Of a DNA stretch of 64,000 nucleotides, positions 1-64,000 are shown in pieces. Source of the DNA: Paracoccus spongiarum (GTDB lineage Bacteria > Pseudomonadota > Alphaproteobacteria > Rhodobacterales > Rhodobacteraceae); NCBI RefSeq assembly GCF_030732095.1, contig NZ_JAVAMQ010000005.1, positions 1 through 64,000 of the forward strand, given 5' to 3'. Under the pieces are notes generated by a model that was given only the letters and a program-made list of their open reading frames with translations, searched no databases and was not told the DNA's origin. Position 1 is the first letter of the stretch, and every line of letters starts with the position of its first letter. A program made the translations under genes and the position numbers.

Positions 1-716
1 GTCCGTTCGCGCCATGCGGCGTATTTCGTCAGGTTCGCCTCGTCCGTCGCCGGATAGAGGCCGATGATGCCAGCCCCGGCACTCACCTGCTCCAGCACGA
101 AATCCTCGTAGGATTCCATGCCGGTGCATTCCTCGGCGATCTCGTCGGCCAGATGCGCGGGAATGACCATCACGCCGTCGCCGTCACCCAGCATCACGTC
201 GCCCGGAAAGACCGGCGCATCGCCGCAGGAGATCGGCACGTTGATCTCGATCGCCTCGTGCAGCGTCAGGTTCGTGGGCGCGGATGGCCGGGCGAAATAG
301 GCCGGCATGTCCAGCGCGGCGATTCCCGCCGCGTCGCGCACGCCACCGTCCGACACGACGCCCGCCGCGCCGCGCACCGCCAGGCGGGTGATCAGGATCG
401 ACCCCGCCGTCGCCGCGCGGGCATCCTTGCGGGCGTCCATGACCAGCACATGCCCGGCCGGGCAGGTCTCGACCGCCACGCGCTGCTTGTGGTCGCGGTT
501 GCGGAACACGGTCAGCGGGTTGCGGTCCTCGCGCGCCGGGATGTAGCGCAGGGTGAAGGCCTGGCCGACCATGGTCACGGGCTTGTGGCCGACGGGCACG
601 ACGCCCTGGACGAACTGGTTGCGCAGGCCGCGCTTGTAAAGCGCCGTCGCCACGGACGCAGTCGAGACCTTGCGCAGCTTCTCGCGGGTGGCATCGGACA
701 GGATGTAATCGGGCAT
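1..716 (-). CDS. RraA family protein (HMG-aldolase/decarboxylase-like), C-terminus cut by window edge
   Basis: Reading the minus strand from an ATG at 716 gives an open frame that is still open at base 1, so the last residues lie outside the window; about 238 codons are visible, close to full family length. Recognisable RraA-fold features are a VVSDGGVRD stretch in the middle and a GDVMLGDGDGVMVIP stretch near the C-terminus. Members of this fold include class II 4-hydroxy-4-methyl-2-oxoglutarate aldolases, oxaloacetate decarboxylases and the RNase E regulator RraA. It is the last gene of an operon with a DapA-type aldolase, a sugar-acid dehydratase and a TctABC transporter, which favours a catabolic aldolase or decarboxylase role over RNase regulation. 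The exact substrate cannot be read from the sequence. Confidence 0.8.
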   Translation of the reverse strand, partial: MPDYILSDATREKLRKVSTASVATALYKRGLRNQFVQGVVPVGHKPVTMVGQAFTLRYIPAREDRNPLTVFRNRDHKQRVAVETCPAGHVLVMDARKDARAATAGSILITRLAVRGAAGVVSDGGVRDAAGIAALDMPAYFARPSAPTNLTLHEAIEINVPISCGDAPVFPGDVMLGDGDGVMVIPAHLADEIAEECTGMESYEDFVLEQVSAGAGIIGLYPATDEANLTKYAAWRER

Positions 717-726
717 CGTGTTTTCC

Positions 727-1623
727 CTAGATGAGGCCGTTTTCGGTCATGAAGTGGTCGAGGTCGGCTTGTTGCGGCGGGGTCAGCGGCCAGGCCGAGG
801 GCGGTCGTGTCGGGCCGCAATCCAGGCCCTGCGCGATCAGCGCCGCCTTGACGCCGGTGACATTGGTGCCGTTCATTTCCTGCGCACGGATGTCCTCGAA
901 CACGCGCATCTTCTCGATCAGCGCATTCGCCCGGTGATAATCGCCCGCCTCCAGCGCGGCATGGATCGCCACGGAATGTCCGGGCCAGATGTTGATCAGA
1001 CCCGAGGTAAAGCCGCGCGCGCCGACCGCGTAGAAGGTCGGCGCCCAGACCTCGGCCAGGCCGCCCACCCAGACGATCGCCGGATCGCAGGCGGCGCGGG
1101 CCTCGGCCAGCCGTTGCGGATTGGGCGTCGCCCACTTGACGCCGCGCACCCCCGGCACGGCACAAAGATCCGCGATGGCCTTCGTGCCGATGGCGTCGTT
1201 GCGCAGATAGATCATCATCGGCAGCCCGCCCGAGGCATCCGCGACGGCATGCAGGTAATCCACGACGCCGCGCGGGGCGACGAAGGGATCGGGCGGCTGG
1301 TGGACCATCAGCGCCGCAGCCCCGGCATCGGCCGAGGCGCGGGCCAGCCGCAGCGCATCGGGCAGCGCCCGGCCCACCCCCGCCAGCAGCGGCGCGCGAC
1401 CGGCGATCAGCGCCGCGACCTCGCGGACCATCAGGCAGGCCTCGTCGGTGGTCAGGGCGTAGAATTCGCCGGTATTGCCGTTCACGACCGGCATGTGCAG
1501 CCCCGCCGCCAGCGCGCGGTCGAGGATCGGCGCCAGCCTTGCGGGGGCAACCTCGCCGGCCGCGTCGTAGGGCGTCACCAGGATGCCCGAAATGCCCGTC
1601 AGGGCCTGGTCCAGTGTCAGCAT
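727..1623 (-). CDS. DapA/KdgA-family aldolase (dihydrodipicolinate synthase family)
   Basis: 298 residues, the usual length of the DHDPS/N-acetylneuraminate lyase family of class I (Schiff base) aldolases. The TGE motif is present as NGNTGEF (48-54); Tyr139 in MMIYLRND and Lys163 in GVKWATPN match the family's catalytic tyrosine and Schiff-base lysine. The ATG shares one base with the TGA of the dehydratase gene upstream (TGATG), so the two are translationally coupled. True lysine-pathway DapA is unlikely because of the operon: the dehydratase would produce a 2-keto-3-deoxy sugar acid and this enzyme would split it to pyruvate plus an aldehyde. The catabolic role is inferred from context; the family assignment is firm. 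Confidence 0.88.
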   Translation of the reverse strand: MLTLDQALTGISGILVTPYDAAGEVAPARLAPILDRALAAGLHMPVVNGNTGEFYALTTDEACLMVREVAALIAGRAPLLAGVGRALPDALRLARASADAGAAALMVHQPPDPFVAPRGVVDYLHAVADASGGLPMMIYLRNDAIGTKAIADLCAVPGVRGVKWATPNPQRLAEARAACDPAIVWVGGLAEVWAPTFYAVGARGFTSGLINIWPGHSVAIHAALEAGDYHRANALIEKMRVFEDIRAQEMNGTNVTGVKAALIAQGLDCGPTRPPSAWPLTPPQQADLDHFMTENGLI

Positions 1624-3356
1624 CAGAAGATCTCCGGTTCGCCCGCCGCAGGGCCGAAGCCGCGTTCGAGGAAGTTGAAATCGCAGCCCTTGTCGGCCTG
1701 CGTGACATGCTGCGAGAACATCCAGCCATAGCCGCGATCAAAGCGCGGCTTGGGCACCACCCAGGCGGCGCGGCGGGCCTCAAGCTCGGCCTCGTCCACC
1801 AGCATGTCCAGCCGCCGGGCCGGCAGGTCCAGCCGCACGATGTCGCCCGTCCTCAGCAGCGCCAGCGGCCCGCCGACATGGGATTCGGGCGCAACATGCA
1901 GCACGCAGGCGCCGTAGGATGTGCCGGACATCCGCGCGTCGGAGATCCGCAGCATGTCGCGATGGCCCTGTCTGATCAGCGCCTTCGGGATGGGCAGCAT
2001 GCCCCATTCCGGGAAGCCCGGCCCGCCGAGGGGACCGGCATTGCGCAGCACCATCACCGTATCGGGCGTGACATCCAGGTTGTCGTCATCGACCGCGGCC
2101 TTCATCTCGGGATAGCTGTCGAAGACCAGCGCGGGGCCCTGGTGGACATGGTATTTCGGATCGCAGGCGGCGGGCTTGATGACCGCGCCATCGGGGCACA
2201 GATTGCCGCGCAGCACCGCCAGCGAGCCTTCGTGATAGACCGGGTTCGACAAGGGCCTGATCACGTCGTCATTGTGGACGACCGCACCTTCCAGGTTCTC
2301 GCCCATGGTCTTGCCGGTGACGGTCAGGCAGGACAGGTCCAGCCGGTCCTCGATCTGCTTCATCAGCGCGCGAAGGCCGCCCGCGTAGAAGAAATCCTCC
2401 ATCAGGTAGTCCTTGCCCGAGGGGCGGACATTGGCGATCAGCGGCGTCACCCGGCCCAGAGCGTCCAGATCATCCAGCGTCAGATCGACGCCGGCGCGCC
2501 GCGCCATGGCGATGAGGTGGACGACGGCATTGGTGGAACACCCCGTGGCCATGGCGACGATGGCGGCGTTGCGCACGGCGGCCCCGGTCAAGATCCGGTC
2601 GGGGGTCAGGTCTTCCCAGACCATCCCGACGATGCGGCGGCCGCAATCGGCGGCCATGCGCTGATGGCCGCTGTCCACCGCCGGAACGGACGAGGCGCCG
2701 GGCAGGGTCAGCCCCATCGCGTCGGTGATCGCGGTCATGGTGCTGGCCGTGCCCATGGTCATGCAGACCCCGGCCGATCGCGCGATGCCGCCCTGCAACC
2801 CCTGCCATTGCTGCGCGTCGATATTGCCCGCGCGGCGCTCGTCCCAGTATTTCCACGCATCCGAGCCCGAACCCAGCCGCTGCCCGGCATAATTGCCGGC
2901 CAGCATCGGGCCGGCGGGCAGGTAGATCATCGGCACGCCCGCCGTCAGCGCGCCCATCACCAGCCCCGGCGTGGTCTTGTCGCAGCCGCCCATCAGCACC
3001 ACCCCGTCCAGGGGATGGGCGCGGATCTGTTCCTCGGTCTCGATGGCCAGCAGGTTGCGATACAGCATCGAGGTCGGCTTGGTGAAGCTTTCGTCCACCG
3101 ACAGCGAGGGCAGTTCGACCGGCAGCCCGCCGGCTTGCAGCACGCCGCGCTTCACATCCGCGGCGCGTTCGCGGAAATGGCTGTGACAGCTGTTCAGTTC
3201 GGACCAGGTGTTCAGGATGCCGATGATCGGACGGCCCATGAAATCGGCCTCGGAATAGCCCAGCTGCATCATCCGCGACCGGTGGCCGAAGCTGCGCAGG
3301 TCGTCGGGCGCGAACCAGCGGGCAGATCGAAGCTGTGCAGGGGTTTTCGTGGTCAT
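1623..3356 (-). CDS. IlvD/Edd family sugar-acid dehydratase (L-arabinonate dehydratase type)
   Basis: 577 residues. Three conserved cysteines expected to bind the iron-sulfur cluster are visible: Cys57 (NSCHSH), Cys125 (GGCDKTTPG) and Cys198 (AGVCMTMGTAS). The family dehydrates dihydroxy acids; the long form with a PDDLRSFGHRSR N-terminus resembles pentonate/hexonate dehydratases rather than the valine-pathway IlvD. Next to a DapA-like aldolase and a carboxylate transporter, aldonate dehydration to a 2-keto-3-deoxy acid is the likely reaction. I chose ATG 3356 because GGAG sits five bases upstream; an alternative ATG at 3395 overlaps the tctA stop as ATGA and would add 13 residues. Confidence 0.88.
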   Translation of the reverse strand: MTTKTPAQLRSARWFAPDDLRSFGHRSRMMQLGYSEADFMGRPIIGILNTWSELNSCHSHFRERAADVKRGVLQAGGLPVELPSLSVDESFTKPTSMLYRNLLAIETEEQIRAHPLDGVVLMGGCDKTTPGLVMGALTAGVPMIYLPAGPMLAGNYAGQRLGSGSDAWKYWDERRAGNIDAQQWQGLQGGIARSAGVCMTMGTASTMTAITDAMGLTLPGASSVPAVDSGHQRMAADCGRRIVGMVWEDLTPDRILTGAAVRNAAIVAMATGCSTNAVVHLIAMARRAGVDLTLDDLDALGRVTPLIANVRPSGKDYLMEDFFYAGGLRALMKQIEDRLDLSCLTVTGKTMGENLEGAVVHNDDVIRPLSNPVYHEGSLAVLRGNLCPDGAVIKPAACDPKYHVHQGPALVFDSYPEMKAAVDDDNLDVTPDTVMVLRNAGPLGGPGFPEWGMLPIPKALIRQGHRDMLRISDARMSGTSYGACVLHVAPESHVGGPLALLRTGDIVRLDLPARRLDMLVDEAELEARRAAWVVPKPRFDRGYGWMFSQHVTQADKGCDFNFLERGFGPAAGEPEIF

Positions 3357-3391
3357 GTGGTCTCCGGCCCGCTTGGGCATGTCGGGGGCGG

Positions 3392-4924
3392 TCATTCCTC
3401 ACCGCCGAGTTTCAGGGGGTTGGCCGAGGCGGGCAGTCGCGACACACGGTATTCGCCGTAAAGCTGCCAGGCGATCGACAGCACCGCCAGCGCCAGGAAC
3501 ACGCCGGAAATGGGGTTTGTCAGAAAGCCGGTGACATCCCCGCGCGACAGTTGCAGGCCGCGGCGGAAGCTGGTCTCGGCCATCGGGCCGAGGATGAAGC
3601 CGATGATGAAGGGCGCGGTCGGGATGCCCGCCTTGACGAAGGCAAAGCCCAGCACCCCGAAGGCCAGGATCGTCCAGATGTCGAACACCCGACTGGCCAG
3701 CCCGAAGGCGCCCACCGCGCACAGCACCAGGATCACCGGCAGCAGGATGTGCTTGGGGATCGCCAGCAGGCGGATGAAGATGCGCAGGCCCCAGAACTCC
3801 AGCACCAGCATCAGGCAGGCCGAGACGATCAGCGCCGCGAAGATGGTGTAGACCAGCGGCGCCTGGGTCAGGAACAGCATCGGGCCGGGCTGGATGCCGT
3901 GGATCATCAGCCCGCCCAGCATGATGGCGGTGACCGCGTCGCCCGGGATCCCCAGCGTCAGCAGCGGGATCATGGCGCTGCCGATGCCGGCATTGTTGGC
4001 GGTCTCGCTGGCGACGACGCCCTCGATCGTGCCCTTGCCGAACTCCTCGGGCGTCTTCGAGCGCTTCTTGGCGGCGATATAGGCGATGATGTTCGAGGTG
4101 CCGGCACCGATGCCGGGCAGGATGCCGATGCCGATGCCGATCAGCGAGGAGCGGATGGCATTGGGGATCTGGCCGAGGAACTCGGCCATCGAGAAGCCGA
4201 AGCCCTTGATCGTGACGATGGGCGCCACCCCCTCGCCCGGCGCGACGCTGCGGGCGGTTTCGGCGACCTTGATGATCTCGGCCACGGCGAACATGCCGAC
4301 CAGAACGGTCAGGATGGAAAAGCCTGCATTCAGTTCGACCTGGCCCAGCGTGAACCGGGTGGTCGCATCGACCGGCGCGATGCCCACGGTCGAGACCGCA
4401 AAGCCCAGCACGCCGGCGAAGATGCCCTTGGCCATCGACCCCGAGGACAGCGTCGCGATCAGCGTCAGCGAAAAGACGGCGATGGCGAAATATTCATGCG
4501 GGCCGAAGGACAGCGCCACCTGGGCCAGCGAGGGCGCGATGAAGGCCAGCGCGGCGATCGAGGCGATGGTGCCGATGAAGGAAAACACGATGCCGACGCC
4601 AAGCGCCTTGGCCCCCTCGCCCTTCTCCATCATCGGGCCGCCGTCGAAGGTGGTGGCGATGGACGAGGGCGTGCCGGGGATCTTCAGCAGGATCGCCGAG
4701 ATCAGCCCGCCCGAGGTGGCGCCCACGAACAGCGCGATCAGCAGGCTGATACCGGCGGCAGGGCCGAGGCCATAGGTCATCGGCAGGCACAGCGCGATGG
4801 CCATGACGGCGGTCAGGCCGGGCACGGCGCCAAAAACGATGCCGACGGCCACGCCGGCGATCATCAGCACGAGGATCTGCGGCGACAGCACCGCCGCGAA
4901 GCCCTGCAGGAGTAGGTCGAACAT
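3392..4924 (-). CDS. tctA: TctA, large membrane subunit of a tripartite tricarboxylate transporter
   Basis: 510 residues, almost entirely hydrophobic, with about a dozen membrane segments. The N-terminal GAVPGLTAVMAIALCLPM stretch and the internal ILPGIGAGTSNIIAYIAAKK stretch are the duplicated glycine/proline-rich signatures of the TctA family. Together with TctB and the periplasmic TctC it would form a secondary, ion-driven uptake system for a carboxylate. It lies in the order tctC-tctB-tctA-dehydratase-aldolase-rraA, all on the minus strand, so the imported acid is presumably the substrate of the downstream enzymes. Substrate specificity cannot be read from the membrane subunit. Confidence 0.92.
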   Translation of the reverse strand: MFDLLLQGFAAVLSPQILVLMIAGVAVGIVFGAVPGLTAVMAIALCLPMTYGLGPAAGISLLIALFVGATSGGLISAILLKIPGTPSSIATTFDGGPMMEKGEGAKALGVGIVFSFIGTIASIAALAFIAPSLAQVALSFGPHEYFAIAVFSLTLIATLSSGSMAKGIFAGVLGFAVSTVGIAPVDATTRFTLGQVELNAGFSILTVLVGMFAVAEIIKVAETARSVAPGEGVAPIVTIKGFGFSMAEFLGQIPNAIRSSLIGIGIGILPGIGAGTSNIIAYIAAKKRSKTPEEFGKGTIEGVVASETANNAGIGSAMIPLLTLGIPGDAVTAIMLGGLMIHGIQPGPMLFLTQAPLVYTIFAALIVSACLMLVLEFWGLRIFIRLLAIPKHILLPVILVLCAVGAFGLASRVFDIWTILAFGVLGFAFVKAGIPTAPFIIGFILGPMAETSFRRGLQLSRGDVTGFLTNPISGVFLALAVLSIAWQLYGEYRVSRLPASANPLKLGGEE

Positions 4925-4934
4925 GATACGGTCC

Positions 4935-5399
4935 TCAGTTCAGCCAGGCGACCAGCGGCCCGGACGGCAGCAGCAGGTCGAAGCCATAGCGGAAGGTCGC
5001 GAAGATGACGGCGGCGGCGGCGACGGCCAGCCCGGCATACAGCGGCACCGGCGGGCGGATGCTGCGTGGTGTCAGGACCAGGAACTGCACGAACAGGTAA
5101 AGCGCGGTGGCGATGGGAAAGCCCAGCGGGCGCAGCGCGGCGACGTAGCCTGCGATCAGCGCCAGCGTCAGCGCCACGGTCAGCACGCCGCCGGTGGGCG
5201 CGCGGGCGGCATCGTCCGGCGCGCGGCGCAGCGCGCCCGCCAGCTCGATCAGGCCCAGCAGGATCATCAGCCAGGCCAGGAAGGTCGGCACGGTGGCCGC
5301 GTCCACGCCGTCCTTTTCGGGCAGCAGCTGCGCCATGCGCAGATAGGCCGCGCCGGCCGCCGTCATGGCCGCCCCCACGATCACGTCCTTGAGCCGCAT
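4935..5399 (-). CDS. tctB: TctB, small membrane subunit of the tripartite tricarboxylate transporter
   Basis: 154 residues with four predicted membrane segments, typical of the poorly conserved TctB family. It starts with an ATG at 5399 and ends ten bases before tctA. Recognition rests mainly on size, topology and position between tctC and tctA; the sequence itself carries few diagnostic residues. A strong stem-loop separates it from tctC upstream. Confidence 0.85.
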   Translation of the reverse strand: MRLKDVIVGAAMTAAGAAYLRMAQLLPEKDGVDAATVPTFLAWLMILLGLIELAGALRRAPDDAARAPTGGVLTVALTLALIAGYVAALRPLGFPIATALYLFVQFLVLTPRSIRPPVPLYAGLAVAAAAVIFATFRYGFDLLLPSGPLVAWLN

Positions 5400-5429
5400 C
5401 GCGCAGCCCTCCCTTGCAATATGGCTGGG

Positions 5430-5458
5430 TGCCGGCGCGGCGATGGCGCGCGCCGGCA
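5430..5458 (-). terminator. Stem-loop between tctC and tctB
   Basis: A perfect 10-bp inverted repeat (TGCCGGCGCG ... CGCGCCGGCA) with a nine-base loop sits between the tctC stop (5467) and the tctB start (5399). There is no T-run on either side, so it looks like a partial terminator or an mRNA 3'-end stabiliser that would let the binding protein be made in excess over the membrane subunits. Confidence 0.6.
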
Positions 5459-5466
5459 GGCTTGGC

Positions 5467-6420
5467 TCAGCGGGCGGCCTGAAGCGCCTCGCGATAGGGC
5501 ATGTAGGCGTCCCGGATCGCGTTCAGCCGGGTCATCGCCTCGTCCTTCGGCAGGAAGCTGACAGGCTGCTTGAAGCCCTCTTCCAGATCCTTCGCGTATT
5601 CCGGCAGTTCGGTGATCTCTTTCATCACCGATTCCATCTTCGCGACGATCTCGGGATCGGTGCCCTTGGGGAAGGCAATGATGTAGGGGTTGTTCATGAC
5701 GAAATCGACATCCTGTTCCCTGAAGGTCGGGATGTCTCCGAGCAGCGGGTTGCGTTCCTCGTTGGGCTGGCCCAGCACGACCATCTGGCCATTGGAGACA
5801 TAGTCCTGCACCGCGCCATAGGCGATGCCGGCCACGTCGATCCGCCCGCCCAGCAGCGAGGCGATCTTTTCCGAGGCCGATCCGGTGTCCACGATGGTCA
5901 TCTCGGCGCCGGTCGCCTGCTGGAAGATCAGGCCCTGAAGATGCGAGTAGCCGCCGAATTCGGTGCCGAAGGTCACGCTGCCGGGTTCGGCCGCCTTCAC
6001 ATCGGCAGGCGTCGCCAGGCCCGAATCCTTGCTGGCGACGAAGACCGCGCCTTGATCGATCGCCGGCACGCAGCAGATCTCGAAATCGTCGATGCCGTAA
6101 TCGGCCAGGCCCGAGACCTCGGTGACGATCAGGTGGCCGGTATGGCCGAACAGCATGGTGTATCCGTCAGGCTCGGCGTCGCGCACGGCCGAGGTCGCGA
6201 TGGTCGCGCCGCCGCCGGGCATGTTGGTGACGACCATGCCGGTGCCGGTGATCTGCTCGAAATAGCGCGCCATGGTGCGGGCATTGAAGTCGGTGTCGCC
6301 GCCGGGGCTGGCACCGATGATGACATTGATGGTCCGCTGGGGCCAGTCGGTCTCGGCCAGGGCCGACAGCGGCACAAGGGTCGTCGCGGCGGCCATCACG
6401 GCGATCAGGGACAGTTTCAT
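5467..6420 (-). CDS. tctC: TctC, periplasmic carboxylate-binding protein of the TTT family
   Basis: 317 residues beginning with a clear secretion signal (MKLSLIAVMAAATTLVPLSALAE, cleavage expected around residue 22). The mature start WPQRTINVIIGASPGGDTDFNAR is the typical Bug/TctC lead-in. The family binds small carboxylates (citrate, aromatic acids, sugar acids) in the periplasm and delivers them to TctAB. GGAGGAG lies upstream of the ATG at 6420. It is the first gene of the catabolic operon and diverges from two GntR regulators. Confidence 0.9.
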   Translation of the reverse strand: MKLSLIAVMAAATTLVPLSALAETDWPQRTINVIIGASPGGDTDFNARTMARYFEQITGTGMVVTNMPGGGATIATSAVRDAEPDGYTMLFGHTGHLIVTEVSGLADYGIDDFEICCVPAIDQGAVFVASKDSGLATPADVKAAEPGSVTFGTEFGGYSHLQGLIFQQATGAEMTIVDTGSASEKIASLLGGRIDVAGIAYGAVQDYVSNGQMVVLGQPNEERNPLLGDIPTFREQDVDFVMNNPYIIAFPKGTDPEIVAKMESVMKEITELPEYAKDLEEGFKQPVSFLPKDEAMTRLNAIRDAYMPYREALQAAR

Positions 6421-6462
6421 GCGGTCTCTCCTCCAGAGCCAGTTCGGGTTTGGCTTTCCTCG

Positions 6463-6487
6463 CTTGATGCACTAATATATTTCTTAA
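6463..6487. promoter_or_regulatory. AT-rich divergent control region of tctC and gntR
   Basis: Within the 154-bp gap between the divergent tctC and gntR starts there is one conspicuously AT-rich stretch containing the palindrome AATATATT (6474-6481) and TTCTTAA just after it, in an otherwise GC-rich setting. This is the natural place for the promoters and for GntR binding. I could not define a clean operator or a matching -35/-10 pair. Confidence 0.35.
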
Positions 6488-6574
6488 CGCGACGCAACAG
6501 CCTTGATGCGCTGCAGGGTTCGCGGCAAGGAACGGGACGCGGCCATGTCCAGTGGCCCGGCGAGGAGGACAGCC

Positions 6575-7300
6575 ATGCAGCCAGCACGCCGCAAACGATC
6601 CCGCGCGGACATGATCCACGACGCGCTGCGCCAGATGATCGTCACGCTGGAGCTTCGGCCCCGGCAGGCGCTGCCCGAGAAAGACCTGTGCGCGCGGTTC
6701 GACACCAGCCGCACGCCGCTGCGCGAGGCGATCCTGCGGCTGGCCGAACACGGGCTGGTGACCATCGCGCCGCAGCACGGCACCTTCGTGGCCGGCATCT
6801 CGCCGCGCGCCGTGCGGCAGGCGCATTTCCTGCGCGAGAGCCTGGAAGTGCCGGTGATCCGGCGGCTGACCGGGCAGCCCGGTGCCGACCTGACCGAGGC
6901 CGCCGACATCCTGACCCAGCAGAAGATCCTGGCCGCGCGCAACGACCAGGCGGGGTTCCTGCTGCTGGACGACCGCTTTCACGAGGCGCTGTTCACCGCC
7001 GCCGGGCTTGGCGAGCTATGGGCCGTCATCCATGCCAAGAAGGGGCATCTTGATCGCATCCGCTTTATCCAGGGCAACATGCGCGGCAGCGTGCAGGTGC
7101 CGCTGGTCCAGCATGTCGAGATCCTCGAGGCCGTCCGGCGTGGCGCCGCACCCGAGGCCGAGGCCCTGATGCGCGCCCATGTCGCCGGCTCGCTGAGCTT
7201 TCTCGAACGCAGCCTGCACAGCCATCCCGACCTGTTCGACGCCGACCCCCCGGAGGGCGCGGAGCTTGCGCACCGGGCGACTATGGACCAGACAGGCTAG
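6575..7300 (+). CDS. GntR-family (FadR/FCD subgroup) transcription regulator 1
   Basis: 241 residues: an N-terminal winged-helix domain (SRADMIHDALRQMIVTLEL ... TSRTPLREAILRLAEHGLVTI, about residues 10-75) and a C-terminal all-helical FCD ligand domain with metal-type residues (DDRFHEALF). ATG 6575 is preferred because GAGGAGG lies at 6562-6568; upstream in-frame starts lack such a site. FCD-type GntR proteins usually sense organic or sugar acids and repress adjacent catabolic operons, so the divergent tct operon is the probable target. It is followed 21 bases later by a second gene of the same family. Confidence 0.9.
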   Translation: MQPARRKRSRADMIHDALRQMIVTLELRPRQALPEKDLCARFDTSRTPLREAILRLAEHGLVTIAPQHGTFVAGISPRAVRQAHFLRESLEVPVIRRLTGQPGADLTEAADILTQQKILAARNDQAGFLLLDDRFHEALFTAAGLGELWAVIHAKKGHLDRIRFIQGNMRGSVQVPLVQHVEILEAVRRGAAPEAEALMRAHVAGSLSFLERSLHSHPDLFDADPPEGAELAHRATMDQTG

Positions 7301-7321
7301 ATCATCCTGACGGGGGCGCCC

Positions 7322-8014
7322 ATGCTGACCCATCCCGCCGGTCACGACCTGTTCGAGGATCTTCGCGCACGCATCCTGTCGCTGGAGATGCCGCCGGGCA
7401 TGGCCCTGTCGCGCGCCGATCTCAGCGCGCGGTATGGGATCAGTTCGACCCCGCTGCGCGATGCGCTGCTGCGCCTGCAGGACGAGGGCCTCGTCGACAT
7501 CCAGCCGCAGTCGCGCACACTGGTCAGCCTGATCGATCTGGACCAGGCACGGCAGATCCACGTCCTGCGCAGCGCGGTCGAGGCCGAGGTGGCGATGCGG
7601 CTGGCCCAGGACCCGCCCGCCGGCCTTGGCGAGGAGTTGCAGCACCTGATCGCCGCGCAGCAGGACGAGGCGCAGTCGGGCAACATGAAGGGCTTTGCCC
7701 GGCTTGATCTGGCCTTCCACGAGGCGCTGTTCCGCCATGCGCGGCTGCAGGCCGTCCATCAGGTGATCCGCCGCGAAAGCGTGCATATCGACCGGCTGCG
7801 CGCCCTGCACCTGATGCAGCAGGAAAAGGCGCGCCAGATCCTGACCGACCACCGCGCCATCGCCGCGGCGATCGCGGACCGCCTGCCCGACGCGGCCGGC
7901 GCGCAGATGCGCAGGCACCTGTCGCAGTCGATCCTGCTGGGCCCGCAGCTGACCAGCGAAATGCCGGCCTATTTCACGAAGCGCAGCGCCGGGCCTGAGG
8001 GATCAGCGCCCTAG
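7322..8014 (+). CDS. GntR-family (FadR/FCD subgroup) transcription regulator 2
   Basis: 230 residues with the same architecture as its upstream neighbour: winged helix (DLFEDLRARILSLEMPPGMALSRADLSARYGISSTPLRDALLRLQDEGLVDIQ) then FCD domain (LDLAFHEALFRHARL, DHRAIAAAI). The two regulators are only distantly similar outside the family motifs, so this is not a recent duplication. The ribosome binding site is weak. It ends tail to tail with the J-domain gene, the two stop codons sharing a CTAG. It probably responds to a second intermediate of the adjacent pathway, but the target is not shown by the sequence. Confidence 0.88.
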   Translation: MLTHPAGHDLFEDLRARILSLEMPPGMALSRADLSARYGISSTPLRDALLRLQDEGLVDIQPQSRTLVSLIDLDQARQIHVLRSAVEAEVAMRLAQDPPAGLGEELQHLIAAQQDEAQSGNMKGFARLDLAFHEALFRHARLQAVHQVIRRESVHIDRLRALHLMQQEKARQILTDHRAIAAAIADRLPDAAGAQMRRHLSQSILLGPQLTSEMPAYFTKRSAGPEGSAP

Positions 8015-8637
8015 TCGCGGAAGAAGCGGCTTTCCTTGACCTGGTCCCAGGCCCAGACCACCTCGGCCAGCCGATCCTCGTCAGACCGGTCGCCGCCATT
8101 CATGTCGGGGTGCAGGTCCTTGACCAGCGACTTGTACTGCTTGCGGATCTCGGTCCGGGTCCAGCTGTCCTTCGCCTCGAGGATTTCCAGCGCCTTGCGT
8201 TCGGTCGGCGGCAGCTTGCGGCTGGCCCGCGCCCGCGCCTCGGGCGCGGTTCCGTTCGCGCCGAGGATCTCCAGCGGATCGCTGATCCCGTGCCGCGCCC
8301 AGGCCTGTTCCTGCGCGGCCCGCCCGAAGGGCTTGGTCGGCCGTTCCCAGACCGTCGCATTGTCCAGGAACTGCTGGAATTCCTCCTCGCTCTGGCCCTG
8401 GAAGTAGTTCCAGTTGGCGTTGTATTCGCGGACGTGATCCTTGCAGAACCAGAAATAGTCGTCGAGGTTGCGCGGGTTCTTCGGCGCGCGATACTGCCCC
8501 GGTGCGTCGCAACCCTGGCGGTCGCAGGTCCGGGTCGAGGTTTCGAAGGCCCCGGACATGCCGCGCCGGCCCTTGGACCGCCGCTTCTTGTCCTTGGCGG
8601 CCGAGATGTCGAAGCCGAACGGGTCGTTACTGCTCAT
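8011..8637 (-). CDS. J-domain protein with N-terminal Cys-rich segment
   Basis: 208 residues. The C-terminal 60 residues form a J domain (RKALEILEAKDSWTRTEIRK ... with the HPD tripeptide in LHPDMNGGDRSDEDRLAEVV), so it should stimulate an Hsp70 ATPase. The N-terminal half carries Cys38, Cys43 and a later CKDH, which look like a small metal-binding unit. Proteins of this layout are common next to bolA in Alphaproteobacteria. It is divergent from bolA. The client is unknown. Confidence 0.85.
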   Translation of the reverse strand: MSSNDPFGFDISAAKDKKRRSKGRRGMSGAFETSTRTCDRQGCDAPGQYRAPKNPRNLDDYFWFCKDHVREYNANWNYFQGQSEEEFQQFLDNATVWERPTKPFGRAAQEQAWARHGISDPLEILGANGTAPEARARASRKLPPTERKALEILEAKDSWTRTEIRKQYKSLVKDLHPDMNGGDRSDEDRLAEVVWAWDQVKESRFFRD

Positions 8638-8649
8638 CCTGGGGCACCT

Positions 8650-8677
8650 TTGCGACTCGGAGGCAGCAGTTTAGGCT
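8650..8677 (+). promoter_or_regulatory. Candidate bolA promoter
   Basis: TTGCGA (8650-8655) and TAGGCT (8672-8677) are separated by 16 bases and would start transcription near 8684, about 34 bases before the bolA ATG. Fits a housekeeping sigma-70 pattern loosely. Confidence 0.4.
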
Positions 8678-8717
8678 ATTTCGGGCGACATGAAAGGTCT
8701 TGACGAAGGAGAAGCGG

Positions 8718-8969
8718 ATGATCGCGGACGAGATGCGCAGCCGGCTTGCGACGCTGGCGCCAAGCCGGCTTGAGGTGATCGACGAAAGCGAGGGGCATCG
8801 CGGCCATGCCGGCTTTCGCGAGGGCGGCGAAAGCCATTTCCGGGTCCGCATGGCCAGCCCGGCCTTCGGCGGGCTGAGCCGGCTTCAGCGGCATCGCCTG
8901 GTCCATGACCGGCTGGGCGACATCATGCCCAGGATTCACGCGCTGGCGCTGGAACTTGCGGAAAACTGA
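8718..8969 (+). CDS. bolA: BolA family protein
   Basis: 83 residues starting at ATG 8718, with AAGGAG at 8706-8711; an upstream TTG at 8700 would add six residues but sits before the ribosome site. The fold signature is ESHFRVRMASPAFGGLSRLQRHRLVHDRL. BolA proteins act with monothiol glutaredoxins in iron-sulfur/iron handling and stress responses. Its pairing with a J-domain gene is a conserved alphaproteobacterial arrangement, from family knowledge rather than from a search here. Confidence 0.9.
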   Translation: MIADEMRSRLATLAPSRLEVIDESEGHRGHAGFREGGESHFRVRMASPAFGGLSRLQRHRLVHDRLGDIMPRIHALALELAEN

Positions 8970-8988
8970 CCCGTTAGCGCCGTCAGGC

Positions 8989-9017
8989 TTGCCGCCCCGC
9001 CGGGCCGCGCGTAGAAG
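8989..9017 (+). promoter_or_regulatory. Candidate glpX promoter
   Basis: TTGCCG (8989-8994) and TAGAAG (9012-9017) are spaced by 17 bases, giving a start near 9024. This would leave the in-frame ATG at 9030 almost without leader, and supports the ATG at 9051 as the true start. Confidence 0.4.
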
Positions 9018-9050
9018 CCGGGCGATGCTATGGTAACGAGGGATGAGGCC

Positions 9051-10016
9051 ATGACCGCGACCAGGGATTTCAACGATCGGATGTTGTCGCTCGGGCTGGC
9101 TCGCGTCAGCGAGGCGGCCGCCCATGCCTCGGCCCTGCTGATCGGTCGCGGCGACGAGAAGGCGGCCGACCAGGCCGCGGTCAACGCCATGCGCGACCAG
9201 CTGAACATGCTGGACATCAAGGGCGTCGTCGTCATCGGCGAGGGCGAGCGCGACGAGGCGCCGATGCTGTATATCGGCGAGCAGGTCGGCACCGGCAACG
9301 GCCCCGAGGTGGACATCGCGCTTGACCCTCTCGAAGGCACCACGCTGACCGCCAAGGACATGCCGAACGCGCTGACCGTGATCGCCATGGCGCCGCGCGG
9401 CACCCTGCTGCACGCGCCCGATGTCTACATGGACAAGCTGGCGATCGGGCCGGGCTATGCGACCGACGTGGTCAGCCTCGACATGAGCCCGGCCGAACGG
9501 GTCAGCGCGCTGGCCCGCGCGCGGGGCTGCAAGGACAGCGACATCACCGTCTGCATCCTCGAACGCCCGCGCCACGAGGACATGATCGCCGAGGTCCGCA
9601 AGACCGGCGCGGCGATCCGGCTGATCACCGATGGCGACGTCGCCGGCGTGATCCACTGCGCCGAGGCCGCGCTGACCGGCATCGACATGTACATGGGCAG
9701 CGGCGGCGCGCCCGAAGGCGTGCTGGCGGCGGCGGCGCTGAAATGCATGGGCGGCCAGATGTGGGGCCGGCTGCTGTTTCGCAACGACGACGAGAAGGGC
9801 CGCGCCCGCAAGGCCGGGATCACCGATCTGGACCGCATCTATGCGCGCGACGATCTGGTCACGGCCGATGTCATCTTCGCCGCGACGGGCGTCACCAACG
9901 GCTCGATCGTCGAGGGGGTCAAGCGCGAGCCGGGCTACCTGACGACCGAGACGATCCTGATGCGCTCGAAGACCGGGTCGGTGCGCCGGATGATCTATCG
10001 CAACCCGATCCGCTAG
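9051..10016 (+). CDS. glpX: Class II fructose-1,6-bisphosphatase (GlpX)
   Basis: 321 residues. Diagnostic motifs are VIGEGERDEAPML and DPLEGTT for metal and phosphate binding, followed by GSGGAPEG. It hydrolyses fructose-1,6-bisphosphate to fructose-6-phosphate in gluconeogenesis. ATG 9051 is chosen because GAGGGA (9038-9043) is eight bases upstream; ATG 9030 would add seven residues without a ribosome site. It is followed 43 bases later by recJ in the same direction, an arrangement common in Rhodobacterales. Confidence 0.95.
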   Translation: MTATRDFNDRMLSLGLARVSEAAAHASALLIGRGDEKAADQAAVNAMRDQLNMLDIKGVVVIGEGERDEAPMLYIGEQVGTGNGPEVDIALDPLEGTTLTAKDMPNALTVIAMAPRGTLLHAPDVYMDKLAIGPGYATDVVSLDMSPAERVSALARARGCKDSDITVCILERPRHEDMIAEVRKTGAAIRLITDGDVAGVIHCAEAALTGIDMYMGSGGAPEGVLAAAALKCMGGQMWGRLLFRNDDEKGRARKAGITDLDRIYARDDLVTADVIFAATGVTNGSIVEGVKREPGYLTTETILMRSKTGSVRRMIYRNPIR

Positions 10017-10059
10017 GCCGGCTGGCCGGCGGGCCGGAACGCATGACGAAAGGCAGGGC

Positions 10060-11799
10060 ATGGCGGCGTTTCTGGGCATCGAGCAGTCGCTGACCGGGCA
10101 GCGCTGGGTCGGCCCCGATCCCGATCTGGAACGCCGGGCCGAGGGCCTTGCCCAGCGGGCCGGCCTGCCCCTGCCCGTCGCGCGGGTGCTGGCCGAACGC
10201 GGCATCGAGGCGTCCGAGGCCGAGGGTTTCCTGACCCCGCGACTGCGCGACCTGCTGCCTGATCCGCTGGTGCTGCGCGACATGGGGGCCGCCGCGACGC
10301 GCCTTGTGGCGGCGGTGACGCAGGCGGACCGGGTGGCGATCTTCGCCGACTACGATGTCGATGGCGGCGCCTCGGCGGCGCTGCTGCTGGACTGGCTGCG
10401 CGGACAGGGGCGCGATGCGACGCTGTATGTCCCCGACCGCATCGACGAGGGCTATGGTCCGAACCCGACCGCGATGGCCGGTCTGGCCGCAGGTCACGAC
10501 CTCATCGTCTGCGTCGATTGCGGCACGCTGGGCCACGAGGCGCTGGCGGCCGCGACGGGCGCGGATGTGGTGGTGCTGGATCACCATCTGGGCGGCGAGA
10601 CGCTGCCCCCCGCGCTGGCCGTCGTCAACCCGAACCGCGCCGACGAGGATGGCGCTCTTGGCCATCTCTGCGCGGCCGGGGTGGTGTTCCTGACCCTGGT
10701 GCAGGCGGGCCGGGTGCTGCGCGGGCTGGGCCGGCCCGAACCCGACCTGATGGCGATGCTGGATCTGGTGGCGCTGGCCACGGTGGCCGATGTCGCGCCC
10801 CTGGTGGGCGTCAACCGCGCCTTCGTGCGGCAGGGGCTGGCGGTCATGGCTCGGCGCCGGCGGCCCGGGCTGGTGGCGCTGTCCGACGTGTCCCGGCTGG
10901 ACGGGGCGCCAAGCGCGTTTCACCTGGGCTACCTGCTGGGCCCGCGGATCAACGCGGGTGGCCGCGTCGGGCGCGCGGATCTGGGGGCCCTGTGCCTCGC
11001 CAGCCGCGCGCCCGCCGACGCCGCCCGGCTCGCGGCCGAGCTGGACGGCCTGAACCGCGACCGCCGCGCCATCGAGGCCGCGGTGCGCGACGAGGCGCTG
11101 ACCCAGGTCGAGGCGCGCGGCGACGCCCGCCTGTCCTGGGCGGCGGGCGCGGGCTGGCACCCCGGCGTCGTCGGCATCGTCGCGGCGCGCCTGAAGGAGG
11201 CGACCGACCTGCCTTCGGTCGTCATCGGCATCGAGGCCGGCATCGGCAAGGGCTCGGCCCGTTCGGTTCCGGGTGTCGATCTGGGCCGGGCGATCCAGCG
11301 GCTTGCGCGCGAGGGGCTGCTGATTCGGGGCGGCGGCCACGAGATGGCGGCCGGGCTGACCGTCGCCGAGGACCGCATCGGGGCCGCGATGGCGCGATTG
11401 TCCGAACTGATCGCCCCGGATCTTGCCCGCCGCGGCGGCGGGCGCGCCCTGCGCATCTCGGGCCTGCTCGAGGGGGCGGGCGCGACCCCGCAGATGGTTC
11501 GCCAGCTTGAGGATGCCGGCCCCTTCGGGCAGGCCGCGCCGGCGCCGCGCTTTGCCTTCGCCAACCAGCTGATCGAGGCCGCCCAGACGATGGGCGACAG
11601 CCATCTGCGACTGGGCTTCCGCACGCCCGGCGGCCCGGCGCTGGAGGCGGTGGCGTGGGGCGCGATGAACGGCCCGCTTGGCCCCGCGCTGATCGGCGCC
11701 AGGGGCCGCCGCTTTCACCTCGCGGGCAAGCTGGAACTGTCGACCTGGGGTGGGCGCGAACGCCTGCGCCTGCGCCTCGACGATGCCGCGCCCGCCTGA
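10060..11799 (+). CDS. recJ: Single-stranded-DNA-specific exonuclease RecJ
   Basis: 579 residues. The DHH phosphoesterase signature is complete: DYDVDG at 97-102, a CVDCG motif, the DHH motif in VVVLDHHLGG, then the DHHA1 part with GGGHEMAAG. RecJ degrades single-stranded DNA 5' to 3' in recombination and mismatch repair. AAAGGCAGGG precedes the ATG. The stop codon lies inside a small tandem duplication. Confidence 0.95.
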   Translation: MAAFLGIEQSLTGQRWVGPDPDLERRAEGLAQRAGLPLPVARVLAERGIEASEAEGFLTPRLRDLLPDPLVLRDMGAAATRLVAAVTQADRVAIFADYDVDGGASAALLLDWLRGQGRDATLYVPDRIDEGYGPNPTAMAGLAAGHDLIVCVDCGTLGHEALAAATGADVVVLDHHLGGETLPPALAVVNPNRADEDGALGHLCAAGVVFLTLVQAGRVLRGLGRPEPDLMAMLDLVALATVADVAPLVGVNRAFVRQGLAVMARRRRPGLVALSDVSRLDGAPSAFHLGYLLGPRINAGGRVGRADLGALCLASRAPADAARLAAELDGLNRDRRAIEAAVRDEALTQVEARGDARLSWAAGAGWHPGVVGIVAARLKEATDLPSVVIGIEAGIGKGSARSVPGVDLGRAIQRLAREGLLIRGGGHEMAAGLTVAEDRIGAAMARLSELIAPDLARRGGGRALRISGLLEGAGATPQMVRQLEDAGPFGQAAPAPRFAFANQLIEAAQTMGDSHLRLGFRTPGGPALEAVAWGAMNGPLGPALIGARGRRFHLAGKLELSTWGGRERLRLRLDDAAPA

Positions 11800-11822
11800 G
11801 TCGCGCCCGCCTGAGTCGCGCC
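11787..11822. repeat. 15-bp tandem duplication across the recJ stop codon
   Basis: The unit CGCGCCCGCCTGAGT occurs at 11787-11801 and again at 11802-11816, followed by a partial third copy (CGCGCC). The first copy contains the recJ TGA, and the second copy repeats it in the same frame because the unit is 15 bases long. Confidence 0.85.
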
Positions 11823-11889
11823 CGACGGGCCGTCTGGTCAGCGCAACCGCGCGCGGCTAGGCTTGGTCGCAACGCAGATGGAGGCAGCG

Positions 11890-12582
11890 ATGCAACTGAC
11901 CTGGCTTGGACATTCCGGCTTCCGGCTGGAAATCGAGAATGCGGTGATCCTGATCGACCCCTGGCTGTCGGGAAACCCGGTCTTTCCCGAGGAGCGCCGC
12001 GACGAGGCGCTTGACGGCGCCACCCATGTGCTGCTGACCCACGGTCACGGCGATCATTCCGGCGACACGCTGGCCATCGCGCGCCAGAAGGGCATCCCGG
12101 TCGCGGGCATCTATGATCTGGTCAACAGCTGGACCACGCATCACGGCATCGAGGGGATCGGCTTCAACAAGGGCGGCACCGTCGATCTGGGCGGCGCGCA
12201 GGTGACGATGGTGAATGCCAGCCATTCCAGTTCGCTCGACGGGGCGGACGGGCCGATCTATGCCGGCCATGAATCGGGCTACATGATCGCCGGCGAGGGG
12301 CATGTCATCTATGTCTCGGGCGATACCGACATCATGGCCGACATGGGCTGGATGGGTGAATATCACCAGCCCGACATCGGCATCCTCTGCGCGGGCGGCC
12401 ATTTCACGATGGACATGCGGCGCGCGGCCTTCGCGGCACGGCGCTATTTCGACTTCAAGACCGTGATCCCCTGCCACTACAGGACCTTTCCCCTGCTTGA
12501 ACAATCGGCCGAGGCGCTGATCGAGGGCCTGCCCGGCGTCCGCGTGATCGAGCCCGAGGTGATGAAGGCCATCCGGCTGTGA
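11890..12582 (+). CDS. UPF0173 family metal-dependent hydrolase (UlaG-like metallo-beta-lactamase fold)
   Basis: 230 residues from ATG 11890, with TGGAGG at 11879-11884; an upstream in-frame start at 11863 has no such site. The N-terminus MQLTWLGHSGF and the metal motif HGHGDH (51-56) identify the MBL superfamily, with further ligands in VSGDTD and IPCHYRTFP. The biological substrate is not known for this family. It overlaps the following pepP gene by a GTGA junction. Confidence 0.88.
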   Translation: MQLTWLGHSGFRLEIENAVILIDPWLSGNPVFPEERRDEALDGATHVLLTHGHGDHSGDTLAIARQKGIPVAGIYDLVNSWTTHHGIEGIGFNKGGTVDLGGAQVTMVNASHSSSLDGADGPIYAGHESGYMIAGEGHVIYVSGDTDIMADMGWMGEYHQPDIGILCAGGHFTMDMRRAAFAARRYFDFKTVIPCHYRTFPLLEQSAEALIEGLPGVRVIEPEVMKAIRL

Positions 12583-14390
12583 GCTTTCAGACGTTCGACG
12601 ACCCTGCCGGGGGCCGAGACCACGCGGCCCGGCTGCAGGCGCTGCGCGCCCGGATGCGCGCCGACGCGGTCGAGGCTCTGCTGGTACCGCGCGCCGACCC
12701 CCATCAGGGCGAATATGTGGCCGATGCGCATGCCCGCCTCGCCTGGCTGACCGGCTTTACCGGCAGCGCGGGGTTCGCGATCGTCACCGCAGACGAGGCC
12801 GGCGTTTTCGTCGACGGCCGCTATCGGGTGCAGGTCCGAAGCCAGCTCGACACCGCCTGGTTCACGCCGGTCGACTGGCCCGAGACCCGGCCCGCCGAAT
12901 GGCTGCGCCGCGCCCTGCCCGGCGGCGGGCGTCTGGGCTTCGATCCCTGGCTGCATACCCGCCAGGAGGTCGAGACCCTGCGATCCGGCCTCGAGGACAG
13001 CGGCATCGCGCTGGTGGCGCTGGCACAGAACCCTGTCGATGCGGTCTGGCCCGACCGTCCCGCCGCTCCGGTCGGCGTGGCGCGTGCGCATGACGAGGCG
13101 CTGGCCGGCGAAACCGCCGCCGACAAGCGCCACCGCCTCGCGGCGAGCCTGCGCGACGCGGGACAGCGGGCCGCCGTGCTGACCCTGCCCGATTCGATCT
13201 CGTGGCTGCTGAACATCCGGGGCAGCGACCTGCCCCGCAATCCGGTCGTGCAGGGCTTCGCGATCCTTGCCGATGACGGCCGCCTCACGCTGTTCGCCGA
13301 CGCCGCGAAGTTCGACGCCGCCCTTCGCGACCGGCTGGGCGGCGAGGTCTCGATCCTGCCGCCCGACGCGCTTGCGGACGCGCTGCGCGGCCTGACAGGC
13401 CCGGTGCGCGTCGATCCCGCGACCGCGCCCGAGGCCGTGTTCCGGCTGCTTGAAGCCCGGCAGACGACCATCGCCCGCGCGCCCGATCCCGCGATCCTGC
13501 CCAAGGCGCGCAAGACCTCCGCCGAACTGGCCGGGATGCGCGCCGCCCATCACCGCGACGGAATCGCGATGGTGCGACTGCTGGCCTGGCTGGACGAGAC
13601 CGACCCGGACCGACTGACCGAGATCGACGTGGTGCGCCGGCTGGAATCGCTGCGCCGCGAGGCCGGCATCCTCGACATCAGCTTCGACACGATCATGGGC
13701 GCTGGGCCGAACGGCGCGATCGTTCATTACCGCGTCACCCATGCCAGCAACCGCCGGCTGGCGCGCAACCAGATGCTGCTGATCGATTCGGGCGGGCAGT
13801 ATCGCTGCGGCACCACCGACATCACCCGCACCGTCTGCCTCGGCGATCCGCCCGCCGAGGCCGTGGCGCCCTATACCGCCGTGCTGCGCGGCATGATCGC
13901 GATCAGCCGCGCGCGCTTTCCCAAGGGCGTCGCGGGCAGCCATCTGGACGCGCTGGCCCGGCAGTTCCTGTGGCATCAGGGCCGCGACTACGACCACGGC
14001 ACCGGCCACGGCGTCGGCGCCGCGCTGTGCGTCCATGAAGGCCCGATGCGGATCAGCCGGGTCAGCGACCTCGCGCTCCAGCCGGGGATGATCCTGTCGA
14101 ACGAGCCGGGCTATTACCGCGAGGGCGCCTTCGGCATCCGCATCGAGAACCTCGTCGCCGTCGGCCCAGCCAAGGCTGGCCCCGAGGCCGATCAGGGCCG
14201 CCAGATGCTGGAATTCGAGACGCTGACCCTCTGCCCCATCGACACCCGCCCGCTGGATCGCGGGGCGCTGTCGCGCGACGAGGGCGAGTGGCTGGACGCC
14301 TATCATGCGCGGGTGCGGCAGGCACTGGCGCCCCATCTCGACGGCGACACAGGCCGCTGGCTGGAACGGGCAACGGCGCCGCTGGCCTGA
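12579..14390 (+). CDS. pepP: Aminopeptidase P family (M24B) Xaa-Pro peptidase
   Basis: 603 residues with the long three-domain layout: two creatinase-like N-terminal domains and a C-terminal pita-bread catalytic domain. Dinuclear metal ligands can be read in DSGGQYRCGTTDITRT (two Asp), GTGHGVG (His), NEPGYY (Glu) and IRIENLV (Glu). It would remove N-terminal residues preceding proline in the cytoplasm. The GTG start overlaps the stop of the upstream hydrolase (GTGA), so the two genes are co-translated. Confidence 0.9.
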   Translation: MSFQTFDDPAGGRDHAARLQALRARMRADAVEALLVPRADPHQGEYVADAHARLAWLTGFTGSAGFAIVTADEAGVFVDGRYRVQVRSQLDTAWFTPVDWPETRPAEWLRRALPGGGRLGFDPWLHTRQEVETLRSGLEDSGIALVALAQNPVDAVWPDRPAAPVGVARAHDEALAGETAADKRHRLAASLRDAGQRAAVLTLPDSISWLLNIRGSDLPRNPVVQGFAILADDGRLTLFADAAKFDAALRDRLGGEVSILPPDALADALRGLTGPVRVDPATAPEAVFRLLEARQTTIARAPDPAILPKARKTSAELAGMRAAHHRDGIAMVRLLAWLDETDPDRLTEIDVVRRLESLRREAGILDISFDTIMGAGPNGAIVHYRVTHASNRRLARNQMLLIDSGGQYRCGTTDITRTVCLGDPPAEAVAPYTAVLRGMIAISRARFPKGVAGSHLDALARQFLWHQGRDYDHGTGHGVGAALCVHEGPMRISRVSDLALQPGMILSNEPGYYREGAFGIRIENLVAVGPAKAGPEADQGRQMLEFETLTLCPIDTRPLDRGALSRDEGEWLDAYHARVRQALAPHLDGDTGRWLERATAPLA

Positions 14391-14430
14391 CTAGTCGCCC
14401 GCCCCCGCCATCCGCGCCACGGCACCGGGG

Positions 14431-14459
14431 GGTCCGGGGGGCAGGCGGCCCCCCGGACC
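14431..14459. terminator. GC-rich hairpin between convergent pepP and SDR genes (first)
   Basis: A perfect 12-bp inverted repeat (GGTCCGGGGGGC / GCCCCCCGGACC) with a five-base loop, 40 bases after the pepP stop. There is no T-run. Its left side is part of a 15-base string that recurs ahead of the fabD stop region. Confidence 0.5.
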
Positions 14460-14472
14460 GCGCGGGACGCAA

Positions 14473-14494
14473 GGGCGCGCCGCCAGGCGCGCCC
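14473..14494. terminator. GC-rich hairpin between convergent pepP and SDR genes (second)
   Basis: GGGCGCGCC and GGCGCGCCC form a 9-bp stem with a four-base loop, four bases from the SDR stop codon. It may act on the minus strand transcript. Confidence 0.45.
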
Positions 14495-14497
14495 CCG

Positions 14498-15169
14498 CTA
14501 CAGCGCCGACAGGATCCGTTCCGCCTCGACCGTGCAGGGCGACAGCAGGGTGCGATCCTCGCCGGGGAAAAAGCGCGCCCGCACCGCGGTTGGCATCGGC
14601 GCCGGCGTGGCAATCACCACCCGCGGCCCGATGGTGGCGCTTTCGGCCTGCCAGCTGCGCAGCAGCGCCATCTGCGCGGCCTTGCTGGCCCCGTAGGCGC
14701 CGAAGAATTTCTGCCCCGCGCGCGGATCATCGGCGAACAGCGCGATCCCCTTGCGCTGGCGCAGCAGCGGCTCGAACAGCGCGATCAGGCCGCGCAGCGC
14801 CTCGACATTGACCAGCAGAGATCGTGCCCAGTCCTTGCCGTCGATATGCGGCGCGGGTGCCAGCGGTGCCGCATGGACCGCGCAATGCGCCCACAGGTCC
14901 AGCCCGCCCCAACGCCCGGCGATCGCCTCGGCCATCTGCTGCATCGCCGGCGCCTCGGCCACGTCCATCGGCGCCAGCGTGGCGGTCCCGCCGGCCGACC
15001 GGATCCGGTCGTCCAGTTCTTCAAGCCCGCCAACCGTGCGGGCGACCGCAAGCACATGATAGCCCCGCGCCGCCAGCCCCTCGGCCAGCGCCGCGCCAAG
15101 CCCGCGCGAGGCGCCGGTGACAAGGGCGACCCTGGCGCCGGTCCTGTCGGTGTCCTGATCCTGTTCCAT
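14498..15169 (-). CDS. SDR-family oxidoreductase
   Basis: 223 residues from ATG 15169. The Rossmann dinucleotide motif is TGASRGLG near the N-terminus and the catalytic YxxxK is present as YGASK. The serine normally found about 13 residues before the tyrosine is not seen: the segment reads ALFADDPRAGQKFFGAYGASK. The open frame extends upstream to 15346, but that part runs back through the gltA terminator and is not coding. It stands alone, tail to tail with pepP. Substrate unknown. Confidence 0.85.
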   Translation of the reverse strand: MEQDQDTDRTGARVALVTGASRGLGAALAEGLAARGYHVLAVARTVGGLEELDDRIRSAGGTATLAPMDVAEAPAMQQMAEAIAGRWGGLDLWAHCAVHAAPLAPAPHIDGKDWARSLLVNVEALRGLIALFEPLLRQRKGIALFADDPRAGQKFFGAYGASKAAQMALLRSWQAESATIGPRVVIATPAPMPTAVRARFFPGEDRTLLSPCTVEAERILSAL

Positions 15170-15243
15170 GCCCGGTCCATGCCACCGGCCGGTGCCGTCC
15201 GCAAGATGGCCCTTGGCCTTCCCGACCCCATGCCGCCCTGCCG

Positions 15244-15277
15244 CAAAAGAAAAAGGGGCCCCGTCACGGGGCCCCTC
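15244..15277 (-). terminator. Rho-independent terminator of gltA
   Basis: AGGGGCCCC-GTGAC-GGGGCCCCT hairpin (15254-15276 on the plus strand), followed on the minus strand by TTTTCTTTT. It lies 20 bases after the gltA stop and is the clearest intrinsic terminator in the window. Confidence 0.9.
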
Positions 15278-15296
15278 GTCGTCGTGGCGCTTGCGA

Positions 15297-16592
15297 TCAG
15301 GCGCGGGCGTCAAGATCCACATAGTCGCGCTTGTCGGCGCCGACATACAGCTGCCGCGGGCGGCCGATCTTGTTCTGCGGATCGCCGATCATTTCCTTCC
15401 ACTGCGCGATCCAGCCGACGGTGCGCGACAGCGCGAAGATCGGGGTGAACATCGAGGTCGGAAAGCCCATCGCCTCGAGGATGATGCCCGAATAGAAATC
15501 GACATTCGGATACAGCTTCTTCGAGACGAAATATTCGTCCTCCAGCGCGATCCGCTCCAGCTCCTTGGCGACCTGCAGCGTGGGGTTGTTGGCGATGCCC
15601 AGCAGTTCGAGCACCTCGTCGGCCGATTCCTTCATCACCCTGGCGCGCGGATCGAAGTTCTTGTAGACCCGGTGCCCGAAGCCCATCAGGCGGAACGGGT
15701 CGTCCTTGTCCTTGGCGCGGGCGATGAATTCGGGGATCCGCTCGACGCTGCCGATCTCGCGCAGCATCTCGAGGCAGGCCTGGTTGGCACCGCCATGCGC
15801 CGGCCCCCAGAGGCAGGCGATGCCGGCCGCGATGCAGGCGAAGGGATTGGCGCCCGACGACCCTGCCAGGCGCACCGTCGAGGTCGAGGCGTTCTGTTCA
15901 TGGTCGGCATGCAGCGTGAAGATGCGGTCCATCGCGCGCGACAGGGCCGGATCGACATTGTATTTCTCGGCCGGGACCGAAAAGCACATGTGCAGGAAGT
16001 TGCTGGCGTAATCCAGTTCGTTCTGCGGGTAGACGAAGGGCTGGCCTATCGAATACTTGTAGGCCATCGCCGCGATCGTCGGCAGCTTGGCGATCAGCCG
16101 GATCGAGGCCACCTCGCGCTGCCAGGGATCGCCCACATCGGTCGAATCGTGGTAGAAGGCCGACATCGCGCCCACTACCCCGACCATCGTCGCCATCGGA
16201 TGCGCGTCGCGCCGGAAGCCGCGGAAGAAATTGTGCATCTGCTCGTGCACCATGGTGTGCCGGGTGACGCGGTTCTCGAAATCGACCAGCTGATCCTGGG
16301 TCGGCAACTCGCCGTAAAGCAGCAGGAAACAGACTTCCAGGTAGTGCGACTTCGCCGCCAGCTGCTCGATCGGATAGCCGCGATACCACAGCTCTCCCTT
16401 GTCGCCATCGATGAAGGTGATCGTCGAATCGCAACTTGCGGTCGAGGTGAAGCCGGGGTCGTAGGTGAACACGTCGGCCTGACCATAGAGCTTGCGGATA
16501 TCCAGCACATCCGGCCCCTTGGTCGGGCTGAGGATCGGCAACTCGTAGTCGGCACCCTCAAGTCGCAGCGTCGCGGTCTTCGGTTCGGCCAT
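15297..16592 (-). CDS. gltA: Citrate synthase
   Basis: 431 residues, the length of type II (hexameric) citrate synthases. Catalytic segments are [23 protein letters not shown] and NVDFYSG, carrying the two histidines and the aspartate. It condenses oxaloacetate with acetyl-CoA at the entry of the TCA cycle. Two adjacent ATGs occur (16592 and 16595); AAGGA is better spaced from 16592. The gene lies 73 bases downstream of gltX on the same strand and ends in a strong terminator, so the pair may share transcripts. Confidence 0.97.
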
Positions 16593-16664
16593 CATCTGTC
16601 CTTTCCGGCTGGCCCGGCGCGTCCGCAGCATCCTGCGTCGCGGCCGGGCATGTGAGAGCAGGGG

Positions 16665-18062
16665 TCAGCCCGCCAATTCCGTCTGGTCGTGCAGCCGCGC
16701 CAACGCTTCGTCGCGGCCAAGCGCCGTCATCATGTCGAACACGCTGGGGGTTGCGCTGCGCCCAGCCAGAGCGGCGCGCAGGGGTGCTGCGAGCTTGCCC
16801 AACCCGACGCCGTTTTCCTCGGCGACTGTCTTGGCCGCCTGCTCCAGCTCGTCTCGGGTCCAGCTAGCATGCTGCACTGCGGCAGTCAACGATTTCAGCA
16901 TACCACGGGATACCGTATCCAGCGCCCTCGCGGCCTTGTCGTCGACATCCACGGGCCGTTCGACGAGGGCGAATCGCGCCTGCTCCAGCAGATGCGGAAG
17001 GGTCCGGGCCTTCTCGCGCAGCGCCGGCAGCGCGGCACGGATCCGCGCGGCCTGCGCATCGGTCAGCGGTGCCTGCCCCGTTTCGCCCAGAAAATCGGCA
17101 ACTGCCTGCATCAGCGCCGAATCCTCCATCGACTTCAGGTGATGCGCGCTGACATGTTCCAGCTTGCGAAAATCCAGCCGCGCCGGCGCCCTACCGATTC
17201 CGTCAAGGTCGAACCACGCACGGGCCTGATCGTCGTCGAACAGCTCGTCGTCGCCATGGCTCCAGCCGAGCCGCGCCAGATAGTTGCGCATCGCCCCGGC
17301 CGGGTAGCCCAGCGCGGCGAATTCATGCAGCCCGACGGCCCCGTGGCGCTTGGACAGCTTCCTGCCGTCCTCGCCATGGATCAGGGGAATATGGGCAAAG
17401 ACCGGACGCGGCCAGCCCATCGCCTCGTAGATCTGGATCTGCCGGGCGGTGTTCGTCAGGTGGTCATCGCCCCGGATGACATGCGTCACGCCCATGTCGT
17501 GATCGTCCACCACGACGGCCAGCATGTAGGTCGGCGTGCCGTCGCTGCGCAGCAGCACCATGTCGTCCAGCTGGTCATTGGCCACCCGGACCTCGCCCTG
17601 CACCCGGTCGGCGATGATCGTCTGGCCGTTGCGGGGGGCCTTCAGGCGAATGGCATGGGGCAGGTCGGGCAGGTCGGTCGCGTCGCGCCACGGGCTGACG
17701 AAGGGCTGGCGCGGATGCGCCTCACGCCATGACGCGATCTCCTCGGGCGTCGAGAAGCACTTGTAGGCCGTGCCGTTGGCCAGCATCTGCCGCGCCACCT
17801 CGGCATGGCGATCCTTGCGGGCGAACTGGCTGACCGGCTCGCCGTCCCAGTCGAGACCCAGCCATTCCAGCCCCTTCAGGATAGCCGCCGTCGCCTCGGG
17901 CGTGGACCGCGCACGGTCGGTGTCCTCGATCCGCAGCAGGAAACGCCCGCCCCGTCCGCGCGCGAACAACCAGTTGAACAGCGCCGTCCGGGCGCCGCCG
18001 ATATGCAGATAGCCGGTCGGAGAGGGGGCGAAGCGGGTCACGATCGGGGGGGTGTCGGACAT
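16665..18062 (-). CDS. gltX: Glutamyl-tRNA synthetase
   Basis: 465 residues from ATG 18062 (GAAGG five bases upstream); longer in-frame starts reach 18125 but are unusually early for the family. Class I signatures are [16 protein letters not shown] (HIGH-like) and KLSKRHG (KMSKS-like). It charges tRNA-Glu. Many Alphaproteobacteria carry two gltX genes, one of which also charges tRNA-Gln as substrate for GatCAB; which one this is cannot be told here. It is divergent from comEC. Confidence 0.95.
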
Positions 18063-18177
18063 CTGGGCCTTCATGGACGCGAAAAGAGGGGTCGGGACGG
18101 CCGGCGTTAACGCTTTGGTAAGCATGCCGTGCCATCGTCAGGCGAACACATAGACACGCCGCCCCGAAAGGACAAGA

Positions 18178-20415
18178 ATGGCGCCCTTGGCCGACCCGCT
18201 GCCGGGATCGCCGGACGGGCCGCCGGCAGACGCCCTGACGGTGTCGCGGACATCGGCCGCATTGCCGGGATTTGCTCCGTCCCGGACCCGTGCGCCGGTC
18301 GCCCGCGTCGCCAGACCGCCCCGCCCCGCCGCCGTCGGCAGGGCGGGGCTGTTTGTCTGGGTGCCGGTCTGTCTGGCACTTGGCATCGCTGGATGGTTCG
18401 CCCTGCCCGCCCCGCCGGGCTGGCCGCTGCGGGCCCTGGTCGTCGCGCTGGCCGCGCTGGGGCTGACCTGTGCGCGGGCCGGCCTGCCGCTGGCCGAACG
18501 CGGGCGGATCGGCTGGCCGCTGGCGGACTTTCTGCGCGTGGGCGGCATGGCGCTGCTACTGGTCGCGGCGGGCGCCGGGCTGGCCGGGCTGCGCTCGGCG
18601 CAGGTCGCGGCCCCGATCCTCGAATGGCGCTATTACGGCCCGGTCGAGGGCCGGCTGATCGAGATCGACCGATCCGCGCGCGACCGGCTGCGGCTGACCC
18701 TGGACCAGCTGCGTCTGCGCGACACGCCGCCCCAGCGCACGCCAGCGCGGGTGCGCCTGTCGCTGATGGATCAGGCGGCCCTGGACCTTCCCGCGCTCGG
18801 CCGGCGGGTGATGCTGACCGGCCATCTGGGCCCGCCTCCCGGCCCCGCCGCGCCCGGCAGCTTCGATTTCCGCCGCCATGCCTGGTTCGAGCGGCTTGGC
18901 GCGGTGGGCTATACGCGCAGTCCGGTGCTTGCCGTGGCCGAGGCCGAGGGCGGCCTCTGGGCGATGCACCGCGCCCGTATGGCGATCAGCGACGCGATCC
19001 GCGCGCGGATCGGCGGGCAGGAGGGCGCGGTCGCGGCGGCGCTGATGACCGGCGACCGCTCGGGCATCGAGGAGGCCACGAACGAGGTCATGCGGGCCTC
19101 GAACCTCTACCACATCATCTCGATCTCGGGCCTGCACATGAGCATGCTGGCGGGCTTCGTCTACGCGGCGCTGCGGATCGCGCTGGCCGCGATGCAGGGC
19201 CTGCGCGTCGGGGCCGCCTTGCCGATCCACAAGCTGGCGGCGCTGGCGGCGCTGCTGGCCGCAGCCGGCTACCTGTGGCTGTCGGGCGGCGGCGTCGCCA
19301 CCGAACGCGCCTTCGTGATGGTCGCGGTGATGCTGCTGGCGATCCTTGCGGACCGGCGCGCGATCTCGTTGCGGACGGTGGCGCTGGCCGCCACGATCAT
19401 CCTCGCCTACAGCCCCGAGGCGCTGGCATCGCCCGGCTTCCAGATGAGCTTTGCGGCGACCGTCGCGCTGATCCTCAGCTATGGTCCGTGGTCGCGCCTT
19501 TCGCCGCATCTGCCTGTCTGGCTGCGCCCGGTGGCAATGCTGCTGGTGTCGTCCCTTGTCGCGGCGCTGGCGACGTCGCCGATCGCCGCGGCGCATTTCA
19601 ACCGGATGGCGCAGTATGGCCTGCTGGCCAACCTGCTGGTGGTGCCGGTGATGGGCACGCTGGTGATGCCCGCGGGGGTGATCGCCGCGCTGCTGGCGCC
19701 GGTCGGGCTGGCCGGGCCCGCGCTGTGGGTGATGGGCGTCGGCACGGCATGGATGCTGATGGTCGCGCGATTCGTTGCCGATCTGGGCGGCGCGGTCAGC
19801 GCGGTGGCCCTGCCGCCCGCGGCCGTGCTGCCGCTGATGGGGTTCGGCGCGACGCTGGCGGTCCTGTGCTGGCGGGGCCGGTTCGCGCGACCCCTCGGCA
19901 TTCTGACCCTGGGCAGGGGGGCCGGGCTTGCGATGCTGGCCGCCGCGGCGGTCCTGTGGCTGGCCGAAAGCCGGCCGCTGCTGCTGGTCGCGCCCGAGGG
20001 CGAGGCGGTCGGCCTGATGACGGATGCCGGACGGGCCGTCTCGAAGCCCGCCGGGGGCGCCTTCGTCGTCAAGACCTGGCTGCTGGAGGATGGCGATATC
20101 GCCACCCAGGCCGAGGCCGCGGCCCGGACCGCATGGCGGGGCGATCGCCGCGACCGGCAGGCCGATCTGCCGGGCGGCTGGCAGATCCTGCACCTCACCG
20201 GCAAGGGCGCGGGGCAGCGCGCGGGCGCCGCCTGCCGGCCGCGCCGCATCCTTGTGGCGACCGAGGCGGTGACGGGTTTGCCCGACCCGCCCGACTGCCT
20301 CGTGCTGGACCCGCCGCGGCTGCGGCGCAGCGGCGCAGTGGCGATCGAGATGACGGCGGATGGCCCGCAACTGCGCAGCGCGACCGGGCGCCCGCCCGGC
20401 GCCGGCCGCCCGTGA
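18178..20415 (+). CDS. comEC: ComEC/Rec2 family DNA-uptake channel protein
   Basis: 745 residues, strongly hydrophobic. The Competence domain is marked by NLYHIISISGLHMSMLAGFVY followed by eight or so membrane helices. An N-terminal DUF4131-like part precedes it. The C-terminal part (after about residue 570) does not contain an HxHxDH metal motif, so the metallo-beta-lactamase domain of Gram-positive ComEC is absent or degenerate. AAGGA lies just upstream of the ATG. The family transports one DNA strand across the inner membrane during transformation. It is divergent from gltX and convergent, by seven bases, with an aminotransferase. Confidence 0.92.
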   Translation: MAPLADPLPGSPDGPPADALTVSRTSAALPGFAPSRTRAPVARVARPPRPAAVGRAGLFVWVPVCLALGIAGWFALPAPPGWPLRALVVALAALGLTCARAGLPLAERGRIGWPLADFLRVGGMALLLVAAGAGLAGLRSAQVAAPILEWRYYGPVEGRLIEIDRSARDRLRLTLDQLRLRDTPPQRTPARVRLSLMDQAALDLPALGRRVMLTGHLGPPPGPAAPGSFDFRRHAWFERLGAVGYTRSPVLAVAEAEGGLWAMHRARMAISDAIRARIGGQEGAVAAALMTGDRSGIEEATNEVMRASNLYHIISISGLHMSMLAGFVYAALRIALAAMQGLRVGAALPIHKLAALAALLAAAGYLWLSGGGVATERAFVMVAVMLLAILADRRAISLRTVALAATIILAYSPEALASPGFQMSFAATVALILSYGPWSRLSPHLPVWLRPVAMLLVSSLVAALATSPIAAAHFNRMAQYGLLANLLVVPVMGTLVMPAGVIAALLAPVGLAGPALWVMGVGTAWMLMVARFVADLGGAVSAVALPPAAVLPLMGFGATLAVLCWRGRFARPLGILTLGRGAGLAMLAAAAVLWLAESRPLLLVAPEGEAVGLMTDAGRAVSKPAGGAFVVKTWLLEDGDIATQAEAAARTAWRGDRRDRQADLPGGWQILHLTGKGAGQRAGAACRPRRILVATEAVTGLPDPPDCLVLDPPRLRRSGAVAIEMTADGPQLRSATGRPPGAGRP

Positions 20416-20422
20416 TCGCGCC

Positions 20423-21787
20423 CTACGGAAGTTCGGCGAAAACCCGGACCAGTCCCTGTTCCAGCTTGTCCAGCATCTCGTCCATCTGCGCCTCGGTCAG
20501 GATGAAGGGCGGGCACAGCACGATCGACTGCCCGAGGGGCCGGCAGATCAGGCCAACATCGGTGCAGGCGTTGGCGATCCGCTCGCTGACCGACAGTGCG
20601 CCGTCGAAGGGCGTCTTGCTGGCCCTGTCCTGCACCGCCTCGAGTGCCCACATGAAGCCCACGCCCCGCAATTCGCCGATATGCGTGCAGCGCTGCATGA
20701 TCGCGCGCAGGCCCGCCTCCATGCGCGGCGCGAGGCGGCGAACATTCTCGGCAAGCCCCTCGTTCATGACCACGTCGATCGCCTTAAGGGCGATCGCGCA
20801 GCCGACCGGATGGCCCGAGGCGGTAAAGCCATGGGGGAATTCCTCGAACTTCTCGGCGGCGGCCTGCACCCGGTCGGCCAGGTCCGGCCCCAGGATGACC
20901 GCGCCCATCGGGAACAGCCCCGCCGTCAGGTTCTTCGAACTGATGATCGCGTCGGGCATGAAGCCGTAGGTCTGGCAGCCCCAGGTGTTGCCGGTCCGGC
21001 CGAAGCCGCAGATCACCTCGTCGGCGATCATCGGGATGGCGTGGCGCCGCAGGATCGGCAGCACCGCCTGGAAATAGCCGGAAGATGGCGGGATCACCCC
21101 GCCCGCGCCCATCACCGGCTCGCCAAAGAAACCCGCGATGGTGTCGGCGCCCTCGCGCAGGATGGTATCCTCAAGCTCGCGAGCGAGGCGCTGGGTGAAC
21201 TGTTCCTCGGACTCGCCTGCCTCGCCGAACCCCCAGTAATGCGGACAGGTCAGGTGGATGAAGCCCGGCAGCGGCAGGCCGAAGGCCGAATTGTAGGGCT
21301 TGCCGGTCATGCTGGCCGAGACCGCGGTGACGCCATGGTAGGCGTTCGAGCGGGTCAGGATCTTGCGGCGCTGCGGATTGCCCTCGCTGGCATGCAGGAA
21401 CCACAGCATCTTGACCATGGTGTCGTTCGCCTCGGAGCCGGAATTCGTGTAGAACACCTTGCCGCGGTCGAAGGGCGAGACCTCGACCAGCTTCTCGGAC
21501 AGCATCACCGTCTGGTCCGACATCCGGCCGAACAGGGCGTGATAGCCGGGAAAGCGGTCATATTGCGCCTTCGCCGCCTCGGCCAGGCCCTTGTGATCAA
21601 AGCCCGCGACCATGTTCCACAGCCCGGAATTCGCATCCAGATAGCGGTTGCCGTCCACGTCGACGACATAGGGCCCCTCGCCATGCGTCAGCACCACCGC
21701 GCCGCGGCGATGGACACTGGGCAGGTCGGTGAAGCCGTACAGCGACCAGGCGTCGGCGCGGGCTTGCCAGCTTTGCGGACGATCCAT
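20423..21787 (-). CDS. Class III aminotransferase (omega-amino acid:pyruvate type)
   Basis: 454 residues. The PLP fold is recognisable from YTNSGSEANDTMVK, the aspartate in MIADEVICGFGRTG and the Schiff-base lysine in AIISSKNLTAG. Relatives transfer amino groups from beta-alanine, taurine, polyamines or omega-amino acids to pyruvate. Two neighbouring ATGs (21787 and 21790) follow GGAAGG; the first residues are therefore uncertain by one. It is a single-gene unit, with no diagnostic partner genes, so the amine donor is open. Confidence 0.9.
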   Translation of the reverse strand: MDRPQSWQARADAWSLYGFTDLPSVHRRGAVVLTHGEGPYVVDVDGNRYLDANSGLWNMVAGFDHKGLAEAAKAQYDRFPGYHALFGRMSDQTVMLSEKLVEVSPFDRGKVFYTNSGSEANDTMVKMLWFLHASEGNPQRRKILTRSNAYHGVTAVSASMTGKPYNSAFGLPLPGFIHLTCPHYWGFGEAGESEEQFTQRLARELEDTILREGADTIAGFFGEPVMGAGGVIPPSSGYFQAVLPILRRHAIPMIADEVICGFGRTGNTWGCQTYGFMPDAIISSKNLTAGLFPMGAVILGPDLADRVQAAAEKFEEFPHGFTASGHPVGCAIALKAIDVVMNEGLAENVRRLAPRMEAGLRAIMQRCTHIGELRGVGFMWALEAVQDRASKTPFDGALSVSERIANACTDVGLICRPLGQSIVLCPPFILTEAQMDEMLDKLEQGLVRVFAELP

Positions 21788-21841
21788 CATCCTGCCTTCC
21801 TGCAAAGTCTGCCGTCAGGCTAGCCGCAGCACGATGCGCGT

Positions 21842-22330
21842 TCAATGGCCGCCCGGACCGGCCTCGCCTGCCGCGGCCTCCAGGGCCGCGATGTCGATGC
21901 GGCGCATCTGCATCAGCGCGGGCCAGACACGCCCAGCCTGCGGCCCCGACATCAGCGCGGCCGCGCGGCGCGGCACGATCTGCCAGGACAGGCCAAAGCG
22001 GTCCTTCAGCCAGCCGCATTGCGATTCGGCTCCGCCATCGGCGATCAGCGCCGTCCACAGCCGGTCGGTCTCGGCCTGATCCTCGGTCGCCACGCTGATC
22101 GAGGCGGCCTCGGACAGGCTGAAATGCGGCCCGCCATTCAGCAGCTGATAGGGCGTGCCGGCAAGGATCAGATCGACAGTCAGCACCCGGCCCGGCTGCG
22201 CCATCTGCTGGCCTTCGGGATAGCGCGAAATGGCGGTGATCCGGCTGTCGGGCAGCAGACCCACGTAAAGCCCGGCCGCCTCCAGCGCATGATCGGCGAA
22301 CCAGAGGCAGGTCCTGACCTTCGGCGTCAC
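21842..22330 (-). CDS. VOC-superfamily protein, PhnB/3-demethylubiquinone-methyltransferase-like fold
   Basis: 162 residues with a GTG start overlapping the upstream stop (GTGA). Typical segments are CLWFADHALEAAGLYVGLLPDSRI, the GTPYQLLNGGPHFSLSEAASISV strand and LKDRFGLSWQIVP. These dimeric glyoxalase-fold proteins are often annotated as methyltransferases without evidence; enzymatic role unknown. It is the last gene of the tetR-SRPBCC-VOC-VOC operon. Confidence 0.85.
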   Translation of the reverse strand: MTPKVRTCLWFADHALEAAGLYVGLLPDSRITAISRYPEGQQMAQPGRVLTVDLILAGTPYQLLNGGPHFSLSEAASISVATEDQAETDRLWTALIADGGAESQCGWLKDRFGLSWQIVPRRAAALMSGPQAGRVWPALMQMRRIDIAALEAAAGEAGPGGH

Positions 22331-22749
22331 GCCTGATGCGCCTTCGACCCGGTATGGCTGATCATCCAGGGCGTGCCGAAGCGGTCGCGGAACATCGCGA
22401 AGCGATCGGCCCAGAAGGTTTCGCCCGGCGCCATCGCCACGCTTTCGGCGCCGTCCGACAGCGCCCCGTGAACCCTGTCGAACTCGGCCGGCGAGGGGGT
22501 GTCGATATGGATGTAGAAGCCCTGCGGCCTGTCATACATCTCGTCGCTGTTGTCCGAGGCCATCACCATCGCGCTGCCCAGTTGCATGGCCATGTTCATC
22601 ACCATGTCGTCGCCGCCGGGCATCCGCTGGTCGGGCGAGGCATCGCCATTGCGCATGACGCCCATCACCTCGCCGCCCAGCGTGTCGGCGTAATGGGTCA
22701 TGGCCTCAAGGCAGTTTCCCTTGAAGAAGAGATAGATCGTTGGTTCCAT
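22327..22749 (-). CDS. VOC-superfamily protein (PhnB-like)
   Basis: 140 residues. Signature segments are YLFFKGNCLEAMTHYADTLGGEV, the ADRFAMFRDRFGTPWMI stretch and a methionine-rich middle. ATG 22749 is chosen because GGAGGG is six bases upstream; ATG 22755 directly abuts that site. It overlaps both neighbours in the operon. Function unknown; PhnB-type proteins are commonly paired with SRPBCC (AHSA1) proteins, as here. Confidence 0.87.
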   Translation of the reverse strand: MEPTIYLFFKGNCLEAMTHYADTLGGEVMGVMRNGDASPDQRMPGGDDMVMNMAMQLGSAMVMASDNSDEMYDRPQGFYIHIDTPSPAEFDRVHGALSDGAESVAMAPGETFWADRFAMFRDRFGTPWMISHTGSKAHQA

Positions 22750-22751
22750 GA

Positions 22752-23243
22752 TCATCCCTCCTGCAATGTGGCGGCCAGCGCATCCAGCTGGTCGGCAACG
22801 GCGTCCCAGCCTTCGTGAAAGCCCATTTCCTCATGCTCGCGGCTGGCCTCGGCGGTCCAGTGACGCGCCGTTGCGACATAGCGCGTGCCCCCGCCGGGCG
22901 CGTCCTCGAACAGGATCTCGGCAACCATGAAGGGGCGCCCCGAGGGGCGCCATCCCGGCAGGAAGGCGTCAGTAAACACCAGCTTCCGACCCTCGTCGAT
23001 CTGAAGGAAGACGCCGGTGTTGGGGAAAACCTCGCCCTCGGGGCCGTGCATGACGGTGGTGAATTCGCCGCCCGGCCGCAGGTCGATCACCACATCGCGG
23101 ACCTGCCAGGGCTTCGGGCAGAACCACTCTTCCATCAGCACCGGATCGGTCCAGCAGCGCCACAGCTTGTCGCGCGGCGACGTCAGGACCCGGTCCAGGA
23201 CCAGCGCATGCGCCTCGGTGGGCGCTTCGGTATGGCAACTCAT
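22752..23243 (-). CDS. SRPBCC/AHSA1-family (START-fold) protein
   Basis: 163 residues. The family pattern is LDRVLTSPRDKLWRCWTDPVLMEEWFCPKPW at the N-terminus and WTAEASREHEEMGFHEGWDAVADQLDAL at the C-terminus. The fold forms a hydrophobic ligand pocket. Its ATG overlaps the tetR stop (ATGA), so expression is tied to the regulator. Ligand and role unknown; with a TetR repressor and two VOC proteins it may belong to a small-molecule resistance or detoxification unit, which is inference. Confidence 0.88.
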   Translation of the reverse strand: MSCHTEAPTEAHALVLDRVLTSPRDKLWRCWTDPVLMEEWFCPKPWQVRDVVIDLRPGGEFTTVMHGPEGEVFPNTGVFLQIDEGRKLVFTDAFLPGWRPSGRPFMVAEILFEDAPGGGTRYVATARHWTAEASREHEEMGFHEGWDAVADQLDALAATLQEG

Positions 23244-23872
23244 GCGGTTCTCCTCTCGGGGTCCTGCAACAGCAGGACCAGATAGCGTTTCAGATGGTCG
23301 ACACTGTCGGTTGCAAGGCCGGGATCGTCGGCGGCCTTGGCAAGGATGAAGGCGCCCTGAAGGACGGCCTGCGTATGGGCCGCAAGGCTGGTGGCGCTGA
23401 ACCCGGTCAGGCCGCGCCGTGCCATCACCGCGGCGATGTCGGCTTCCAGCGTCGCGGCATGTCCGAAGATCGACGCGGCGCAGGCTGCCCGGATGCGCGG
23501 ATGCTGGTGATAGACCTCCTGGGTCAGGGTGCCGACGAGGCAGGTGAATTCCTCGATCTCGCCCGCGATGATCTGGCGGCGGAAATCCACATAGGCCAGC
23601 AGACGGTCCAGCGGGTCGTCATGGTCATGATAGGGCGCGGCCGCGAACATCGCGCCCGTCGCCTGCGCCCAGTCCTCGGCCGCTGCCACGCCCAGATCGG
23701 CCTTGCTGGCGAAGTGGTGAAAGAACGCGCCCTTGGTCACACCGGCCTCGCGACACAGCTGGTCGACGCTGGTGGCGGCAAAGCCCTGCCGGCGAACGAG
23801 GTCGCGCGCGGCGCTCAGCAGCCGGTCTCGTCCGGCGCCGCGTGTCGAGGTGGGGGTCGAGGCGTTTTCCAT
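23240..23872 (-). CDS. TetR/AcrR-family transcription regulator
   Basis: 210 residues. The N-terminal helix-turn-helix reads RDRLLSAARDLVRRQGFAATSVDQLCREAGVTKGAFFHHFASKADLG; the C-terminal ligand domain is divergent. It is the first gene of an operon in which all four genes overlap by four bases. A perfect palindrome six bases upstream of its ATG is the expected operator, so the protein very probably represses itself and the operon until a ligand binds. Confidence 0.92.
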   Translation of the reverse strand: MENASTPTSTRGAGRDRLLSAARDLVRRQGFAATSVDQLCREAGVTKGAFFHHFASKADLGVAAAEDWAQATGAMFAAAPYHDHDDPLDRLLAYVDFRRQIIAGEIEEFTCLVGTLTQEVYHQHPRIRAACAASIFGHAATLEADIAAVMARRGLTGFSATSLAAHTQAVLQGAFILAKAADDPGLATDSVDHLKRYLVLLLQDPERRTA

Positions 23873-23877
23873 GGGTC

Positions 23878-23901
23878 AACATACCAACCAGTTGGTATGT
23901 T
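23878..23901. promoter_or_regulatory. Perfect 24-bp palindromic operator ahead of tetR
   Basis: The half-site AACATACCAAC (23878-23888) is mirrored exactly by GTTGGTATGTT (23891-23901) around a two-base centre. Its low GC content stands out. The position, five bases from the tetR ATG, is typical of an autoregulatory TetR operator overlapping the leader of the transcript. Confidence 0.85.
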
Positions 23902-23936
23902 TTCAACCCAGAATGCGCGGCCCCCGCGGAAAGCGG

Positions 23937-24263
23937 CTAGGTTCGGCGCAGGCCGATCAGGTCCAGATCGGCCTCGATCCCCGCCGGCGGCCCGCCGCCG
24001 ATCTCGGCCCGCAGCGCGTCGAAACGGCGCCGCAGCTGGGCCTTCTCGTCGCCCTTGACGTCGTTCCACGGGCGGCCCTGCAAGGCCATCTGGAGGACGT
24101 AGTAGCCGATGAAATGCGCCCGTCCGCCGGCCAGCAGAAGCCGCCGATACGCCTCGTGCGCGCCAAGGGCACGCAGGGCCGCGGCATCGGGCACGCCGGC
24201 GGCGATCAGGGCGCGGGCGGTCGCGGGGCCGATATTGCGGATCGTGACGAGGTCGCTGTCCAT
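23937..24263 (-). CDS. TfoX C-terminal-domain protein
   Basis: 108 residues from ATG 24263, chosen because GGGAAGG lies five bases upstream; earlier in-frame ATGs (24284, 24323) are possible. The segment [40 protein letters not shown] is the helix-hairpin-like TfoX_C domain, followed by [20 protein letters not shown]. The N-terminal TfoX domain is missing, as in many proteobacterial homologues. Full TfoX regulates competence in Gammaproteobacteria; a role here is unproven. It is divergent from miaB across about 60 bases. Confidence 0.85.
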
Positions 24264-24324
24264 GCCCGCCTTCCCAAAAGCCATGCATTCCTGTATCAGC
24301 GTGCGACTTTCAGGGACAAGCGCC

Positions 24325-25659
24325 ATGACCGACGACGCCAGCACCGGGCCGGTGAAGAAACTGTTCATCAAGACCTATGGCTGCCAGATGAATGTCTATG
24401 ACAGCCAGCGCATGGCCGAGGCGATGGGCGCGGAAGGCTATGTGCTGACCGAGGACCAGGCCGATGCCGACATGGTGCTGCTGAACACCTGCCATATCCG
24501 CGAGAAGGCGGCCGAGAAGCTGTATTCCGACCTCGGGCGGCTGAAGCCCCTGAAGGCGGAACGTCCCGACCTGACGATCGGCGTGGCCGGCTGCGTGGCA
24601 CAGGCCGAGGGGGCCGAGATCATCCGCCGGATGCCGCTTGTCGATCTGGTGGTCGGGCCGCAGACCTATCACCGCCTGCCGCAGATGCTGCGCGGAGAGG
24701 CGCCCGCGGTCCTGACCGAGTTCCCCGCCGAGGACAAGTTCGACCACCTGCCCGAACGCCGCGCCACCCGCCGCGCGCCGTCGGCCTTCCTGACCGTGCA
24801 GGAGGGCTGCGACAAGTTCTGCGCCTTCTGCGTGGTGCCCTACACGCGCGGTGCCGAGGTCAGCCGCCCTGTCGACCGCATCCTGCGCGAGGCGCGCGAT
24901 CTGGTCGCCCGCGGCGTGCGCGAGATCACCCTGCTGGGCCAGAACGTGAATGGCTGGCATGGCGCGGGGGCCGACGGGCGGGACTGGGGCTTCGGCCGGC
25001 TGATCCGGGCGCTGGCCGAACTGCCGGGGCTGGACCGCATTCGCTATACCACCAGCCATCCCAACGACATGGCCGAGGACCTGATCGCCGCGCATGGCGA
25101 GGTCCCGCAGCTGATGCCCTATCTGCATCTGCCGGTGCAATCGGGCAGCGACCGTATCCTGAAGGCGATGAACCGCAAGCACACCGCGGACCAGTATCTG
25201 CGCCTGATCGACCGGATCCGCGCCGCGCGGCCCGACATCATGCTGACCAGCGACTTCATCGTGGGCTTTCCGGGCGAGACCGACCGCGACCACGCCGACA
25301 CGCTGGCCCTGATCGAGGCGGTCGGCTTCGGCACCGCCTTCAGCTTTCGCTATTCGCCGCGTCCGGGCACCCCCGCCCATGACCGCCCCGAGGTCGACGG
25401 CACCCTGGCCGATGCACGGTTGCAGGAATTGCAGGCGCTGCTGAGCCTCCAGCAGAAGGCCGCGCAACAGGCGATGGTGGGCCGCCGGCTGGGCGTGCTG
25501 TTCGAGAAGCCGGGCCGGCTGCCGGGCCAGATGGTCGGCAAGTCCGATTACCTCCATTCGGTCTTCGTCGATGCGCCGCAGGCCCGGCCCGGCGATCTGC
25601 TGCAGGTGCGCATCGTGGAAAGCGCGCCGAATTCGCTGCGCGGCGAACTGGCCGCCTGA
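24325..25659 (+). CDS. miaB: tRNA-2-methylthio-N6-dimethylallyladenosine synthase MiaB
   Basis: 444 residues. An N-terminal UPF0004 domain begins [19 protein letters not shown] and has its cluster cysteines (YGCQMN, NTCHIR, AGCVAQ); the radical-SAM motif is CDKFCAFC in the centre; a TRAM domain ends the protein. It methylthiolates i6A37 of tRNAs reading UNN codons. ATG 24325 follows CAGGGA. In this genome it sits tail to tail with ccoP, separated by an unusual stem-loop region. Confidence 0.95.
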
Positions 25660-25670
25660 TCCGCCGGGCG

Positions 25671-25689
25671 GCGCGGGCGCGCCCCGCGC
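25671..25689 (+). terminator. Hairpin just after miaB
   Basis: GCGCGGG and CCCGCGC form a 7-bp stem with a five-base loop, 11 bases after the miaB stop. No T-run; plausible weak terminator. Confidence 0.4.
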
Positions 25690-25726
25690 GTGGCGGTTGC
25701 CCATGCCCGAGGCGGCTGGCAAGCAT

Positions 25727-25778
25727 GGAAGGCCGGCCCCCGTGAACGCGCGACCATATCGGGGGGCCGGCCCCTTCC
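25727..25778. repeat. Stem-loop A of a twin pair between miaB and ccoP
   Basis: Left arm GGAAGGCCGGCCCCC (25727-25741) pairs with GGGGGCCGGCC-CC-TTCC (25762-25778), a 15-bp stem with a two-base bulge. The 20-base loop contains GAACGCGCGA (25744-25753). The same decamer and a bulge at the same place occur in stem-loop B 100 bases further on. Confidence 0.75.
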
Positions 25779-25845
25779 GCGCGGACCAGCCTGCGCGAAA
25801 GCCGTGGGCAGGGCGGGAACGCGCCGCCATCTCTGCCGTCGTGGA

Positions 25846-25895
25846 AAAGGCCGCCCCCGAGGAACGCGCGAACAGGACTTGGGGGCGGCCTCTTT
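25846..25895. repeat. Stem-loop B of the twin pair; likely ccoP terminator
   Basis: Left arm AAAGGCCGCCCCC (25846-25858) pairs with GGGGGCGGCC-TC-TTT (25881-25895). The loop again holds GAACGCGCGA (25862-25871). On the minus strand the stem is followed by a short T-rich run, so it can end the ccoNOQP transcript, whose stop codon lies 43 bases away. The remainder of the 278-bp gap shows nothing else I can name. Confidence 0.75.
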
Positions 25896-25937
25896 CGCCG
25901 CGGCGAACCCCGGCGAAAGCGCGATCGGTCCGGGCGG

Positions 25938-26966
25938 CTATTCGCCGCCGCCCAGCCCGTGAACATAGGTCGAGACGGCGCGGATATCGGCCTCGTCCAG
26001 ACGCGAGGCCCAGGCCGGCATGACGCCATAGGGCCCTTCGGTGATGATCCGGTTCAGCGTCTCGGGCTCGCTGCCGTAAAGCCAGACCGCATCGGCAAGG
26101 TTCGGCGCACCCTGCGTCCGGTCGCCGCTGCCGTCCTCGGCGTGACATGCGGCGCAGTTCTCGGCATAGACCACCGCGCCCTCGGCGGCGCTGGCGGCAT
26201 CATGCGGCAGGTCCGACAGCGACAGCACGTAATCCACGACCTGCTGGATCTGCGGCCGCTCCAGCAGCCCGTCGCGGCCAAAGCGCGGCATCTCGGAATA
26301 GCGGGTGTCGGGATCGTTCGGGTCGCGGATGCCGTGCTGCAGCGTCAGGTGGATGTCCTCCAGCGTGCCGCCCCACAGCCAGTCATTGTCCAGAAGGTTG
26401 GGATAGCCCCGCGCCCCCGCCGCGCCCGAACCGTGGCATTGCGCGCACCAGGTGCGGAACACCGCGCCGCCTGCATTGGTCGCGTAGTTCACCAGTTCGG
26501 GATCGTTCGGGATCTCGGACAGCTCGACCGAGGCAAGGCGGGTCTGGATCGCGGCATTGGCCTGGTCGAAGCGTTCGATCTCGGCCGCGACCTGCTGGCG
26601 GTTGGTGGTGCCCAGCAGGCCCCTTGTCGCCCCGTTGACAAGCGGGATCGCGGGATAGGCGATCACGTAGAAGACCGCCCAGACGATGGTGGCGTAGAAG
26701 GTCCACAGCCACCAGCGCGGCATCGGGTTGTCGTATTCGGTGATGCCGTCCCATTCATGGCCGGTCGAGGGCACCTCGTGGGCGATCACGCCATGCCGGC
26801 CCCGGGCTCGCTTCTTCGGCGCGGCCGGGCGGTCGGGGGCGGTCCGCGGCGGGATGTCCCCGGCCAGCTTGGCCGCGTGTTCGCTGTCGGCGGCCTGACG
26901 TTCCAGACCGATCCGGTCGTCCTCGCCGGGGGCGCCCGTTTCCGGCTTGTCCTTGTCCTCGGCCAT
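25938..26966 (-). CDS. ccoP: cbb3-type cytochrome c oxidase subunit III (CcoP, dihaem)
   Basis: 342 residues. A long charged cytoplasmic N-terminus (about 80 residues) precedes one main membrane segment ([21 protein letters not shown]), then two c-type haem domains with CAQCH (174-178) and CAACH (271-275) and methionine ligands further on. It passes electrons from cytochrome c towards CcoO and the catalytic CcoN. Its ATG shares a base with the ccoQ stop. No ccoGHIS assembly genes follow; the operon ends here in a stem-loop. Confidence 0.96.
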
Positions 26967-27154
26967 CAGCGGCCCTCCTTGTCATCCGGCGGGGTCGGTC
27001 GGGTCTCGTGGCGAAAGATGCTTTCGGCGGCGTCGCGTTGCAGGCGGCGTGCGCCGGGGCGGAAGATGAACAGGACCATGCCGACGAAGAACAGAACCAG
27101 CGCCAGCAAGGCCCAGCTGTCCGCCAGTTGGCGCAGGAAGCTGTAGCGATCCAT
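26966..27154 (-). CDS. ccoQ: cbb3 oxidase small subunit CcoQ
   Basis: 62 residues from ATG 27154 with one membrane helix ([21 protein letters not shown]) and a charged tail containing [13 protein letters not shown], the usual CcoQ pattern. It stabilises the cbb3 complex. It lies between ccoO (10 bases upstream) and ccoP (overlap). Confidence 0.92.
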
Positions 27155-27164
27155 CCCCGCCCCC

Positions 27165-27890
27165 TCAGCGCGCCGCGTCGGGCTCGAAGGTCGAGAAATC
27201 GACCATCGTGCCCAGCACCTGAAGATAGGCGACCAGCGCATCCATCTCGGTCAGTTGCGGCTGGCGGTCGAAATTGCGCTGCTGCGCGCCGGGATAGCGT
27301 TCCCCCAGCCCCGCGGCATCGGCATCGGGATTGGCCTGGGCGCGGAAATCCTCGGCCGCGGCGGCGATCATCGCGTCATCATAGGGAACGCCCACCATGG
27401 CATCGGTCCGCAGCCGCTGGGCGATCGTGTCGGTGCCGATCACCCGATCCTTCAGGAAGGCGTATTTGGGCATGATCGATTCGGGCACGACCGATTGCGG
27501 GTCGGTCAGGTGGTCGACATGCCACTCGTCCGAATAGCGCCCGCCGACCCGCGCCAGATCCGGCCCGGTGCGCTTCGAGCCCCACTGGAACGGGTGGTCA
27601 TACATCGACTCGGCGGCGAGGCTGTAATGGCCATAGCGTTCGACCTCGTCGCGCATCGGGCGGATCATCTGGCTGTGGCAGACATAGCAGCCCTCGCGCA
27701 CATAGACGTCGCGGCCGGCCAATTCCAGCGGCGTGTAGGGGCGCACCCCCTCGACCTTCTCGATGGTGTTTTCCAGATAGAACAGCGGGGTGATCTGGAC
27801 GATGCCGCCGATGGTCACCACCAGGAAGGAAAACACCAGCAGCAGCGAGGCGTTCTTTTCCAGGATCTTGTGTCTGGCAAGAATGGACAT
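27165..27890 (-). CDS. ccoO: cbb3 oxidase subunit II (CcoO, monohaem)
   Basis: 241 residues: an N-terminal membrane anchor ([22 protein letters not shown]) and a periplasmic haem c domain with CYVCH at 68-72 followed by [15 protein letters not shown]. It is the electron-transfer subunit next to CcoN. It follows ccoN by 12 bases. Confidence 0.96.
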
Positions 27891-27902
27891 GCGGTGCCTC
27901 CC

Positions 27903-29507
27903 TCACTCGGCCGGGACGCCGACGGCGGTCGAGAACGCCTTCGGCTGGCGGGCGACGGTGGCCCACAGGTTGAAGACCATGATGATGCCTCCGGCGAGGA
28001 ACAGCACCCCGCCAAGCGCCCGCACCACGTTCATCGCGAACTTGGCCTGCACGGTGTCGACGAAGGCGTTCACCAGGAAGCCCTGGCTGTCGACCTCGCG
28101 CCACATCAGCCCCTCCATGATCCCCGACACCCACATCGACGAGGCGTAGAGAACCAGCCCGATGGTCGCGAGCCAGAAATGCCAGCTGACCAGCGACAGG
28201 CTGTAGAGCCGCTCGCGCCCCCACAGCCGCGGCACGAGGTAGTAAAGCGCGCCGAAGGTGATCATGCCGTTCCAGCCCAGCGCGCCGGAATGGACATGGC
28301 CGATCGTCCAGTCGGTGTAATGCGACAGGCTGTTCACGGCCTTGATCGACATCATCGGCCCCTCGAAGGTGGCCATGCCGTAGAAGCCGACCGCCACAAC
28401 CATCATGCGGATGATCGGGTCGGTGCGCAGCTTGTCCCAGGCGCCGGACAGGGTCATCAGCCCGTTGATCATGCCGCCCCAGCTGGGCATCCACAGCATG
28501 ATCGAGAACACCATGCCCAGCGTCGAGGCCCAGTCGGGCAGCGCGGTATAGTGCAGGTGATGCGGGCCGGCCCAGATATAGAGGAAGATCAGCGACCAGA
28601 AATGGATGATCGACAGCTTGTAGCTGTAGACCGGACGCTCGGCCTGCTTGGGGATGAAGTAGTACATCATGCCCAGGAAGCCCGCGGTCAGGAAGAAGCC
28701 GACGGCGTTGTGGCCGTACCACCACTGCACCATCGCGTCCTGCACGCCCGCGAACAGCTGCACCGACTTGCTGCCGAAGATGCTGACCGGAATCGCCAGG
28801 TTGTTGACCACATGCAGCATCGCGATGGTCACGATGAAGGCAAGGTAGAACCAGTTGGCGACGTAGATATGCGGCTCCTTGCGCTTGATGATCGTGCCGA
28901 GAAACACCGCCAGATAGGCCAGCCACACGGTGGTCAGCCACCAGTCGACATACCATTCCGGCTCGGCATATTCCTTGGACTGCGTCGCGCCGAGGATGTA
29001 TCCGGTCGCGGCCAGCACGATCACCAGCTGATAGCCCCAGAACACGAACCACGCGGTGTTGCCGCCCCACAGCCGCGCCGCCGAGGTGCGCTGGACGACA
29101 TAGAAGCTGGTGGCGATCAGGGCGTTGCCGCCGAAGGCGAAGATCACCGCGCTGGTATGCAGCGGTCGCAGCTTGCCGAAATTGGTGTAGCCCTGGAACA
29201 GGTCGCTGAAGTTCAGCACCGGAAAGGCCAGCTGGAAGGCGATGATGACCCCCACCAGAAAGCCCACCACGCCCCACAGCGCCGTGGCGATCACCCCGGC
29301 GCGCACCACGCCGTCCATGTATTCGTTCGGGTTCGCCGCCACGACGGGCTCGTCGATGCGGCGCAGCACCCAGATGAACAGGCCGCCGGCAACGAACATC
29401 ACTGTCAGCGCGTTGACCATGTAGGCCAGATCATGCGCCATGTTCGCGCCGATCGCCGATGAAAGGGCAATCACCCCCAGCACGATCAGCTTCACGTAGT
29501 TCGACAT
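27903..29507 (-). CDS. ccoN: cbb3 oxidase catalytic subunit I (CcoN)
   Basis: 534 residues with about twelve membrane helices and the haem-copper oxidase core, including [19 protein letters not shown] and [16 protein letters not shown] (Cu-B histidines) and [14 protein letters not shown]. This is the high-affinity oxygen-reducing, proton-pumping subunit used under low oxygen. It is first in ccoNOQP and divergent from a universal stress gene, with two FNR boxes between them. Confidence 0.97.
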
Positions 29508-29588
29508 GGTGTCCCCGTATCCTGGTCGCCTGGCCGGGGCCGACGCGAACGGCGAATCGTCCCGCGCGGCGCATGGCTTTCACATCAT

Positions 29589-29594
29589 GGCATA
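29589..29594 (-). promoter_or_regulatory. Candidate -10 element of ccoN
   Basis: TATGCC on the minus strand is centred 32 bases downstream of the centre of FNR box 1, exactly where a class II FNR-activated promoter would have its -10. The start would be near 29582, giving a leader of about 75 bases. Confidence 0.5.
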
Positions 29595-29616
29595 GGTGGG
29601 CGGTCCGCAGGCAACC

Positions 29617-29630
29617 TTGATCTGGGTCAA
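29617..29630. promoter_or_regulatory. FNR box 1 (ccoN side)
   Basis: TTGATCTGGGTCAA, one mismatch from TTGAT-N4-ATCAA. It lies 110 bases upstream of ccoN. The identical 14-mer recurs at the fnrP/hemN divergence. Confidence 0.88.
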
Positions 29631-29639
29631 GTATCGGGT

Positions 29640-29653
29640 TTGACGCGGATCAA
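29640..29653. promoter_or_regulatory. FNR box 2 (uspA side)
   Basis: TTGACGCGGATCAA, one mismatch from the consensus; its centre is 23 bp from that of box 1. A class II start would fall near 29688, 23 bases before the uspA ATG. Confidence 0.8.
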
Positions 29654-29710
29654 GGTGAACTGCACCGATCAGGCGCAGCATCGGGACCGACTCACCCAAG
29701 GGAGGCTGCG

Positions 29711-30550
29711 ATGGCCTACAGGACGATCTTCACGGTTCTTTCGGACCCCCGGCAATTGCCCCAGCTTGACGCCGCGGCCGGCCTTGCGGCGCGCGAGGAC
29801 GGTCATCTCGACATCCTCTGCCTCGGGATCGACAACAATCAGGCCGGCTACTACTTTCCCGGCGGATCGCCCTACGCCTTCCAGGAGGCTATCGACACCG
29901 CGCTGGAGGATGCGGCCGCGTTGGAACAGGCGGTTCGCCAGCATCTGGCCGGCGCGCATGACCTGCGGTGGTCGGTGGATTCGGCGGTCGCGCAGACCGG
30001 CGGCATGGCAAACCTGATCGGCATGAAGGCGCGATTCTCGGATGTGACGGTGCTGGGACGGCCCTACGAGCCCGGCGCCCCCGCCGAGGCCGAGGCGATC
30101 GTCGAGGCGGCAATGTTCGAGGGCGGCTGCCCGGTCCTGGTGCTGCCCGCCAGCGGCCTGCCGCCGCAGCCGCCTCGGCGCATCCTTGTCGCCTGGAACC
30201 AGTCGGTCGAGGCGTTGGCCGCGGTCCGCCGGGCGCTGCCGATGCTGCGATCGGCGGCGATGGTCGAGATCACGGTGATCGACCCGCGCCGCGGCGGGCC
30301 CGAACGCTCGGACCCCGGCGGGGCGCTGACCCAGATGCTGACCCGCCACGGCGTGCGCGCCGAGATCGCCGTGCTGGCCCGCACCGCGCCGACCATCAGC
30401 GACGAGCTGATCCGCCGCGCGACCGAGATCGACGCCGACATGATCGTGATGGGCGCCTATGGCCATTCCCGCTTTCGCGAGGCGATCCTGGGCGGCGCGA
30501 CCCGCAAGATGCTGGAAAAGGCCAGCGTGCCGGTGTTCATGGCCCGCTGA
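29711..30550 (+). CDS. Universal stress protein, tandem UspA-type domains
   Basis: 279 residues, twice the size of a single UspA domain. The N-terminal half is divergent (DGHLDILCLGIDNNQAGYYF); the C-terminal half has the ATP-binding pattern GAYGHSRFREAILGGATRKMLEKASVPVFMAR. GGGAGG precedes the ATG. Its place between the cco operon and fnrP, with its own FNR box, suggests a role in micro-oxic energy stress. Confidence 0.92.
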   Translation: MAYRTIFTVLSDPRQLPQLDAAAGLAAREDGHLDILCLGIDNNQAGYYFPGGSPYAFQEAIDTALEDAAALEQAVRQHLAGAHDLRWSVDSAVAQTGGMANLIGMKARFSDVTVLGRPYEPGAPAEAEAIVEAAMFEGGCPVLVLPASGLPPQPPRRILVAWNQSVEALAAVRRALPMLRSAAMVEITVIDPRRGGPERSDPGGALTQMLTRHGVRAEIAVLARTAPTISDELIRRATEIDADMIVMGAYGHSRFREAILGGATRKMLEKASVPVFMAR

Positions 30551-30590
30551 GGCACCGCCGCCGCAATCCCCACGCGGTGCAGAAACGACA

Positions 30591-30613
30591 AAGGCGGCCC
30601 GAGGGGCCGCCTT
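30591..30613. terminator. Bidirectional terminator between uspA and cspA
   Basis: AAGGCGGCCC and GGGCCGCCTT form a 10-bp stem with a GAG loop, between the convergent stop codons. The plus side continues CTCTGCTGTT and the minus side TGTCGTTTC, so it may serve both genes. Confidence 0.75.
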
Positions 30614-30640
30614 CTCTGCTGTTCGCGAGGCCGGAAGGGC

Positions 30641-30847
30641 TCAGGCGAATTTCAGGTTCGATGCCGATTCGCGGCCGTCACGACCGGTTTCGATGTCGAA
30701 GGTCACGGCCTGACCGTCCTGCGGATGGGGCAGGCCCGCACGCTCGACCGCCGAGATGTGCAGGAACACGTCGCGCTTGCCGTTTTCGGGCTGGATGAAG
30801 CCGAAGCCCTTGGTGGCGTTGAACCATTTCACGGTGCCGTTGGCCAT
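30641..30847 (-). CDS. cspA: Cold-shock domain protein (CspA family)
   Basis: 68 residues; the RNA-binding motifs are NATKGFGFIQPE (RNP1) and DVFLHISAVE (RNP2). It binds single-stranded RNA/DNA as an RNA chaperone. AAAGGAG precedes the ATG. The promoter lies about 115 bases upstream, giving the long leader common in cspA genes. Confidence 0.95.
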   Translation of the reverse strand: MANGTVKWFNATKGFGFIQPENGKRDVFLHISAVERAGLPHPQDGQAVTFDIETGRDGRESASNLKFA

Positions 30848-30969
30848 CGTGAGATCTCCTTTAACAATTGCCGCCCGCGGAACTGCGGCGGCCCGGCTGG
30901 TCAGATCAAACTCGAAGACTGAAGCCGGGTAAGGGAGACAGATCGAAGCAGAGATAACGTAGCCGCCGC

Positions 30970-30998
30970 TGCATAGCGCATTTCCGGCGTCCCGGCAA
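30970..30998 (-). promoter_or_regulatory. Candidate cspA promoter
   Basis: On the minus strand TTGCCG (30993-30998) and TATGCA (30970-30975) are separated by exactly 17 bases. Transcription would begin near 30963, leaving an untranslated leader of about 115 bases. Confidence 0.6.
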
Positions 30999-31024
30999 GC
31001 CGCGCGGTGCCGGACCGCCGCCAG

Positions 31025-31804
31025 TCAGGCGATCCAGCCGCCATCCGCGTCATCGCCCGATTCCTCGACCAGCCGCGCGAAGTCGGGCAGCACCACCCCG
31101 CGCTTGCCGACCAGTTCGATCACCCCGTCGCGTTTCAGCGCGTTCACTTGTCGGCTGACGGTTTCCAGCGTCAGGCCCAGATAGTCGGCCATCGCCTCGC
31201 GGGTCAGCGGCAGGTCGATCTCGCTGCGGCTGTCGAGGCTGCGACCATTCAGCGCGGCCTCGCGGCGCGCGATGATGGCAATGAACGAGGCGATCTTCTC
31301 GCGCGCGCTCTTGCGGCCCAGAAGCAGCATCCATTCGCGGGCCGCGTCCAGTTCGTCCAGCGTCATCTCGAGCAGGCGGTGCGACAGGTGCGGGACCTCG
31401 CGCAGGATATCGTCGAAGGCCTTGCGGCGGAAACAGCACAGCACGACCCGGGTGGTCGCCACGGCATTGTAGGTGGCGCGCTCGCGCCCCGGCCGGCCCA
31501 GGAAATCGCTTGGCAGCAGCAGGCCGACCATCTGGGTGCGCCCGTCCTCGAGGGTCTGCGTCAGGGTGGCCACGCCGGTCACCACCGAGGCCACGAAATC
31601 CATCCGGTCGCCGCCCCAGACGATCGTCTGGCCCGGCTCGTAGCTGCGATAGAACTTGATGCCTTCCAGCAGCGCCAGTTCGTCGGTCTCGCAATGCGCA
31701 CACACCGCCCGATAGCGGATCGGGCAGTCCTCGCAGCGTCCCTCGCCGTGGGAGGAAACGGCGCCGGGGTCGTGCTTGATCTGGGTCAATGTCTGCGCGC
31801 TCAT
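31025..31804 (-). CDS. fnrP: FNR-type oxygen-responsive regulator FnrP
   Basis: 259 residues. The N-terminal cluster-binding cysteines are Cys24, Cys27, Cys35 and Cys38 (CEDCPIRYRAVCAHC), with Cys123/Cys124 (VLCCF) supplying the fourth ligand region. A cAMP-receptor-like effector domain follows, then an HTH with LTREAMADYLGLTLETVSRQVNALK whose recognition helix ExxSR contacts TTGAT half-sites. It activates micro-oxic genes when its 4Fe-4S cluster is intact. No alternative start lies between the ATG at 31804 and the first cysteine, so codons 6-10 overlap an FNR box. Divergent from hemN. Confidence 0.95.
   Translation of the reverse strand: MSAQTLTQIKHDPGAVSSHGEGRCEDCPIRYRAVCAHCETDELALLEGIKFYRSYEPGQTIVWGGDRMDFVASVVTGVATLTQTLEDGRTQMVGLLLPSDFLGRPGRERATYNAVATTRVVLCCFRRKAFDDILREVPHLSHRLLEMTLDELDAAREWMLLLGRKSAREKIASFIAIIARREAALNGRSLDSRSEIDLPLTREAMADYLGLTLETVSRQVNALKRDGVIELVGKRGVVLPDFARLVEESGDDADGGWIA
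31776..31789. promoter_or_regulatory. FNR box 3 (fnrP/hemN divergence)
   Basis: TTGATCTGGGTCAA, the same 14 bases as FNR box 1. It is inside the fnrP reading frame (encoding part of LTQIK) and its centre is 42 bases before the hemN ATG at 31825. This fits activation of hemN and repression of fnrP by the same bound dimer. Confidence 0.85.
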
Positions 31805-31824
31805 CCTGCTTCATGTCTACGGCC

Positions 31825-33180
31825 ATGAGCCGAATTTCGCAACTGAGGCAGATGGGACTGTTTGACGCGCGGGTGCCGCGCTACACCAGCTATCCGCCCG
31901 CCACACAGTTTTCGCCCGAGGTCGGCGCCGCGCAGGCGGCACGCTGGATCGCCGCGATTCCCGCCGGATCGCAGGTCTCGCTTTACGTCCATGTGCCGTT
32001 CTGCCGCCGGCTCTGCTGGTTCTGTGCCTGCCGCACGCAGGGCACGCAAAGCCTCGATCGGGTGCGCGTCTATGCGCAGACGCTGCTGACCGAGATCGCC
32101 GCCCTGCGGGCGCGGATGGCGCCGGGGGTGCGGCTGTCGCGGCTGCACTGGGGCGGCGGCACGCCCACGCTGCTGCCGCCGGAGCTGATGCAGACGCTTG
32201 CCGGCGCCATCCTCGAGGCGTTCCCGATGGCCGAGGGGGGCGAATTCTCGGTCGAGATCGACCCGGCCGAGATCGACGCGCCGCGCATGGCCGCGCTGGC
32301 CGCGATCGGCATGACCCGCGCCTCGATCGGCGTGCAGGATTTCGACCCGCTGATCCAGGAGGCCATCGGCCGGCCGCAAAGCTTCGAGATCACCGCCCGG
32401 ACCGTCGATCTGATCCGCGACCACGGCATCGCCAGCCTGAACGCCGACATCCTCTACGGGCTGCCCCACCAGACCCGTTTTCGCATGGCCGACAGCGTGC
32501 AGAAGCTGCTGGCCCTGGGGCCGGACCGCGTGGCGCTGTATGGCTATGCGCATGTGCCCTGGATGTCGCGGCGCCAGGTGATGATCCCCGAGGCGCATCT
32601 GCCCGACAGCGAGGCCCGGCTGGAGCTGTTCGGCACCGCACGCGACCTGCTGCGCGCCGATGGCTTCGTGCAGATCGGCATCGACCATTTCGCGCGACCG
32701 TCCGACGGGCTGGCGCGGGCGCGCGACCGGGGCAGGCTGCGGCGCAACTTCCAGGGCTACACCGACGATCGGGCCGAGGTGCTGATCGCCCTTGGCGCCT
32801 CGTCGATCTCGCGCTTTCCGCAGGGCCATGCGCAGAACGCCCCCTCGACCGGTGCCTATACCGAGGCGGTGCGCGAGGGCCGCCTGCCGGTGGCGCGCGG
32901 CCATGCCTTCACCGACGAGGATCGCTGGCGCGGCCGGATGATCGAATCGCTGATGTGCGATTTCCGCATCGATGCGCGCGAGATGATCGAGCAGCACGGC
33001 ATGTCGGCCGCCCGGCTTCAGCACCTGATCGCGCCGCTGGTCGCACGCTTCGGCACGGTGCTGCGGGTCAGCCCGGCAGGGGTGGTGATCCGTCCCGAGG
33101 GCAGGCCCCTGACCCGGATGATCGCGCAGCAGCTGGACGCCTATACCCTGCTGCCCAGCACCCATTCCCCGGCGATCTGA
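31825..33180 (+). CDS. hemN: Oxygen-independent coproporphyrinogen III oxidase HemN
   Basis: 451 residues. The radical-SAM motif is CRRLCWFCAC (60-69), preceded by VPRYTSYPPA and followed by LHWGGGTPTLLPPE, with a HemN C-terminal domain. It decarboxylates coproporphyrinogen III without oxygen, feeding haem to the cbb3 oxidase. Possible starts are 31813, 31825 and 31852; 31825 gives the usual N-terminal length. No clear ribosome site precedes it. Confidence 0.94.
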   Translation: MSRISQLRQMGLFDARVPRYTSYPPATQFSPEVGAAQAARWIAAIPAGSQVSLYVHVPFCRRLCWFCACRTQGTQSLDRVRVYAQTLLTEIAALRARMAPGVRLSRLHWGGGTPTLLPPELMQTLAGAILEAFPMAEGGEFSVEIDPAEIDAPRMAALAAIGMTRASIGVQDFDPLIQEAIGRPQSFEITARTVDLIRDHGIASLNADILYGLPHQTRFRMADSVQKLLALGPDRVALYGYAHVPWMSRRQVMIPEAHLPDSEARLELFGTARDLLRADGFVQIGIDHFARPSDGLARARDRGRLRRNFQGYTDDRAEVLIALGASSISRFPQGHAQNAPSTGAYTEAVREGRLPVARGHAFTDEDRWRGRMIESLMCDFRIDAREMIEQHGMSAARLQHLIAPLVARFGTVLRVSPAGVVIRPEGRPLTRMIAQQLDAYTLLPSTHSPAI

Positions 33181-33210
33181 CGCGGGACGCGGTGCGGGGT
33201 CGGGCCGCGA

Positions 33211-34134
33211 TCAGACGCCGGCCCGGTCGGCACAGGCGTCCGGGGGCTCGACCTCGATTGTGGCATGGGCGATGCCGAAATCCTCGCGCAGGCGGTCCTT
33301 CGCGCGGCGCGTGATCTCGGCAAAGTCGCCATCCGCGATCACCAGATGCAGCGAGGCGGCAAGCCGGTGTTCGTCGATCTGCCATAGATGCAGGTGATGA
33401 ACGTCGGCCACTCCCTGCAGCCCGCGCAGGCTCGCCACCACGGCGGCGGGATCGCTGTCGCGTGGCGCAGCCAGCATCAGCATTCGCAGGACCGGGCCCA
33501 GCTCGGCCACGACATGCGTCACGATCACCGCGGAAATCGCCAGCGTCAGGACCGGGTCGGCGAGGTTCCAGCCAAAGGCCCAGATCAGCGCGCCCCCGCA
33601 GATGACCGCGACCGAAACGCCCGCATCGGCCAGGTTGTGCAGGAAGGCGGCGCGAATGTTGACGCTGGACCGCGACAGCCGCCAGACCAGCGCCGCGGTG
33701 GCCAGATCGATCACCAGCGCCAGCCCGGCCAGCGCCATGACCAGCTCGCCCGCCACCTGCGGCAGATCGGCAAGACGGCCGATCGCCTCGATGGCCAGCC
33801 ACAGCGACACCGCGATCAGCGCCAGATAGTTGACGAAGGCCGCGACGATCTCGGCCCGGCCCCAGCCATAGCTGAAATCCGGGCTGGCGGCCCTGCGCGC
33901 CAGCCGCCGCGCGCCGAAGGCAAGAACCAGCGCCATCGCGTCCGACAGGTTGTGGATGCCGTCCGCGATCAGCGCGGTCGAATCAGCGATCAGCCCGCCA
34001 CCGATCTGCGCGGCGGTCAGCGCCAGGTTGATCGCGACGGCCCAGCCGATCGCGCCGTCGCCGCCCGGCACGGAATGGTGATGCCCGTGATGCGAAGGGC
34101 CGCGATGCGACGGGCCGTGGTGGTCGTGGCCCAT
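33211..34134 (-). CDS. Cation diffusion facilitator (zinc/cobalt efflux) transporter
   Basis: 307 residues. A histidine-rich N-terminus (GHDHHGPSHRGPSHHGHHH) is followed by six membrane helices with the metal-site motif ADGIHNLSDA and a matching NLADAGVS in helix V, then a cytoplasmic ferredoxin-like domain. It exports divalent metal, most likely Zn, in exchange for protons. The ATG overlaps the polA stop (TGATG), so the two are co-translated. Confidence 0.93.
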   Translation of the reverse strand: MGHDHHGPSHRGPSHHGHHHSVPGGDGAIGWAVAINLALTAAQIGGGLIADSTALIADGIHNLSDAMALVLAFGARRLARRAASPDFSYGWGRAEIVAAFVNYLALIAVSLWLAIEAIGRLADLPQVAGELVMALAGLALVIDLATAALVWRLSRSSVNIRAAFLHNLADAGVSVAVICGGALIWAFGWNLADPVLTLAISAVIVTHVVAELGPVLRMLMLAAPRDSDPAAVVASLRGLQGVADVHHLHLWQIDEHRLAASLHLVIADGDFAEITRRAKDRLREDFGIAHATIEVEPPDACADRAGV

Positions 34135-36938
34135 CAATGCGCCTCGGCCCAGTTCGCGCCGCTGCCTGCATCGACGACCAGCGGCACCGACAGCCTGACG
34201 GCGGGTTCCGCGGCTGCCTCCATCACCCGCCGGGCGGCGGCGATCAGGTCCTCCACCGCGCCCTCCTCGACCTCGAAGACCAGTTCGTCATGGACCTGCA
34301 ACAGCATCCGCGCCGGCAAATGCGCGATGGCGGCGGGCATCCGGATCATGGCCCGGCGGATGATGTCGGCGGCGGCACCCTGGATCGGGGCGTTGATCGC
34401 CGCGCGCCGGGCCCCGCCGGCCGCCGGGCCGGACTGGTTGATGCCGGGCGTGTTGATGCGCCGCCCGAACAGGGTGCGCACCGCGCCGTCTTCCTTGGCC
34501 CCCGCCACGGTGGCGTCCATATAGGCACGGATTTCCGGGAATCGTTCGAAATAGGTGTCGATGAAGGCCTGCGCCTCGGCCCGCGGTATGCGCAGGTTGC
34601 GTGACAGCCCAAAGCCCGAGATGCCGTAGATCACCCCGAAATTGATCGCCTTGGCCTGCCGGCGGATCATCGGGTCCATGCCCTCGACCGGCACCCCGAA
34701 CATCTGGCTGGCGGTCATCGCATGGATGTCGATGCCGTCCCTGAAGGCCTGCTTCAGCGCCGGGATGTCGGCCACATGCGCAAGAATCCTCAACTCGATC
34801 TGGCTGTAGTCGAGGCTGACCAGCCGGTAGCCGGGTGCCGCCACGAAGGCCTCGCGGATGCGGCGGCCATCCTCGCTGCGGACGGGGATGTTCTGCAGGT
34901 TCGGATCGGTCGAGGCCAGCCGCCCGGTCTGCGCTCCGGCGATGGAATAGCTGGTATGAACGCGCCCCGTATCGGGGTTCACGTGGCCCTGCAGCGCGTC
35001 GGTATAGGTCGATTTCAGCTTGCTGACCTGCCGCCAGTCCAGCACCCGCGCGGCAAGGTCATGTTCGACCGCCAGATCCTCCAGCACGTCGGCGCTGGTC
35101 GAATAGGCCCCGGTCTTGCCGGTCTTGCCGCCCGCAAGCCCCATCTTGTCGAACAGGATCTCGCCCAGTTGCTTGGGGCTGCCGACGTTGAATTTTTCGC
35201 CCGCAAGGCCGTGAATCTCGTCCTCAAGCTGCGCCATCTTCTGGGCGAAGGCGTTCGACATCCGCTTCAGCGTGTCGCCATCGACGCGGATGCCGGCCAT
35301 CTCCATCTCGGCCAGCACCGGCACCAGCGGGCGCTCCAGCGTCTCGTAGACGGTCGTGACCTTCTCGGCCGGCAGCATCGGCGCGAAATGCTGCCACAGC
35401 CGCAGGGTCACCTCGGCATCCTCGGCGGCATAGGGCACGGCCTTGTCGATGGCGACCTGGGCAAAGCCGATCTGCGCCTTGCCCGACCCGATCAACTCCT
35501 TGATGGGGATGCACTTATGGCCAAGATAGCGTTCGGCCAGCTCGTCCATGCCGTGGTTGTGGGTGCCGGCATTCAGCGCATAGGACATCAGCATCGTGTC
35601 GGCGAGGGGCGCCATGCGGATGCCGTGTCGGGCCAGGATCTTCCAGTCGTATTTCAGGTTCTGGCCGATCTTCAGGATCGCCGGGTCCTCGAGCACGGGT
35701 TTCAGCGCGGCCAGAACCTCATCCAGTGGCAATTGCCCCTCGACCAGCGCGCTGGAGCCGAACAGGTCACCGCTGCCCGCGACATGGCCCACCGGGACAT
35801 AGCAGGCAGCGCCGGGCCGGACCGACAGCGAGATGCCGACGATCCCGGCCTGCATCTCGTCAAGCCCGGTGGTCTCGGTGTCGATGGCGACATGGCCGGC
35901 CTCGCGGATCGCGGTGATCCACGCCGTCAGCGCGGCCATGTCCGAGACCCGTTCGTAGCCTGCCGCGTCGATGCCCGGCAGATCGGGTGCCGCGGGCGCG
36001 TGCGAGGGCGGCGCGGCCTCGACCGCCGGCGCCTCGGCGCCCAGCCGCTCGGCCACGCGCGCGGTCAGGGTCCGAAACTCCATCTCGGCCAGAAAGCCCA
36101 GCAGCGCCTCGGGCTCGGGGTCGCGGACCTCAAGGCTTTCCAGCGTGAAATCCAGCGGCGTGTCGCAATCCAGTTGCACCAGACGCTTGCTGACGCGGAT
36201 CTGCTCGGCATGGTCGATCAGGGTCTGGCGGCGCTTGGGCTGCTTGATCTCGTCTGCACGTGCCAGCAGCGTTTCAAGATCGCCATATTCCTCGATCAGC
36301 TGCGCGGCGGTCTTGATGCCGATGCCCGGCGCACCCGGCACGTTGTCGACCGAATCGCCGGCCAGCGCCTGCACGTCCACGACGCGGTCGGGACCGACAC
36401 CGAATTTCTCGCGCACCTCGTCGGGACCGATCAGCCTGGCCTTGATCGGGTCCAGCATGTCGACCCCGTCGCCGACGAGTTGCATCAGGTCCTTGTCGCT
36501 GCTGATGATGGTGGCCGACCCGCCCGCCTTGCGCGCCTGGCAGGCCAGCGTGGCGATGATGTCGTCGGCCTCGTATCCCTCGATCTCGATGCAGGCGATG
36601 TTGAAGGCGCGGGTGGCGTGCCGGGTCAGCGGGAATTGCGGGCGCAGATCCTCGGGCAGCTCGGGGCGGTTGGCCTTGTAGAGGTCGTAGATCTCGTTGC
36701 GAAAGGTCTTGGCCGAATGGTCGAAGATCACCGCCGCATGGGTGGGCGCGTCGCTGCCATGCTCGTCCGTGACGTATTTCCACAGCATGTTGCAAAAGCC
36801 CGCGACCGCGCCGACGGGCAACCCGTCGGACTTGCGCGTCAGCGGCGGCAGGGCGTGATAGGCGCGGAAGATGAAGGCCGAACCGTCGATCAGATGCAGG
36901 TGGCAGCCCTTGCCGAATACGGGCGCGTCCGAGGTCAT
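34134..36938 (-). CDS. polA: DNA polymerase I
   Basis: 934 residues from ATG 36938, preceded by AAAGGA. Domains in order: 5'-3' exonuclease (LIDGSAFIFRAYHALP), 3'-5' exonuclease with its acidic motif intact (AIDTETTGLD), and polymerase with SLDYSQIELRILAH, RRQAKAINFGVIYG and LQVHDELVFEV. It fills gaps and removes RNA primers in replication and repair. All three activities appear intact. Confidence 0.97.
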   Translation of the reverse strand: MTSDAPVFGKGCHLHLIDGSAFIFRAYHALPPLTRKSDGLPVGAVAGFCNMLWKYVTDEHGSDAPTHAAVIFDHSAKTFRNEIYDLYKANRPELPEDLRPQFPLTRHATRAFNIACIEIEGYEADDIIATLACQARKAGGSATIISSDKDLMQLVGDGVDMLDPIKARLIGPDEVREKFGVGPDRVVDVQALAGDSVDNVPGAPGIGIKTAAQLIEEYGDLETLLARADEIKQPKRRQTLIDHAEQIRVSKRLVQLDCDTPLDFTLESLEVRDPEPEALLGFLAEMEFRTLTARVAERLGAEAPAVEAAPPSHAPAAPDLPGIDAAGYERVSDMAALTAWITAIREAGHVAIDTETTGLDEMQAGIVGISLSVRPGAACYVPVGHVAGSGDLFGSSALVEGQLPLDEVLAALKPVLEDPAILKIGQNLKYDWKILARHGIRMAPLADTMLMSYALNAGTHNHGMDELAERYLGHKCIPIKELIGSGKAQIGFAQVAIDKAVPYAAEDAEVTLRLWQHFAPMLPAEKVTTVYETLERPLVPVLAEMEMAGIRVDGDTLKRMSNAFAQKMAQLEDEIHGLAGEKFNVGSPKQLGEILFDKMGLAGGKTGKTGAYSTSADVLEDLAVEHDLAARVLDWRQVSKLKSTYTDALQGHVNPDTGRVHTSYSIAGAQTGRLASTDPNLQNIPVRSEDGRRIREAFVAAPGYRLVSLDYSQIELRILAHVADIPALKQAFRDGIDIHAMTASQMFGVPVEGMDPMIRRQAKAINFGVIYGISGFGLSRNLRIPRAEAQAFIDTYFERFPEIRAYMDATVAGAKEDGAVRTLFGRRINTPGINQSGPAAGGARRAAINAPIQGAAADIIRRAMIRMPAAIAHLPARMLLQVHDELVFEVEEGAVEDLIAAARRVMEAAAEPAVRLSVPLVVDAGSGANWAEAH

Positions 36939-37042
36939 GGCAGCGGTCCTTTCGCGATCTGCGGACCGTTCTGGCAGAAAGCCGCGGCGGGCGCAAAGGG
37001 GCGCTGCACGCCGTGGCGGGCTACGGGCGGCGGCGCCGTCCG

Positions 37043-37080
37043 AGCCTTGGCGATCCCCCTCGATGGGGGTCGTCAAGGCT
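37043..37080. other. Long imperfect stem-loop upstream of polA
   Basis: AGCCTTGGCGATCCCCC pairs imperfectly with GGGGGTCGTCAAGGCT around a TCGAT loop. It lies between the zinc-finger gene stop (37116) and the polA start (36938). No T-run is present, so it may terminate the zinc-finger transcript weakly or fold in the polA leader. Confidence 0.5.
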
Positions 37081-37115
37081 GCGCCGGGCCGGGACGGAAC
37101 CGGCGCGGCGGCGGC

Positions 37116-37361
37116 TCAGTGATCGTCGCCGGCGTGGTCGCGGTCGATCACGAAGCGCTTGTCGCAATAGCCGCAATCGACAAACCCGGTCTCGGGCGAG
37201 ATCGCCAGCCAGACCCGCGGATGGCCAAGCCCGGCCGCGTCGTCGCCGTCGCAGGCGACCCGCCAGCGGGTGACGATCGCCTCGGCCGGCGCCGGCATGC
37301 GCAGCGCCGCGGGCTCCTGGCCGGTGGACAGCGGATTCTCGGGCGTGACGTGTTCGGACAT
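37116..37361 (-). CDS. Small zinc-finger protein (NDUFS6/zf-CHCC type)
   Basis: 81 residues from ATG 37361 (AGAAGG upstream). Metal ligands are spread as [16 protein letters not shown], then CGYCDKRF, a C-H-C-C arrangement like the bacterial homologues of complex I subunit NDUFS6. Acts probably in assembly or electron-transfer-associated roles, but this is family inference. It is divergent from the ABC ATPase gene. Confidence 0.85.
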
Positions 37362-37452
37362 GGCGGGCCTTCTTGTGGCGGCGTGCGTCATCTGGTCTAA
37401 CCCCATTAGCGCAGCGCCGCCCGCCTTCGCAAGCCTTGCACGGACCCGCCCC

Positions 37453-38376
37453 ATGTCGAATGCCCTCGAAATCCTCGGCCTGCGCAAGACCTATGCCGCG
37501 CAGGGCCGCGTGCCCGCCAAGGAGGCGCTGAAGGGCATCGACCTCGCGATCCCGGCAGGCAGCATCTTCGGCCTGCTGGGGCCGAACGGCGCGGGCAAGT
37601 CGACCCTGATCAACACCCTCGCCGGTCTGGTCAACAAGACCGCCGGCAAGGTCACGATCTGGGGCTTCGACCAGGACGTGAACCCGCGCCAGTCCCGCGC
37701 CGCCATCGGGGTGATGCCGCAGGAACTGAACATGGACCCCTATTTCAGCCCCCGCGCCAGCCTCGAGGTGCAGGCCGGTCTCTACGGCGTACCGAAATCC
37801 GAACGCTGGACCGACGAATTGCTTGCGCTGGTCGGGCTGACCGACCAGGCCAATGCCTATGCGCGGAACCTGTCGGGCGGGATGCGGCGACGGCTGCTGC
37901 TGGCCAAGGCGCTGGTCCACCGCCCGCAGATCCTGGTGCTGGACGAGCCCACAGCCGGGGTCGACATAACCCTGCGCGAGATGCTGTGGCAGAATGTCCG
38001 CCGCCTGAACGACGACGGCATGACGATCATCCTCACCACCCACTACCTCGAGGAAGCCGAACAGATGTGCGACGAGATCGCCATCATCAATCACGGCCAG
38101 CTGGTCGTGCAGGAAGGCACCCGCGAGCTGCTGGCGCGTGCCGACGGCAAGACGCTGGTGATCGATGCGGGCGGGCGGGTCGCGCTGCCGTCCCTGCCGG
38201 CGGGCGCGCATCCCGAATGGCGGCCGGACGGGCAGCTTGCGATCAGCTATCCCCCCTCGCTGATCCGCGCCGACCAGTTGCTGGACGCGCTGCGCGGCGC
38301 GGGCGTGCCGATCCTCGACGTCGCCAGCGAACAGCCCGACCTCGAGGAGGTGTTCGTCACCATGACGCGCGGCTGA
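37453..38376 (+). CDS. ABC-2-type transporter ATP-binding protein
   Basis: 307 residues. Walker [10 protein letters not shown], signature LSGGMRRR and Walker [13 protein letters not shown] are all intact; the C-terminal 70 residues form the accessory domain of the CcmA/YadG class. Such ATPases energise export through a separate ABC-2 permease. No permease gene is next to it: the downstream neighbour is on the other strand. Confidence 0.92.
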
Positions 38377-38382
38377 GGCGGC

Positions 38383-38763
38383 TCAGTCGCGCAGGCTGAC
38401 CATCGGCCCCATCGGCCGGCCACCCATGATGTGCAGATGGAAATGCGGCACCTCCTGGACGCCATGCGGGCCGGCATTGCTGATCGCGCGAAACCCCTGC
38501 CCGGCCTCGAGGCCGATGCCCTCGCGGGCGCAGACCTCGGCGCACAGGCGCATGAAGCCGGCGATTTCTTCGGCCGAGGCATTGGCGGCGAAATCGTCAA
38601 GGCTGACATAGCGCCCCTTCGGGATCACCAGCACATGGCTGGGCGTCTTCGGGGCGATGTCGCGAAACGCGAGGGCGTGGTCGTTCTCGGCCACGGTGTC
38701 GTTCGGGATCTCGCCGCGCAGGATGCGCGCAAAGATGTTGCTGTCGTCATAGTCGAAGGCCAT
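38383..38763 (-). CDS. HIT-family nucleotide-binding protein (Hint type)
   Basis: 126 residues from ATG 38763 (AAAGGA eight bases upstream). The histidine triad is VPHFHLHIMGG. Hint proteins hydrolyse adenosine phosphoramidates; cellular role unclear. It follows the glycosyltransferase gene by 15 bases on the same strand. Confidence 0.93.
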   Translation of the reverse strand: MAFDYDDSNIFARILRGEIPNDTVAENDHALAFRDIAPKTPSHVLVIPKGRYVSLDDFAANASAEEIAGFMRLCAEVCAREGIGLEAGQGFRAISNAGPHGVQEVPHFHLHIMGGRPMGPMVSLRD

Positions 38764-38778
38764 CGGCATCGTCCTTTG

Positions 38779-40356
38779 TCAGTCGTCGAACAGGTTCGGG
38801 GTGGCGGCCAGATCCTGCGCGATTTCCGGCGAGACATCCAGAAACCGCGCCAGCGCGGCGGCATTGCGCTCGATCCCCTGCGCGGCGGCGCAGGTCTCGA
38901 AGCGGGAAAAGCCCATGTCGCGCAGCCGTTCGACCTCGTGTTCCAGATCGCCGCGAACCACCGGCAGCAGCCGGTCAAGCACGTCGGCCGGTGTGCTGTC
39001 GTTGGCCAGCCCGATCCGGCCCATGTGGCCGCGCAGATAGTCGTCGTCGAAGGGTGTGTCGATGAACAGGATGCGCGCCTCGGCCCGGTCGGCCGCGAAA
39101 TCGCTGATGAGGTTCAGCCCCGAGGGGTCGAGGCACAGCACCAGCTGGGTCGCGTCAAGCTGTTCGAACAGCAGCTTGACCAGCGCACGGCGGTGCCGCG
39201 CGCGCTTGGCCACGGTCGAGGCCACGCCGCCCATGTCGGGCAACGCCGCATCCGCCTCGTCGAAGACGTAGTCGACGGCCGGAATCGCGGTCAGCGCCCG
39301 GATCCGCGCGGTGAGCCGCTTGGCGACATGCCATTTCTTGGCGACGATCAGATGCACCACATGCGACCGCCCCAGGCTGCCGTCGGTTTCCCAGGCGCGC
39401 GGCGCGAATCGCCGGCCGACCCGTCCCCGACCGGTCAGGAAGCGGATCAACCGGGGGCCCTCGGCCGAGATCGGAAACTCCTGCCCCTCGGACTGCCACA
39501 GCGCGCCCAGCCCTGCCCGCAACTGCTGCGCCTCGGCGCTGATCTTGCGCGCGAACAGGCTGTCCTGCCGCAGAAGAAGGTCGTAGTGGTCGTTGTAGAA
39601 CGTGACCGGCATGCCGTAATCGGTGAACATCAGGAAGGTCAGCGACCGTGACCGGATCTGGGTGCGCGGCACCAGATGCGCGACAAGGGTCTGGAAGAAG
39701 GTCTCGTCGGGGATCCAGGTCGTGCGGAAGAAGCGCGGGATGGCCGGCACGGTCGCGATCAGTTCCAGCACCGCCTCGACCGTCCGGCGGCGCAGGCACC
39801 ACCATTGCGAGCCGATCATCACCTGCAGGCCCTCGGGAACGCTGCGCTGCAGGCCAAGCCGCTTCTGCACCGCCATGCTGGCATAGAACAGCGCCTTCTG
39901 GCGGCGCTCGTTGAACCAGTGGCGATAGATCAGACGTTCCTCGGTGATGCCGGTCTTGATCCAGCCGCCATTCAGGAAATCGACGCATTCGATGTGGTCG
40001 CATTCCTCGCTGTCGAGGAAGCGCCGCGCATATTCCGCCGACTTCACCGGCATGCAGTCGCCCGACAGCAGGTAGAAATGCGTCGCCTGGCTGAACCGCG
40101 CCTCGGCCTCGCGCAGGGTCGTCAGCGTCGCCCCGACCAGCGACCATTCGCCCCAGCCGCAGCGGATGCGGCGCGGCGCGAAACACACGCGGGGATGATC
40201 GGCCAGGGCCTCGCGGATGCGCCGGTAATCCTCGCGCGGGGCATTGCGGTCGTGGTGGATCGCCACGAAATCGCCCGCGGCGGTCAGGCGCCGCGCCTGA
40301 TCGATCACCCCCTGCGGGTCCTTGTGGGTCAGAAGGATGAACGCGATGCGCGCCAT
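38779..40356 (-). CDS. GT14-type (core-2/I-branching) glycosyltransferase with C-terminal extension
   Basis: 525 residues. The N-terminal 280 residues resemble beta-xylosyl/N-acetylglucosaminyltransferases of family GT14 (ARIAFILLTHKDPQGVIDQARRL, IHHDRNAP, FYLLSGDCMPVKS, SQWWCLRRRTVE, TWIPDETFFQTL). The C-terminal 240 residues are a second domain with a nucleotide-kinase-like flavour that I do not recognise further (alternating Rossmann strands HVVHLIVAKKWHVAKRL, LVLCLDPSGLN). It is divergent from a sulfotransferase gene, suggesting joint action on a surface glycan. Confidence 0.82.
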   Translation of the reverse strand: MARIAFILLTHKDPQGVIDQARRLTAAGDFVAIHHDRNAPREDYRRIREALADHPRVCFAPRRIRCGWGEWSLVGATLTTLREAEARFSQATHFYLLSGDCMPVKSAEYARRFLDSEECDHIECVDFLNGGWIKTGITEERLIYRHWFNERRQKALFYASMAVQKRLGLQRSVPEGLQVMIGSQWWCLRRRTVEAVLELIATVPAIPRFFRTTWIPDETFFQTLVAHLVPRTQIRSRSLTFLMFTDYGMPVTFYNDHYDLLLRQDSLFARKISAEAQQLRAGLGALWQSEGQEFPISAEGPRLIRFLTGRGRVGRRFAPRAWETDGSLGRSHVVHLIVAKKWHVAKRLTARIRALTAIPAVDYVFDEADAALPDMGGVASTVAKRARHRRALVKLLFEQLDATQLVLCLDPSGLNLISDFAADRAEARILFIDTPFDDDYLRGHMGRIGLANDSTPADVLDRLLPVVRGDLEHEVERLRDMGFSRFETCAAAQGIERNAAALARFLDVSPEIAQDLAATPNLFDD

Positions 40357-40392
40357 GGCGGAAGAAAACCCGTGCCGTTTCCGAATGATGGG

Positions 40393-40414
40393 ACGGAAGA
40401 CATTGATCTTCCGT
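40393..40414. promoter_or_regulatory. Inverted repeat in the glycosyltransferase/sulfotransferase divergent region
   Basis: ACGGAAGA (40393-40400) is mirrored by TCTTCCGT (40407-40414) with a six-base centre. It is 37 bases ahead of the glycosyltransferase start and 107 ahead of the sulfotransferase. Followed by a T-rich stretch. Candidate operator or leader hairpin. Confidence 0.5.
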
Positions 40415-40520
40415 GCGGCTTTTGCTTTTGTCTGTAAGCATTTTCAGCGCGCGGGCAAGCGGTCAGCGGATCCTCCGCACCGCCCGGCCCCGCCGGCGCC
40501 GCGGAACGGAGTTTCGACAG

Positions 40521-41339
40521 ATGGCCTTCCCCGGGGTCTGGATGACCAAAAGCGAAAGCATGATCTATCGGGTGGTGCCGAAATGCGCCTGCTCGACCAT
40601 CGGGCAGATCATGTTCTATTCCGACCACGGGGCGTTCTACGACGGCGACATCCACGACTCCCGCGCCGGGCTGCACAAATGGTCGCAGGATGAAAGCCAG
40701 CCCGCCATCGAACGCGCGGTCAGGGCGCGCGAGGCGCTGACCTTCACCTGCGTCCGCAACCCCTATGCGCGCATCCTGTCGTCCTTCTTCGACAAGATCG
40801 CCGGGATCCAGCGCAACGGCCGGCGCTATCGCGGAAACCTCGTGCCACAGCTGGCGCAACGCTATGGCATCGAGGTGGGCAGCCCCGAGAACGGCTTCGA
40901 CTTCGACCAGATCGCCAGCTTCCGCCGGTTCCTGCTGTTCGCCCGCGACACGATCCGCTTTCGCCGCCCGATGGAACCCGACATCCACTGGTCCGCGATG
41001 TCCGGCCACATCGCCACCTTCATCGCCAATGGCGGCCGATATGACCGCATCTTCTTCACCGAGACCTTCAACGAGGGCATGCAGGACGTCCTGTCCGCCA
41101 GCCGCACGCCCGTCGCCGTCGACCTGGCCGAGGTGCCGCGCTTCAACGAGTCCGAGGGCCACGGCCCGAGGCGCGCCCACAAGGTCAGCGCCTATTTCGA
41201 CGATCTCTCGCGGCACCTGATCTGGGACATCTACAAGGATGATTTCCAGCTGTTCCGCTATGATTTCGACGACCCCGACAACAAGCTGCCCACCGGCAAG
41301 ATCGACCTCGACGAGGTTCACGCCAAGCTGGGCCGCTGA
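40521..41339 (+). CDS. Sulfotransferase family 2-like protein
   Basis: 272 residues from ATG 40521. The PAPS-binding loops are VVPKCACSTIG (5'-phosphosulfate, 18-28) and RNPYARILSSFF (3'-phosphate, 79-90), as in carbohydrate sulfotransferases of the chondroitin/heparan group. It would transfer sulfate from PAPS to a sugar. Paired divergently with the GT14-like gene, so a sulfated extracellular or envelope glycan is the likely product. An upstream in-frame start at 40413 would overlap the inverted repeat. Confidence 0.85.
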   Translation: MAFPGVWMTKSESMIYRVVPKCACSTIGQIMFYSDHGAFYDGDIHDSRAGLHKWSQDESQPAIERAVRAREALTFTCVRNPYARILSSFFDKIAGIQRNGRRYRGNLVPQLAQRYGIEVGSPENGFDFDQIASFRRFLLFARDTIRFRRPMEPDIHWSAMSGHIATFIANGGRYDRIFFTETFNEGMQDVLSASRTPVAVDLAEVPRFNESEGHGPRRAHKVSAYFDDLSRHLIWDIYKDDFQLFRYDFDDPDNKLPTGKIDLDEVHAKLGR

Positions 41340-41347
41340 AGAACACC

Positions 41348-41374
41348 GGGCGCGACCCCCGAAGGATCGCGCCC
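41348..41374. terminator. Hairpin between convergent sulfotransferase and dps genes
   Basis: GGGCGCGA and TCGCGCCC form an 8-bp perfect stem with an 11-base loop, nine bases after the sulfotransferase stop. No T-run. Confidence 0.45.
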
Positions 41375-41402
41375 CGCGGCGGCACCCGGCGCGGACGCCC
41401 GG

Positions 41403-41876
41403 CTACTCCAGGTGGCTCTCCATGAACCACAGGTCCTTGTCGGCGGTGCGCGACGCGGCGGTGAAGATGTCGGCCGTGTTGGCGTCGCCCGCCTCGTCGG
41501 TGGCGTCGATCGCGGCGCGCAGCTTCTCGCCGTGATCGCGCATCCGCTCGCAGACTGCCTTGATATGGTCGGCGGCCTTGGTCAGATCTGTCGGATAGGG
41601 TTTCAGGGTGCTAGCCTCGGCCACCGCCTCGGCCGTGCCGATGGCCACGCCGTCAAGGATCTGCACACGCTCGGCCATCACGTCCAGATGACCCTGAAGA
41701 TTGGCGTGGACGGTGTCAAACAGCTCGTGCACGGCGATGAAGTTCACGCCCTTGACGTTCCAATGCGCCTGCTTGATCGCCATGCCAAGCGCCAGCCCGT
41801 CCGCCAGCCGGGCGTTCAGTTCCGAAATCGCGGTCTTGCGGGCATTGTCGCTGAGCCCCTTCACCTTCACGGCCAT
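41403..41876 (-). CDS. dps: Dps-family DNA-binding ferritin
   Basis: 157 residues from ATG 41876 (GAAGGA upstream). The inter-subunit ferroxidase ligands are visible as His38 (KQAHWNVKG), His50 (VHELFD), Asp65 and Glu69 (HLDVMAER). It oxidises and stores iron and protects DNA from peroxide. The open frame continues upstream into the acpP terminator, which is not coding. Confidence 0.94.
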   Translation of the reverse strand: MAVKVKGLSDNARKTAISELNARLADGLALGMAIKQAHWNVKGVNFIAVHELFDTVHANLQGHLDVMAERVQILDGVAIGTAEAVAEASTLKPYPTDLTKAADHIKAVCERMRDHGEKLRAAIDATDEAGDANTADIFTAASRTADKDLWFMESHLE

Positions 41877-41963
41877 GTCGTGATCCTTCCATGCTGTGGC
41901 ATTCGCCTCCCAACACATGGCCCCTGCGCGGGGTTCCCGCGGCCTGCGCGGGGGCCGGGCATG

Positions 41964-41996
41964 AAAAAACGGCGTCCGCCACGGGGCAGCCGCCGT
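41964..41996 (-). terminator. Rho-independent terminator of acpP
   Basis: On the minus strand ACGGCG ... CGCCGT forms the base of a hairpin followed by six T residues. It lies about 32 bases after the acpP stop. Confidence 0.7.
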
Positions 41997-42027
41997 CAAG
42001 GCCGTCAGCCGGCAGAACGAGGTCGGA

Positions 42028-42261
42028 TCAGACCGCGCCCTTGATGAAGGTCACCGCGTCGCCGACGGTCTGGATGGTCTCGGCGGCATCGTCGGGAATC
42101 TCGATCCCGAACTCTTCCTCGAAGGCCATCACCAGCTCGACGGTGTCGAGGCTGTCGGCACCCAGATCGTCGATGAACGAAGCGGATTCGACCACCTTGT
42201 CCTCGTCGACGCCCAGATGCTCGACCACGATCTTCTTCACGCGATCAGCGATATCGCTCAT
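42028..42261 (-). CDS. acpP: Acyl carrier protein
   Basis: 77 residues, acidic; the phosphopantetheine attachment serine is Ser37 in [10 protein letters not shown]. It carries growing acyl chains in fatty acid synthesis. It stands in the conserved fabD-fabG-acpP order with its own promoter between fabG and acpP. Confidence 0.98.
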
Positions 42262-42355
42262 GTCACATCCTCATTCTCGCGGGCATCCGCCCAGATTTTG
42301 CACGGGCCACGACCCGGTTCAGCACAGGGCGGTTCCCCTGCTGCCAAGGGCAGGG

Positions 42356-42383
42356 GATATAGCACCCATCAACACTCATGCAA
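42356..42383 (-). promoter_or_regulatory. acpP promoter
   Basis: On the minus strand TTGCAT (42378-42383) and TATATC (42356-42361) are spaced by 16 bases, in a locally AT-rich gap. The start would be near 42349, a leader of about 88 bases. This is the best sigma-70-like promoter seen in the window. Confidence 0.75.
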
Positions 42384-42432
42384 CCAGTTTTAGGCACGGC
42401 ATCGCGCCGCGCCGCAGCGCCGGCATCGCGCC

Positions 42433-43170
42433 TCAGACCATCGCCATGCCGCCATTCACATGCAGCGTGGCGCCAGTGACATAGCCCGCCTCGCGACTGG
42501 CCAGATAGCTGACCGCCGCCGCGATGTCGGCGGGGCTTCCCATCGCGCCCGCGGGGATCTGCGTCAGGATGCGCGCCTTCTGCTCGTCGTTCAGCTTGTC
42601 GGTCATCGCGGTGGCGATGAACCCCGGCGCCACGCAGTTCACGGTGATGCCGCGGCTGGCCACTTCCGAGGCCAGCGATTTGGACATGCCGACCAGCCCG
42701 GCCTTGGCGGCGGCATAATTGCCCTGCCCCGGGTTGCCGGTGGTGCCCACCACCGAGGTGATCGTCACGATGCGGCCCCAGCGGGCCTTCATCATGCCGC
42801 GCAGCACCGCGCGCGACAGCCGGAAGACGCTGGTCAGGTTGACCTCCAGGACCTGTGCCCATTCCTCGTCCGACATGCGCATGAACAGGTTGTCGCGGGT
42901 GATGCCGGCATTGTTCACCAGGATGTCGACCGACCCCATCGCCTCGGCCGCAGCCTTGGGCAGCGCCGCGACCGCCTCGGCATCCGACAGGTTCGCCGGT
43001 ACCACATGCGCCCGCGACCCCAGCCGCTCGGCCAGGTCGCGCAGCGGCGCCTCGCGCGTCCCCGACAGCGCCACGCTGGCGCCCGCCGCATGCAGCGCCT
43101 CGGCCACGGCCCCGCCGATGCCGCCCGATGCGCCCGTCACCAAGGCGTTTCTTCCCGTCAGATCGAACAT
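42433..43170 (-). CDS. fabG: 3-oxoacyl-[acyl-carrier-protein] reductase
   Basis: 245 residues, SDR fold: TGASGGIGGAV for NADPH, NNAG, the catalytic serine in TITSVVG and YAAAKAG with the Tyr/Lys pair. It reduces beta-ketoacyl-ACP in fatty acid elongation. Lies between fabD and acpP on the same strand. Confidence 0.96.
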   Translation of the reverse strand: MFDLTGRNALVTGASGGIGGAVAEALHAAGASVALSGTREAPLRDLAERLGSRAHVVPANLSDAEAVAALPKAAAEAMGSVDILVNNAGITRDNLFMRMSDEEWAQVLEVNLTSVFRLSRAVLRGMMKARWGRIVTITSVVGTTGNPGQGNYAAAKAGLVGMSKSLASEVASRGITVNCVAPGFIATAMTDKLNDEQKARILTQIPAGAMGSPADIAAAVSYLASREAGYVTGATLHVNGGMAMV

Positions 43171-43204
43171 GCCCGTCCCTGTCTTCTGTGCAAAAATATC
43201 CTCT

Positions 43205-43232
43205 GGGGGTCCGGGGGGCGAAGCGCCCCCGG
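43205..43232. other. GC-rich stem-loop between fabD and fabG
   Basis: CCGGGGGGCG-AAG-CGCCCCCGG, a stem with one bulged base, directly after GGGGGTCC. The 15 bases GGGGGTCCGGGGGGC are identical to a string after pepP (14428-14442). Confidence 0.5.
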
Positions 43233-43238
43233 CCGCCC

Positions 43239-44165
43239 TCAGCCCTTCAGCGCCGCGATATCCGCCGGCGCGCCGATATTGCGGACATTGGCCTCCCTGG
43301 CGACGCGCCGGATCATCCCGGACAGTGCCTTGCCGGCCCCGATCTCCCAGAACTCGGTCACGCCCGCGGCGACCAGATTCGCCACCGACTCGCGCCAGCG
43401 GACGGTGCCCGTCACTTGCTCGACCAGCAGCCGGCGGATCGCCCCCGGCTCGATCACCGCCTCGGCGCGGACATTGGCGATCAGCGGCACCGCGGGCGGC
43501 TGGATGTCCACGCCCGCCAGAGCCTCGGCCATCACCGCGGCCGCCGGCTGCATCAGCACGGAATGGAACGGCGCCGACACGGGCAGCATCATCGCCCGCT
43601 TGGCGCCGGCCGCCTTCATCGCCTCGGCCGCACGCTCGACCGCGCCGCGATGTCCCGAGATGACCACCTGCGAGGGGTCGTTGTCATTGGCGGCCTGCAC
43701 CACCTCGTCGCCGCCCGTCTCGCGGGCGATCCGGTCCACCGCCTCGAAATCGAGGCCGAGGATCGCGGCCATCGCGCCCTGGCCGACGGGCACCGCCTCC
43801 TGCATGGCCTGGCCGCGCAGCCGCAGCAGCCGCGCCGTGTCCTCCAGCGTCAGCGCGCCCGCCGCGCAGAGCGCCGAATATTCGCCAAGCGAATGCCCGG
43901 CGACATAATTCGCATCCTGGATGTTGATGCCCTCGGCCTCCAGCGCGCGGAACGCCGCCATCGAGGTCGCCATCAGGGCGGGCTGCGCATTCTGGGTCAG
44001 CGTCAGCGTCTCGATGTCGCCCTCCCAGATCAGCGCGGACAGGCGTTCGCCCAACGCCTCGTCCACTTGGTCGAACACGTCGCGCGCGGCCGGATAGGCA
44101 TCGGCCAGCTCGCGGCCCATGCCGATGACCTGTGCCCCCTGCCCCGGAAAGACGAATGCCCGCAT
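43239..44165 (-). CDS. fabD: Malonyl-CoA:ACP transacylase
   Basis: 308 residues from ATG 44165 (AGGGGG upstream); an earlier ATG at 44189 adds eight residues. Motifs are FVFPGQGAQ and the nucleophile elbow GHSLGEYSAL, plus the histidine in VSAPFHS. It loads malonate on ACP for fatty acid synthesis. Confidence 0.96.
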   Translation of the reverse strand: MRAFVFPGQGAQVIGMGRELADAYPAARDVFDQVDEALGERLSALIWEGDIETLTLTQNAQPALMATSMAAFRALEAEGINIQDANYVAGHSLGEYSALCAAGALTLEDTARLLRLRGQAMQEAVPVGQGAMAAILGLDFEAVDRIARETGGDEVVQAANDNDPSQVVISGHRGAVERAAEAMKAAGAKRAMMLPVSAPFHSVLMQPAAAVMAEALAGVDIQPPAVPLIANVRAEAVIEPGAIRRLLVEQVTGTVRWRESVANLVAAGVTEFWEIGAGKALSGMIRRVAREANVRNIGAPADIAALKG

Positions 44166-44246
44166 CGCTGCCCCCTGATTGCCTGCCATGTCCTCAGGGC
44201 ATAGCGTGGCGGCGCGCCTGCCGCAACTCGCACGGCAGGCCTGGGC

Positions 44247-44813
44247 TCAGCTGTCGGGAAAGCCCAGCCAGGGCTCCATGCGCTCCCAGGTGATGTCCAT
44301 CGGCCACGCCTTGCTGAGAAGCGGCATGCCGATATGGCCGAACAGCGGCGAAAGCTGCCATTCCGACGCGTCCTCGCCACCCTGCGCGATCCCCGCCACA
44401 TACAGCGCCGCGGCAAGCCCGGTGCGATCCGCGCCGCCCTGGCAATGGATCAGCATCGGCTTGGGCGCGTCGCGCATGATCTGCAACAGCCGCTGGACCT
44501 GGTCGAAATCCAGCTCTTGCGCGGCGGACATGGCGAAATCCACATGCACGATCCCCAGCCGCTCGGCGACGCCGCGCTCGGCCTCGTACCAGTCCTGGCC
44601 CGGGTTTTCGCCGCGCAGGTTCAGGATGCTGGCGATCCCGTACTCGCGTTTCCAGCGGGCCAGGCGCTGCCCGTCCATCTGGGCGGCGCGATAGACCTCG
44701 CCGGGGACAACGGCGTGGAAATTGCCCGACAGCTGCAGATAGGCCAGATAGCCCGCGAACAGCGCCAGCACCACCGCCAGCACGGCCGCCAACCGCTTGA
44801 TGAACCGCCACAT
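44247..44813 (-). CDS. Membrane-anchored tyrosine/dual-specificity phosphatase-like protein
   Basis: 188 residues. One N-terminal membrane segment (LAAVLAVVLALFAGYLAYL) and then the P-loop IHCQGGADRTG with His123, Cys124 and Arg130, the HCx5R signature. VPGEVYRAAQ and ILNLRGEN fit the DSP family of bacterial phosphatases. Active site probably faces the periplasm by the positive-inside rule. Substrate unknown. Confidence 0.87.
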   Translation of the reverse strand: MWRFIKRLAAVLAVVLALFAGYLAYLQLSGNFHAVVPGEVYRAAQMDGQRLARWKREYGIASILNLRGENPGQDWYEAERGVAERLGIVHVDFAMSAAQELDFDQVQRLLQIMRDAPKPMLIHCQGGADRTGLAAALYVAGIAQGGEDASEWQLSPLFGHIGMPLLSKAWPMDITWERMEPWLGFPDS

Positions 44814-44892
44814 CTGCGAAGCCCTGCCCCGTTGCCCATGCTTCCCCTAGCAGGGCGGCGGCCGCCGGAACAAGCCGCTTGTGGGGCAGCAA

Positions 44893-44920
44893 CCGAAAAA
44901 GGGGGCCGCGGGCCCCCTTT
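44893..44920 (-). terminator. Rho-independent terminator of ndk
   Basis: AAAGGGGGCC-GCG-GGCCCCCTTT (44898-44920) with five T residues following on the minus strand. It lies 22 bases after the ndk stop. Confidence 0.88.
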
Positions 44921-44941
44921 CTCGGTCGCGACGAGGCCGGC

Positions 44942-45364
44942 TCAGCCGACCAGTTCGAGGCCCGAGAAGAAGAAGGCGATCTCTTCGGCGGCGGTTTCCG
45001 GCGCGTCCGAGCCGTGGACCGAGTTCTCGCCGACCGACAGCGCGAAGTCCTTGCGGATGGTGCCGGCATCCGCATTGGCCGGGTTGGTCGCGCCCATCAC
45101 GTCGCGGTTCTTCTGGATCGCGTTCTCGCCTTCCAGCACCTGCACGACGACCGGCTCGGAGGCCATGAACTCGACCAGCTCGCCATAGAAGGGGCGATCC
45201 TTGTGGACCTCGTAGAACTTGCCGGCCTGGGCGGGCGACAGGTGGATGCGCTTCTGCGCGATGATGCGCAGCCCGGCGTCCTCGAACTTGGCATTGATCT
45301 TGCCGGTCAGGTTGCGGCGGGTCGCGTCGGGCTTGATGATGGAAAGCGTGCGTTCGAGGGCCAT
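44942..45364 (-). CDS. ndk: Nucleoside diphosphate kinase
   Basis: 140 residues, full length. [11 protein letters not shown] at the N-terminus and the active-site histidine in [17 protein letters not shown] are diagnostic. It equilibrates (d)NTP pools by a phosphohistidine mechanism. Single-gene unit with terminator. Confidence 0.98.
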
Positions 45365-45420
45365 GTGTCACCTTGTCTGTGCTGGGACGGGTCGCGCCCG
45401 CCGGGTCCGAAATCCGCGCC

Positions 45421-45449
45421 CGGTTAGCAGGCTTGCCCCGCCCCGGCAA
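45421..45449 (-). promoter_or_regulatory. Candidate ndk promoter
   Basis: On the minus strand TTGCCG (45444-45449) and TAACCG (45421-45426) are 17 bases apart, about 57 bases upstream of the ndk ATG. Confidence 0.4.
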
Positions 45450-45556
45450 GGACCAGCGCAGCATGCGTGCGGCGCCGCGCTTGGCGCTTGCGCTTTCGTC
45501 GAACCGACACAAGACTGCGCTAGGATCCGGCCCGTGACATCAGGGACAGCGCCGAC

Positions 45557-46312
45557 ATGCAGCCATTCCGACGCGGCAGATACCAGGCAAGGCTGGCCGA
45601 TACGCCCGCCGACATCCGCGCGGCGCAGCGGCTGCGCTGGCTGTGCTTCATGGCGGGCAACGGCGCCGCCGATGACGGCCAGCAGATCGACCGCGACGCG
45701 CTGGACGACACCTGCCAGCACATGCTGGTCGAGGACGCGGCCAGCGGCCATCTGGTCTGCACCTTCCGCTTCCTGCGGCTGTCGGGCGGGGCCGAGATCG
45801 CGCGCAGCTATTCGGCGCAGTTCTACAATCTCGCCGCGCTCGAGCGGTTCGACGGCCCGATGGTCGAGATGGGCCGGTTCTGCATCCATCCCGACCATCG
45901 CGACCCCGACATCATCCGCACCGCATGGGCCGCGATGACCCGCTATGTCGACGCCGCCGGCATCGAGATGCTGTTCGGCTGCTCGAGCTTCATCGGGACC
46001 GAGCCCGAGGACCATGCCGAGGCCTTCGCGATGCTGAAGGAACGCCACCTCGCCCCGCGCCGCTGGTGGCCGCGCGTCAAGGCGCCGCGGGTGTTCCGCT
46101 TCGCCCGCGCGCTGCGGCTGCGCAAGCCCGATCCAAAGCGCGCGATGGCGGCCATGCCGCCGCTGCTGCGCAGCTATCTGGCGATGGGCGGCTGGGTCAG
46201 CGATCACGCGGTGGTCGATCCGGCGCTGCGGACCATGCATGTCTTTACCGGGGTCGAGATCCGGGCCATTCCCGCGGCGCGGCGCAGGCTGATGCGGGCC
46301 GCGGCGGGCTGA
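45557..46312 (+). CDS. GNAT-fold N-acyltransferase, OlsB-like
   Basis: 251 residues. RLRWLCFMAGNG, EMGRFCIHPDHRD and LFGCSSFIGTEPEDHAEAFAMLKERH match the ornithine N-acyltransferase (OlsB)/hemolysin-like GNAT family, which uses 3-hydroxyacyl-ACP to acylate ornithine. No olsA is adjacent, so the ornithine-lipid role is inferred from the family alone. Divergent from ndk; no other partner. Confidence 0.8.
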   Translation: MQPFRRGRYQARLADTPADIRAAQRLRWLCFMAGNGAADDGQQIDRDALDDTCQHMLVEDAASGHLVCTFRFLRLSGGAEIARSYSAQFYNLAALERFDGPMVEMGRFCIHPDHRDPDIIRTAWAAMTRYVDAAGIEMLFGCSSFIGTEPEDHAEAFAMLKERHLAPRRWWPRVKAPRVFRFARALRLRKPDPKRAMAAMPPLLRSYLAMGGWVSDHAVVDPALRTMHVFTGVEIRAIPAARRRLMRAAAG

Positions 46313-46473
46313 CCGTGTCTCCGGCAGGCCGCCCGCCGCATCTCTGCAAACTGCCCGGTATCTGACCTTCATGCCCAGAATTGCGTCAGTCGTCGCCTGA
46401 CTGCCCACCCTGCGGGCAGCGAGGCCGGCATCGCGCATTGACCTTGCGCCGGGCAGGCAGCCCCCATGCGGCC

Positions 46474-47289
46474 ATGTTCGATGCACGCGCCCCAGCCCCT
46501 CCGATGCAGCGCAGCCACGGCCGCGCACAGGTCGTGATGGGGCCGCGCGGGCTCGTTGATCTGGCGCAGTCGGGCTCGGCCAGGGCGATGCTGCCGCGGG
46601 TGACCGCGGGACTGCCCGAGATCGCCTTCCTGAACACCTCGGGCGGGCTGGCCTCGGGCGATCGGCTGGCCTACGGGCTTGACCTGCGGCCGGGCACCCG
46701 CGCCCTCGCCACCACCCAGACGGCCGAGCGCGCCTACCGCGCCGATGGCGAGGCGGCGGAAGCCGGCGTCCGGCTGCGCGTGGGGGCCGGGGGCTGGCTG
46801 GACTGGCTGCCGCAGGAGACCATCCTGTTCGAGGGCGCCCGCCTGTCGCGGCTGACCGAGGTCGATCTGGACCGCGGCGCCGGCTGCCTGTTGCTGGACA
46901 TGATCGTGCTGGGCCGGCTGGCGATGGGCGAAAGCCCGGCGCGGCTGCTGCTGCGCGACCGGCGCGTCCTGCGCCGCGAGGGGCGGGTGATCCATCACGA
47001 TGCGCTGTCGCTGGACGATGCCGTGCTGGCCGGCGCCGACCGTCCCGCGCTGCTGGGCGGCGCGCGGGCCATGGCCAGCATCGCGCTGGTTGCCGGCCAC
47101 GCGCCCGACCTTCTGGCGCCGGCCCGCGCGGTTCTGGACGAGCCCGGCGTGACCGCCGCCGCCAGCGCGCCGCCCGGCCGGCTGGTCCTGCGGCTGCTGG
47201 CCACGGGCGACTGGGCGCTGCGCCGCCAGGTCACACGGCTGCTGCGCGTGCTGCGCCCCGAACCCCTTCCCCGCATCTGGCAGGTCTGA
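46474..47289 (+). CDS. ureD: Urease accessory protein UreD
   Basis: 271 residues from ATG 46474; TTG and other starts upstream would run into untypical sequence. The N-terminus [22 protein letters not shown] and [17 protein letters not shown] are UreD signatures. It forms the UreD-UreF-UreG complex that inserts carbamylated nickel centres into apourease. First gene of the urease cluster, one base from ureA. Confidence 0.94.
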
Positions 47290-47290
47290 A

Positions 47291-47602
47291 ATGAACCTTT
47301 CCCCCCGCGAACGCGAAAAGCTTCTGGTTTCGGTCGCCGCGATGGTGGCGCGTGGCCGGCTGGCGCGCGGCGTCAGGCTGAACCACCCCGAAGCCATCGC
47401 CCTGATCACCGATTTCGTGGTCGAGGGCGCCCGCGACGGCCGCAGCGTCGCCGACCTGATGCAGGCCGGCGCGCATGTGATCACCGCCGCACAATGCATG
47501 GAGGGCGTGCCCGACATGATCGAATCCGTCCAGGTCGAGGCGACCTTTCCCGACGGCACCAAGCTGGTGACCGTCCACCACCCGATCCGTCACGAGGTCT
47601 GA
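47291..47602 (+). CDS. ureA: Urease gamma subunit
   Basis: 103 residues. [38 protein letters not shown] and [12 protein letters not shown] are diagnostic. Small structural subunit of the (UreABC)3 enzyme. Followed one base later by ureJ. Confidence 0.97.
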
Positions 47603-47603
47603 C

Positions 47604-48167
47604 ATGAAACGGCTGTTCCTTTCCGCTGCGGCGGCGCTGCTGGCGCCCGGTGTCGCGCTGGCCCATCCCGGCCACGGCCAGGGCCAGTTCACCGCCGGGC
47701 TGGCGCACCCGCTGGGCGGTGCCGATCACCTCCTGGCCATGGTCGCACTGGGCCTGCTGGCGGCGCAGATCGGCGGCCGGGCGACCTGGACGCTGCCGCT
47801 GGCCTTCCTCGGCGGGATGCTGGCGGGCGGGCTGGCGGGCCTTGGCGGCGCGGCCCTTGCCACGGTCGAGCCGATGATCCTCGCCTCGGTCGTGATCCTC
47901 GGCGCGCTGGTGGCGATGGCCGCGCGGCCGCCCCTGCCGGTGCTGCTGGCGGGCGCCGCGGCTTTCGGCGCGGCGCATGGCTGGGCCCATGGCGCCGAAG
48001 CACCGGCCAGCGGCATCGCCTCCTATGCGGCCGGCTTCCTGACGATGACGGCCGCGCTGCATCTGGCCGGGATCGGCGCCGGGCGGGCGCTTCTGGCCAA
48101 CGTGGTCCTGCGCGGGATCGGCGGCGGCGCCGCCTTGGCCGGTCTGGCGCTGGCGATCGGAGGCTGA
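47604..48167 (+). CDS. ureJ: HupE/UreJ-family membrane protein, likely nickel permease
   Basis: 187 residues: a signal-like N-terminus ending at [10 protein letters not shown] and six membrane helices with [12 protein letters not shown] and [11 protein letters not shown], the HupE/UreJ histidine motifs. The family imports nickel for hydrogenase or urease. Inserted between ureA and ureB, as in other Rhodobacterales. Confidence 0.9.
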
Positions 48168-48171
48168 GGCG

Positions 48172-48473
48172 ATGGTTCCGGGTGAAATCCTTCCTGCCGC
48201 GGGCGATATCGTGCTGAACGAGGGCCGCGCCACCCTGACGCTGTTGGTCGCAAACACCGGCGACCGCCCGATCCAGGTCGGCAGCCATTACCACTTCGCC
48301 GAGACGAACCCGGCCCTGCGCTTCGACCGCGAGGCCGCGCGCGGCATGCGGCTGTCGATCCCCGCCGGCACCGCCGTCCGCTTCGAGCCGGGCCAGTCGC
48401 GCGAGGTCGGGCTGATCCCCTATGCCGGCGGGCGCATCGTGCACGGCTTCCGCAACCGGATCGGGGGTGCGCT

Positions 48474-48477
<4 letters not shown>
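48172..48477 (+). CDS. ureB: Urease beta subunit
   Basis: 101 residues: [36 protein letters not shown] and [15 protein letters not shown]. Its stop overlaps the ureC start (GTGA-type). Confidence 0.97.
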
Positions 48478-50159
<1,682 letters not shown>

Positions 50160-50169
50160 GAGGTTCGCG

Positions 50170-50658
50170 ATGATCCCCCATACCACCGCGCTTCGGCGCA
50201 ATGCCCCCGGCCCCTTCGACGACGAGGTGATGCTGGATTACGAGGGCCGGCTGCTGCGGCGCAAGCGGCTGGCCTGCCGGTCGGGCGATTTCCTCGTCGA
50301 CCTGGCCGAGGTGACCAGCCTCGAGGATGGCGATGCGTTCGAACTGACCGATGGCCGCCGCATCGCGGTGCGCGCCGCGCCCGAACCGGTGCTGGAGATC
50401 CGCGGGCATCTGGCCCGGCTTGCCTGGCATATCGGCAACCGCCACACCCCATGCCGGATCGAGGCCGACCGGCTGATCATCCGCCAGGACCACGTCCTCG
50501 AGGCGATGCTGGTCAGGCTTGGCGCGCAGGTGATCCGCAAGATGCTGCCCTTTCGCCCCGAGGGTGGCGCCTATGGGCATGGCCGCACCTTCGGGCACGA
50601 CCACGCGCCCGCGCCGCAGCAGCCTCATGGCCATGACCAGTCCCGCGAACACGCCTGA
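50170..50658 (+). CDS. ureE: Urease accessory protein UreE (nickel metallochaperone)
   Basis: 162 residues. WHIGNRHTPCRIEADRLIIRQDHVLEAML is the conserved peptide-binding/metal part, and the C-terminus is histidine-rich (GHGRTFGHDHAP ... [10 protein letters not shown]) for nickel. It overlaps ureF. Confidence 0.94.
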   Translation: MIPHTTALRRNAPGPFDDEVMLDYEGRLLRRKRLACRSGDFLVDLAEVTSLEDGDAFELTDGRRIAVRAAPEPVLEIRGHLARLAWHIGNRHTPCRIEADRLIIRQDHVLEAMLVRLGAQVIRKMLPFRPEGGAYGHGRTFGHDHAPAPQQPHGHDQSREHA

Positions 50659-51286
50659 GACCGCCCGGCTGGCGCTGGCGCAATACCTGTCGCCCGCCTT
50701 CCCGGTGGGCGGCTTCGCCTGGTCGCAGGGGCTGGAATGCGCGATGGATCAGGGGCTTGCGACGCGGGCCACGCTGGCCGACTGGCTGACCGACTGGCTG
50801 GGCCACGGCGCGGGCCGGACCGATGCGGTGCTGCTGGCGCTGTCGCTGCGGCCCGGCGCCGATCATGCCGCGCTGGACGATCTGGCCCGCGCTGCCTGCC
50901 TCTCGTCGCAGCGGCTGTCCGAGACGGTCGAACAGGGCACGGCCTTTGCCTCCAATGTCGCGGCGCTGACCGGCATGGCCCAGCCCGCCGCCGCGCTGCC
51001 GGTGGCCGTGGGACGCGCCTGCGCGGCCATGCCTCTGCCGCCGCCCGAGATCGTCGCGGCCTTCCTGCAGGCGCAGGCGGCGGGCCTCGTCAGCGCCGCC
51101 GTGCGCTTTCTGCCGCTGGGTCCGGTCGAGGGGCAGGCGATGCTGGCAGCCCTGCAGCCGGCGATCCTGGCCGTCGCGAAACAGGCCGCGACAGCCACCG
51201 AAGCCGATCTTTTCAGCGCGACCTGGGGCGCCGACATCGCCGCCATGCGCCACGAAACAATGCCCGTCAGGATCTTCCGCTCATGA
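50633..51286 (+). CDS. ureF: Urease accessory protein UreF
   Basis: 217 residues. [20 protein letters not shown] is the UreF signature; the rest is helical. It bridges UreD and UreG during activation. Start taken as ATG 50633 (or 50627), inside the end of ureE; the stop overlaps ureG as ATGA. Confidence 0.9.
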
Positions 51287-51906
51287 CCCACGACATTTCC
51301 CGCCACGGCCCCCTGCGCGTCGGCATCGGCGGCCCGGTCGGCGCCGGCAAGACCACGCTGACCGAACAGCTTGCCCGCGTGCTGGCGCCGCGCCTGTCGA
51401 TGGCGGTGATCACCAACGACATCTACACCCGCGAGGATGCCGAGGCGCTGATGCGGGCGCAGGTGCTGCCGGCCGAACGCATCCGCGGGGTCGAGACCGG
51501 CGGCTGCCCGCATACCGCGATCCGCGAGGATGCCAGCATCAACCTCGCCGCCATCGCCGATCTGGGCGCGGCCTTTCCCGATCTGGACCTCGTGCTGATC
51601 GAATCGGGGGGCGACAATCTGGCCGCCACCTTCTCGCCCGAACTGGCGGACCTGACGATCTATGTGATCGACACCGCCGCCGGTCAGGATATCCCTCGCA
51701 AGCGCGGGCCGGGGCTGGCGCGGTCCGACCTGCTGGTGGTGAACAAGACCGATCTGGCCCCGCATGTCGGCGTCGATGCGGCCCTGCTGGAATTCGATGC
51801 GCGGCAGGCCCGCGGTGCCCGCCCCGTGGTCATGGCCCAGCTTCGCCACGGCGCCGGCGTCGGCGAGATCGTCGATTTCATCCTGCACCAGGGCGGGCTG
51901 GCCTGA
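51283..51906 (+). CDS. ureG: Urease accessory GTPase UreG
   Basis: 207 residues from the ATG overlapping the ureF stop. P-loop GGPVGAGKT (16-24), [14 protein letters not shown], the [19 protein letters not shown] metal motif and NKTDLAP are all present. It hydrolyses GTP while delivering nickel to apourease. Confidence 0.97.
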
Positions 51907-51929
51907 GACTGCCCGAAGCGCGGGCAGTC
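51907..51929 (+). terminator. Hairpin directly after ureG
   Basis: GACTGCCCG and CGGGCAGTC form a 9-bp perfect stem with a five-base loop, beginning at the base after the ureG TGA. No T-run, so termination may be partial between the ure and urt genes. Confidence 0.6.
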
Positions 51930-51961
51930 CGCGCCTTCCCTGCCCGCGCCCGCGCCAGCCG

Positions 51962-51976
51962 TGGCACCTGCGGCGC
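51962..51976 (+). promoter_or_regulatory. Weak sigma-54-like element upstream of urtA
   Basis: TGGCAC followed by GC with the GG-N10-GC spacing of -24/-12 promoters, 125 bases before urtA. The -12 half (GGCGC) is a poor match to TTGC; given as a possibility because urea uptake is usually under nitrogen control. Confidence 0.2.
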
Positions 51977-52100
51977 GAAACCTGCCCGAATCCTGTCCAA
52001 CGCCGGCGATTGCGCCTCTGCTGCTTCTGCGAAGGCCGCGACCTTCACCGGAACGACCACAGGGACACCGGCCGCCAGACGCCGGATCGAGAGGATGACC

Positions 52101-53384
52101 ATGACCAGATTGACCAAGTTGCTGATGCTGACCAGCGCGCTGACGCTGGCCAATGCCGCCTGGGCGCAAGAGGGCGAGCCGATCAGGATCGGCGTGCTCC
52201 ATTCGCTGTCGGGCACCATGGCGATTTCGGAAACCACGCTGAAGGACACCGTCCTGATGATGGTCGAACAGCAGAACGCCAAGGGCGGGCTTCTGGGCCG
52301 GCCGATCGAGGCGGTCGTGGTCGATCCGGCCTCGGACTGGCCGCTGTTCGCCGAGAAGGCGCGCGAATTGCTGACCGTCAGCGATGTCGACGCGATCTTC
52401 GGCTGCTGGACCAGCGTCAGCCGCAAATCCGTGCTGCCGGTGCTCGAGGAACTGAACGGCCTGCTGTTCTATCCGGTCCAGTACGAGGGCGAGGAATCCT
52501 CGAAGAACGTGATCTACACCGGCGCCGCGCCCAACCAGCAGGCAATCCCGGCGGTGGACTACATGATGGAGGAGCTGGGCGTCGAAAGCTGGGCGCTGCT
52601 GGGCACCGACTATGTGTATCCGCGCACCACGAACAACATCCTCGAGGCCTATCTGAAGGACAAGGGCGTCGCGGCCGAGGACATCTTCGTGAACTACACG
52701 CCCTTCGGCCATTCCGACTGGTCGAAGATCGTGGCTGACGTGGTCGCGCGTGGCGCGGGCGGCAAGAAGGTCGGTGTCGTCTCGACCATCAACGGCGATG
52801 CCAATGTCGGCTTCTACAAGGAACTGGCCGCCGCGGGCGTCAGCGCCGACGACATTCCGGTGATGGCCTTCTCGGTCGGGGAAGAGGAACTGGCCGGCCT
52901 CGACACCGCCAATCTCGTCGGGCACCTGGCCGCCTGGAACTATTTCCAGACCGCCGAAAGCCCCGAGAACGACGCCTTCATCGCCGGCTGGAAAGAGTTC
53001 ATCGGCGACGACAAGCGCGTGACCAACGACCCGATGGAAGCCACGATGATCGGCTTCAACGCCTGGGTCGCGGCGGTCGAGAAGGCCGGCACCACCGAGG
53101 TCGATCCGGTGCTCGAGGCCATCGTGGGCGTCGAGGTGCCGAACCTGACCGGCGGCACCGCGACCGTCCTGCCGAACCACCACCTGACCAAGCCGGTGCT
53201 GATCGGCGAGATCCGCGAGGACGGCCAGTTCGACATCGTCAGCCAGACCGAGCCGGTTCCGGGCGACGCCTGGACCGACTTCCTGCCGGAATCGGCGGTG
53301 CTGGATGCCGACTGGCCGGGCAAGTCCTGCGGCATGTTCAACACCGAGACGCAAAGCTGCGTGCAGGTGCAGTCGAACTACTGA
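52101..53384 (+). CDS. urtA: Urea ABC transporter substrate-binding protein UrtA
   Basis: 427 residues from ATG 52101; the ATG at 52095 directly abuts GAGAGG, whereas 52101 has six-base spacing. An N-terminal signal peptide (LTKLLMLTSALTLANAAWAQ) precedes the mature RIGVLHSLSGTMAISETTLKD, then GCWTSVSRKSVLPV and GTDYVYPRTTNNI, typical of UrtA. It captures urea or short amides in the periplasm. Confidence 0.96.
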   Translation: MTRLTKLLMLTSALTLANAAWAQEGEPIRIGVLHSLSGTMAISETTLKDTVLMMVEQQNAKGGLLGRPIEAVVVDPASDWPLFAEKARELLTVSDVDAIFGCWTSVSRKSVLPVLEELNGLLFYPVQYEGEESSKNVIYTGAAPNQQAIPAVDYMMEELGVESWALLGTDYVYPRTTNNILEAYLKDKGVAAEDIFVNYTPFGHSDWSKIVADVVARGAGGKKVGVVSTINGDANVGFYKELAAAGVSADDIPVMAFSVGEEELAGLDTANLVGHLAAWNYFQTAESPENDAFIAGWKEFIGDDKRVTNDPMEATMIGFNAWVAAVEKAGTTEVDPVLEAIVGVEVPNLTGGTATVLPNHHLTKPVLIGEIREDGQFDIVSQTEPVPGDAWTDFLPESAVLDADWPGKSCGMFNTETQSCVQVQSNY

Positions 53385-53390
53385 GGGACG

Positions 53391-53415
53391 GCGGGGGCGG
53401 CGCCGTCGCCCCCGC
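53391..53415 (+). terminator. Stem-loop between urtA and urtB
   Basis: GCGGGGGCG and CGCCCCCGC form a 9-bp perfect stem with a seven-base loop, six bases after the urtA stop. No T-run. Comparable to the stem-loop behind tctC. Confidence 0.6.
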
Positions 53416-53441
53416 GACACAAGACGAAAGGCACCCCCGCC

Positions 53442-55376
53442 GTGATCCACCTGCCCCGCCCGGTGATCGGGCTTGCCCTTGCGCTGATGCTGGCCCTTCC
53501 TGGCGCGCCGGCGCTGGCCAACCCGCAATTGCAGGCCGTCATCACCGAGAATATCGACCAGATCCGCAAGCCCTCGCGCCGCACCGTCGCGCCGCTGGTG
53601 GCGCAGATCGCGGCGACCGGACCCGAGGGCGCGGCCCTGCTGGCTGCCTGGGCCGACCGCCGCCTGGGCGTGACCGAGGATGGCCGGCTGCTGATCGTGA
53701 CGGGCGACGACGCCACCGACGCGGCCACCGGCGCGGCGGTCGCGGGCGCCGATCCCGACATGCTGCGCCCCAATTCGGGCGTGCGCGGGGTGATCGAATC
53801 GGCGCTTGTCGTCAGCCAGCTGTCGGATCCCGAGCCGCGCATCCGCGCCGCCGCGCTGGACGCCATCGCCCGGTCGGGCACCGCCGAGCATCTTCAGGCG
53901 CTGCGCGATGCGCCCGCCGATCCCGATGCCGCGCTTCAGGCCCGCAAGGATCGGCTGCAGACCCTGCTGACCATCCAGCACGATTCCGACTCCGCCGCCC
54001 GCGTGGCGGCCATCGAGGCACTCAGCGGCGATGTCAGCCTGGATTTCCGCGCCGCGCTGAACCCGCTGCTGGCGACCCGCGTGATGGCCGCGACCGAGCC
54101 GCCCGCAGACGCCAACATCGCCCGCGAGATCACCCCGGGCAGCGACGCCCTGTCGCGCGACGCGGCCTATGACCTGCTGAAGGCCAATGGCACGGCGCAG
54201 CCCCGCCTGACCCTTGCGGCGCAACGCGACGCACTGGCCGCGAACATCGTCGATGGCCGCGCCGGTGGCGTGCCGGTGGCCGACCTGGCCGATCCCGCCG
54301 CCCGCGACCGCGCCTACGAGGCGCTGGAAGCCGCAGGCACCGTCACCCCCGCCGCGACCGAGGCCGAGGCGCAGGCAGCCATCGACGCCCACCGCTATTT
54401 CGAGGTCTATGCCGAGGCCGACGCCGCCGTGACCGACGCCGCCCGGGCCGCCCAGACCCGCGCGCAGGTGCGGCTGGCGGCGATGAAGGGCATCGACCTT
54501 GGCCTTGATGCGCTGTCGCTGGCATCGATCTACTTCCTGGCCGCGATCGGGCTTGCCGTCACCTTCGGGGTGATGCGCGTCATCAACATGGCGCATGGCG
54601 AGTTCATCATGATGGGCGCCTATACCGGCTATGTGGTGCAGACCCTGATCGCCGGGCGCACCCTGTCGCTGCTGGTGGCGCTGCCGCTGGCCTTCGCGGT
54701 CACCTTCCTGGCCGGCGTGGTCCTGTACCGGCTGGTGATCCGGCATCTGGCGCATCGCCCGCTGGAAACCCTGCTGGCGACCTTCGGCGTGTCCATCGCG
54801 TTGCAGCAGATCGCCAAGAACGTGTTCGGCACGCAGGCAAGGCCCCTTACATCGCCCGCCTGGCTGGAAGGCGCGATCACCGTGAACGACGTGATCTCGA
54901 TCTCGACCATCCGGGTGGCGATCTTCGTGCTGGCGCTGCTGTTCCTGGGGCTGTTCCTGTTCATCATGAAGCGCACCCGGCTGGGGCTGGAGGTGCGCGC
55001 CGTCACCCAGAACCCCGGCATGGCGGCCAGCATGGGCATCAACCCCGACCGCATCGCGATGATGACCTTCGGCCTCGGCTCGGGCATCGCGGGCATCGCC
55101 GGCGTGGCCATCGGGCTGTTCGCCAAGGTCACGTCCGAGCTGGGCCAGGACTACATCGTGCAAAGCTTCATGACCGTCGTGGTCGGCGGCGTCGGCACGA
55201 TCTGGGGCACGCTGGCCGGTGCCGGGTTGATCGGCGGCTTTTCCAAGGTGGTCGAATCGCTGAACCCCGGCAACACGCTGGCGGCGCAGACCTTCATGAT
55301 CCTGTTCATCATCATCTTCATCCAGTTCCGGCCGCGCGGGATCATCCCGCAAAAGGGCCGCGCGGCGGAGGCGTGA
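53442..55376 (+). CDS. urtB: Urea ABC transporter permease UrtB
   Basis: 644 residues, GTG start with GAAAGG upstream. A signal-like N-terminus leads into about 300 periplasmic residues of helical repeats (for example LSDPEPRIRAAALDAIARSG), characteristic of UrtB; the permease proper begins near residue 350 (LASIYFLAAIGLAVTFGVMRVINMAHGEFIMMGAYTGYV). LivH family. Confidence 0.94.
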   Translation: MIHLPRPVIGLALALMLALPGAPALANPQLQAVITENIDQIRKPSRRTVAPLVAQIAATGPEGAALLAAWADRRLGVTEDGRLLIVTGDDATDAATGAAVAGADPDMLRPNSGVRGVIESALVVSQLSDPEPRIRAAALDAIARSGTAEHLQALRDAPADPDAALQARKDRLQTLLTIQHDSDSAARVAAIEALSGDVSLDFRAALNPLLATRVMAATEPPADANIAREITPGSDALSRDAAYDLLKANGTAQPRLTLAAQRDALAANIVDGRAGGVPVADLADPAARDRAYEALEAAGTVTPAATEAEAQAAIDAHRYFEVYAEADAAVTDAARAAQTRAQVRLAAMKGIDLGLDALSLASIYFLAAIGLAVTFGVMRVINMAHGEFIMMGAYTGYVVQTLIAGRTLSLLVALPLAFAVTFLAGVVLYRLVIRHLAHRPLETLLATFGVSIALQQIAKNVFGTQARPLTSPAWLEGAITVNDVISISTIRVAIFVLALLFLGLFLFIMKRTRLGLEVRAVTQNPGMAASMGINPDRIAMMTFGLGSGIAGIAGVAIGLFAKVTSELGQDYIVQSFMTVVVGGVGTIWGTLAGAGLIGGFSKVVESLNPGNTLAAQTFMILFIIIFIQFRPRGIIPQKGRAAEA

Positions 55377-55380
55377 AACC

Positions 55381-56616
55381 ATGACCCGCAAGCCCTTCCT
55401 TCTGCAGAACCCCTCGGTGCTGGTCGTGCTGGGCCTGCTGGCAGCCTTCACCCTGGCCGTCACCCTGCTGAGCCAGGCCTATGGCACCGGCCTGATCCCG
55501 ACCTCGACCGTGAAGATCCTGGGCAAGACGCTGTGCCTGGCGCTGGCCGCCGTCGCGATGGATCTGGTCTGGGGCTATGTCGGCATCCTGTCGCTGGGCC
55601 AGATGGCCTTCTTCGCGCTTGGCGGCTACATGATCGGGCAGTGGCTGATGTATGCGCGCACCGAAACCATCGTCGCCGCCAGCCTTGCCAACAACCCGAT
55701 CCCGCCGACGCCACTGGAACTGCAACAGGCGGTGGCCAACCAGATCTTCGGGGTCGTCGGATCCGCCGACCTGCCGCTGGTCTGGGGTCTCGCCCACAGC
55801 CTGACGGCGCAGCTGATCCTTGTCGTCGCGGTGCCGGGCCTTCTGGCGCTGCTGTTCGGCTGGCTGGCCTTCCGGTCGCGCGTCAACGGCGTCTACCTGT
55901 CGATCCTGACCCAGGCGATGACGCTGGCGCTGGCGCTGTGGCTGTTTCAGAACGACAGCGGATTTCGCGGCAATAACGGGCTGTCGGGGCTGCAGAACAT
56001 CCCCGGCCTTGACGCCGTGGGCCAGGCAACGCTGTCGGTCTGGTTCCTGTGGGCCTCGGCGGCGGCCCTGGGCCTGGGCTATCTGCTGGCCGCGTGGCTG
56101 GTCAGCGGCAAGTTCGGCAGCGTCATCCGCGCCATCCGCGACGACGAGACCCGCGTGCGGTTCCTCGGCTACCCGGTCGAGGGCTTCAAGCTGGTGGTCT
56201 TTGTCCTCGCGGCGATGATTACCGCCATCGCCGGGGCGCTGTATTACCCGCAGGCCGGCATCATCAACCCCGCGGAACTGGCGCCCATCGCCTCGATCTA
56301 CCTGGCGGTCTGGGTGGCGATCGGCGGGCGCGGGCGGCTTTATGGCGCGGTGATCGGCGCCGTCGTGGTGTCGCTGCTGTCCAGCTGGTTCACCGGGGGC
56401 CGCGCGCCCGACCTGGCGCTGCCGGGCTATGTCGTGAAATGGGTGGACTGGTGGCAGGTGGCGCTTGGCCTGTCCTTCGTGCTGGTGACGCTGTTCGCGC
56501 CCAAGGGCATTTCGGGGCTGTTCGACTGGCTGGCCGGCATCCTGCCGCCGCGCCGGCATGGCCGTGATCTTGGCCCCGACCTCGGCGCGCTGCAGGAACA
56601 GGAGGCCAAGGCATGA
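55381..56616 (+). CDS. urtC: Urea ABC transporter permease UrtC
   Basis: 411 residues with about ten membrane helices; LVWGYVGILSLGQMAFFALGGYMIGQWLM and RFLGYPVEGFKLVVFVLAAMITAIAGALYYPQAGIINP are LivM-type motifs. Its stop overlaps urtD (ATGA). Confidence 0.95.
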   Translation: MTRKPFLLQNPSVLVVLGLLAAFTLAVTLLSQAYGTGLIPTSTVKILGKTLCLALAAVAMDLVWGYVGILSLGQMAFFALGGYMIGQWLMYARTETIVAASLANNPIPPTPLELQQAVANQIFGVVGSADLPLVWGLAHSLTAQLILVVAVPGLLALLFGWLAFRSRVNGVYLSILTQAMTLALALWLFQNDSGFRGNNGLSGLQNIPGLDAVGQATLSVWFLWASAAALGLGYLLAAWLVSGKFGSVIRAIRDDETRVRFLGYPVEGFKLVVFVLAAMITAIAGALYYPQAGIINPAELAPIASIYLAVWVAIGGRGRLYGAVIGAVVVSLLSSWFTGGRAPDLALPGYVVKWVDWWQVALGLSFVLVTLFAPKGISGLFDWLAGILPPRRHGRDLGPDLGALQEQEAKA

Positions 56617-57353
56617 GGTCGCTTCTGGAAGTCGACGGCATCTCGGTCAGCTTTGACGGGTTCCGCGCCATCAACAACCTGTCCTTCAACATCGGCGAGG
56701 CCGAGTTGCGCGCGGTGATCGGCCCGAACGGCGCCGGCAAGACCACCTTCATGGACATCGTGACCGGAAAGACGCGGCCGGACGAGGGCCGGGTGCTGTG
56801 GGGCGAGCCGTCGAAATCGCTGCTGAAGATGAACGAGGCGCAGATCGCCCGCGCCGGCGTCGGCCGCAAGTTCCAGCGCCCTACCGTGTTCGAGGATCAG
56901 ACCGTCGCCGCCAATCTGACCATGGCGCTGAAGGCCAATCGCAACCCCTTCGCGGTGCTGGGCTGGCGGCCCTCGCGCGGATCGGCGGTGCGGGTGGCCG
57001 AACTGGCCGCCGAGGTGGGGCTGGCCGATCAACTGGACCGCAAGTCGGGCGAGTTGAGCCACGGCCAGAAGCAATGGCTGGAAATCGGCATGTTGCTGGC
57101 GCAGGAGCCGCGCCTGTTGCTGGTCGATGAACCCGCCGCCGGGATGACCCTTGCCGAACGCGAACAGACCACGACGCTGTTGCGACGGCTGGCCGAAACC
57201 CGCGCGGTGGTGGTGGTCGAACACGACATGGATTTCGTCCGGCGGCTGGATTGCAAGGTCACCGTGCTGCATCAGGGCTCGGTCCTGGCCGAGGGCAGCC
57301 TAGACCATGTGACCCGAAATCCCGACGTGATCGAAGTCTATCTGGGGCGCTGA
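56613..57353 (+). CDS. urtD: Urea ABC transporter ATP-binding protein UrtD
   Basis: 246 residues. Walker A GPNGAGKTTF, signature LSHGQKQW (the LivG-type variant), Walker B LLLVDEPAAGM, and H-loop EHDMDFVRRL. Pairs with UrtE. Confidence 0.95.
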   Translation: MRSLLEVDGISVSFDGFRAINNLSFNIGEAELRAVIGPNGAGKTTFMDIVTGKTRPDEGRVLWGEPSKSLLKMNEAQIARAGVGRKFQRPTVFEDQTVAANLTMALKANRNPFAVLGWRPSRGSAVRVAELAAEVGLADQLDRKSGELSHGQKQWLEIGMLLAQEPRLLLVDEPAAGMTLAEREQTTTLLRRLAETRAVVVVEHDMDFVRRLDCKVTVLHQGSVLAEGSLDHVTRNPDVIEVYLGR

Positions 57354-57354
57354 C

Positions 57355-58065
57355 ATGCTGAACGCTGCAAACCTGACCCTGCATTACGGCGGAAGCCAGA
57401 TCCTGCATGGCATCGACATCACCGCCCGCCCCGGCGCGGTGACCTGCGTGATGGGCAACAACGGCGTCGGCAAGACCTCGCTGATGAACCTGCTGGCCGG
57501 GCGGCATCCGCGATCGGGCGGCACGATCAGCTTTGACGGCACCGATCTGGGGCGCGTGAACGCCCAGCAGATGGCGCGGCTGGGCGTCGGCTATGTGCCG
57601 CAGGGCCGGGCGATCTTTCCGATGCTGACCGTGCGCGAGAACATGGAGACCGGCTTTGCCTGCCTGCCCCGCGCCGAACGGCGCATCCCCGACGAGATCT
57701 TTGACAGCTTTCCGGTGCTGGCCGAGATGGCCGGCCGGCGCGGCGGCGATCTGTCAGGCGGCCAGCAACAGCAGCTGGCGATCGCCCGCGCGCTGATCAC
57801 CAAGCCGCGCGTGCTGTTGCTGGACGAGCCGACCGAGGGCATCCAGCCCAACATCATCGCGCAGATCGGCCGGGTCATCGCGGCGCTGCGCGATCGCGGC
57901 GACATGGCCATCGTGCTGGTCGAGCAGTATTTCGACTTTGCCTGGGATCTGGGCGACGAGTTCCTGGTGCTGGAACGGGGTCGCGCCGTGGCGCAGGGCA
58001 CCAAGGCCCAGCTGCGCCGCGAGGATCTGCATGCCCGGCTGGCCGGTCACGCCGAGGCCGCCTGA
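57355..58065 (+). CDS. urtE: Urea ABC transporter ATP-binding protein UrtE
   Basis: 236 residues. Walker A GNNGVGKTSL, signature LSGGQQQQL, Walker B VLLLDEPTEGIQPN; LivF type. Last gene of the transporter; its end overlaps the RpiR gene on the other strand by 19 bases. Confidence 0.95.
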   Translation: MLNAANLTLHYGGSQILHGIDITARPGAVTCVMGNNGVGKTSLMNLLAGRHPRSGGTISFDGTDLGRVNAQQMARLGVGYVPQGRAIFPMLTVRENMETGFACLPRAERRIPDEIFDSFPVLAEMAGRRGGDLSGGQQQQLAIARALITKPRVLLLDEPTEGIQPNIIAQIGRVIAALRDRGDMAIVLVEQYFDFAWDLGDEFLVLERGRAVAQGTKAQLRREDLHARLAGHAEAA

Positions 58066-58901
58066 CCATCCCCGGTCGGCGCGGCCTGGCCCAGGGCCCG
58101 CAGGCCGCCGGTCGCGGCAGCCAGCGCCAGCGCCAGGATCGAGGTGGCGGTCATCGGGCGAAAGCCCGCCGCCTCGACCTCGATCAGGTTCAGGCACAAC
58201 GCGCCGCTGCCCAGCCGCGCCGCCACGCCGGGATCGGCAATCGCCACGACCTGCGCGCCGGCGCGCTGCGCCTCGGCGCAGAAATCCAGCGTTTCCTGCA
58301 CGGGCGGCGAGAAGGAGATGGCCAGCACCGCATCGCCGCCGCGCACCGAGGTCACGCCGCTGATCTGCCCGAAGGCGCCATGCAGCAGGGCCGGCACCTC
58401 GACCCGTTCGAGGATGTAGGCGGTATGGGCGGCGGCGGCAAAGCAGCGGCCGTGGCCGACGACATGGATCACGCCGGCCCGCGCCAGCATCCCCGCCGCG
58501 CGGTCGAAATCGGACCCGTCGACCGTGTCCAGCATCCGTTCCAGCGACAGCCGCCCGGCCTCGGTGAATTCCGCCAGCAGGCCCGCGGGGCGGGCCGCGC
58601 CCTGACGGCTGAGTTGCTGCAGGCGCTGGGCATAGTCGGGGCGCGGCATCTGGAAGGGGCTGCGGAACAGGTCGCGCATCTGCGAATAGCCCGAGAACCC
58701 CATCGCCTGCGAGAACCGCACCACCGCCGAGGCCGGCACCCCGGCACCGCGGGCGAATTCGGCCACCGTCGCCTGCGCCAGCCGCGCCTGCTGGCGGGCG
58801 GCGTATTCGGCGCATTGGCGCAGCCGCTTGGGCAGGCTGCCGTGAAGTTCCTGCAGCCGGGCTATGAATTCATCAGTGCTGTGCGGCGCGCCACCGTCCA
58901 T
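58047..58901 (-). CDS. MurR/RpiR-family transcription regulator
   Basis: 284 residues: N-terminal HTH_6 domain (LPKRLRQCAEYAARQQ ... TVAEFARGAGVPASAVVRFSQAMGFSGYSQMRDLF) and C-terminal SIS sugar-phosphate-binding domain (IHVVGHGRCFAAAAHTAYIL, AISFSPPVQETLDFCAEAQ). Such proteins sense phosphosugars or other metabolites. It lies tail to tail with urtE; a link to urea use is not shown. 120 bases of upstream sequence show no clear operator. Confidence 0.88.
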   Translation of the reverse strand: MDGGAPHSTDEFIARLQELHGSLPKRLRQCAEYAARQQARLAQATVAEFARGAGVPASAVVRFSQAMGFSGYSQMRDLFRSPFQMPRPDYAQRLQQLSRQGAARPAGLLAEFTEAGRLSLERMLDTVDGSDFDRAAGMLARAGVIHVVGHGRCFAAAAHTAYILERVEVPALLHGAFGQISGVTSVRGGDAVLAISFSPPVQETLDFCAEAQRAGAQVVAIADPGVAARLGSGALCLNLIEVEAAGFRPMTATSILALALAAATGGLRALGQAAPTGDGQAASA

Positions 58902-59021
58902 GATTCGCCTCTCGGGCCGAAACGCATGGGCGAATTGTGCAGGCTGGCGCGGCTTTGCGCCACGAGAATCAGCACAAACCGCTGGCGTATGACGCTTTTC
59001 GGACGCGACTGTGGCGCCGCC

Positions 59022-59471
59022 CTAGCGTTTTCGCAGCCAGCGGCCGTCCTCGTCGGACCAGTATTCGGCGGTGATGCCCGCGCCGGTGAGGCCGCGCCAC
59101 TGGTCGCGGGCGCGGGCCACCGCGCCGGCATCGCCGCCGTCGAAGATCAGGCAGGCGCGGTCGAGGCGGGCCACCTCGTCGGGCGTCACCTCGGCGCCGT
59201 TTAGCGTCATCAGGCAGGCGGGCGCGTTGGCCGGCGCCTGTCCGGGCAGGGTCAGCAGCACGGGCTGGCGGGCGTCATGCGCGCCGCCGGCAAGGCCGTG
59301 GGGCAGAAAGCCGTCATCCAGCCACAGCTGGCGATCCAGCCAGTCCATCCGCGCCGGATCGGTGCCGCGCAGCTCGACCCGCCAGCCGGCCTGAAGCGAC
59401 TTGCCGATCAGCACCGGCAGCAGCTTTTCGGCGGGCGAGCGGATCAGGTGATAGAACAGCGCGTTGCCCAT
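59022..59471 (-). CDS. holC: DNA polymerase III chi subunit HolC
   Basis: 149 residues. NALFYHLIRSPAEKLLPVLIGKSLQAGWRV and WLDDGFLPHGLAGG match HolC. It binds single-strand-binding protein and tethers the clamp loader. Downstream of pepA on the same strand, separated by a 167-bp gap that contains an 11-bp repeat array. Confidence 0.92.
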   Translation of the reverse strand: MGNALFYHLIRSPAEKLLPVLIGKSLQAGWRVELRGTDPARMDWLDRQLWLDDGFLPHGLAGGAHDARQPVLLTLPGQAPANAPACLMTLNGAEVTPDEVARLDRACLIFDGGDAGAVARARDQWRGLTGAGITAEYWSDEDGRWLRKR

Positions 59472-59568
59472 GATCCGGCCCTAGCGTTGCGCAACGCCAG
59501 CGCGCGTTGCGGGCGCAGGCGCCACGACCGTCCCGCGTGAAACGCCCTGCAAATGCTGGCCGAAACCG

Positions 59569-59623
59569 CGCACAGCCCGTGCACCGGCGATGCACCGGGT
59601 GTGCACAGGCTGTACACCGCTTG
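59569..59623. repeat. Five-unit 11-bp direct repeat array between pepA and holC
   Basis: Consecutive 11-base units at 59569, 59580, 59591, 59602 and 59613: CGCACAGCCCG, TGCACCGGCGA, TGCACCGGGTG, TGCACAGGCTG, TACACCGCTTG. The core YRCAC is on the same face of the helix each turn. It lies 98-152 bases upstream of the holC ATG and just downstream of the pepA stop. Confidence 0.75.
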
Positions 59624-59638
59624 CGCGCGTTGCGCGGC

Positions 59639-61255
59639 TCATTCGGTCTCGAAGCGGTCGCGCACCAGCCGGTCCAGCGTCATCACCCCCCAGCCGGTCG
59701 CGCCCTTCGGGGCCAGATCGGTGGCCGCGGGCGGCAGCGCCACCCCGGCGATGTCGATATGCGCCCAGGCCTGGTCCTTGCGGATGAAGCGTTGCAGGAA
59801 CTGCGCCGCGGTGATGCTGCCCGCCGCCCGGCCGCCGGTGTTCTTCATGTCGGCCAGCCGCGACTTGATCAGCCCGTCATAGGACGGCCCCAGCGGCAGC
59901 CGCCACGCCCCCTCGCCCTCGGCCCGCGCGGCATCGAGGATCTGGCCGGCCAGCGTGTCGTCATTGGCGAAGACCCCGGCATTGTCGTGGCCCAGCGCGA
60001 TGATCACCGCCCCGGTCAGCGTGGCGAGGTCGATCACCGCGCTGGGCTGGAACCGGGTCTGCGCATACCACAGAACGTCGGCCAGCACCAAACGCCCCTC
60101 GGCGTCGGTGTTGATCACCTCGATGGTGTCGCCCTTCATCGATTTCAGGATGTCGCCGGGCCGGTAGGCGCGGCCATCGGGCATGTTCTCGACCAGACCG
60201 ACAAGACCGACGACATTGGCCCTGGCCCGGCGCAGCGCGAGGGTGCGCATGACCCCGGCGACGACGCCCGCGCCGCCCATGTCCATGGTCATTTCCTCCA
60301 TCCCGGCGCCCGGCTTGATCGAGATGCCGCCGGTGTCGAACACCACGCCCTTGCCGACCAGCGCCAGCGGCGCCTGATCGCCGCCGCCGTTCCAGCGCAT
60401 CACCACCACCTTCGAGGGCGATTCGCTGCCCTGACCCACCGCCAGCAGCGCGCGCATCCCCAGCGCCGCCAATTCGTCCTCGTCCAGCACCTCGACGGTC
60501 AGGCCGATTTCCTCCATCGCCTTCAGCCGGTCGGCGAAATCGCTGGTGGTCAGGACATTGGCCGGCTCGTTGACCAGATCCCGGGTGAAGAACACGCCCT
60601 CGGCCACCGCCGCGCCGTGCCGGGCCTGTTTGGCCAGCGCCTCGGGGTCCTTGGCCATGAAGGTCACGCGGGCCTTGTCCGACACCGGCTCGGCGCCGTT
60701 GGCAGCATCCGCGCCCGCATCGCCCGCCGCCTCGCCGGGCGAGGCGGCGTCGGTCAGCCGGGCATCGCCCTCGGCCCCCTGCCGCGACACGCTTTGCGGC
60801 GGCAGGGCGGCCTCGGTGTCATCCTCGGCGCCGTTCGACTGCGAGCGGGTGTGATAGACCGAGAAGTCATAGCCCCGCAGCGCGATGCCCAGCGCGATCT
60901 CGGCCGCCTGCTTGTGGCCGCCGGCCATTACCAGCGTATGCGTCTTGCCCAGCCTGGCGCCGATCGCGGCACCGGCCTTGCGGGCCTCGGTCAGGCTGGA
61001 TTTCGGCGGCAGCGACACCAGCATCAGCGACTCGGCGGCCATGCCGGCGGGAAAGGCCAGTTCCAGCGCCGCACCCGGTTTCAGCGCCTTGCCGGCCTTC
61101 GAGGCCAGCGCCCGCTGCGCCGCCTCGCGGGCCGGGCGCGGCAGGCCGGCCGGCAGCCGCCCGTCGCCGCCCAGGATCAGCGCAACGCGCCCCTCGTGAC
61201 CCGCCAGGCGATCGGCGGCGATCTCGGTGAAGGTGATTTCGACGGGATGGGTCAT
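59639..61255 (-). CDS. pepA: Leucyl aminopeptidase (M17)
   Basis: 538 residues from ATG 61255 (GAGGAG upstream), some 40-50 longer than most homologues. The catalytic part is intact: VGKGVVFDTGGISIKP, NMPDGRAYRPGDI and NTDAEGRLVLADVL with metal ligands. The extra length is an Ala/Gly/Glu/Asp-rich insertion at about residues 138-193, between the N-terminal and catalytic domains. It removes N-terminal residues from peptides; in some bacteria the hexamer also binds DNA. Confidence 0.94.
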   Translation of the reverse strand: MTHPVEITFTEIAADRLAGHEGRVALILGGDGRLPAGLPRPAREAAQRALASKAGKALKPGAALELAFPAGMAAESLMLVSLPPKSSLTEARKAGAAIGARLGKTHTLVMAGGHKQAAEIALGIALRGYDFSVYHTRSQSNGAEDDTEAALPPQSVSRQGAEGDARLTDAASPGEAAGDAGADAANGAEPVSDKARVTFMAKDPEALAKQARHGAAVAEGVFFTRDLVNEPANVLTTSDFADRLKAMEEIGLTVEVLDEDELAALGMRALLAVGQGSESPSKVVVMRWNGGGDQAPLALVGKGVVFDTGGISIKPGAGMEEMTMDMGGAGVVAGVMRTLALRRARANVVGLVGLVENMPDGRAYRPGDILKSMKGDTIEVINTDAEGRLVLADVLWYAQTRFQPSAVIDLATLTGAVIIALGHDNAGVFANDDTLAGQILDAARAEGEGAWRLPLGPSYDGLIKSRLADMKNTGGRAAGSITAAQFLQRFIRKDQAWAHIDIAGVALPPAATDLAPKGATGWGVMTLDRLVRDRFETE

Positions 61256-61306
61256 CTCGGCTCCTCGCATCTTGGGTTGGCGAGACCCTAGACCCGCCGC
61301 CGGGCC

Positions 61307-61335
61307 TTGGCCATAGCCGCCCTTGCGGCTAATCA
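61307..61335 (+). promoter_or_regulatory. Candidate lptF promoter
   Basis: TTGGCC (61307-61312) and TAATCA (61330-61335) are spaced by 17 bases, giving a start near 61342 and a 28-base leader. The spacer contains the small inverted repeat GCCGC-CCTT-GCGGC. Confidence 0.5.
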
Positions 61336-61369
61336 GGTCGCAACGCCCTTGCAGGACAGCCCCGCGCCG

Positions 61370-62506
61370 ATGCCCCGGATCGACCGATATATCCTCAGCC
61401 AGATGCTGACGCTGTTCGGCTTTTTCGCGCTGGTGCTGGTGTCGGTCTACTGGATCAACCGCGCCGTCAGCCTGTTCGACGACCTGTTGAACGATGGCCA
61501 GACGGCGCTGGTCGTGCTGGAATTCACGGCGCTGACGCTGCCCCTGGTGATTTCGGTGGTGCTGCCGGTCGCGGCCTTCGCGGCGACGGCCTATGGCACC
61601 AACCGGCTGGCCAATGAATCCGAACTGGTGGCGATGCAGTCGGCGGGGCTGTCGCCCTGGCGGCTGGCCCGGCCGGTGCTGGTCTTCGGGCTGTTCGTCG
61701 CGCTGATGGTGGCGGTTCTGGTGCATGCGCTGGTGCCGATGGCGCGGGCGCGGCTGGCCGACCGGCAGGCCGAGATCGCCGAGAATGTCACCGCGCAGTT
61801 CCTGCGTCCGGGCAGCTTCCAGTATCCCTCGAACGGGCTGACGCTGTTCATCCGCGACATCGCCAGCGACGGCCGGCTGCTGGACCTGTTCATCGAGGAT
61901 GCGCGCGATCCCGACAACCAGACCATCCACAGCGCCGAGGAGGCGCTGGTGGTGCGCGCCGAGACCGGGCCGGTGCTGATCCTGCTGCGCGGCATGTCGC
62001 AGAACCTGCGCCTCGACGGCGAGACGCGGCGGCTGTCGGTGACGCGGTTCGAGGAACTCAGCTATGACATCGGCGCGATGCTGGGCAGCGTCGGGCGGCA
62101 GGGGCGCGACCTGCGCGATTATGGCACGCTGCGGCTGCTGCTGCCCGACGCGGCGCTGCTGCAGGCCACCGGCGCCACCCCCGCCGAGGCGCGGCGCGAG
62201 GCGCATGAGCGCATTGCCCAGCCGCTGCTGTCGCCGATCGCGGCGCTGATCGGCTTTGCCACGCTGCTGATCGGCGGCTATTCGCGGTTTGGCGTCTGGC
62301 GGCAGGTGGTCTGGGCGATCCTGGCGCTGATCGTGGTGCAGTTCCTGACCAATGCCGCAGCCGACCGGGCCGGGCGCGATGCGGCGCTGTGGCCGGTGCT
62401 GTATCTGCCGGCGCTGGTCGGGGCGGGGCTCTGCGCGATGCTGCTGTGGCTGGCGGCACGGCCGCGGCGGCTGCGCGGGCAGGCGGCGGCGGGGGGCGGG
62501 TCATGA
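61370..62506 (+). CDS. lptF: LPS export ABC transporter permease LptF
   Basis: 378 residues from ATG 61370. RIDRYILSQMLTLFGFFALVLVSVYWINRAV begins the first membrane helix; a periplasmic beta-jellyroll follows and three more helices close the protein. With LptG and LptB2 it lifts LPS from the inner membrane. Divergent from pepA; ATGA overlap with lptG. Confidence 0.94.
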   Translation: MPRIDRYILSQMLTLFGFFALVLVSVYWINRAVSLFDDLLNDGQTALVVLEFTALTLPLVISVVLPVAAFAATAYGTNRLANESELVAMQSAGLSPWRLARPVLVFGLFVALMVAVLVHALVPMARARLADRQAEIAENVTAQFLRPGSFQYPSNGLTLFIRDIASDGRLLDLFIEDARDPDNQTIHSAEEALVVRAETGPVLILLRGMSQNLRLDGETRRLSVTRFEELSYDIGAMLGSVGRQGRDLRDYGTLRLLLPDAALLQATGATPAEARREAHERIAQPLLSPIAALIGFATLLIGGYSRFGVWRQVVWAILALIVVQFLTNAAADRAGRDAALWPVLYLPALVGAGLCAMLLWLAARPRRLRGQAAAGGGS

Positions 62507-63612
62507 TCCTGGCACGCTATGTCGCGCGCCGCTTCCTGCGCAGCCTGCTGGTGATCGCCGGGGTGTTCCTGCTGATCCTGCTGCTGATCGACATGATCGA
62601 GATGATCCGCCGCTTTGCCAGCCGCGACATCGGCGTGGCGGGGGCGGCGCGGCTGGCCGGGCTGAACATCGCCGGCAGCTTCTACGCGATCCTGCCGCTG
62701 ATCACCGTGCTGGCCGGGATCGCGCTGTTCCTGGGGCTGGCGCGCAGTTCCGAGATGGTGGCGATCCGCGCCTCGGGACGCTCGGCGCTGAAGGTGGTGA
62801 CGGCGCCGGCGCTGACGGCGGCGCTGGTCGGCGCGCTGGCGGTGGGGCTGATGAACCCGCTGGTCGCGGTCACCGGCCAGCGTTTCGACGATGCCGTGGC
62901 CGCGATCGAGCGCAGCAGCCGCCAGACCGTCTCGGTCGGCGAGGAAGCCGTCTGGCTGCGGCAGGCGGTGACCGAGGGCGGCGAGGAGGCCGGGCAGGTG
63001 GTGATCCGCGCCCGCCGCGCCAGCCCGGATGCCACCACGCTGTATGATGCAAGCTTCCTGATCTTCGGGCCCGACAGCGGTCCGACCCGGCGGCTGGAGG
63101 CGCGCGAGGCGCGGCTGCAGCCCGGCGAATGGCACCTGACAGAGGTGCGCGACTATCCGCTGGACCAGCCCAACCCCGAGGCGGCGGCGCAAAGCCATGA
63201 CCGCCTGACGCTGGCCTCGGACCTGACCGCGCAGCGCATCCGCGACGGCTTCGGTCGGCCCGAGGCGGTGCCGGTCTGGCAGCTGCCGGGCTTCATCGCG
63301 GGGCTGGAACGGGCGGGCTTCTCGGCCGCGCGGCACCGGGTCTGGCTGCAGATGGAACTGGCGCGGCCGTTCCTGATGGCGGCGATGATCCTGATTGCCG
63401 CGGCCTTCACCATGCGCCATGTCCGCGGCGGCAATACCGGCGCCGCCGTGCTGATGGCCTTTGCCGCCGGGATCGGGCTGTTCTTTCTGCGCAATCTGGC
63501 GCAGGTTCTCGGCGATAACGGGCAGGTCACGCCCTCGATGGCCGCATGGACGCCGCCGCTGGTCGGCGCGCTGCTGGCGCTGGGCCTGATCCTGCAGCGG
63601 GAGGACGGATGA
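62503..63612 (+). CDS. lptG: LPS export ABC transporter permease LptG
   Basis: 369 residues from the ATG overlapping the lptF stop. ILARYVARRFLRSLLVIAGVFLLILLLIDMIEMIRRF is the LptG-type N-terminus; the last three helices include MRHVRGGNTGAAVLMAFAAGIGLFFLRNLAQVLG. Partner of LptF. Overlaps lptD as ATGA. Confidence 0.94.
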   Translation: MILARYVARRFLRSLLVIAGVFLLILLLIDMIEMIRRFASRDIGVAGAARLAGLNIAGSFYAILPLITVLAGIALFLGLARSSEMVAIRASGRSALKVVTAPALTAALVGALAVGLMNPLVAVTGQRFDDAVAAIERSSRQTVSVGEEAVWLRQAVTEGGEEAGQVVIRARRASPDATTLYDASFLIFGPDSGPTRRLEAREARLQPGEWHLTEVRDYPLDQPNPEAAAQSHDRLTLASDLTAQRIRDGFGRPEAVPVWQLPGFIAGLERAGFSAARHRVWLQMELARPFLMAAMILIAAAFTMRHVRGGNTGAAVLMAFAAGIGLFFLRNLAQVLGDNGQVTPSMAAWTPPLVGALLALGLILQREDG

Positions 63613-64000
63613 GCGGGCAGGACCGGCAGACGATCACGGGGCGGGGGCAGGCGGGGCTGCTGGCCGGGCTGGCCTGCTGGGCGGTGCTGGCCCAGCCGCT
63701 GGCCGGGCAGCAGCTGTTCGACCAGACCGGCCGGCCGACATCTTCGGCGATGACCGGGGCGCCCCTGGCCACATCCTCGGGCGAGGCGGCGCTGGCGCCT
63801 GCCGCGCCGGCCCTGCAGGACACGATCCTCGGCGACCGCACGCCGGGCAGCGCGCCGCTGGAAACCGTGGCGCCGGATGCAGACATCACCCTGCCCGCCC
63901 GCCCCGCCGAGGGCGCGGCCGAGGACGCGGCGACGGTGCTGGCCGACAGCATGGAACTGCAGGGCGACCGGACCCTGATCGCCGCCGGCGGCGTGGTGGT
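63609..64000 (+). CDS. lptD: LPS assembly outer-membrane protein LptD, N-terminal part
   Basis: About 130 codons visible before the window ends. An N-terminal hydrophobic segment (GLLAGLACWAVLAQPLAG) is followed by a low-complexity linker and then LADSMELQGDRTLIAAGGVVV, the start of the OstA/LptD jellyroll domain. Position after lptFG is the conserved alphaproteobacterial order. The beta-barrel lies outside the window. Confidence 0.88.
   Translation, partial: MSGQDRQTITGRGQAGLLAGLACWAVLAQPLAGQQLFDQTGRPTSSAMTGAPLATSSGEAALAPAAPALQDTILGDRTPGSAPLETVAPDADITLPARPAEGAAEDAATVLADSMELQGDRTLIAAGGVV

Follow-up and report, generated by a model that had tools for sequence, protein, structure and literature searches.

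The genome of Paracoccus spongiarum carries two long hairpins between miaB and the genes of the cbb3 oxidase, and the question raised by this locus is what these hairpins do and which of the neighbouring genes they serve. The window analysed here is a stretch of 64,000 nucleotides (NZ_JAVAMQ010000005.1, positions 1 to 64,000), in which open reading frames and profile matches place miaB on the plus strand (24331..25659, start codon approximate; NCBIfam TIGR01574, E 2e-142) and ccoP, encoding cbb3 oxidase subunit III, on the minus strand (25938..26966; NCBIfam TIGR00782, E 6e-127). The two genes converge on a gap of 278 bp (25660-25937), and ccoP, the last gene of ccoNOQP, lies directly upstream of the element.

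The initial annotation of this gap had described two long stem-loops sharing an identical loop decamer, and both were indeed found, at 25729-25774 and 25845-25894, with GAACGCGCGA exact at 25744 and 25862 and at no other site in the window. The proximal hairpin, nearest ccoP (B2, 25845..25894, minus strand), has a 14-bp stem and a loop (25859-25880) that contains the conserved UCCUGUUCGCGCGUUCCU. The distal one (B1, 25729..25774, minus strand) has a 13-bp stem and a loop (25742-25761) that is partly degenerate, UCGCGCGUUC being retained, unlike the fuller loop kept in G049, the best match of a locus search in 125 Paracoccus genomes. Both were delimited from the fold and from perfect 11-bp cores (25848-25891 around a 22-nt loop and 25731-25772 around a 20-nt loop), to which G-U and end pairs add the rest of the minus-strand stems. 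The two-base bulge ascribed to the right arm of each appeared in the predicted fold of the first hairpin, the second having a one-by-one mismatch. The stems had also been described as different, yet they are not independent: the two hairpin units are 70% identical across 74 nt, and thus look like a tandem duplication. Companion stems, overlooked in that annotation, adjoin the hairpins on the minus strand: A2 (CUUUCGCCG/CGGCGAAAG, 25892..25919, 9 bp) immediately precedes B2 on the RNA strand, in a layout also seen in relatives, and A1 (25774..25801), read from the sequence, lies 5' of B1 and includes one G-U pair, the corresponding stretch aligning in relatives. Of 75 other hairpins, 35 had a stem of at least 8 bp within the 45 nt upstream, where shuffles gave 6%, and 15 had one downstream.

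Two copies of the decamer are weak evidence when taken alone, 8 of 100 shuffles of the window holding at least two. Throughout the genome it occurs at 27 sites, versus 7 for a reversed-pattern control; only the window pair sits in the loops of 11-bp stems, three others lying in stems of 7-8 bp. On these counts, a genome-wide role of the decamer was rejected.

Comparison with relatives pointed to a longer conserved unit. Read on the minus strand, the first class of loop is GUCCUGUUCGCGCGU(U)UCC, carried by variable, covarying stems, so that the decamer is kept as a part of a loop of about 17-19 nt, borne by a strong stem and conserved at its tip. The alignment of 96 hairpins, of which 78 were distinct, had 97.6% of its cells paired, and 11 of the 12 pairs changed on both sides, as matched by 2/500 shuffles; pairs 2-11 held some G-U pairs and no unpaired cell. 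The arms covary, with a score of 0.635 (0.179 when shuffled, at most 0.141 when slid) that was above every shuffled and slid version, in an alignment fitted to the structure and thereby favouring it. Of 22 miaB-ccoP gaps with both genes within reach, extracted from the locus search in 125 Paracoccus genomes and including the window, 17 had two copies of the decamer and 5 a single one; the stems vary, the loop is constant, and in gaps with an additional ORF the hairpins remain on the ccoP side. These comparisons support two proposals of the initial annotation, namely that a constant loop on variable stems reflects a selected RNA structure and that this structure is tied to the ccoNOQP 3' end. 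The decamer itself fared less uniformly, being kept in 22/30 loci of the genus; in the rest of the family the loop is longer by one U, and in 29 family loci chosen by model score the decamer was exact in none and CCUGUUCGCGCGUUUCC in all. The refuting condition set in the initial annotation, hairpins kept in relatives without the loop decamer, was thus borne out partly to the letter but not in substance.

The strand in use could also be assigned. Among 1048 pairs of 75 hairpins, we counted 52 G-U pairs, 20 A-C and 20 other mismatches, G-U and A-C being scored alike in hairpins that were picked by their loop and partly shared species with the covariation set. Ten-nucleotide tails contained on average 3.4 T on the ccoP strand versus 1.5 on the opposite one (77 hairpins), the window copies having at most 4 T after the B2 stem and fewer after B1. 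The excess of G-U pairs and the T-richer tail indicate an RNA read in the sense of ccoP, hence on the minus strand and not on the strand used in the initial annotation.

The distribution of the element was determined with covariance models. R1, built from 12 hairpins, matched 78/125 Paracoccus genomes, with two matches in 31 that were neighbours in 29 (the pairs of G012 and G117 were not), and 181/394 family genomes, mostly once each among those listed, so that the doubling of the hairpin is not an essential trait. R2 matched 85/149 genomes of an order sample and 3/289 genomes of the whole class, all of them Rhodobacteraceae, the family of the window; these large searches used the stricter filters of Infernal, by which weak matches are lost. 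In the window, B2 matched R1 with E 3.9e-8 and R2 with 57.5 bits, and B1 matched R2 with 40.6 bits (E 2.2e-5). A scan of genome contigs for the exact loop CCTGTTCGCGCGTTTCC gave at least 119 loci, with 124 sites among the matches listed: 77 of the 85 listed sites near ccoP or ccoG passed the stem cut-off, several of the 8 failures having bulged stems, and none of the 39 listed sites away from these genes did. A search of Rfam 15 with 2 kb of the window found nothing at E 1, and five relatives gave two weak, unrelated matches, far below the gathering score.

Genomes that escaped the models were read as well. No CcoP was found at E 1e-30 in 15 of the 47 Paracoccus genomes without an R1 match (12 of the 43 of good quality). 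Thirty loci from R1-negative, CcoP-positive Paracoccus comprised altered loops in L167, L169 and L170 and a second loop class (see below) in L183-L186, the others having no such hairpin and, in L187-L191, a distant CcoP-like protein only. In L167, L169 and L170, the loop of the ccoP 3' hairpin is partly first-class, mainly on the GCGCGUUU side; these are possible intermediates of loss or change. Among family controls, 40 match-free genomes were searched for CcoN, of which 36 were positive and 30 provided loci, and the 20 from other genera were extended to the ccoP 3' end: there, 17 had other, mostly short-looped hairpins, 2 (one genus) had the second loop class, and 1 had none by the cut-off.

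An RNA of this kind had been proposed previously. The accessible text of Brewer et al. (2021; PMC8632094) describes HRC-8-4, a candidate motif with 160 representatives in Rhodobacterales, located between ccoNOQP and ccoGHIS, usually although not strictly followed by ccoG or hvrB, and speculated to be a riboswitch or a site of HvrB binding. On comparison with this textual description, the window element is very probably a tandem, shortened-loop variant of the same class. Both are found in Rhodobacterales, directly after ccoP, with ccoG or an hvrB-like gene next in other genera, and have a strong terminator-like stem with conserved nucleotides at its tip; the confinement of our matches to a single family of that order is in line with this. 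The window differs by its two tandem copies, its loop one U shorter, the convergent miaB next to it, its weak U tail and its companion stems. We hold with high confidence that it is an RNA element of HRC-8-4-like class, "like" being retained because neither ccoG nor hvrB lies downstream, as strict membership would have it.

Our overall reading, on which we are evenly divided, is that a tandem-duplicated, HRC-8-4-like RNA of Rhodobacterales forms a terminator-like hairpin in the 3' untranslated region of the ccoNOQP mRNA, whose near-invariant loop would be the working part, through pairing with RNA. From a mechanistic point of view, the exposed loop would offer a pairing surface, borne at the message's 3' end or on a fragment processed from it, through which another RNA may be bound; that the loop works by base pairing is a tentative suggestion, drawn from sequence comparison. 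Where the second loop class is found, a plausible partner is the start of the same mRNA, at the 5' end of ccoN, and such pairing would provide feedback control of cbb3 oxidase synthesis.

This second class, with the core CUGUUCGCA, provides the clearest candidate partner. In five of the first six examples (two genera), GCGAACAG was present at -46 to -54 upstream of ccoN, L393 being the exception. A model of this class, R3, gave 26 listed matches in the 394 family genomes: 9 between ccoP and ccoG with a second-class loop (one already known), 1 with a first-class loop (L427), and 16 without ccoP within the 3-kb stretch. Seven further second-class ccoN leaders could thus be read, one other stretch lacking ccoN, and 5/7 held the full or partial complement, after its first detection in 5/6: GCGAACAG in L448, L449 and L452, GCGGACAG in L453, UGAACAGG in L450 and none in L447 and L451. 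FNR-type boxes have the consensus TTGA-N6-TCAA and, in class II promoters, transcription starts 41 nt from the box centre. We accordingly placed the ccoN +1 at 41 nt from the centre of the most downstream box found with a looser pattern, since many first-class leaders have two boxes; taking the first box instead left the second-class starts unchanged except in L451. The complement GCG[A/G]ACAG sits at this predicted start: it was found at -5 to +12 in 9/13 second-class leaders versus 0/27 element-free ones (a further one lacked a box), and in 1/41 and 0/20 first-class leaders. Within 350 nt upstream of ccoN, the exact 8-mer was present in 8/13 second-class, 2/41 and 0/20 first-class and 0/28 element-free leaders, and was absent from the other strand of all of them; several of the 13 second-class genomes are close relatives, so that p-values overstate the case. 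The flanks of the second-class core did not covary with the leader (own versus permuted, p 0.52). It is conceivable, if rather doubtful, that CCUGUUCGC in the 3' loop pairs with GCGAACAGG where FNR-dependent transcription is predicted to begin, so that the mRNA is closed or censored and the cbb3 oxidase comes under feedback, the lineage of the window having acquired a longer loop, another partner and a doubled hairpin. Pairing between the 5' and 3' ends is thus a lead, strongest outside the lineage of the window. If the second-class complement corresponds to real pairing, the end of a respiratory operon mRNA would control its own start.

For the loop class of the window itself, the ccoN leader was not supported as partner, which weighs against our overall reading: first-class leaders were no better partners than those of element-free genomes (Mann-Whitney p 0.75 for 41 versus 18), with a slight lean in favour in the Paracoccus subset (p 0.045 for 20 versus 10), and the longest match between the window's own ccoN leader and its loop was 6 nt. 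Isolated first-class complements were seen, 13 nt and exact at the predicted start in L238, and 11 nt and nearer the start codon in L224. At the ccoN start, GAAGGGAC was found in 31/36 non-Paracoccus genomes with the element versus 6/20 family genomes picked as match-free (two of them second-class), kinship being uncorrected. The ribosome-binding region of ccoN reads GACGAAGGGACG in many genera (e.g., L231, L259 and L237) and looks unusually conserved for a leader sequence. Stretches of at least 8 complementary bases occurred in 7/66 ccoG leaders (4.3 expected) and 2/16 hvrB-like leaders (1.0 expected), and neither was retained as a partner. A 12-base complement of the loop at 39548-39559 of the window is antisense inside a minus-strand ORF and was judged a chance match, and kissing through the CGCGCG palindrome is not general because the second loop class lacks it.

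Alternatively, the loop could be bound by a protein under whose action the 3' end of the ccoNOQP mRNA is stabilised or processed. We consider this possible, to about the same doubtful degree as the closing of the mRNA on its own start: a long conserved loop on a variable stem would suit such a protein, no same-strand gene is required downstream, and duplication would supply a second site, but the complement at the predicted ccoN start of second-class genomes would be left unexplained. Somewhat less likely, in our view, is a trans-acting small RNA derived from the 3' end, for which the loop would be a seed directed to other mRNAs and the ccoN complement incidental. Its conserved single-stranded loop of 17-19 nt would be apt for this purpose, and Rhodobacter sphaeroides makes terminator-ended small RNAs from 3' untranslated regions, as indicated in the accessible text of PMC8625941. 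However, exact 14-mer complements numbered 61 in the 125 Paracoccus genomes, and all but 4 (in four genomes) lay at the ccoP place; candidate targets at start codons (CGAACAGGA...ATG) were rejected, as the pattern occurred in 125/125 genomes, the presence of the element making no difference by eye, and is thus uninformative.

Our overall reading shares its logic with OppZ and CarZ, autoregulatory small RNAs from 3' untranslated regions in Vibrio, in which, according to the consulted part of PMC7398697, an operon transcript is bound by RNA from its own 3' end; by contrast with these, pairing here would be achieved by a hairpin loop, with a candidate partner mainly in the second class. The main text of two papers on small RNAs of Paracoccus denitrificans (PMC5107571, PMC6686037) and the accessible text of PMC8625941 contain no mention of cco. 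We found no other paper on a small RNA from ccoNOQP or a conserved RNA at this place, in a coverage that excluded most subscription papers and preprints.

It remains to be asked which gene the element serves. Brewer et al. (2021), as far as the accessible text of PMC8632094 goes, speculated on a riboswitch embedded in a terminator, or a switch bound by HvrB, acting on the downstream ccoG or hvrB. Gene order seems to agree with this in much of the family, since among the 80 cco loci listed from the exact-loop scan the order was ccoP-element-ccoG in 48 and ccoP-element-hvrB-like gene in 9, and the U-richer tail would also suit such a switch. Within Paracoccus, however, the downstream gene is often replaced. 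Among the best-scoring 30 of 78 loci, ccoP was upstream of the element in all 30, and the next recognised gene was convergent in 22 (miaB in 16, an uncharacterised ORF in 4 and, in 2, an ORF that we take to be RlmJ-like). The same-strand gene directly downstream that a 5' riboswitch or leader would act on is thus absent there, as in the window, where miaB is next to the element and ccoG is on another contig; of the 8 loci without such a convergent neighbour, 6 had ccoG next and 2 a different ORF on the same strand. Moreover, 23 genomes were chosen from the convergent group and searched for ccoG, which was present in 22 and always elsewhere, with the element within the 1.5-kb flanks of ccoG in none of these 22 rearranged genomes (two model matches at these loci, with E 2.8 and 5.9, amount to none). 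The convergent neighbours, together with these ccoG loci devoid of the element, show that the element goes with the ccoP transcript and not with the downstream gene, and it is likely, with good confidence, that it also works with that transcript. The rearranged genomes thus amount to a natural experiment in which ccoP and ccoG have been parted, and what is new here is that they tie the element to the operon's own message and not to its usual following gene. For Paracoccus, the reading as a riboswitch or HvrB-bound switch is disfavoured, and we consider it improbable overall. Genome comparison shows a structured RNA, read from the ccoP strand, which has stayed beside ccoP in rearranged Paracoccus and there needs no same-strand gene downstream.

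Two observations nevertheless stand against our overall reading of a loop that pairs at the end of the oxidase message. In some Paracoccus, ccoP is followed by a degenerate loop or by no such hairpin, and in 7 of the 80 listed loci the element follows an hvrB-like LysR gene and not ccoP, whereas HRC-8-4 always has hvrB downstream in the accessible text of PMC8632094. The designation "hvrB-like" follows that paper, NCBIfam giving only a sub-threshold match to GcvA. In Shimia thalassica, copies occupy both positions (L218, L239).

An ordinary intrinsic terminator, with a loop conserved by chance or hitch-hiking, is hardly credible in spite of the terminator-like shape and of the ordinary short-loop hairpins that most element-free genomes have at the corresponding place, given that CCUGUUCGCGCGUUUCC was exact in the 29/29 family loci chosen by model score despite turnover of the stem and that the window copies have at most 4 T after it. 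A scan of the window for intrinsic terminators, restricted to loops of 3-8 nt, found none. The initial annotation had opposed its conserved loop to plain terminators; the conserved loop is borne out, but the opposition was too sharp, other genera showing a terminator-like, U-richer tail.

Tests of HRC-8-4 are hereby redirected to the oxidase message itself, for which Paracoccus denitrificans DSM 413 offers a tractable organism: its locus (L291, the same sequence as G026) has one first-class copy in the order ccoP-element-ccoG, with one R1 match. Stretches of 501 nt from G026, G033 and G020 match loci of P. denitrificans, P. halophilus and P. binzhouensis, respectively, without a difference. 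Some further features were observed around the element. In some members of Paracoccus (L052, L055, L045, L038, L043; L079), the space from miaB to the element holds a conserved ORF of some 121 aa; the copy compared with NCBIfam gave no match. In L376 and L380, which lack the element, hairpins after ccoP have FNR-box-like loops, e.g., TTGATGCAAATCAA. Copy number also varies in the family, with two copies each in G440 and G476 and, in a single genome, a tandem array of three at a spacing of about 91 nt (G309:C42:10837-11061).
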